Positions 1 to 25,245 are shown, counted from the stretch's first letter. The stretch is DNA of 25,245 nt from Candidatus Hydrothermarchaeum profundi (GCA_002011125.2 MTMF02000003.1:1-25245), one strand, 5' to 3'. Numbers and translations are program-made. The notes: a model not told the origin generated them from the sequence alone.

Positions 1-53
1 ATGACGTCGCCCTTACAAGGCGGAGGTCGCCGGTTCGAATCCGGCCGAGCCCA
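1..53 (+). tRNA. tRNA-Val(UAC), 3' part (5' end outside window)
   Basis: The sequence folds as the end of the D arm, an anticodon stem (TCGCC/GGCGG) closing the 7-nt loop CTTACAA (anticodon TAC), a variable loop, a T arm (GCCGG-TTCGAAT-CCGGC) and the acceptor strand CGAGCCC with discriminator A53. No CCA is encoded. The missing 5' half must lie just left of the window. Because the D-arm end is present here and absent from the right-hand copy, this is the intact, functional copy, with its 3' half supplied by the element's att core. It is the integration target. Confidence 0.88.
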
Positions 54-394
54 TTCTTTTCGGTTGTTTCTTGCTTATTTTCGGGCTTATTCGTTGAAAT
101 AAGTTCAGTCAACTTCTCAATAGCCTCTTCGATCCTTTTGAACCTTTTTTCATATTGTTCCAATTGGCTAATTGATACAAACTCGTTAGCTAATTGGCTA
201 ATATCGCGAACTTTTTTGGCTAATTCGCTTCTAGAGAGGATAATTAATTCTTGACCATCTATTTCAGCGAGGTAGACGATGGCTTTTTGATCAATCCAAT
301 TTTTAAGGATCTGAGGTAATCTAACCCTAGGATAGATAAACTCTCTGATTTTTTCCCTTCCGATCTTTACACTTCCAACTTTTCTAACTCTCAT
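1..394 (-). CDS. SSV-type integrase, N-terminal fragment Int(N), cut at attL
   Basis: An open frame starts at ATG 394 and runs leftward through the attL core and out of the window. About 113 codons precede the core. The first 55 residues look like an AbrB/SpoVT-like strand-rich segment (RVRLPQILKNW, then GQELIILS). A helical coiled-coil segment (LEQYEKRFKRIEEAIEKL) follows, as in SSV-type integrases, where the N-terminus mediates oligomerisation. The core is read as NGLGRIRTGDLRLVRA. Joined through one core to the right-end fragment the total is 1407 nt, exactly 469 codons including stop, with no frame break. In the integrated state this fragment cannot be active alone. A TATA-like box (TTTAAATA, 418-425) places the transcription start at about the ATG, so the mRNA is probably leaderless. 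Confidence 0.88.
   Translation of the reverse strand, partial: MRVRKVGSVKIGREKIREFIYPRVRLPQILKNWIDQKAIVYLAEIDGQELIILSRSELAKKVRDISQLANEFVSISQLEQYEKRFKRIEEAIEKLTELISTNKPENKQETTEKNGLGRIRTGDLRLVRATS
9..54. repeat. attL core (46-bp direct repeat with 25192-25237)
   Basis: This 46-bp stretch is identical to 25192-25237 and the match ends on both sides (TC before and T after here; GA before and C after there). It covers the tRNA-Val anticodon arm, T arm and acceptor strand. On the minus strand it is also coding: it carries codons of the element's own integrase, which is the hallmark of SSV-type integration. Spacing between copies gives an element of 25,183 bp. Confidence 0.95.
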
Positions 395-425
395 TTTAGC
401 TAATATGTTAGCTAAAATATTTAAA
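394..425 (-). promoter_or_regulatory. Integrase promoter with perfect inverted-repeat operator
   Basis: The minus-strand TATA-like box TTTAAATA (418-425) lies about 25 nt before ATG 394. Between box and start is a perfect inverted repeat, TTTTAGCTAA - TATG - TTAGCTAAAA (394-417), covering the expected transcription start. A repressor bound there would block integrase expression. Related TTRGCTAA words recur inside the gene at 164, 186, 194 and 216. Confidence 0.6.
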
Positions 426-450
426 GTCTTCTATTTGTACTTCAAATGCC

Positions 451-654
451 TTACGCTTTTTCAGCCTTTATTTCTCTTTTCCCATAGTAATGGCAAGAAG
501 AACCCTTCAAAATCTCCCTTTCTTCTAAAGAAGGATAGTAATGACAGAAACCCTCCAAGACAAACCAATCATCTTTGTGACGAAACCTACAGCTCCAGCA
601 GTGCCTTCCTATGATAGCTACAACTGCTTTTACTGCCTCAACTTTCACAGACAT
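451..654 (-). CDS. Small Cys4 (zinc-ribbon-like) protein, 67 aa
   Basis: Starting at ATG 654 the frame encodes 67 residues with the pattern CWSC ... GFCHYY ... SSCHYY, spaced like a four-cysteine zinc site. The start overlaps the last 17 nt of the replication ATPase gene, so it is probably translated by coupling. A TTG start further upstream (696) would add 14 residues lying inside the ATPase gene and is less likely. The layout (CxxC, aromatic stretch, GxC, Lx(n)C) resembles the 58-aa protein at the other end of the element (23546-23722). Small proteins of this type are common in archaea and their viruses, usually without known function; a DNA- or protein-binding role is only a guess. Confidence 0.62.
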   Translation of the reverse strand: MSVKVEAVKAVVAIIGRHCWSCRFRHKDDWFVLEGFCHYYPSLEEREILKGSSCHYYGKREIKAEKA

Positions 655-2017
655 AGCAATCCATCTCCTCTTCTGGATCAAGATCAGAGAATTCATGCTT
701 GTTTGCCTTGTAACAGTTCCAGAACTCAGAACAATTGAAACAGATCCTCGCTTTAGGATCTAGAACGACATAGTGCTTCTTGTTTGATAGAATTACTGTT
801 CTGACCCTCTCCATATCCTCCAGAGCTGTAACAACTTTTTTGTAATAATCAGCATTTGATATTTTCAGAATTTCATGGACGAATTCCCTTTTGCGAACTA
901 CAATTCTGCCTTTTTCGGAAACGAAGTCGTTTATGCGCTGGATGCAGCGGTTAAGAACTTCATCAGCTATATCGATGATTCCCTGCAGACTGCGAACAAC
1001 AAAGTGGAGTGTATCATCGAGCATTGATACATTTGGTACGTTGATCCAAAAGGAGGAAGGAGAATTTTTATTTTGTATCAGTGTATCAAACTGTATCTTA
1101 AATGTATCAATAGTATCAGAATGTATCAATGTACTATCTGGTAGAGGTTCTAAGAACTTTTGATACGTTGATACATCCAAATCTCCCATCTGTTCCACTA
1201 TTGCTGTGATATAATTGAGCTTGAGGACGGCATTCAGCTTATAAGCGTACTCTTCAATTAAGGACCAGTATCTTTCGTTAACTTTGAGGGTTGACTTTTG
1301 GAAATGGCTTAGATTGTCTGCGTTGACCAAGAAGGCTTTGTCTTCCATCCAGTTTATCAGTTGGACGAGCTTTGCTTGATGGCCTAAAGCTTCCTCGCTC
1401 TGAGGTTCGTCCGGTTCAAAGGGTAATCTTGCTCTATGGATCGTTATCGGCAGGAATCTTCTTTCGAAGCCTCCCAGAAACTTGGCTTCGATCTTCTTCC
1501 AGTCTTCTGGGAGGCCAGCTAAAATAACTGATAAGTAGTAGCTCTTCCTTGAGATTGCTACGGTTTTCTTTGTCGTCCTTCCTCTCGTGATTCTGTCGAG
1601 ATAGTAGGCCTTATTCAACAAATACTTCACCCTGTCCAAGTAGCTCTGCGATTTCTCGCCGAGCTCTCCCATCTCATCCCATATCAGGTAGCTGAACCTC
1701 CAGATATCCAAGTTCTCCTCAATGGATTCAACGCTTCCTGTAGGCAGTTCATAGATCCATGTTTGATCGATGACATCTCTCAAGCAGTCAATCACTCTGC
1801 TCTTACCGCTGGCTGGCTTTCCTACTATGGAAAGAAAGAAGTTACAGGGCATAGGCTTTGACCTCTGGACAAAAAGCTTTCCAGCTTGAGCTAGAAGCTG
1901 GCATCCTGCAAAAAAGAAAGCTTCCATATTCTTCTCCACTATTTTCGGGTAAGTTCGCAGGCAGTACTTCACCCAGTGATAAAGGAAGGAGTTTTCGGGT
2001 AGGTTTTTGAAGTTCAT
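638..2017 (-). CDS. P-loop replication ATPase/helicase-like protein, 459 aa
   Basis: A Walker A motif GKPASGKS lies at residues 66-73 and a Walker B LIWDEMGEL with D114-E115. The architecture (N-terminal helical part, P-loop near residue 70, long helical C-terminus) resembles DUF3987/plasmid-type primase-helicase partners. The last 35 residues carry four or more cysteines (CFNCSEFWNC ... CYVC), a probable zinc knuckle. It is the only helicase-like protein in the left module and the likely replication initiator or helicase; that role is inferred. No Shine-Dalgarno site is visible before ATG 2017, and a stop lies 12-14 nt upstream in frame. The gene body contains the TGTATCA repeat cluster (1025-1175). 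The gene lies in the leftward operon that begins at 3305. Confidence 0.75.
   Translation of the reverse strand: MNFKNLPENSFLYHWVKYCLRTYPKIVEKNMEAFFFAGCQLLAQAGKLFVQRSKPMPCNFFLSIVGKPASGKSRVIDCLRDVIDQTWIYELPTGSVESIEENLDIWRFSYLIWDEMGELGEKSQSYLDRVKYLLNKAYYLDRITRGRTTKKTVAISRKSYYLSVILAGLPEDWKKIEAKFLGGFERRFLPITIHRARLPFEPDEPQSEEALGHQAKLVQLINWMEDKAFLVNADNLSHFQKSTLKVNERYWSLIEEYAYKLNAVLKLNYITAIVEQMGDLDVSTYQKFLEPLPDSTLIHSDTIDTFKIQFDTLIQNKNSPSSFWINVPNVSMLDDTLHFVVRSLQGIIDIADEVLNRCIQRINDFVSEKGRIVVRKREFVHEILKISNADYYKKVVTALEDMERVRTVILSNKKHYVVLDPKARICFNCSEFWNCYKANKHEFSDLDPEEEMDCYVCES
1025..1175. repeat. Iteron-like cluster of TGTATCA repeats (candidate origin)
   Basis: TGTATCA or one-mismatch copies start at 1074, 1082, 1092, 1103, 1112 and 1122, a spacing of 8-11 bp, close to one helical turn. 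Inverted copies (TGATAC) flank them near 1025, at 1161 and at 1169. The cluster lies inside the replication ATPase gene. On the coding strand the word is read in two different frames (GAT-ACA as Asp-Thr, and xxG-ATA-CAx), so protein sequence alone does not explain it. Confidence 0.55.
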
Positions 2018-2065
2018 TGTTTTCTTGTTGAATTATTTTCTTTGAATCATCCATACAAACAGCCG

Positions 2066-2629
2066 TCAACCCCACAGAACCTCGTGAAGCCATTTCTTGA
2101 GTTCGCTCTCTTTTAGCATTTCAGCCTCCTTAACCGGAGCCAAGGCGTATCTGCCTCTCGCATCTCCTTTTGGATGCTTAATGAACTTCCACGAGTTGTT
2201 GAGTTTGATTTTGAGGAAGATTCCTTTGGGTAGGCCTATCAGATAATAGAAAGGGATGTTTAGCATTCTTGAAAGATCTCTAAGCAGGATGTACTGGGCT
2301 GCGTTCAGAGGAATATACTTGTAAAAGTTCTCCTCCCTCGATTTCAGCTCTAGGCCTAGTTTGAATTTTCCGTTCTTATGTATAAGCTTGTCTATATCCG
2401 AGATCGTTATCCCACCTATTTCCTTTGTTATTCGGTTGAATTCTAGATCCAAACCTATCTCCTGAATTCTGTTCCTGCAGAATTTCAAACCCCTTATCGT
2501 TGCCTTCCCGCTCTCTCCGTTGATTTCCTTTAACTTCAGTTCTGAAATCTTTTGATCGATTAAAGCGAGGACGAAATCAATTGCCTTTTTTGTTATCTCA
2601 TAATCTCTTACCAAATCTGCTCTCCTCAT
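2066..2629 (-). CDS. PD-(D/E)XK-type nuclease (Hjc/RecB-like), 187 aa
   Basis: The central part carries the signature of PD-(D/E)XK nucleases: ISDID (D78/D80), a turn, LGLELKS (E94 and K96), and a following helix with Q112 (NAAQYILLRDL). E70 could be the helix-1 glutamate. Such enzymes cut branched or damaged DNA (Holliday junctions in Hjc) or act as restriction nucleases; with a replication ATPase downstream, recombination or replication-intermediate processing is most plausible. I chose ATG 2629 because GAGGAGG lies 6 nt before it; ATG 2635 and TTG 2644 are in-frame alternatives. The C-terminal 50 residues are basic and could bind DNA. Confidence 0.68.
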   Translation of the reverse strand: MRRADLVRDYEITKKAIDFVLALIDQKISELKLKEINGESGKATIRGLKFCRNRIQEIGLDLEFNRITKEIGGITISDIDKLIHKNGKFKLGLELKSREENFYKYIPLNAAQYILLRDLSRMLNIPFYYLIGLPKGIFLKIKLNNSWKFIKHPKGDARGRYALAPVKEAEMLKESELKKWLHEVLWG

Positions 2630-2649
2630 CTCCATCCTCCTCAAAAAAA

Positions 2650-3021
2650 CTACCCTAGAAAATAGAAGTAGTTCCCTGGGGTTGCTTTAAGCTCCCTAGC
2701 TTTTTCCTCCAGCTCCTTTAGTGTTTCCCTGCACCAGTGAAGCAATGCCCTGTCGAAGTTGTTGATGTTTCTTTGGTTCATCAGCTCCCTTATCTCCTTC
2801 GAGTTCCAGCTGCTCTCCTTCCTCTCCTCGTAAACCACTATCATATCGTTCTTTCTATTCTTCTCTTTTTTGGCAAGCCCATAAACTCTCATAACAGCTT
2901 GAATTCTGTCTATCGTTCCGTGCAACAGCTTGATCTCTTCTGCAAGCTCATAGTGCAGTCTCTTGTCTTTATCAACAATCTGAAGGAACTCTTCAAGGTT
3001 ATAAACAGTCTCACCCATCAT
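2650..3021 (-). CDS. Uncharacterised helical protein, 123 aa
   Basis: The family is not recognised. The protein is charged and mostly helical, with a likely coiled coil near the C-terminus (LKELEEKARELKA). Its start overlaps the stop of the upstream ribbon-helix-helix gene by 4 nt (ATGA type), and the next gene starts about 20 nt after its stop, so it belongs to the leftward replication operon. Two adjacent ATG codons (3021 and 3018) are possible starts. Candidate roles are a helicase loader or a partner of the regulator, but nothing in the sequence shows which. Confidence 0.65.
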   Translation of the reverse strand: MMGETVYNLEEFLQIVDKDKRLHYELAEEIKLLHGTIDRIQAVMRVYGLAKKEKNRKNDMIVVYEERKESSWNSKEIRELMNQRNINNFDRALLHWCRETLKELEEKARELKATPGNYFYFLG

Positions 3022-3305
3022 TGGGAGGCCCCCTTCGTGGTAGCTTCGAGTTTAGTTCCAGCTTCTTGGCTTGCAAGCTCTATTCCTTCAACGACTTTCT
3101 TATCAAAGTTTTCTGGACTCTCTGATGTCTCTTCATTGCCTAAAACCGCAATCAACCCGTACTTTCTAGCTTCCCTCTCTATGTACTCGCTCACAGCATC
3201 CCTCACAACTTCCTGCTTAGATAACTTCCATTTCCTTCTCCTCAGCTCTTCCAACAGTTCAACCGTCTCCTCCCTCAAGCTCACGATCAGCTGCTTGCTT
3301 CCCAT
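3018..3305 (-). CDS. Ribbon-helix-helix (CopG/Arc-type) DNA-binding protein, 95 aa
   Basis: Residues 4-47 match the ribbon-helix-helix pattern: a short beta strand (KQLIVSLREE), a helix (TVELLEELRRR), a turn with LSKQE, and a second helix (VVRDAVSEYIEREA). The last 45 residues are acidic and unstructured-looking. It is the first gene of the leftward replication operon, with a strong Shine-Dalgarno AGGAGGTGA just before ATG 3305. It faces a divergent ArsR-like gene across a region with TCACAAT-N2-TTGTGA-type palindromes, which it may bind. Copy-number or lysogeny-type control is inferred from that arrangement. Confidence 0.82.
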   Translation of the reverse strand: MGSKQLIVSLREETVELLEELRRRKWKLSKQEVVRDAVSEYIEREARKYGLIAVLGNEETSESPENFDKKVVEGIELASQEAGTKLEATTKGASQ

Positions 3306-3336
3306 CCTTCACCTCCTTTTTAGTATTATTCATATT

Positions 3337-3452
3337 ATCACAATATTGTGATCTTTGTTAGTATTTAACTCTATTGGTTTTTCACAATCTTGTGATTTTG
3401 TAAAATCATAATAACACGATTAACAGAAAAGTATATTAATGTTGTATTGTGA
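3337..3452. promoter_or_regulatory. Divergent control region with palindromic operators
   Basis: ATCACAATATTGTGAT (3337-3352) is a perfect 16-bp palindrome. TCACAATCTTGTGA (3382-3395) is the same operator with one central mismatch. A half site TTGTGAT lies at 3446-3452, next to the rightward start. The rightward box TATATTA (3432-3438) is about 30 nt before ATG 3464, which suggests a leaderless transcript. The leftward gene starts at 3305, so the first palindrome lies 32-47 nt before it. A single repressor, either the ribbon-helix-helix or the ArsR-like protein, could control both directions. Confidence 0.68.
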
Positions 3453-3463
3453 TAACATAAAAT

Positions 3464-3757
3464 ATGTGTGCAAATGAACTCAATAAACTCTATGATGAAG
3501 AAATTCTGAGAGTTATTGAGGGCTTAAGTCATCCTATCAGGTTGAGCATTTACAATTTGTTAGCGGAGAAGGGTGAGATGTTTACCGGCGATATTTTCAA
3601 GCTGATAAAGGGGGAATTTGGAGTAAGCTCTCACCAAACTCTTTTGAATCATCTGAATGTGATGCAGATATCTGGAATTGTGGAGTTGGAGAGGGTTAAG
3701 AATAGGTACAAGGCTAAACTGAAGAAGATGATTGGGATTGAAGTTAAGGAGATTTAG
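3464..3757 (+). CDS. ArsR-like winged-helix transcription regulator, 97 aa
   Basis: The protein has the ArsR/winged-helix order: helix with IEGLSHPIRLSIYNLLAEKG, a second segment (MFTGDIFKLIKGEFG), the recognition helix (SSHQTLLNHLNVMQISG), and a beta wing (IVELERVKNRYKAKL). No metal-binding cysteine cluster is seen beyond Cys2, so it is probably not a metal sensor. The TATA box 26-32 nt upstream fits a leaderless mRNA. It heads a rightward three-gene run (this gene, a 63-aa protein, a PIN protein) with gaps of 27 and about 15 nt. The TTGTGAT half site at its own start suggests autoregulation. Confidence 0.82.
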   Translation: MCANELNKLYDEEILRVIEGLSHPIRLSIYNLLAEKGEMFTGDIFKLIKGEFGVSSHQTLLNHLNVMQISGIVELERVKNRYKAKLKKMIGIEVKEI

Positions 3758-3784
3758 ATTAAGGCCAATTGAAGGTGGGTTAAA

Positions 3785-3976
3785 ATGAGAAAAGAACGTA
3801 TTATCAATGGAATTCCCTTTGTGCTCCATAGAACATCCAGAAAAAAAAGTACTGCAAATTCTGTTGCACAAAACTTTAGGAATAAGGGATATTACGTAAG
3901 AGTCATTAAAACCGCCAAAGGGTATGAAATCTGGGTTTCAAGAAATCCTAGATGGTTCTACAAGATGATTAAGTAA
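3785..3976 (+). CDS. Small basic protein upstream of PIN nuclease, 63 aa
   Basis: The body follows a beta-alpha-beta pattern: a helix (KKSTANSVAQNFRNKG) leading into YYVRVIKTAKGYEIWVSRN. This pattern recurs in small archaeal plasmid and virus proteins. A GGTGG Shine-Dalgarno site precedes ATG 3785. Because it lies directly before a PIN-domain gene it could be an antitoxin or an RNA-binding partner; the sequence does not show a classical VapB fold (AbrB or ribbon-helix-helix), so that role is uncertain. Confidence 0.65.
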   Translation: MRKERIINGIPFVLHRTSRKKSTANSVAQNFRNKGYYVRVIKTAKGYEIWVSRNPRWFYKMIK

Positions 3977-3991
3977 AATAAAGGGGAATTG

Positions 3992-4567
3992 ATGAAACCT
4001 TTTCAGATATGTGTAGATACAAACATTTGGATTGATTATATTGAAAAAAGAACCGCTCCCGAGAAATCTAGAGAGTTAATTCAAATGTTGACCGACGTAC
4101 ACTCACCACATAAAATAATTGTACCAAAAATACTGTACATTGAAATCGTATCTAAGCTCATTGATAACAGGAAGGAGAAATATTTGATCACAAAGCAAGG
4201 ATATTCCTCTATTGATTTCAAAAGTCCTGAAGGCAAGAAGATAAAATTCAATTTTAAGCTACCAAAAAAGGAGATGAGAGAGATCAAAGACATTTTGTTA
4301 GAATTCGAAAATTCTGATAAAATAGAGATAGTTTCGCCAGGAATTGACCTAGGTAGGGCTGAATTCCTTGTAAAAGAGGGATTTGAACTTATGGATTCTT
4401 TAATAATTGTTCAGATTGCAGATGGAAAGGCCGACTATTTTGTCACAAGAGATAGAGTGGCCAGGAGAATCAATGAAATTAGTCTAAAATGGGTTAAATT
4501 TAAGGCAACCACTGTTAGGGGAATGATTAAGTTATTAAGAAGACTCGATAACAATTTGGTAGGTTAA
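3992..4567 (+). CDS. PIN-domain RNase-like protein, 191 aa
   Basis: The four acidic PIN positions are visible: D9 in ICVDTNIWIDY, E51 in LYIEIVSK, the aspartate of ELMDSLIIVQIA, and the aspartate of VTRDRVARR. PIN proteins are Mg-dependent RNases, typified by VapC toxins. At 191 residues this is longer than VapC (about 130-140 aa), with an insert around residues 60-110. Start ATG 3992 was preferred over the adjacent TTG 3989. It is the last gene of the rightward operon led by the ArsR-like regulator. It may act as a toxin or addiction module, or as an RNase in element-host conflict. Confidence 0.78.
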   Translation: MKPFQICVDTNIWIDYIEKRTAPEKSRELIQMLTDVHSPHKIIVPKILYIEIVSKLIDNRKEKYLITKQGYSSIDFKSPEGKKIKFNFKLPKKEMREIKDILLEFENSDKIEIVSPGIDLGRAEFLVKEGFELMDSLIIVQIADGKADYFVTRDRVARRINEISLKWVKFKATTVRGMIKLLRRLDNNLVG

Positions 4568-4614
4568 AATCACAAAAGCTATATTTCATCAAAATTTAGA
4601 CCTAAATTAATTTA

Positions 4615-4627
4615 ACTTCGGTTTAAA
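4615..4627. repeat. Left copy of 13-bp inverted repeat bracketing the cargo
   Basis: ACTTCGGTTTAAA here is the reverse complement of TTTAAACCGAAGT at 13767-13779. The two copies sit outside the first and last genes of the modification cassette. The word contains a TATA-like TTTAAA, so a shared outward promoter is an alternative to a transposition or recombination boundary. Confidence 0.4.
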
Positions 4628-4656
4628 GAACTAAAAAGGGTTATTGAGTCTACGAC

Positions 4657-4905
4657 TTACCTATATACAATCTCAGCCAAAGATTTCAGTAACTCTTTTT
4701 GATCATCTATATCCAGCATCGAGATTATTTCCAGCAGCCAGTCGAGGAAGTCCTCTTTAGGCATCTCTCTTGTTATGCCTTTCTCTCTAAGCACTATAGA
4801 ATCGTGAAGCTTTCTCATGAACATTTCCCGCTTGAAGGCTGTGTAATTTAGCTCTAAAAGTTCATCTCTACCATCTAACTCTATTTTAAGCTTGATCCAA
4901 CTCAT
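4657..4905 (-). CDS. Uncharacterised small acidic protein, 82 aa
   Basis: The product is not recognised. It starts MSWIKLKIELDGRDELLELN, then two amphipathic helices, ending in an acidic helical tail. ATG 4905 was chosen because the minus-strand box TTTTAAATA (about 4927-4935) lies about 25 nt upstream, fitting a leaderless mRNA; a TTG at 4920 would add five residues. It lies downstream of the transglycosylase gene in the same direction but has its own promoter. It lies inside the 13-bp inverted repeat that brackets the cargo cassette, so it may be a small accessory, inhibitor or regulator of that system. Confidence 0.62.
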   Translation of the reverse strand: MSWIKLKIELDGRDELLELNYTAFKREMFMRKLHDSIVLREKGITREMPKEDFLDWLLEIISMLDIDDQKELLKSLAEIVYR

Positions 4906-4926
4906 ACGATTTGGTTGCAAAAAGGG

Positions 4927-4935
4927 TATTTAAAA
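4927..4935 (-). promoter_or_regulatory. TATA-like box for the 82-aa gene
   Basis: Read on the minus strand, TTTTAAATA lies 22-30 nt before ATG 4905, the archaeal distance for a leaderless transcript. Confidence 0.5.
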
Positions 4936-4999
4936 GTTGGAGTGTGATATGAAAGTGTGAGATCGATTTTCAAATTCAGAAATTCTTCTACAATGGTAC

Positions 5000-6109
5000 T
5001 TAAAAAGACGAGGGTTCTTCCTCGCTTGTAAAATTTTTTAAGACTTTAAAATATCTGGTTTTTTTGAGTCTTTTGGTAATAAAATCCTTTAAAAAACTCT
5101 CTTCAAAAGCGTTGTGAAAAGCTTTTTCTTCACATTTGAATACAAATGCATTGTGAATTGCCCTCTTATAAAATGTCCCTTGTTTAGAGTTATCCAATGC
5201 ATTTTTTCTTTCTTTAAGCGATTTTCCATTGCAAATTGGACAGTTACATTCTTTCAGCAACTTGTACTCTTTAAATTTCCTTCTACCGTTTTTAGGTGAG
5301 ATAAATCTATCTCCTATACTTGGTAATTGAAGCGCACCGTATGCAGCTTTCATTCTCCAACTCATAGAATCGACAGAGTCAACACCTAAACTAAACATTA
5401 GGTGCATTGTCGAAACGCTACCGACTCCAAAAACATGAAGGAATGTGTCGGGAAACTCTTCCCTTACAATCGATATTACTTTTGCCATAAATTCTATTGT
5501 ATTTATACCGTTCAACTCCGAAAGTACTGAAGTTTTCATGTACCTTACTATTGGAACTAAACTTCCTATCCCTACCATTTTAGGGTAGGTAATTTCCTTT
5601 ATCTCTTTACAAGCTTTTTTAACGTCATCTATTGTATAACCGTGAATTACGGGCATTAAGGCGATATTATGGGAATTTTCAAGCATGAATTCTGTATTAC
5701 TTATAGTGTTTTTCCATCTCTCAAATCTGCTTTCTAAGTCCATAGGATTAAATGGGTGGTCCAAAACTACACCAATATCCGGTTCAGCTCTTTTATAGAT
5801 ATCAAGTAATAGCTCAGGAGTTACAGGAATGTTCTTTTTCATAAGCTGGAAGCCTCCAGAATCCATCATAACAATTCCGTTTACATTCAGATACTCATGA
5901 ATGGAATCGATTGACATTCTCTTTTCAATTATTTCATAAGCGTTTACCAACACTGTTTCTACCTTAAAATGATCCCATGGGTGGGGTTTGCTTTTAAGTA
6001 AGCATCCCAACCATAAAACAGGAGTTTTTACTTCTTTTCCGTTAATTTCTAAGATCCCTAAACGGGCATTTGTGCTAGAATCCTCTTCTATAACATTAAA
6101 CTTTACCAT
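5000..6109 (-). CDS. dpdA-like: tRNA-guanine-transglycosylase-fold enzyme, DpdA/TgtA5-like, 369 aa
   Basis: The protein keeps the full catalytic set of the TGT superfamily: DSGGFQ with D83, GVDSVDS with D247 as likely nucleophile, and the zinc site C288-x-C290-x2-C293 with H319. It has no PUA or other tRNA-binding C-terminal domain of archaeal TgtA. The substrate-pocket segments differ from both bacterial Tgt and archaeal TgtA (LDHPFNP; MPVIHG). TGT enzymes swap guanine for a 7-deazaguanine (preQ0/preQ1). The DpdA branch does this in DNA within bacterial genomic islands and phages. Being last in an operon with NurA, HerA, a large ATPase and an ArcS-like domain, DNA is the more likely substrate here, but that is inference. 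Its start overlaps the ArcS-like gene by 14 nt, behind AGGAGGT. Confidence 0.85.
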   Translation of the reverse strand: MVKFNVIEEDSSTNARLGILEINGKEVKTPVLWLGCLLKSKPHPWDHFKVETVLVNAYEIIEKRMSIDSIHEYLNVNGIVMMDSGGFQLMKKNIPVTPELLLDIYKRAEPDIGVVLDHPFNPMDLESRFERWKNTISNTEFMLENSHNIALMPVIHGYTIDDVKKACKEIKEITYPKMVGIGSLVPIVRYMKTSVLSELNGINTIEFMAKVISIVREEFPDTFLHVFGVGSVSTMHLMFSLGVDSVDSMSWRMKAAYGALQLPSIGDRFISPKNGRRKFKEYKLLKECNCPICNGKSLKERKNALDNSKQGTFYKRAIHNAFVFKCEEKAFHNAFEESFLKDFITKRLKKTRYFKVLKNFTSEEEPSSF

Positions 6110-6587
6110 CTAATACCTCCTTTATTGTTTTTAAAAGCATAGGTAACTTGTATAAGTTATAGGGTACTGTGATAGGGGAAAACAAACCCTCAGAGGCAGC
6201 TAAAATAATTTTTTTGTGATGATTTGGTGCAAAAACGATAAAATGCTTATGATGAGATATAGCTTTGCTCAAGAACCTTTTCAACCTCTCAACGAATACC
6301 TCTCTACCACCTTCTCCCAACATCTCAGGTGGAAATTCATAATGAGCTGCAGGGTATTTTTCCTCCCACTCTCTGGGCACTACGACTAATGGTTCTCCAA
6401 TGATATATTGCTGGACAAATTCATCTAGGCCATGCTTTACCAACAATCCAATAGTTTTTTTGTGCATAAACGAGGCTGAATATGGTTTATGTTGACTACA
6501 ACCCATTAGTAATGCAATCATTTTTTCACTCTTCCATTCTTCCATAACAGAAGAATAAAAAGAGACTACATCAGGGAGAAAAAACAT
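6096..6587 (-). CDS. arcS-like: Free-standing ArcS core (archaeosine synthase, DUF5591-like) domain, 163 aa
   Basis: The archaeosine synthase signature PC-x3-KPY-x2-S-x2-H is matched as GC-SQH-KPY-SA-S-FM-H (C30, K34-Y36, S39, H42), with Gly for Pro. A second conserved block, VVVPREWEEKYPAAHYEFPP, also fits the family. Cellular ArcS is a 500-600-aa protein with a TGT-like N-terminus and a PUA domain; it acts on the nitrile of preQ0 in tRNA on the way to archaeosine (with the radical-SAM partner RaSEA in many species). Here only the catalytic core is present, next to its own TGT-fold partner, so together they amount to a split, PUA-less ArcS/TGT. ATG 6587 is preceded by GGGGGA; TTG 6623, 8 nt after AAGGAGGT, is an alternative start. 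Confidence 0.82.
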   Translation of the reverse strand: MFFLPDVVSFYSSVMEEWKSEKMIALLMGCSQHKPYSASFMHKKTIGLLVKHGLDEFVQQYIIGEPLVVVPREWEEKYPAAHYEFPPEMLGEGGREVFVERLKRFLSKAISHHKHFIVFAPNHHKKIILAASEGLFSPITVPYNLYKLPMLLKTIKEVLDGKV

Positions 6588-6638
6588 CTCCTCTCCCCCT
6601 CTCAGAATTGTACGTGAACCCAAGTTTCTCAACCTCCT

Positions 6639-9600
6639 TCAAATTGTCAATGAAACTCCTAAATTCAGGTAACCATCCTTTACGAGCTTAATCACTATTT
6701 CATAAACTTCGGAATTATCGAATTTGGATTTCTCTTTTACTTTATTAACAAGCTGATCTATCCAAATAACCTTGGACTTCTTGCACATTTCAACAACACT
6801 TTCTAAAACAACCAATTCTTTCTCACCTAAAATAATTTTAATCTTTTTATAAAATTCATTCTTTATTGATTCTTTTTCGCTCTCGATTTCACTTAGTTTA
6901 GCAGTGGAAGTGATGAATTCTGTATCAACTATTTTGAATCTTATTACATCAATTTTATCCAATAATTTTGAGACATCCAATTCACTATGTTTTTTATATA
7001 CTATATCTATCAACTGACTTAGATCCCGCAGATACTCTAGAGTTTTTTGAGTATATTCGTCCCAAATTTCGTTTAACTCGTCTATCAAGTCCTCCGAACG
7101 AATCATAATACCATCTAAATATTTAATCAAATCTAGTTCTTTCTCAAGCGATTCCAATAATCTATTTGGGTCAAAATCATCGTAATTGTAGGCCATAGAG
7201 GGTTTTGCAGATAAACTTTCTACTAACTCTTCTAAGTTTACTTTAATATTTTCAATTTTTGGCTTGCAACTTTCCAGATCCAGAAATTCTTCTCCTTTTT
7301 CGATGAACTTTTTAGTTCTTTTAATCTTCTCATGCACCGAGTTTTCTTTCCTAACAAGCCTATCCAAATAGTTAACTAATGTTTCTACAGCAATTAAATT
7401 TCTTTCGATTGGTTCCAAAGATCTGTCGATAATTTTTACCAAATCCATTATAGATACATTCTTTATTTTCTCTTCTCTCAAGCCAGGCATAAGATTTTTT
7501 GAATAATTCCTTAGGTATTTTAACAATTCACGTGAAAAATTTAGTTGTTCATCTATTTCCTTGGATTTGACAGTTAAAGACACTCTTTTAAATTTCTGTT
7601 CAATACCTTTAAATTTTTCATTAATATTTTTTAAGACGTCGTATTTTCTGTCAAATTTATCAAGAAACTCTTTGGCCAAGACATTGATTAAAAATAATTT
7701 TACATTAAAATATGGAAATTTATTATCTTCTTTACTGAAATAAAAGTCATCGTAGATTTCATCTTTGTATCTATCCAAGATATCTCTTAGCTCTTCAAAA
7801 TTTGAACAATTCTCAACACTTTTGATCTCAGAGATGAGGAAAGTTAACTCTCTACTATCCTTGACATCTTGTTTGTATATTTCTATTTTTAGCCACTTTT
7901 TAAAATACTTACAAATGATTTCCAGAACATCTTCGAAATCTTTCTTTCTTTCATCTATTTCATTTATTATTTCTTCACATTCAGCTTTTGCAATGGATAT
8001 ATTTTTTAGCCATGTACTTGAAAAATAGTTTGCTAACTTATAAATCAAAAATGTTTTCTGAAGTCTAACACTCTCGTCTGTTAGAGTTTCAATATAATCA
8101 TATTGTCTAGAAATAAAATCCCAAAACTCGTCTAATACTATAAGTCGTTCATCTCGCTGTTTAACCACATAACAAAAACCATATTTTTTAAACTTGCTGT
8201 CTAGGGCTGCCTTTCTGATTTTATTAAATTCAACATCCAATTTTTTCTTCAAACTAGTTTCATTTGCGATTTCAATTTGTTTTTTCTCAACTAGGATTTT
8301 CCCCTTATGTTCCAAAACATTCAGATAAAGATCTGAAAGAATCCTTTTATTAGAACTTAAAATTATGAAATAATTCTTTAAATTTTCTTCACTTATTTTC
8401 CCCTTTTCAGATTTGATGATCTTCATAATCCTATTTTCTACTGGGTGTTCCTTGATCTCATAGCCTTGTACGGGATCACCGATCAAAAACCCATTGTTCT
8501 CTAGATCTTTAGAGAGGCTTTTCAATTTATCAACAGATTCTATATCCGGTATAAAACCTATCCTAGAGCCGAATTTAATGAATTTCTTTAACTCATCTCT
8601 ATTTAGATAAAAGGCATTTTCTGGGGTTAATTTACTCTCCGAAAAATTTATATAAAATTTTAGAGCATCAGCAAGTTCTTTATGGCTGGCAGCAAAATTA
8701 AGAGTTGGATCTGTTATCACGAGTCCCAATTTTTCTTGTTCTTTAAGCCAGTCTCTTAACTTTCTTTCAAGGTTGGTATCTTCTTGGATAATTTTATGTG
8801 ATTCTCTGGAGAACATTTCCTTATCTATATACTCATAATGTTTCAAATAAGCTCTGTACATCACAATTATCTTCTTCAGCAAAGTTGGGTGTAGTTTAAT
8901 AAGCATGATTATATTCTCTCCATTTTTACCTAACTCTTTGTTCTCTATCTTTTCTTCTGCTTTAAATGTTAATTCCCCAGTGTATGTAGCCAATATTAAA
9001 TGTACAGGAGCGTTAAAGCTACTTAATACGCTATGAATTTCATCGATGTCTTGCCCCTTAAGATCTCCATTTGCAAAGTAAAAAAGCGTATTAATTGTAG
9101 CATCATCTAAGATAATCTTAACAAAACTGATATTTCTTTGCTCTTCCAGCCTCTCAATTCTAAAAATTTTTGATTCCTCTAATACAATTAAAAGAGCTTT
9201 AGGGAGAAATTCTTGAGATTGATCAGCTAATTTTCTTGTAACGTCCCTCCATAACCTCATTCTTAGTTCTCGGTCCGTAATAAATTCTAATTCCTTTGGA
9301 ACTGGTGTTGGGAATATTTGTGAAAGTAGTTGCTCACTTGCAAGATAATATACTTCTGTATCGTCACACAATTTTAGCAATTTATTTCTAAATTCTACTA
9401 TTTGATCTTCACCTATTCCTTCGAAAAAAGAGGAAATACTGTCATCATCTGTCGGTAAATAGATTTGCGGATGTATTTTGTCTCCAAAAATGTGGGGGAA
9501 TGTAATTTTATCCAAGAAATTATCCATATTCTCAACATAGCTGCCAACTCTAAGCACTTCTGTATCTTTTTCTTTAAATATATAATCGGATAATCTAGCT

Positions 9601-10865
9601 TTAATGTCATTGGAGTCCAGTTCTTCCTTCAACCTTCTTACTTTTAACACAGCTTTAATAATACCAAATCTTTCCAAACTCTCATTTATCTTTGAGATAA
9701 TATTGCCAATATCGTCGAACCCTAATCTCTCCTCAATTTGTGAAGGAGAAAGAGGCCCGTATTCTCCAATCAGTAGCCTAAAAACTTCAACACATTTCCT
9801 ACCCATCTCTATGTTTCTTTGATCTTCAAGTGCATTCAACATTCTATCTAGGTTATCATTTTCAATACAAGTTGTAGAACCACCATACACTGAGACAGTC
9901 TCCCCTCTCATATATTCTAAAAATATATCATAGTCAATAATTTTAACTCTTGAATCATCCACTTTTGAGCTTCCTAATAATCGGGTGAGTAAACTTACCA
10001 TATTTCCTAAGTTTCCGTGCGCCACTCTTACTATCCCATTAAAAATGCCCAGACTCTCTATAGGCAATTTTTTTGGTAAATTGTAATTATATGAATACTT
10101 TAACAACTCCCAAAGAAATTGTATCCCCTCTATTTTCTTGATTCCAGGTAGCTCAATAATACCTATCCTTCTACCTAAACCTCCAAAAATTAAAGATGTC
10201 TCTTCACTGACTTGTAGTTTATAGAACGCATCTGGAGTTGCTGCAAGTATGAAGTGTAAACTTCCTTCAAACTCTCCGTTTTCAAAAATTGGTTTAAATT
10301 GCCCATTAATTGTCTCTTTGATGCCAGAAATTACTTTTTTCAAAATATCCATATTTAAAAGTAGCTCCTCGAATTCATCAATAAAAACGATTATTTTTTT
10401 GGTGTTTATGGTTAATTTCCTAAGTGCATTCTCAACAAATTCATTAGGACTACTGAATTCAAAAGGTTCAGGAATAAGTTGGGGGTCGGATTCAGCTTTG
10501 ATACTAGCAAACAAGGCTACCAAAAATTGGAGTGAAGAGGAAGGTGTAGAGTTTATCAATTTCTTGACATCGTAAACATCAGTAAAAGCATTTGAAAGAG
10601 TTGAGGCCGATACAAGAATCGGGAGGTATCCCTTAGTCTCAGCAAATGGCTTGATACATCTTTCAAATGTATCAGTTTTCCCTTCACCCCACTCACCAAT
10701 AATGACACGAATGGTAGGTTTTCTCTCTGTTGTTACTACCGAGTCGATATATTGTTCTAATTTTTTTCTAACGGTTAACCTACTTTCGATTGTGATATTT
10801 CCGAACCCTTCAAAAACAACTCCCGCATCACTTGGCAGTCGTGAAAAAACATCTGTAAACTCCAT
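6639..10865 (-). CDS. Very large P-loop ATPase with long coiled-coil C-terminus, 1408 aa
   Basis: The N-terminal 400 residues form a STAND/AAA-like ATPase: Walker A GEWGEGKT (57-64), Walker B KIIVFIDEFEEL (D163-E164), and a downstream ILAATPDA sensor-like stretch (about 205-215). A winged-helix-like segment follows (LLIGEYGPLSPSQIEERLG). The remaining 900 or so residues are helical, charged and rich in coiled coil, and the last 60 resemble another winged helix. No nuclease motif was found. The size and layout are like the large ATPases of multi-gene phage-defence systems (BrxC/PglY, DpdH), but I cannot place it in any one of them. It starts behind GGTGG 8 nt after the HerA stop; the ArcS-like gene follows. 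It may sense invading DNA or couple modification to the nuclease module. Confidence 0.75.
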   Translation of the reverse strand: MEFTDVFSRLPSDAGVVFEGFGNITIESRLTVRKKLEQYIDSVVTTERKPTIRVIIGEWGEGKTDTFERCIKPFAETKGYLPILVSASTLSNAFTDVYDVKKLINSTPSSSLQFLVALFASIKAESDPQLIPEPFEFSSPNEFVENALRKLTINTKKIIVFIDEFEELLLNMDILKKVISGIKETINGQFKPIFENGEFEGSLHFILAATPDAFYKLQVSEETSLIFGGLGRRIGIIELPGIKKIEGIQFLWELLKYSYNYNLPKKLPIESLGIFNGIVRVAHGNLGNMVSLLTRLLGSSKVDDSRVKIIDYDIFLEYMRGETVSVYGGSTTCIENDNLDRMLNALEDQRNIEMGRKCVEVFRLLIGEYGPLSPSQIEERLGFDDIGNIISKINESLERFGIIKAVLKVRRLKEELDSNDIKARLSDYIFKEKDTEVLRVGSYVENMDNFLDKITFPHIFGDKIHPQIYLPTDDDSISSFFEGIGEDQIVEFRNKLLKLCDDTEVYYLASEQLLSQIFPTPVPKELEFITDRELRMRLWRDVTRKLADQSQEFLPKALLIVLEESKIFRIERLEEQRNISFVKIILDDATINTLFYFANGDLKGQDIDEIHSVLSSFNAPVHLILATYTGELTFKAEEKIENKELGKNGENIIMLIKLHPTLLKKIIVMYRAYLKHYEYIDKEMFSRESHKIIQEDTNLERKLRDWLKEQEKLGLVITDPTLNFAASHKELADALKFYINFSESKLTPENAFYLNRDELKKFIKFGSRIGFIPDIESVDKLKSLSKDLENNGFLIGDPVQGYEIKEHPVENRIMKIIKSEKGKISEENLKNYFIILSSNKRILSDLYLNVLEHKGKILVEKKQIEIANETSLKKKLDVEFNKIRKAALDSKFKKYGFCYVVKQRDERLIVLDEFWDFISRQYDYIETLTDESVRLQKTFLIYKLANYFSSTWLKNISIAKAECEEIINEIDERKKDFEDVLEIICKYFKKWLKIEIYKQDVKDSRELTFLISEIKSVENCSNFEELRDILDRYKDEIYDDFYFSKEDNKFPYFNVKLFLINVLAKEFLDKFDRKYDVLKNINEKFKGIEQKFKRVSLTVKSKEIDEQLNFSRELLKYLRNYSKNLMPGLREEKIKNVSIMDLVKIIDRSLEPIERNLIAVETLVNYLDRLVRKENSVHEKIKRTKKFIEKGEEFLDLESCKPKIENIKVNLEELVESLSAKPSMAYNYDDFDPNRLLESLEKELDLIKYLDGIMIRSEDLIDELNEIWDEYTQKTLEYLRDLSQLIDIVYKKHSELDVSKLLDKIDVIRFKIVDTEFITSTAKLSEIESEKESIKNEFYKKIKIILGEKELVVLESVVEMCKKSKVIWIDQLVNKVKEKSKFDNSEVYEIVIKLVKDGYLNLGVSLTI

Positions 10866-10873
10866 ATTACCAC

Positions 10874-12553
10874 CTATAAATTGTCAACAACTTTTGTTTC
10901 GCCAATTGTTGGTTTGACCTTCCTTTCCTCATAATTAACTTCAACTACCAAAGGAAAAGGAACTGTCACCATCTGTCCCGTAACAATTAATTCGCCAGTA
11001 TTTAAAGTTGTAAGTCTCATAGATAGCGATTGGGGCAGTCCCCCAGTTACACTCCTAACGAAACTAACATCTTCTGGTGAAACTCGATGAATAAAAAAAG
11101 TATTGCACATTGAAAGAACTATTCTGTCGACAAACGAAGGTCTTTGAGTGATTAGGCATAAAGAGAGGCCAAATTTCCTTCCTTGTGTAGCAATGGCCGA
11201 TAGTTTCGAATGCGCAAGACTAGATCCTATTGGATAAGATTTATCTGGGCAGAAATTTTGAGCCTCCTCGATAATGAACAACAAATACTTCTGTGACCCC
11301 TCTAATTTATATTTGGTGAATTTATTGAACAAAATTGTCGTAAGATACATCATTACAAACTGTTTAGTTTTCAAATCCACCCCAGGTGCTCCTTCGGCTG
11401 AAAAGTCAAATACTGCTACACCTCTGTTATTTGTGATGTCATCAATGAAATCCTCACCCTTCATTGGCGAAGAAGTTGAGAGTAATTTAAATACTCCCTC
11501 TAATTTAAAAAATTCTTTAAGCTGCCTTCTTATTGCACCAATTGTGGCTGTGTGATAATTAAACGGTTTTTTATCAAGATGGTCTACGTGTCTTATCAGT
11601 TCCTCTATATCATTACATATAAGATCGTGGATAGAGCTGTAGCCTAACGCTTCCATGTATCCAAACAAATCTATTAATGCACTGATTTGCTGTTCAGCCC
11701 CTTCTGTAGTGCCTCTCAAGAAAGTTACTATGATTTCTGCTAACTCAGCATAGCTGAGCAAATCAATGTCAATGCCTATAGGATGGGTGAATTCGTTTCT
11801 GAATTCTGGTTTTTCAAAATAGATATTTGGAAAAACAAATCTTTGAACCCACCCGGATTTTATCCATTCTTTGTTTTCTGACTTACTTTCATTAGCGTAT
11901 CTCACGTAATCTAAATAATCACCATGTGCATCTATAATTACCATAGGATACGAAACGTGCTCAAAATCATTTTTGGGAATATTCATGAGTTTTTCGATTA
12001 AATATCCGGTATTGAATGATTTGCCGCTTCCTGTAACTCCAAAAACAGCCAAGTGCATTGGGATATTTTCGACATCTAGAGGGATAGGTAGGCTTCCATA
12101 TCCACTTAGAGAACCAAATTTAATTATTCCCCTATACATTCCATTTGAAAGTCTTTTTTCCCGCGAGACCCCAAAGAGATCTTCTTCGTAGTATTCATAC
12201 AATTCGGGATCTACTTTGACAACAACATCCCCAGGCCAAGGAGGATATTGAATTTCTCTTCGAGGAACTTCTATAAGTAATTCCAGTTTACATATCTCGT
12301 ATTGTCTAGCAATCGCTTCAGGTATAGGTCTTCCTTCCCTTCTAGCCTCGCTCCAAGGATCTCCCTCTGTATAGAAGGCATTATAAGGTAGGATCTGGGA
12401 AACTCTACACAAAATTTTTCTCCCTCTTGAATTGATAATCAACAACATACCCTCTCTTATTTTTCCTTTTTCGGCCTCTTTTAAGAGTTGGCATGCCGCC
12501 TCTCTTGTTGTTGCACCGCTTAAGATTATTCCAATTTCATCTTTCTCAACCAT
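10874..12553 (-). CDS. herA: HerA-type hexameric DNA translocase, 559 aa
   Basis: An N-terminal HAS-type beta barrel (about residues 1-115) precedes a FtsK/HerA RecA-like core. Walker A is GVTGSGKS (172-179), Walker B is YLLFIIEEAQNF (E429/E430), followed by TQGRKFGLSLCLITQRPS, the family's sensor/arginine region. HerA forms a ring that pumps double-stranded DNA and works with the nuclease NurA in DNA-end resection; HerA also appears in several defence systems. The NurA gene lies 5 nt upstream, keeping the usual partner pair. GAGGTGA precedes ATG 12553. Being in an operon with base-modification enzymes, rather than with Mre11-Rad50, sets it apart from the chromosomal version. It is likely an element-specific paralogue. 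Confidence 0.9.
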   Translation of the reverse strand: MVEKDEIGIILSGATTREAACQLLKEAEKGKIREGMLLIINSRGRKILCRVSQILPYNAFYTEGDPWSEARREGRPIPEAIARQYEICKLELLIEVPRREIQYPPWPGDVVVKVDPELYEYYEEDLFGVSREKRLSNGMYRGIIKFGSLSGYGSLPIPLDVENIPMHLAVFGVTGSGKSFNTGYLIEKLMNIPKNDFEHVSYPMVIIDAHGDYLDYVRYANESKSENKEWIKSGWVQRFVFPNIYFEKPEFRNEFTHPIGIDIDLLSYAELAEIIVTFLRGTTEGAEQQISALIDLFGYMEALGYSSIHDLICNDIEELIRHVDHLDKKPFNYHTATIGAIRRQLKEFFKLEGVFKLLSTSSPMKGEDFIDDITNNRGVAVFDFSAEGAPGVDLKTKQFVMMYLTTILFNKFTKYKLEGSQKYLLFIIEEAQNFCPDKSYPIGSSLAHSKLSAIATQGRKFGLSLCLITQRPSFVDRIVLSMCNTFFIHRVSPEDVSFVRSVTGGLPQSLSMRLTTLNTGELIVTGQMVTVPFPLVVEVNYEERKVKPTIGETKVVDNL

Positions 12554-12558
12554 TTAAT

Positions 12559-13666
12559 TCACCTCATTCTACTGGCTACAAGTTGATCGAAAGGATCGAT
12601 ACTCCTACTTTTCGTCAGTATTTCTTCATAAAGAATTTCTGCAGCCCCCCTCCTGATATTACATTTCTCATGAGCAAGTAAAACTGGAAGGGGATCTTGT
12701 CCAGGGTAAGTCCAATAATCAAGCGTATTAACGACTTTCTCAACTGTTGAATTAACTAAATCTAAATTTTCTCCAGGTGGAAAGCTGAAAGGGATATCAA
12801 TTCTTAATATTTTAGATCTTATATCCCTCTCATAGAAAAAGGAAATGATATATATATCGTTTTCATAATATTTTGAAAATGGTATTCCTCTCATTTCCTC
12901 GCTTAAGTCGATCCATTGAGTATATATTGAGCCAGCGGGGAAATCTCTCCTTAATTTTGTAAATAAGAGGAGCATTAAGTGTTGATCGGTAGGAAACGTC
13001 TCTGCTTCCTTAATACCAAAATTGTTAGTTATATAATGAATAAAAAATCTATCACGTACTCTTTTTACACATCCGATAACTAACGAATTTTTTAAAGATA
13101 CTCTAAAAGCTTCACACCTGAAGTTTATGTAATCCTCATCATCGGAAAATGGAAAAGGGGGATCTACAATTGGACCATCTATAAAAATAACCGATTTAAA
13201 ACCCTTACTTCCCCAATTTAGAATGGCTTTTGATTCTGCAATCAACATCCTCTCCTCTGCTGTTAGTTTAATACTTTGATTGTTATGTTCATTGATTTCA
13301 TCTATATCTGCCCAAAAAACTTCAACTTGCGGATTAGATTTTAATCCGTTTTTAAATAAAATCCTAGTTACACTAAAAAAAAGGTACCACTTTCCTCCTA
13401 TCCCTCCGACGAGTTGTTGACTGCCGTCTATTCCTACTGCAAACTTTTCAACTTTGGAGTGGTCAATAGACGGATTTATTGAAAAAAAAGATTTTGATTT
13501 TAGATTGTCTAAAACCTTGTCAGTTAGTTTTTCTTAGCCTCCTCAACTCTCTCTGGGCTTTCTCTCCTTTACTTTGAGCAGACTCGATTAGTTTAATTAG
13601 TGTTTCAGGTTCTGTTTTGTTAAATTCTATTCTTTTAAGTAACTCTTTTAATTCTTCATAATTCAT
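12559..13666 (-). CDS. nurA: NurA-family 5'-3' nuclease with an apparent +1 frameshift
   Basis: Two frames together make a NurA of about 368 aa. ATG 13666 opens a 48-codon frame (MNYEELKELLKRIEF..., stop at 13520). The next frame, open from 13533 to 12559, carries FAVGIDGSQQ (catalytic Asp of NurA) and, further on, VIFIDGPIVDPP, both family hallmarks. Removing one A from the five-A run (T run 13528-13532 on plus) fuses them smoothly (RRLRK-LTDKVLDN). No ATG/GTG/TTG starts the second frame before ATG 13248, which lies past the catalytic IDGS, so an isolated second frame would be inactive. It is either a genuine mutation, a homopolymer read error, or programmed frameshifting. It is first in the cargo operon; HerA follows 5 nt later. 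Confidence 0.72.
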
Positions 13667-13679
13667 TGTAAGTTAAATA

Positions 13680-13700
13680 GCAAGTTTAATACTTCAATGT
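13680..13700 (-). promoter_or_regulatory. Probable promoter of the modification/HerA-NurA operon
   Basis: On the minus strand TATTAAAC lies about 22-28 nt before ATG 13666, consistent with a leaderless or near-leaderless transcript. It is the only evident box ahead of the five-gene cargo operon. Confidence 0.4.
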
Positions 13701-13766
13701 TTCGATTCTCATATAATTACAACAATACTCACACAAAAAATTGAATCCATGGTGAGAGAGATACTT

Positions 13767-13779
13767 TTTAAACCGAAGT
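13767..13779. repeat. Right copy of 13-bp inverted repeat bracketing the cargo
   Basis: TTTAAACCGAAGT is the exact reverse complement of 4615-4627. It sits about 100 nt upstream of the cargo operon's first codon and also serves as a plausible TATA box (TTTTTAAA) for the broken rightward gene at 13796. Confidence 0.4.
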
Positions 13780-13795
13780 CAATCGCTCTTAGTTT

Positions 13796-14213
13796 TTGTT
13801 ACTTGTATTAAATAAATACAGGGGTTAGTATAGGTCCCAGAGTACTGGCTGAGGAACTAGGGCACAAAAATTTGAAAAGATTAGGTGGTAGATTTTACTA
13901 CAAATTTCAAGATTTGTTACTTTGGGGTATCTTAGAGAAAGAAGGAAAGAGATATAAGGTGATAGAATTAGCCAAACAAGCATTAGATCCTTACGATAAA
14001 GAGGGGGCTAAAGAAGCCAATATCCTCGAAAAGCGAATCAAGAAGGGGGGCGAGAGTGAAATTGGGTACTAGAAGACGGTTAAGGTACACTTTCCCACGT
14101 CAAGGATAAAAATACTATTTCCACGACTCAAGGAATTCAAGAAGCACGAATATAAGTTACTCTCAGTAGATAGCTATATAATCTTGCATTTCAGAAAAAG
14201 GTGCGACTCTTAA
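13796..14213 (+). pseudogene. Decayed rightward gene, possibly a winged-helix regulator
   Basis: A TTG at 13796 lies about 25 nt after a TTTTTAAA box and reads LLVLNKYR. Dropping one G of GGGG (13821-13824) continues into VSIGPRVLAEELGHKNLKRL, then FQDLLLWGILEKEGKRYKV, which has the look of a winged-helix DNA-binding domain. The frame stops at TAG 14070-14072 and continues in the same frame for 47 more codons with protein-like content (KILFPRLKEFKKHEYKLL) to TAA 14213. A frameshift plus an in-frame stop point to a broken gene. Only the TTG at 13872 gives an intact short frame of 66 codons. Confidence 0.45.
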
Positions 14214-14410
14214 TTTTTTATTATCTGCTATTTTTATTTTTCTAAAATTCTATATATAAATTCAACTATATAAACTCTCACGCTAATGACGAAGATTTTT
14301 GTCGCCATGCCGAACCACTATAACTACGATTGAACGAGTTCTATAACACATTTTAGATAAAATTCAATTTCAAGAGTTCAAATTACAAAATCGAGACAAT
14401 GTATCTTTTC
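14214..14410. other. AT-rich stretch with no gene found
   Basis: I see no open frame with protein-like content, no repeat and no convincing RNA fold. It lies between the decayed regulator-like gene and the duplicated ATPase tail, and is best read as part of a recombination scar. Confidence 0.4.
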
Positions 14411-14756
14411 ATGAAAATATTTTAAATTTTAATTTTTTTATTTGTTCTTCCAAGAAATTCTCAAATAGAGATGACTTATATCTCACTTTTCCGAACTCCT
14501 CCCACTCAGATACAACGGAAGATGCATAACATCGCTGAAGATTCGAGAAGGATAGACAATAATGGCCTTATCGTTCCTAAGGGATTGAAACAAAGCATTG
14601 AGCCTTTGTAGCTTCGGCTGATCGTTAGTAAAGAAACCTCCCCTCCTTACCAATAACCAGTTGAAGGAGAGATTTTACACCCTTTCTTATCTTGAACCAT
14701 CCTTGAGTTGTTGCAACGAACCTGATTTTCAGGCTTCTGAGCTTCTTGATGTTCAG
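14411..14756 (-). pseudogene. Broken duplicate of the packaging-ATPase 3' end
   Basis: Read on the minus strand this stretch is strongly similar to 15800-16165, the last third of the FtsK/HerA-type ATPase at 15815-16708. Matching pieces include KKLRSLKIRFVATTQGWFK, NDQPKLQRLNALFQSL, IIVYPSRIFSDVMHLPLY and GKVRYKS. Two frameshifts break it: one extra base after KGVKS and one missing base after the PLY block. It has no start and no P-loop. The similarity continues a little past the stop into the AT-rich terminator-like tail. It is a degenerate copy in the same orientation as the intact gene, about 1.4 kb away, not a functional gene. Confidence 0.85.
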
Positions 14757-14844
14757 ATTTTATCGATTCAAAAGACATGTAGAGACATCTTAAAGAAGTG
14801 CAGATGTTTTGACAAGATATTTTAAAAGCAAAATGGAAAAATAG

Positions 14845-15444
14845 ATGAGGATTGAAATCCAGTTTAAACTTTCAAAGGGTGTCAAAATGCAAGTAAAATA
14901 TGCCAGATTTAAATCGGAGGAGGATTTATTAAAATCAGTTCTACAATCTCTACCCTTCGATGTCTATCCAAGAGTTTCAGCAATAGCCGGAAAGAAGATT
15001 AATCCTGATATAGACATATTGCAAATCAACAGGGTTTCTGATTACCATAGATTAATAGGTTATGAATTGAAATTGATGAAGTTTGACAAAAGGAGTAAAG
15101 GATTGAGTTGGGAGGCTTTTTATAAGGGGATCGGTCAAGCATTGTTATACCTAAAAAACGGTGTTCATCGTGTGTTTCTGATTTTAGGATTTCATGAGAA
15201 TATCCCAAACGATAAAATGATTGAGAACTTTTGCAATTGGTTATGGGATAAAAAAGAGTTAATAAGCCAAGTACTCGGGAATCACATCTCCATCGGCATG
15301 TGTCTGTACGAAGGGGGTTCAATTTATGAGATAATAGAAGCAAAACTTGATTTTCACCCTTCAGACGATGAGACTAAATTCCTTACAGAAGCGCTATTAA
15401 AAGGAAGATTTACTTTTGATAAAAAGATAAAAAGACCGTATTAA
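14845..15444 (+). CDS. PD-(D/E)XK nuclease-like protein, 199 aa
   Basis: The core motif is clear: NPDIDILQ (D55/D57), YELKLM (E74, K76) and a following helix FYKGIGQALLYL (Q98), the arrangement seen in restriction-endonuclease-fold proteins including Holliday-junction resolvases and DUF-type archaeal nucleases. ATATTTTAAAA (about 14818-14827) is a TATA box whose start would fall at ATG 14845 (leaderless); ATG 14887 with a GGGTG site 6 nt upstream is a possible shorter start. The gene is alone on the plus strand between the ATPase-tail duplicate and the structural operon. It could be a self-contained restriction factor, perhaps sensing unmodified DNA, but that link is speculation. Confidence 0.7.
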   Translation: MRIEIQFKLSKGVKMQVKYARFKSEEDLLKSVLQSLPFDVYPRVSAIAGKKINPDIDILQINRVSDYHRLIGYELKLMKFDKRSKGLSWEAFYKGIGQALLYLKNGVHRVFLILGFHENIPNDKMIENFCNWLWDKKELISQVLGNHISIGMCLYEGGSIYEIIEAKLDFHPSDDETKFLTEALLKGRFTFDKKIKRPY

Positions 15445-15459
15445 CATCAATCAAATTTC

Positions 15460-15603
15460 CTAATTTTCTTGATACTCTCGTACATTTGTGAAGCTGTATA
15501 TCATCACATTGCTCACTCCAAAAACTTTTATGGATTTAACTAAAGCTTTTTCAAATCTATTTCTTATATACTCTCCTCCCACATCTCCTCCTTTCCTAAG
15601 CAT
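15460..15603 (-). CDS. Possible small or decayed gene, 47 aa
   Basis: ATG 15603 opens 47 codons with credible amino acid content (GGEYIRNRFEKALVKSIKVF ... VMIYSFTNVREYQ). The frame is open a little upstream of the ATG (TGEKFVAVV), after which stops occur, and neighbouring frames read protein-like pieces (NVPDEGEIVR; GAKVNWG). This fits the 3' remnant of a longer gene broken by several frameshifts. Family not recognised. The opposite strand offers only a hydrophobic, low-complexity frame, which I do not take as a gene. Confidence 0.3.
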   Translation of the reverse strand: MLRKGGDVGGEYIRNRFEKALVKSIKVFGVSNVMIYSFTNVREYQEN

Positions 15604-15796
15604 TACCACTGCGACAAACTTCTCCCCAGTTTACTTTCGCACCTTATCTTACTATTTCGCCCTCATCCGGAACATTTCTAATGGTTTCCTATTGAAATTA
15701 AGAGCATAAAAAATTACAGTAATCTAATAATTGTTGAAGAAACAATGTGTTAGAAAAAGCCTTTTTCAGCCTCATTTGAAAAATATTCTTGACTGA

Positions 15797-15812
15797 CACT
15801 TTTATCAAAAAT
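15797..15812 (-). terminator. T-rich terminator of the structural operon
   Basis: Directly after the ATPase stop the minus strand reads ATTTAAACATTTTTGA, an archaeal T-tract type terminator. Nearly the same word (TTTAAACATTTTTTC) follows the CPBP protease gene at 22391-22405, and a decayed version follows the ATPase-tail duplicate. Confidence 0.4.
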
Positions 15813-15814
15813 GT

Positions 15815-16708
15815 TTAAATTTTATTTTTCAAATCTAAGAAATTATTTCCTCTAGTGAACTTTTCAAAAGCAAACGATCTGTATCTTACTCTCCCAAATT
15901 CCTCTCCATTTGGATAGAGAGGAAGATGCATAACATCGCTGAAGACTCTTGAAGGATAAACGATTACTGCTTCGTCATTCTTCAAAGACTGAAAAAGTGA
16001 ATTGAACCTTTGTAGTTTTGGCTGATCGTTGGAGAAGTAGCCCCCTCTCCTGACAAGCAACCAATTGAATGATGATCTAACTCCCTTTCTTATCTTGAAC
16101 CATCCTTGAGTTGTAGCTACAAATCTAACTTTCAAGCTGCGAAGCTTCTCGATGTTTAGCTGAATTATAGATCCAACTTTGCCTACTCCCTCCTCGCCAT
16201 GTCCTTGTGCTGGAGCAACGACGTGGAACTCGTCGAAGAAAATTGAGAGTGGTGTAACATAATCAAGGTGGGCATCATGAGCTAGATATATGAGGGATTT
16301 GAAGATGGCTGAGAAGATTTTGGCGTAAGTTTCTGGATCGTGTATGTATGGATACAAGGAGAGAACGTTGATTTTATTGGGGTCTAGATTTAGCCAGATC
16401 AGTCGGGGATCGTCGAACTGGCTTATATGGATGTCATGTAATTCGTCACAGCTTCTCTCGTTCAGTAAGATCGAAATCTCAAATGTTTCTGGGATCATGA
16501 CGTTGAGGGGTTTGAATAGAGCGAGAGTCAGAAATTCGGAGGATTTTCCTGTATCAAACCAGACAATCGTCTCGTTTGAGGAGTGAGTTAACCCATCAAG
16601 AATCCAGTAGAGTCCTTGGGTCTTCCCACTGCCGGTAATTCCTATCTCCAGGATGTGCTGTCCTGGAATTTTCAGGCATTCCCTCTCAAATTTCTCCTGC
16701 CAGCCCAT
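15815..16708 (-). CDS. FtsK/HerA-superfamily ATPase, packaging-type, 297 aa
   Basis: Walker A GITGSGKT (residues 23-30) is followed by IVWFDTGKSSEF, the Walker B LSIFFDEFHVVAP, and VRFVATTQGWFKIRKG, the usual sensor block of FtsK/HerA ATPases. At about 300 aa it has no barrel domain and matches the compact ATPases of archaeal viruses and pT26-2-like elements, which are thought to pump DNA or drive assembly. I chose ATG 16708, with GGGAGG 4 nt upstream, over TTG 16726. It is the last gene of the leftward structural operon. A broken copy of its 3' third lies at 14411-14756. Confidence 0.82.
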   Translation of the reverse strand: MGWQEKFERECLKIPGQHILEIGITGSGKTQGLYWILDGLTHSSNETIVWFDTGKSSEFLTLALFKPLNVMIPETFEISILLNERSCDELHDIHISQFDDPRLIWLNLDPNKINVLSLYPYIHDPETYAKIFSAIFKSLIYLAHDAHLDYVTPLSIFFDEFHVVAPAQGHGEEGVGKVGSIIQLNIEKLRSLKVRFVATTQGWFKIRKGVRSSFNWLLVRRGGYFSNDQPKLQRFNSLFQSLKNDEAVIVYPSRVFSDVMHLPLYPNGEEFGRVRYRSFAFEKFTRGNNFLDLKNKI

Positions 16709-16730
16709 TTTTCCTCCCTGATTCAACAGA

Positions 16731-16964
16731 TTACTTCCTTTTCCTTCCTTTCTTTTTCTCGAGGTAATGATGGGTCTTGGCGATGAGATAGCCAGTAATC
16801 AAGCAGATCGCTCCAACAATCAGAACTAAAATTCGGATATCGTGCCAGGTTGTAATAACGAGAGATGGGTCTGTGAGGTCTAATGAGTTGTTGAAGGTTT
16901 CGTTGAGGTCTATCGTTTTGTTTACGATGAAATTAACTCTGGTATTGATCTTATCTCCAATCAT
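16731..16964 (-). CDS. Small single-span membrane protein, 77 aa
   Basis: From ATG 16964 (GGGGAGG five nt before it) the protein has an N-terminal polar part with Asn-rich potential glycosylation sites (NKT, NET, NNS), a C-terminal membrane span (ILVLIVGAICLITGYLIA) and a basic tail ending KKKGRKRK. Topology is therefore outside-N, inside-C. The start overlaps the preceding gene by 14 nt. Family not recognised; it belongs to the structural operon and sits directly before the ATPase. Confidence 0.65.
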   Translation of the reverse strand: MIGDKINTRVNFIVNKTIDLNETFNNSLDLTDPSLVITTWHDIRILVLIVGAICLITGYLIAKTHHYLEKKKGRKRK

Positions 16965-17340
16965 CTCTGCCTCCCCACCTTGAAGCGTAGACTTCCTCCA
17001 GCACTCTGGGAGAAACAAGATCATAATCGTCGATCCACCTTAGGCAAGAAGAGTAGACATCGTAAAGATAGATCTCGTATAAAATCTTCTTCTCAAAGAC
17101 ATAGGGGGATAAATCAAGGATTATCTCGTAGGTTTCATGCAAAGTGTTGACTCTTCTTTTCAGCTCTTTGAGTTCTTTGTTCAGCTCCTCATCCCGTTCG
17201 AACTCGTCTCTCAGTCTAGTTTCGATGTTTGCAAATATGGAGGCGATGAGGTTCTTTCTTTGAGCTAAGGATGAGTTCTGGGAGATTGTGAACTGATACA
17301 ACAGATCGGCTAAGTGGTAGGCTAAGGCGTTTTCTCCCAT
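16951..17340 (-). CDS. Uncharacterised soluble helical protein, 129 aa
   Basis: The protein is predicted to be all-helical and charged, with a coiled-coil stretch (ELNKELKELKRRVNTLHETY) and an aromatic-rich second half (YEIYLYDVYSSCLRWIDDYD). It has no membrane span or signal peptide. GGTGAT precedes ATG 17340. Family not recognised. Its place between membrane proteins and the terminal ATPase suggests a cytoplasmic assembly factor. Confidence 0.62.
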   Translation of the reverse strand: MGENALAYHLADLLYQFTISQNSSLAQRKNLIASIFANIETRLRDEFERDEELNKELKELKRRVNTLHETYEIILDLSPYVFEKKILYEIYLYDVYSSCLRWIDDYDLVSPRVLEEVYASRWGGRDDWR

Positions 17341-17383
17341 TGGATCACCTTTATCTCTGTTTTACTTACAGCTCCTACCATTT

Positions 17384-17791
17384 CTACCTCTTCTTCCGCC
17401 TGAACAGCTTTGAGATTATGCCTTCTTTTTGCTCGGTTATCCCTTCACTCTCTTCTTCGAAGGAATAGGGGTTGATTATGTAGGAAGGCCTCCGCTTATA
17501 TAGTTCTACAAATTCCTGTCTGCCAAGACGGTCCCTGGACCTTCTCAGCGAGATTATGTTCTCGATGAAGCTCATAGTAGTTGGGATTTGGATTATGTTA
17601 TTATTGAAGGCTCTGAAGGATGCTATCGCCGTTATTTCTCTTTCGTGCAGGTCAGAGAGTGCATCGTTGATCTCTGTGACAATCAGATCGTATCTTTTGA
17701 GCCTTTGGAGTTCTGGGGAGGTTTCCGTGACCTTTTCTTTAAGGGATTTTTCTATCTGCTGGAGGTTCATACTTCCAACTACCTCACTCAT
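17384..17791 (-). CDS. Uncharacterised helical protein with basic C-terminus, 135 aa
   Basis: ATG 17791 (GTGAT just before) begins MSEVVGSMNLQQIEKSLKEK. The protein is largely helical (TEINDALSDLHEREITAIASF), then has a basic patch (SLRRSRDRLGRQEF), and ends IISKLFRRKKR. In-frame TTG codons further upstream would overlap the previous gene and are unlikely. Family not recognised. The very basic C-terminus could contact membrane phosphates or DNA. Confidence 0.62.
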   Translation of the reverse strand: MSEVVGSMNLQQIEKSLKEKVTETSPELQRLKRYDLIVTEINDALSDLHEREITAIASFRAFNNNIIQIPTTMSFIENIISLRRSRDRLGRQEFVELYKRRPSYIINPYSFEEESEGITEQKEGIISKLFRRKKR

Positions 17792-17801
17792 TTTATCACT
17801 T

Positions 17802-18194
17802 TTAGAAGAACAATCCGACAAACCAGCCAATTGCAATTCCAATAATGAAAGCTATCAGAACGATTCTCATCTCTGGCTTGATTGCAAAGGCCTGCTGGAT
17901 TAGTCTGGAGTCTATTACTTTTCCTATCAAATCGGGGTTCGTTTTGAGCTTTAGAAGTTCATCATCTTTTTCTATTCCAATCGTGCAGCCCTTGTCAGCA
18001 TCTAAGAAGTACTTCAGCTTGGTTCTTCTTCCCTTAATCCACTTTACCGGCTTGGTTGCTATTGCATAGGATCTTCCCAGAAATGGGTCAATAATCAGGT
18101 TGCCGTCTTTAACTGCTTTAGTTTCGATGAACTCTTCTCCTTCTTTGTCCACGATAACAACTTCTACCTTTTCTCCTCTCCTTAAAATTCCCAT
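17802..18194 (-). CDS. Tail-anchored membrane protein, 130 aa
   Basis: A soluble beta-rich N-terminal domain (KVEVVIVDKEGEEFIETKAV; DPFLGRSYAI; GRRTKLKYFLDADKG) is followed by a C-terminal hydrophobic anchor (VLIAFIIGIAIGWFVGLFF) with nothing after it. AGGTGA lies 4 nt before ATG 18194. A C-terminal anchor with the main domain inside the cell fits an assembly platform protein that recruits the operon's ATPase, though this is inference. Confidence 0.68.
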   Translation of the reverse strand: MGILRRGEKVEVVIVDKEGEEFIETKAVKDGNLIIDPFLGRSYAIATKPVKWIKGRRTKLKYFLDADKGCTIGIEKDDELLKLKTNPDLIGKVIDSRLIQQAFAIKPEMRIVLIAFIIGIAIGWFVGLFF

Positions 18195-18322
18195 CTTTCA
18201 CCTCCGTTGAATTTTTTATTCGTGATGAAGAGCAACCTAAGACAGAGCTTGACTGGATCTTGGTCTTTCATCTTGAGAATTGCTCCAGTTCCTTCTTCGA
18301 TTAGAATAACTCGGTAGAGCAT
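18182..18322 (-). CDS. Small protein, 46 aa
   Basis: ATG 18322, shortly after GGTGAT, opens 46 codons (MLYRVILIEEGTGAILKMKD ... KFNGGERWEF) ending 13 nt inside the next gene, whose Shine-Dalgarno site it contains. It fills the otherwise empty 143-nt gap in the operon and has a compact beta-alpha look. A second ATG at 18328 would add two residues. Family not recognised. Confidence 0.5.
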   Translation of the reverse strand: MLYRVILIEEGTGAILKMKDQDPVKLCLRLLFITNKKFNGGERWEF

Positions 18323-18337
18323 ACACATCACCTTACC

Positions 18338-19222
18338 TCAAATTGGAATTAGGGTGTTCACGATCTTGTAAACAACGTCAGCAACGAACCTGATAACGTC
18401 CATCAGGAAACGGAGAAGTGAGACGTGGGTTCTGATGTACTTGCGGTAGAAAGAAAAGATGTTTCTGGAGGTTCCGGCGCTCCATGCAAGAACTATGGCT
18501 TCGAATAGTCCGAATGTCAGCAAACCATTGTCGATGAAGATCAGGTTGAAATACCAGATGATCCCGGATAGAATGCTCCAGGATTTAGAAGAGAAGTCCT
18601 TTACCAGGTTGAGGTAGTGGGTAAGGTCTGGAGCTTCCTCCTTCCTCTCTCCTCCACCGCTTCCATACTTCCTTGTGGTTTCCCACCCTTCGAAGTAGGT
18701 ATTGTAGGTCAGCAAACCAATTTTCAAATCTATTGGGCTGTTTGCATTGGTGGAGAATTTCCATATCGGGTTCATTTCCAAGTTCTCAGCAGGGATACAA
18801 ATGGATGGTTTGAAGATCTCTCCTCTTTCATAGATTAAACAGATTGAGGTTTGTGGATTCGTGTTTTCATTGAAGATGTATGTGAGTAAAACGGTTTTCT
18901 GAGATCCAAGCAAATCGTAATCCGTTAGTGTTGCGCTCTGGTTTCCTAACCTCAGATAGATCCCAGAAGTGTAGAAATTTGGTCTGTCGTATTCAATTGA
19001 ATAATCAAAGTTGGAGCTCCCGTAGTGGATTGTCCCGTTAACACTCTCACCTGAATCCAAATAAAAGTATACATCGGTTACTACTTTGCCTTCAGGGGCT
19101 GTGTAGATGAGATCTTTAATGTTGGTTAGAGATAGGAAAAGTTCAGTCTCAAAAAGTGAAGCTGAAGTAATGGAGATTAATAAGAAGATCACAAGGAAGA
19201 TCATTATCAATCTCCCCTTCAT
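18338..19222 (-). CDS. Exported membrane protein with C-terminal spans, 294 aa
   Basis: From ATG 19222 the first 25 residues are a signal peptide or anchor (MKGRLIMIFLVIFLLISITSAS). An extracellular domain with several N-x-S/T sites and two close cysteines (SICLIYERGEIFKPSIC) follows. The last third is hydrophobic (WSILSGIIWYFNLIF; LLTFGLFEAIVLAWSAG; FLMDVIRFVADVVYKIVNTLI). GAGGTG lies 7 nt before the ATG, and the ATG shares its A with the TGA of the glycoprotein gene. The close coupling suggests the two form an envelope or surface complex. Confidence 0.72.
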   Translation of the reverse strand: MKGRLIMIFLVIFLLISITSASLFETELFLSLTNIKDLIYTAPEGKVVTDVYFYLDSGESVNGTIHYGSSNFDYSIEYDRPNFYTSGIYLRLGNQSATLTDYDLLGSQKTVLLTYIFNENTNPQTSICLIYERGEIFKPSICIPAENLEMNPIWKFSTNANSPIDLKIGLLTYNTYFEGWETTRKYGSGGGERKEEAPDLTHYLNLVKDFSSKSWSILSGIIWYFNLIFIDNGLLTFGLFEAIVLAWSAGTSRNIFSFYRKYIRTHVSLLRFLMDVIRFVADVVYKIVNTLIPI

Positions 19223-21147
19223 CACTTCCACCTCATAAACTTAAGCAGGCCGAAGATTGTGGCAAGGATGCAGAGCCCGATTATTGCTTCGGCATTCGCG
19301 TAGAGCAGGTTGATTCCCCGATCGAGAGTTGAGCCCTCTGGTTGGGGCAGGGGTGTATAAGTGAGAGAAGGAGTAGGAGTGGCAGTAGTAATTTCAGGAA
19401 GGAGAGTTACCGCTACTTCACTCTGATTTGTTCCAACGCTGACAGTTCCGGATCTGGAGATATAGCCTTCTTTTGAGATCGTGTAAGGATAGGTTGTGTT
19501 TGGAGCAACATTGAAAACGAAAACTCCATAGCTGTTCGTGTTTCCGGCATAGGATGAGCCAGCGGATAGAGGGCCGACAACAATGGTGGCATCCTCTATA
19601 GGATTGTTATCCTCATCTTTGACTATGAAAACAAGGGGCACACCTCCTCCCTCAACTGTCAGGTTTGTGGGAATCATTCCGATTGTTACCCAGGTGTATT
19701 CTGTTACCTTAATTGAAGGTGTGTAGCCGTAGATGTTGAAGTCGGCTATGTAACCTTCCTTTGATGCATTGTAGGATATTATAGAGCCATTTGGTACTTC
19801 AATTGAGAATCCTGAGTCAACAGTTCCATTAAAAGAGTAGTCTCCTAAGAGCGTTAAGTTAACTCCGTCTATCATCGACTGGGTTTTTGAATCAATGAAG
19901 TAGAAGGTAACGGTTTTGTTCAGGAACCCCTCAAATCCCTCATAACTTTCTGGAGAGGTTAAAGTGACGTTGAAGTAAGTCATGACGGGATCATAGACAG
20001 TAAAGTACCAGATCGGAATTATCTTCTGCCTATGGAGCGTATCGTTTGCCTGATTTCCTGTTATTATTTCAGTAAACCCATCCACCGTGGTTACGTTGTA
20101 GCTCATCTTGTCGTCCATGTAGACATCCAAAATATACCGAGATCCTTCCTTCTGGTAGATGTAGCTTCCTTCCCTTGTAGTTGAATACTGCACTTTGTAG
20201 GTCGTGAAACTCTGTCCGTAGGGGCCATCGAAACCTCCAAACCCGCCGAAGATTTCATACCAATTGTAGTAATTCCACCCTTTGCCATAGAACTGGATAT
20301 CCCACGAATCCAAGGGATGGGTTATGTTTGTGAGGGAGGGCTGTTTCCTAGTGTACTGCTTAAAACCCCAGATATTCTGTGAGGGTTCATAGTATAGAGT
20401 GCAGTAGCCTATTTGATACGTGGGCTTCATATAGATTGTTACTACATCTCCAACGTTCACCTTTGACTCGTTGAACGAGCTGACGAAATACTCGTAAACG
20501 ATCTCTCCTCCGTAGGAGTACTGATTATACCAGCCGTAACCCACGATATCCGATCCCTTTCTAAATTCCAAGCTTCCAGTGAAAGTGTTTAGATTGTAGA
20601 AGTTTGATTGGCTCCCTTCTTGACAGATGTAGGCTTGAAGGATGTAGGGGGTTTCAGACTTGAACATGAAGTATTCAGGTTTGTAGCCCATGTACTTGAA
20701 TCTCATCACGGCATGCCAAGTGTATCCAGTTTCGAAAGTAGATCCTGCACCGGCATCAGAATAACCCTCGCCGATGCCTATTTTCTGGTCGGTTATTGAC
20801 AGATAGAGATCTCCCTGTTGAAGTACCTCGGCCTTTGCCAACCAGACGGAGTTGTTGATGAGTATAAGTAGGTAAGCTGCAACCAAGAAGAATAGGGCTA
20901 TTTTCGCAAAGCTGAAAGCTTTGAAGCTTATTCTGTCTTTGTGCCTTCTGAGATATTCGATTAACAAGAGAATTATGGCGGAGGGAATGAATACCTTTGC
21001 TACGAGGTAAGCTTCGGGCGAGCTGGTGATCAGGAAAGCGACAAAAGGATTGCCCTCGTTGAATCCCCTATCGAGTAGATAGAGGGTTGAGGCAAAGTCA
21101 AGAAAATTCAGAACCAGAAATAAGAAGAGTAAAAGCTCGAGTCTCAG
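19222..21147 (-). CDS. DUF5658-like membrane domain fused to large surface glycoprotein
   Basis: From TTG 20967 the protein is 581 aa; the same frame stays open to about 21147 and adds 60 residues that make sense of the N-terminus. LNFLDFASTLYLLDRGFNEGNPFVA... through IALFFLVAAYLLILINNSVW has the pattern of the four-helix DUF5658 membrane family. No ATG/GTG/TTG exists there; CTG 21147, 4 nt after AAGGTGAT, is the best start. The ectodomain (about 350-400 aa) is rich in Tyr/Gly and N-x-S/T sites. Two PEGA/carboxypeptidase-regulatory-like beta domains follow (DSGFSIEVPNGS; GVFVFNVAPNTTYPYTISKEGY, KEGYISRSG), then a Thr/Pro stalk (TATPTPSLTYTPLPQP) and a final membrane span ending RWK. A virion spike or pilus-like surface protein is likely. 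Confidence 0.72.
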   Translation of the reverse strand: MRLELLLFLFLVLNFLDFASTLYLLDRGFNEGNPFVAFLITSSPEAYLVAKVFIPSAIILLLIEYLRRHKDRISFKAFSFAKIALFFLVAAYLLILINNSVWLAKAEVLQQGDLYLSITDQKIGIGEGYSDAGAGSTFETGYTWHAVMRFKYMGYKPEYFMFKSETPYILQAYICQEGSQSNFYNLNTFTGSLEFRKGSDIVGYGWYNQYSYGGEIVYEYFVSSFNESKVNVGDVVTIYMKPTYQIGYCTLYYEPSQNIWGFKQYTRKQPSLTNITHPLDSWDIQFYGKGWNYYNWYEIFGGFGGFDGPYGQSFTTYKVQYSTTREGSYIYQKEGSRYILDVYMDDKMSYNVTTVDGFTEIITGNQANDTLHRQKIIPIWYFTVYDPVMTYFNVTLTSPESYEGFEGFLNKTVTFYFIDSKTQSMIDGVNLTLLGDYSFNGTVDSGFSIEVPNGSIISYNASKEGYIADFNIYGYTPSIKVTEYTWVTIGMIPTNLTVEGGGVPLVFIVKDEDNNPIEDATIVVGPLSAGSSYAGNTNSYGVFVFNVAPNTTYPYTISKEGYISRSGTVSVGTNQSEVAVTLLPEITTATPTPSLTYTPLPQPEGSTLDRGINLLYANAEAIIGLCILATIFGLLKFMRWK

Positions 21148-21151
21148 AATA

Positions 21152-21355
21152 TCACCTTGGATGTTTTACTCTATGAGGTTTTCCAGCTATGATAACTCGC
21201 TTATGAGGGGGCTTTCCCATCTTGCTTCGATTGTGAATCCAGTTGTAGGCTAGCCACTTCTGATAGCTTCGCTTGTTTTTGAAGTGGAGGGTATTGGCTT
21301 TTCTTTTTCTCCTGCTTTTACTCCCTTTTCTTCCTTTTCTAGTCTTTTTTGACAT
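21152..21355 (-). CDS. Very basic small protein, 67 aa
   Basis: ATG 21355 after GGGGGTGA gives a protein with a Lys/Arg run at the N-terminus (KKTRKGRKGSKSRRKRK) and a compact C-terminal part (RSYQKWLAYNWI; KPPHKRVIIAGKPHRVKH). The C-terminal motif IAGKPHRVKH recurs in small proteins of archaeal elements, as far as I recall. Its charge suggests nucleic-acid binding, perhaps condensing packaged DNA. Its stop is followed immediately by the Shine-Dalgarno-like site of the large glycoprotein gene. Confidence 0.65.
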   Translation of the reverse strand: MSKKTRKGRKGSKSRRKRKANTLHFKNKRSYQKWLAYNWIHNRSKMGKPPHKRVIIAGKPHRVKHPR

Positions 21356-21372
21356 CAATTCACCCCCTCCCT

Positions 21373-21756
21373 TTAGCGGAACAGCCTCGTAATCAGCCAT
21401 GCTGAGCTTACTATCACGATGAAGAACAGGAAGAAGGCTAAAATGCTGGGCGTGGTTAGAGTGAAGAGTTCTATGGCATTCAAAGGGTTCTGGAACCACA
21501 CCTGCTCACTTGGCTTGAAAACGAAGATGTAGGATTCGTTATCTCTAAGCTTAATTGAGTCTGTGGAGTTAAACTCGCCAATAAATTTGTGTCCTTTGTC
21601 TGTGACTTTGTAAACCAGTATTTTGACGTCCTTGGTTAAATCGAGGTCTGAGAAGGCAATGAAGACCTTTGCATCAACTACAGAACAGAAAACTACGACT
21701 GAAAAAGCTGTAAGAACAAAGAAAAAAGTGAGTTTTAAAGGAGAAAGTTTAGGCAT
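21373..21756 (-). CDS. Exported single-anchor membrane protein, 127 aa
   Basis: An N-terminal signal peptide (LTFFFVLTAFSVVVFCSVVDA) is followed by a short extracellular beta domain with one N-x-S/T pair and a C-terminal membrane span (ILAFFLFFIVIVSSAWLI) ending in RLFR. The gene starts one base after the stop of the 41-aa basic gene. Family not recognised. Its place next to the putative coat protein suggests an envelope component. Confidence 0.68.
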   Translation of the reverse strand: MPKLSPLKLTFFFVLTAFSVVVFCSVVDAKVFIAFSDLDLTKDVKILVYKVTDKGHKFIGEFNSTDSIKLRDNESYIFVFKPSEQVWFQNPLNAIELFTLTTPSILAFFLFFIVIVSSAWLITRLFR

Positions 21757-21757
21757 T

Positions 21758-21883
21758 CTATCGTCTCCCTTTCTTGGTACTTTTTGTAGATTTCTTATTT
21801 CTCGCTCTCTTGACTTTCCTGACTTTCTTTACCCTCTTAATTCTCCCAGCTTTCCTAAACCTTCTAATCCTTTTTCCAGCCAT
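21758..21883 (-). CDS. Ultra-basic mini-protein, 41 aa
   Basis: ATG 21883 with AGGGAT upstream opens 41 codons, of which about half are Lys or Arg (MAGKRIRRFRKAGRIKRV...KKGRR), with no acidic residue. It sits snugly between the coat-like gene and the next membrane protein. The composition is that of protamine-like virion DNA-condensing peptides, for example in spindle-shaped viruses; function inferred from charge and place only. Confidence 0.62.
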   Translation of the reverse strand: MAGKRIRRFRKAGRIKRVKKVRKVKRARNKKSTKSTKKGRR

Positions 21884-21904
21884 CTTTAATCCCTACAACC
21901 AAAG

Positions 21905-22195
21905 CTACCTGAAAAACCTGAAGGCATCTCTGATAGCTCCGACAATCGAGTCAAGCAAACCGGTAACGAAGCCGACCATGATAAGGATGAACAGCACAGG
22001 AACAACTTTGATAACAAGGTCGCCAATTGAAGGCATCAGATCTCCAACGCCTTTGATAAGATCTCCAAGCTGGGTCCAGTTAACGCTCCCATTCTCGGCA
22101 GAAGCAACTCCGAAAACTCCGAAGTTGACGACGATCATTAGGAAGAGGGCTTTGACTTTCTTGGACTTCAATCTGAGCTTGAGCCATTCTTTCAT
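21905..22195 (-). CDS. Small hydrophobic coat/pilin-like protein, 96 aa
   Basis: A basic start (MKEWLKLRLKSKKVK) precedes a cleavable hydrophobic signal (ALFLMIVVNFGVFGVASA) with likely cleavage after ASA. The mature part is about 63 aa: a Gly/Leu-rich amphipathic segment (GDLIKGVGDLMPSIGDLV), a strong membrane span (VVPVLFILIMVGFVTGLL), and a short C-terminal helix. It heads the structural operon behind the strongest ribosome site of the window (AGGAGGTGGA). Small processed proteins with two hydrophobic segments are major coat proteins in several archaeal spindle or pleomorphic viruses, so a main virion protein is a fair guess; a pore or pilin is the alternative. Confidence 0.68.
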   Translation of the reverse strand: MKEWLKLRLKSKKVKALFLMIVVNFGVFGVASAENGSVNWTQLGDLIKGVGDLMPSIGDLVIKVVPVLFILIMVGFVTGLLDSIVGAIRDAFRFFR

Positions 22196-22197
22196 AG

Positions 22198-22240
22198 TCC
22201 ACCTCCTGATCTAATTAAATAGAAATTATTTAAATCAATT
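22198..22240 (-). promoter_or_regulatory. Structural operon promoter and strong Shine-Dalgarno site
   Basis: On the minus strand a TATA-like TTTAAATAATT (22225-22235) lies about 25-30 nt before AGGAGGTGGA (22198-22207), which is 2 nt before ATG 22195 plus CT. A short 5' leader is expected, unlike the leaderless regulatory genes. It is the only clear promoter for the roughly 6.4-kb run down to 15815. Confidence 0.6.
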
Positions 22241-22390
22241 ATTTTTATGATATTTGTAATATTGATGATGTTGTCGATTAAAGTGGAATCTTTGAGGGTG
22301 TAATGTTTCCGACAGTATCGTAGTGTACTTGCCAAATAGCCCGTTGGATTGGAGATTTTGAGTTACGTTTCAAGAAAGAATGGTCTTTTG

Positions 22391-22405
22391 AAAAAATGTT
22401 TAAAT
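22391..22405 (-). terminator. T-rich terminator after the CPBP protease gene
   Basis: The minus strand reads TTTAAACATTTTTTC directly after the stop, nearly matching the tail of the structural operon at 15797-15812. Confidence 0.35.
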
Positions 22406-23047
22406 TTAAATTGAGGCACAAACATTGTTTATGTAGTGGAGAAAACAGGGTGCGTAGATCTTTTTATTAGTCACTAAAAACGCTAATCCATAAGTAAAAC
22501 CTGAATGAAGTCTTATAAGTAGTCTGAGTGGATCTCCAACCCAATCAACATGTAAATCCGAGAAAAGTAATCCCAAAACAAAAATTGTAAGAATAGATGT
22601 GGTTAATTCCTTATTATTGTCTGGTAGATGGATCAGGAATCTATCTTTGAAAGTAATATGAATACCAATAAAAGCTAGTCCTAACATATATGACCTAAAA
22701 ATCAACTCTTCCGAAAAAACCACCCAAACGATGTTTAGATTGAAAATCAAAAAAGGTTTAAGTCCGTATTTGATCGCAAAAATTGAACTAAATAACACGA
22801 TAATTAAAACCGTACTTAATACAACATTTCTTAGCTCTTCCACTTTTGGAACCAAAGAATCGGAAATAAGGTTTAATCGCCTGATAACGAATAGATGAAT
22901 TACTATTCCCAAAATTAGAGGAAAATAAAATTCAATGTTGATGTTAGGCATTATTATATTCCTTAAAATAATGTAAAAGCCAACAAATATTATGCCGAAG
23001 ATCAAATGCCCTCCTAAAGGATTAACATAAGGTCTCGAATCTTCCAT
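22406..23047 (-). CDS. CPBP-family (CAAX-like/Abi) intramembrane protease, 213 aa
   Basis: The three family motifs are present: EExxxR in VFSEELIFRSYM, FxxxH in LLFSDLHVDW, and HxxxN in FLHYINNVC, on predicted membrane segments, with about six spans in all. CPBP proteases cleave membrane-embedded peptides; in bacteria some mature or give immunity to bacteriocins. I take ATG 23047; TTG 23071 is possible. A gene for a 65-aa secreted peptide lies 59 nt upstream on the same strand. Presence on an archaeal mobile element is unusual and points to a role in host-surface or toxin-immunity interplay, which is inference. Confidence 0.8.
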   Translation of the reverse strand: MEDSRPYVNPLGGHLIFGIIFVGFYIILRNIIMPNINIEFYFPLILGIVIHLFVIRRLNLISDSLVPKVEELRNVVLSTVLIIVLFSSIFAIKYGLKPFLIFNLNIVWVVFSEELIFRSYMLGLAFIGIHITFKDRFLIHLPDNNKELTTSILTIFVLGLLFSDLHVDWVGDPLRLLIRLHSGFTYGLAFLVTNKKIYAPCFLHYINNVCASI

Positions 23048-23105
23048 TATTTTTTTAACAAAACTTAACAAAAATTAGGTTTCTGTCTTGTGAAGGTCAA
23101 AGTAG

Positions 23106-23303
23106 TTAATATTTACAATAAAAATCCTCGAATGATTTTGCAATAATCCATTCAATGCGGAAGAAGATAGGACAAGAGTCAGATTTTACTTTATCTCCAC
23201 AGACTTTGAGGTATAGCTCAAAGTGACTGGTTATTTTGATTTTAAAATTCACTAAGAAAAGCATGCTGACGAGGAGAAGAACGAAAAGGCTCTGAAACCT
23301 CAT
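23106..23303 (-). CDS. Small secreted peptide with three cysteines, 65 aa
   Basis: The N-terminus is a clear signal peptide (MRFQSLFVLLLVSMLFLVNF); the mature part of about 43 residues has cysteines at positions 35, 44 and 63. An ATATAT box 20-26 nt before ATG 23303 supports a real, leaderless gene. It precedes the CPBP protease in the same direction. It may be a secreted or anchored peptide processed by that protease; nothing closer can be said. Confidence 0.5.
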   Translation of the reverse strand: MRFQSLFVLLLVSMLFLVNFKIKITSHFELYLKVCGDKVKSDSCPIFFRIEWIIAKSFEDFYCKY

Positions 23304-23391
23304 GTTTGGAGATTGGATTCCTCGGATATATTGATTGCGTTTTAAAAGTGATTAGGATAACTTAAATTCGGAAAAAAGAGTTTAAGGATTC

Positions 23392-23529
23392 TTGAGAGCT
23401 CCTGCGTTTACGTTTGAGCTTATCAGCTGGAGTAAAGTTGGTTATCCAGAGGTATTTGCTCTTTTCTTTAACTTGGTGGAGCACAGAATAGCTTTGCTTT
23501 TCAGGAAAAGACAGTTATGTACGATGTGA
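23392..23529 (+). CDS. Possible small protein, 45 aa (TTG start)
   Basis: TTG 23392 opens 45 codons with protein-like content (FELISWSKVGYPEVFALFFN; LVEHRIALLFRKRQL). A TTTTAAAA box lies about 50 nt upstream, at 23340, somewhat far for a leaderless start. A stop lies 9 nt before the TTG. It could be a real small gene or a remnant. Confidence 0.3.
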   Translation: MRAPAFTFELISWSKVGYPEVFALFFNLVEHRIALLFRKRQLCTM

Positions 23530-23545
23530 AAGTGTTTGGTTTTGT

Positions 23546-23722
23546 TTAATTCTTGCTGTAGTGGATCTCTTGAATGAACCTCCTCGTTATTCTGAACTTG
23601 TTACAAACATCCAAGGGAGATTTCACGGAATCTGAAAGTTCGCAGTATCCCCCGTCTACTGCACCTTCGAAGTAGTATTCACAGAGAAAGCAACAGAGTG
23701 GCAGGATTATCACAGGTCGCAT
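23546..23722 (-). CDS. Small Cys4 (zinc-binding-like) protein, 58 aa
   Basis: The frame from ATG 23722 gives CCFLCEYYFEGAVDGGYC ... LDVCNKF, a CxxC-x(n)-GYC-x(n)-LDVC layout typical of small archaeal iron- or zinc-binding proteins. A TTTTATCG-type box about 25 nt upstream fits a leaderless mRNA. The layout is shared with the 67-aa protein at 451-654. Function unknown. Confidence 0.62.
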   Translation of the reverse strand: MRPVIILPLCCFLCEYYFEGAVDGGYCELSDSVKSPLDVCNKFRITRRFIQEIHYSKN

Positions 23723-23739
23723 GGTAGGAATAAAACGAT

Positions 23740-23968
23740 AAAAGAGGAGAGACTTTGGTGGTTGTGATGTTTTAGTTCCAAAAATTCATTACTGGGCCCA
23801 CTAGTTTTATCCATTGTTAACCTATTTGATTTGATCTTCCACCAGTACCCAATCAGTTTTAATGGCGATATCAGTGATATTGAAAAGTTGCAATTGCATA
23901 GAAGTTAGTCTTACTGACATAGGTAGGTCAACTCTACTGTGAAGATCGATAGAACTTTAGATAAAGTG
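23740..23968. other. Intergenic stretch without a supported gene
   Basis: Only frames of about 30 codons are present (for example one from an ATG near 23920 on the minus strand), with no ribosome site or motif. I see no repeat or RNA structure. It separates the integrase/regulator pair from the small-protein genes. Confidence 0.4.
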
Positions 23969-24187
23969 TCAAAGAAGTCCCTTCTCCCTGAAATGCTTCT
24001 CTAGAGCAATGTTTACCAAATCTGAAAGTCGATAGTTGTTTAGTCGGATGATGTCATAGAGTTCCTTCTCGATGTGGACTGTGGTCATAATTCTGTTCTT
24101 CTTTTCTAATTTGAGAATTCTCTTCATTGCGATTGAGTTTGTAAGTTTGGTTTCAGGTAGTGGTTTGATTTTATCGTCTTTTTCCAT
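23969..24187 (-). CDS. Ribbon-helix-helix regulator next to integrase, 72 aa
   Basis: The last 40 residues match the ribbon-helix-helix pattern: strand NRIMTTVHIEKEL, helix YDIIRLNN, turn YRLSD, helix LVNIALEKHFREK. A 30-residue charged N-terminal arm precedes it. The start overlaps the last 17 nt of the integrase frame and is preceded by GGAGGG, so both are co-translated. It is a likely recombination-directionality factor or integrase regulator and a candidate binder of the TTAGCTAA palindrome at the integrase promoter. Confidence 0.78.
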   Translation of the reverse strand: MEKDDKIKPLPETKLTNSIAMKRILKLEKKNRIMTTVHIEKELYDIIRLNNYRLSDLVNIALEKHFREKGLL

Positions 24188-25238
24188 AATCGCCCTCCAA
24201 CCTTCTTACAATTTCAAGGAGTTTAGGCCTACAATCCATAGGTATGAGTTCAACACTTCCCATAAAAGCCATGTATTGATTGTAAATCCTTTGGGGTGTA
24301 GCCCGATCGTAGAATTCCCTTGAGATCCCAGAGATCTCATGAGCCATGATATACTTTCGGAGCTCATCGTCCATTCTTTGCTCAAGATCCCACTTGGTGA
24401 ATTGCTCGAAGAAATATCTGCCGAACTGGAAGTTTATCCTTTCTCCTTCCTCTTTGGTATTAATATTCAGCCTTGCCAAAATCCTTCCTATTCTGTCGTT
24501 GTCAAAAAGTCTCATCCACCTAGGGTTTTCTCGGTAGGCGTTCAGGTAAACCTCTAGCAAAGGCTTGATCTCTCGATGAATTGGAATGTAATGGTGATAT
24601 ATAGCTCCAGAATGGGAAATCTTTGATTCAATCAGATCGAGGTAATCGCACGATCCATTGAACTTTATGTTTTCCTCTGTTATCTCATCAAACATCTCAC
24701 TCCTTAATCCAGTTGAGCATTTTAGCAACCACATAACCGAATATCTCAGCTTATCTAAGTTTTTGAGATCTGAGTTCAAGATTCTATTGAGAACTTCATG
24801 GACATCCTCAAGAGAAACATAGGGAGTTTTTGATTGCTTGGTTACATTCTTGAACTTGTTTCTCTTTAGGATTTCAATTATGCTATCATAGAGTTCGCTA
24901 TTCTGATAATCAACAGTCTTAAGATAGTCCATGAACTGCTTGGCAAGTTGTAACCTCTGATTTATTTCCCAAGCAGATAAATTATTTCCAGTCGTTTCCG
25001 ATTTCAAACTCCTTATATAGGCAACGAATTGATATATACCATGGGGTGAGAACTCAAATTTTAAAAGATCCCTAATGGTCTTCTTTGCCTTCAGAAACCG
25101 CATTTTGCTAACTTTTTCCTTCATTAGACTGAGCCACCTATCCGACTCTGCTTTTAAGTCGAATTGTGCTTTATTTTCCTCTCTTATATGAGCCCTTACA
25201 AGGCGGAGGTCGCCGGTTCGAATCCGGCCGAGCCCATC
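24171..25238 (-). CDS. SSV-type tyrosine integrase, C-terminal fragment Int(C)
   Basis: The catalytic domain is complete. Counting from ATG 25124: R141 in STGLRSEM, a basic strand near K168, R236 in GRYFFEQF, H262 in MAHE and the tyrosine Y272 in REFYDRA. The frame has no stop from 25124 up through the attR core to 25238, reading LGRIRTGDLRLVRAHIREEN across and after the tRNA segment. ATG 25124 is thus an internal methionine, not the true start. The missing N-terminus is encoded at the left end (1-394). Joined over one att core the gene is 469 codons including stop. Integration therefore disrupts the gene and locks the element in place unless an intact integrase is supplied. Confidence 0.9.
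   Translation of the reverse strand, partial: DGLGRIRTGDLRLVRAHIREENKAQFDLKAESDRWLSLMKEKVSKMRFLKAKKTIRDLLKFEFSPHGIYQFVAYIRSLKSETTGNNLSAWEINQRLQLAKQFMDYLKTVDYQNSELYDSIIEILKRNKFKNVTKQSKTPYVSLEDVHEVLNRILNSDLKNLDKLRYSVMWLLKCSTGLRSEMFDEITEENIKFNGSCDYLDLIESKISHSGAIYHHYIPIHREIKPLLEVYLNAYRENPRWMRLFDNDRIGRILARLNINTKEEGERINFQFGRYFFEQFTKWDLEQRMDDELRKYIMAHEISGISREFYDRATPQRIYNQYMAFMGSVELIPMDCRPKLLEIVRRLEGDYGKRR
25192..25237. repeat. attR core, 3' tRNA-Val fragment
   Basis: Identical to 9-54. Here the segment is preceded by element DNA (TATGA), not by a tRNA 5' half, so this is the truncated copy left by integration. Confidence 0.95.
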
Positions 25239-25245
25239 CTATTTT

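What the first reader, a model, noticed from the sequence alone, without database searches (positions are those of the whole stretch)
5000..13666. Candidate archaeal 7-deazaguanine DNA-modification system joined to HerA-NurA
Five tightly packed leftward genes encode NurA, HerA, a 1408-aa P-loop ATPase, a free ArcS core and a DpdA/TgtA5-like transglycosylase. Seen directly: both TGT aspartates and the zinc site, the ArcS C-x3-KPY-x2-S-x2-H signature, Walker motifs and NurA IDGS. Known: TGT-fold DpdA inserts preQ0 into DNA in bacterial Dpd islands and phages; ArcS acts on preQ0 in archaeosine formation; HerA-NurA resect DNA. Inference: the pair puts an archaeosine-like base into element (or host) DNA while HerA-NurA and the big ATPase destroy unmodified DNA, or the modification shields the element from host nucleases. 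I know of no described system with this gene set.
Basis: partly seen in the sequence, partly recalled or inferred. Interest (0 to 1): 0.95.

Follow-up and report, generated by a model that had tools for sequence, protein, structure and literature searches.

The report
DNA-marking system with resection nuclease
A 25-kb mobile element in an archaeon carries a five-gene cassette, also found in other archaea and in bacteria, that probably swaps guanines in DNA for a chemically marked base and uses a DNA-pumping nuclease to destroy unmarked invader DNA; this gene combination was not found in the literature we could search.

Summary
At 5000-13666 (minus strand) lie a TGT-family transglycosylase, a free DUF5591 (ArcS-core) protein, a 1408-aa P-loop ATPase, HerA and NurA. 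NurA is split by a frameshift in this assembly; relatives have one intact frame.

The cassette recurs in 13 other loci from several archaeal phyla and from bacteria (Chloroflexi, Bacteroidota, Poribacteria and others). All nine loci not cut by a contig end carry TGT, NurA, HerA, ATPase and a fifth gene, DUF5591 or DUF6884; models of both fit the same solved structure (AF0587). DUF6884 is fused to TGT in an annotated DpdA. One locus has a queuosine-precursor transporter 20 bp upstream of the TGT, another has QueC upstream of NurA. The TGT groups with DpdA and viral TGTs, away from tRNA TGTs; the host keeps its own arcTGT, ArcS-like protein, RaSEA and NurA.

Best reading: a restriction-modification-like system in which TGT plus partner write a 7-deazaguanine mark into DNA and ATPase-HerA-NurA restricts unmarked DNA. 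The mark, its target and the restriction step are inferred. By gene content it is neither Dpd nor BRC: a new variant of a known kind.

The parts
5000..6109 (-). TGT-family base transglycosylase (DpdA/viral-TGT side of the family), 369 aa
   Evidence: Pfam TGT 8e-24; PADLOC DpdA 6e-13; PDB profile hits arcTGT 1iq8 1e-37 and DpdA 7ui4 3.5e-7; tree; catalytic and zinc residues
6096..6632 (-). Free ArcS-core protein (DUF5591), 178 aa, probable base-finishing partner of the TGT
   Evidence: Pfam DUF5591 3e-16; profile hits AF0587/2q07 2.5e-12; structure match Z 10.4 with a low-confidence model
6639..10865 (-). 1408-aa P-loop ATPase, AAA/STAND-like N-terminus, signature protein of the cassette
   Evidence: AAA_22 and nSTAND_NTPase5 hits in 7 of 12 members; alignments
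10874..12553 (-). HerA DNA translocase, 559 aa
   Evidence: Pfam DUF87 4e-24; 54-63% identical to HerA of the other archaeal cassettes
12559..13666 (-). NurA nuclease, split by a frameshift at about 13523 in this assembly (13666-13520 in one frame, 13533-12559 in another)
   Evidence: relatives uninterrupted; invariant D36, E100, D119 of P0005
9..60 (+). att-like direct repeat, 3' half of a tRNA gene (probably Val-UAC by its anticodon loop)
   Evidence: 96% identical to 25192-25243; exact 35-bp core found only twice
25192..25243 (+). second att-like direct repeat
24171..25124 (-). putative tyrosine-recombinase integrase next to the att-like repeat; identified by reading the sequence only
   Evidence: translation; no informative family hit
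14479..14771 (-). remnant copy of the 3' end of the element's P-loop ATPase gene on the NurA side of the cassette; likely mark of the insertion
   Evidence: 76% over 296 bp to 15882-16176

Best explanation
A restriction-modification-like defence cassette carried as cargo by an integrative mobile element. WRITE arm (inferred): the DpdA-side TGT exchanges guanine in DNA for a 7-deazaguanine precursor such as preQ0, and the ArcS-core/cantaloupe-fold partner (DUF5591 here, DUF6884 in relatives) converts the nitrile of the inserted base, to a lysine adduct and, with the host's RaSEA, perhaps archaeosine, or to an amide. CUT arm (inferred): the giant ATPase senses or loads on DNA lacking the mark and hands it to the HerA ring, which pumps it into NurA for double-strand degradation. 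Shown: the gene set, its co-inheritance, intact catalytic motifs, the link to preQ0-related genes in two loci and the separation from the tRNA machinery. Not shown: DNA as the substrate, the identity of the base, and sensing of the mark.
For: (1) Conserved unit: 14 loci in all, and the nine not truncated all carry TGT+NurA+HerA+ATPase+fifth gene. Trees of NurA+HerA+ATPase and of TGT agree on (window,L013), (L015,L017) and (L009,(L010,L021)), the last at moderate support for TGT. (2) TGT: on the DpdA/viral side, with tRNA TGTs grouped apart at 97/99; DpdA 7ui4 among PDB hits; single TGT domain with no PUA domain. (3) Partner: DUF6884 is fused to TGT in annotated DpdA of Nostoc (Pfam 8e-11) and in L100 (2e-17). 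Pfam curators describe DUF6884 as a YaaA relative with a putative DNA-binding cleft (PMC11701544), and DpdC of Dpd systems is in the YaaA family DUF328 (PMC12839542). Models of DUF6884 and DUF5591 both have AF0587 as top match, well above the next (Z 8.6 vs 5.3; 10.4 vs 5.4). ArcS transfers lysine even to a bare preQ0 nucleoside (PMC11298593). (4) Substrate supply: queuosine-precursor transporter (TIGR00697, 3e-35) 20 bp upstream of the TGT in Chloroflexi L018, whose genome shows no QueC; QueC (1e-38) upstream of NurA in L024. (5) The window's host has its own QueC, arcTGT, ArcS-like protein, RaSEA and chromosomal NurA, so the cassette is not the tRNA or repair set. (6) HerA-NurA of T. kodakarensis cleaves both strands of dsDNA and its authors suggest an antiviral role (PMC12977600). 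(7) Neighbours in relatives include Mrr (L018), DUF2357/PDDEXK_7 plus an AAA ATPase (L009) and a DUF4007-like protein (L010).
Against: No nucleoside measurement; the DNA target is inferred. Support for DpdA-side placement of the TGT is moderate (81/88, 87/81, 86/89) and some rows are fragmentary. By profile score the TGT is nearer arcTGT than DpdA. The DUF5591 model is low confidence (pLDDT 53). No obvious mark-reading domain or sequence-specificity subunit is among the five genes. The window's NurA is frameshifted, so this copy may not restrict. Three hosts of DUF5591-type cassettes (G372, G394, G395) show only weak QueC matches. L024 and L020 lack a TGT on the side that is complete.
Confidence: 0.6

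Rival explanations
1. Anti-restriction: the element marks its own DNA to escape host nucleases, and HerA-NurA-ATPase serves the element's replication, recombination or packaging.
For: The window is an att-bounded mobile element; phages use 7-deazaguanines to resist restriction (PMC6884629); STSV1/2 viruses carry a related TGT.
Against: Relatives are on cellular contigs, some beside other defence genes. No relative was found in IMG/VR with four queries nor, for the ATPase, in plasmids. Low GC (29-38% over 4-16 kb against 42-44% at 16-22 kb) and the flanking duplication mark the cassette as cargo.
Confidence: 0.17
2. A tRNA- or RNA-modifying TGT/ArcS pair that happens to sit beside a HerA-NurA repair or defence operon.
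For: Best full-length PDB profile match of the TGT is arcTGT; the ArcS core is known from tRNA archaeosine synthesis.
Against: Linkage kept across two domains with congruent trees; host already has arcTGT, ArcS-like protein and RaSEA; archaeosine is not known in bacterial tRNA (general knowledge), yet bacteria have the set; TGT groups with DpdA and viral TGTs.
Confidence: 0.1
3. The TGT/partner pair is the effector: it writes the base into invader DNA or RNA after the ATPase-HerA-NurA complex detects infection, blocking replication or flagging the DNA for cleavage.
For: The gene set does not fix the order of action; the ATPase has weak STAND/AAA features, as sensors do.
Against: In Dpd systems the base is a self mark (PMC12839542); NurA is itself a nuclease and needs no mark to cut.
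Confidence: 0.08

Closest known systems
Dpd 7-deazaguanine DNA modification/restriction system (bacterial islands)
   Same: DpdA-type TGT; a cantaloupe-fold partner (DpdC there is DUF328/YaaA family; DUF6884 or DUF5591 here); multi-gene restriction arm.
   Different: Different restriction set: HerA, NurA and a 1400-aa ATPase. No Dpd protein other than DpdA was hit by the five proteins in PADLOC; the partner is from a different family.
BRC (BREX-related capture) system, PMC12839542
   Same: HerA translocase together with a TGT and a large P-loop ATPase; predicted self-marking plus capture.
   Different: BRC comprises PglZ, DUF6079, STAND, DUF4007 and HerA, with TGT and GNAT only in a subset. 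Here there is no PglZ or GNAT in the cassette, the ATPase is not detectably DUF6079 (hhalign probability 0.2, positive control 98.6), and NurA and DUF5591/DUF6884 are core.
HerA-NurA end-resection complex of archaea
   Same: Same two protein families, adjacent genes.
   Different: A second, divergent pair tied to an ATPase and a TGT; the host has a separate chromosomal NurA.
HerA-Sir2, HerA-DUF4297 and HerA/Orc-Cdc6 capture systems (PMC10853773, PMC12977600)
   Same: HerA ring coupled to a nuclease or to AAA ATPases for defence.
   Different: As described there, NurA is not their nuclease and no TGT is reported.
Archaeosine tRNA pathway (arcTGT, ArcS, RaSEA)
   Same: Same enzyme families; ArcS core motif C-x3-KPY.
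   Different: No PUA domain on the TGT; the ArcS core is free; the host has its own tRNA set.

Membership tests
TGT (base transglycosylase) superfamily | TGT barrel with two catalytic Asp and a C-x-C-x2-C...H zinc site | tested here: met
   Pfam 8e-24; residues conserved in the system TGTs
DpdA (DNA-guanine transglycosylase) | groups with DpdA rather than tRNA TGT | tested here: inconclusive
   DpdA side of the tree at 81/88 while tRNA TGTs group apart at 97/99; NCBIfam DpdA 47 bits against a cut-off of 200
DpdA (DNA-guanine transglycosylase) | inserts preQ0 into DNA | not testable with these tools
   needs nucleoside mass spectrometry
Dpd system | DpdB, DpdC and the DpdD-K restriction genes | tested here: not met
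   PADLOC scan of the five proteins finds only TGT/DpdA, HerA-type and weak DndH models
BRC system | DUF6079 (BrxC-like) ATPase | tested here: not met
   hhalign probability 0.2 with positive control 98.6; no Pfam DUF6079 hit
BRC system | PglZ and DUF4007 in the operon | tested here: inconclusive
   none among the cassette genes scanned; a DUF4007-like gene lies near L010; wider flanks of all loci were not scanned
ArcS (archaeosine synthase alpha) | DUF5591 core with C-x3-KPY motif | tested here: met
   2q07 profile hit 2.5e-12
ArcS (archaeosine synthase alpha) | full-length protein matching the ArcS equivalog model | tested here: not met
   178 aa, 65 bits against a full-length cut-off of 600
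HerA | DUF87 RecA-like fold with Walker A/B | tested here: met
   Pfam 4e-24; invariant motifs
NurA | NurA fold with IDGS and catalytic acidic residues | tested here: met
   Pfam 0.002 window copy, 1e-6 in L009; invariant D36, E100, D119; the window copy is frameshifted

The most novel reading that the evidence does not exclude
A previously undescribed restriction-modification system, shared by archaea and bacteria, in which the HerA-NurA machine known for double-strand-break resection has been recruited as the restriction arm and is gated by a 7-deazaguanine (in archaea possibly deoxyarchaeosine) mark written by a DpdA-like TGT and a free ArcS-core or DUF6884 partner acting on cellular DNA.
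Probability: 0.45. Interest if true: 0.88.

Novelty: new variant of a known kind. Interest (0 to 1): 0.78.

Why it matters
Archaeal genomes contain TGT genes beyond the tRNA enzyme whose targets are unknown. This cassette ties such a TGT to a complete, testable gene set with its own nuclease, and some carriers have complete or near-complete genomes. It would extend 7-deazaguanine DNA marking, known from bacterial islands, phages and archaeal viruses, to a cellular archaeal system; give HerA-NurA a defence role with a defined trigger; and show that DUF5591 and DUF6884 fill one slot (base-finishing partner of a TGT), which would predict a function for unannotated DUF6884 genes.

Tried and rejected
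(1) Homology of the giant ATPase to BrxC/DUF6079: rejected by profile comparison with a working positive control. It does match, over 1301 columns, chromosomal ATPases of Thermoproteota that lack the other genes nearby. (2) Presence in phages, plasmids or IMG/VR: none for the ATPase in plasmids or IMG/VR; none for TGT or HerA in IMG/VR; only distant TGTs in phages and plasmids. (3) Foldseek alone gave no significant PDB match for either partner model; the VIA-align second look did. YaaA and DpdC did not appear in those lists, which proves nothing; the YaaA link rests on the Pfam paper and on weak Pfam YaaA hits to the fused proteins. (4) Sequence profile comparison of DUF5591 with DUF6884: not significant, though the aligned stretch holds the CS-x2-K motif. 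(5) The element as a known virus: no match of its ATPase or replication-like gene in phages, nor of the ATPase in IMG/VR. (6) Literature: no held paper joins NurA and HerA with TGT or 7-deazaguanine; Thiaville 2016, Gedara 2023 and Iyer 2013 are not held, so an earlier mention there cannot be excluded. (7) Distribution by the genome search uses one genome per species, and the genome-contig scan used only two peptide patterns, so counts are lower bounds.

Full report
WHAT IS THERE. The minus strand from 13666 to 5000 holds, in transcription order, NurA, HerA, a 1408-aa P-loop ATPase, a free DUF5591 (ArcS-core) protein and a TGT-family transglycosylase, with spacings of 5, 8, 6 and -14 bp. Families: NurA 0.002 in the window and 1e-6 in relative L009; HerA DUF87 4e-24; DUF5591 3e-16; TGT 8e-24. 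One correction: NurA is interrupted. Its first 48 codons end at a stop (13520-13522), and the remainder with the IDGS motif continues in another frame from 13533; one extra A in a run of As at about 13523 would explain it. The downstream part is still 76% identical to the L013 NurA with low dN/dS, so the shift is recent or an assembly error.

WHERE IT SITS. The window is a whole 25,245-bp contig of an archaeal genome. Its ends carry a 52-bp direct repeat, 96% identical, that reads as the 3' half of a tRNA gene (T-arm GGTTCGAATCC; anticodon loop CTTACAA, hence probably Val-UAC, my reading), and a recombinase-like gene lies next to one copy. These are att-like sites: the contig is an integrative element. 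The cassette looks like cargo. GC falls to 29-38% over 4-16 kb against 42-44% at 16-22 kb, and the end of the element's own P-loop ATPase gene is duplicated (76% over 296 bp) on the NurA side. The element's own genes gave no clear match to known viruses.

IT IS A CONSERVED UNIT. A search for the ATPase in 394 archaeal genomes gave five other hits, four of them with the whole cassette. A scan of GTDB contigs gave twelve loci, ten of which have NurA and/or HerA directly upstream of the ATPase: Archaeoglobales, Aenigmatarchaeota, an uncultured archaeon, Methanomethylicota, Methanodesulfokora (same locus as one of the above), Chloroflexi, actinobacterium, Poribacteria, Bacteroidota and an unclassified bacterium. 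In all nine loci not cut by a contig end, TGT, NurA, HerA, ATPase and a fifth gene are present. Two layouts occur: NurA-HerA-ATPase-DUF5591-TGT (window, L013, L015, L017) and TGT-NurA-HerA-ATPase with DUF6884 beside it (L009, L010, L011, L018, L021). Trees of NurA+HerA+ATPase and of TGT agree in their supported groups, with the Bacteroidota copy nested beside an archaeal one, so the set moves between domains as a unit. It is rare: 3 of 151, 1 of 350, 2 of 364 (one a fragment) and 1 of 29 genomes in four further phylum samples. In the close pair L010-L011 dN/dS is 0.04-0.33.

THE WRITE ARM. The TGT keeps the general-base Asp, the nucleophile Asp and the zinc ligands. In a tree of 31 TGT domains the cassette TGTs form one group (86/89) that lies with DpdA, an STSV2 virus TGT and a phage TGT (81/88), while archaeal and bacterial tRNA TGTs group apart at 97/99. 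Support on the DNA side is moderate and some rows are partial. By profile the nearest full-length solved structure is arcTGT (1iq8), and DpdA 7ui4 is also hit. The host has its own arcTGT (636-aa frame), ArcS-like protein and RaSEA, so a tRNA role would be redundant.

THE FIFTH GENE IS ONE SLOT. DUF5591 and DUF6884 do not align significantly by sequence profile, but models of both, DUF6884 at pLDDT 88 and DUF5591 at 53, have the same top structural match, AF0587 (2q07), well above the next entry (Z 8.6 against 5.3, and 10.4 against 5.4). DUF5591 also hits AF0587 by sequence at 2.5e-12. Pfam's curators place DUF6884 with YaaA in the cantaloupe fold, with a CxxxK motif and a putative DNA-binding cleft (PMC11701544); DpdC of Dpd systems, which turns dPreQ0 into dADG, is in the YaaA family DUF328 (PMC12839542). 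DUF6884 is fused to the TGT in a Nostoc protein annotated DpdA (8e-11) and in an archaeal one, L100 (2e-17). ArcS transfers lysine to preQ0 even as a bare nucleoside (PMC11298593). The slot is therefore best read as the enzyme that finishes the inserted base; this is inference.

SUPPLY OF THE BASE. In the Chloroflexi locus a queuosine-precursor transporter (TIGR00697, 3e-35) ends 20 bp before the TGT, and that genome shows no QueC. In L024 a QueC gene (1e-38) lies upstream of NurA. The window's host has a strong QueC (1e-57). Some other hosts show only weak QueC matches, which may reflect incomplete genomes or salvage.

THE CUT ARM. HerA-NurA of Thermococcus cleaves both strands of dsDNA and its authors propose an antiviral role (PMC12977600). 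The cassette pair is separate from the host's chromosomal NurA. The giant ATPase has an AAA/STAND-like N-terminus and a weak NACHT-associated inactive-nuclease match in two members; it is not DUF6079/BrxC by profile. Neighbours of relatives include Mrr, DUF2357/PDDEXK_7 with an AAA ATPase, and a DUF4007-like protein. I infer that the ATPase checks or loads on DNA and that HerA-NurA degrades what lacks the mark.

KNOWN OR NEW. The nearest systems are Dpd (DpdA plus a different restriction set) and the 2026 BRC prediction (HerA plus TGT in a subset, with PglZ, DUF6079 and DUF4007). A defining feature of each was tested and not met. No held paper joins NurA and HerA with TGT or 7-deazaguanine, but three key papers are not in the library. 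I file it as a new variant of a known kind: a 7-deazaguanine DNA modification-restriction system with a HerA-NurA restriction arm.

Noticed in passing
window 13520-13533: NurA reading frame is broken at a run of As; the other complete cassettes have it uninterrupted.
   Followed up: partly
window 9-60 and 25192-25243: Direct repeats equal to the 3' half of a tRNA gene bound the contig: att-like sites of an integrative element.
   Followed up: yes
window 14479-14771 and 15882-16176: Duplicated end of the element's P-loop ATPase gene on one side of the cassette, a likely trace of its insertion.
   Followed up: partly
L010:5946-7046, L011:5543-6643, L021:12467-13645: A LAGLIDADG-like protein (26% identical between L010 and L021, E 3e-30) sits by the DUF6884 gene in archaea and a Bacteroidota: candidate DNA-recognition subunit.
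   Followed up: partly
L009:15851-16273 and L021:12035-12466: A DUF1232 protein, 62% identical between an archaeon and a Bacteroidota, lies next to the DUF6884 gene in both.
   Followed up: partly
L012:5923-10446, L022:1225-4898, L023:9744-13916: Distant homologues of the giant ATPase in Thermoproteota-type chromosomes, without NurA, HerA or a cassette TGT beside them; function unknown.
   Followed up: partly
L061 6539-15031, L065 5787-12331, L059: Haloarchaeal plasmids carry a different TGT set with a BREX-type ATP-binding protein; two have a QueD-like gene (one also QueE and an EVE-domain protein) close by.
   Followed up: partly
G000:C8:6827-7873 (L027) and G394:C1:32823-33974 (L028): Bacterial-type Tgt genes in two archaeal assemblies besides arcTGT; contamination or transfer not resolved.
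   Followed up: no
window 3464-4567: HTH and PIN-domain genes on the plus strand beside the cassette, possibly a toxin-antitoxin-like pair.
   Followed up: no
L060 10567-16026: Cyanobacterial plasmid TGT next to a putative exonuclease and a 1041-aa protein; possibly a parallel arrangement.
   Followed up: no
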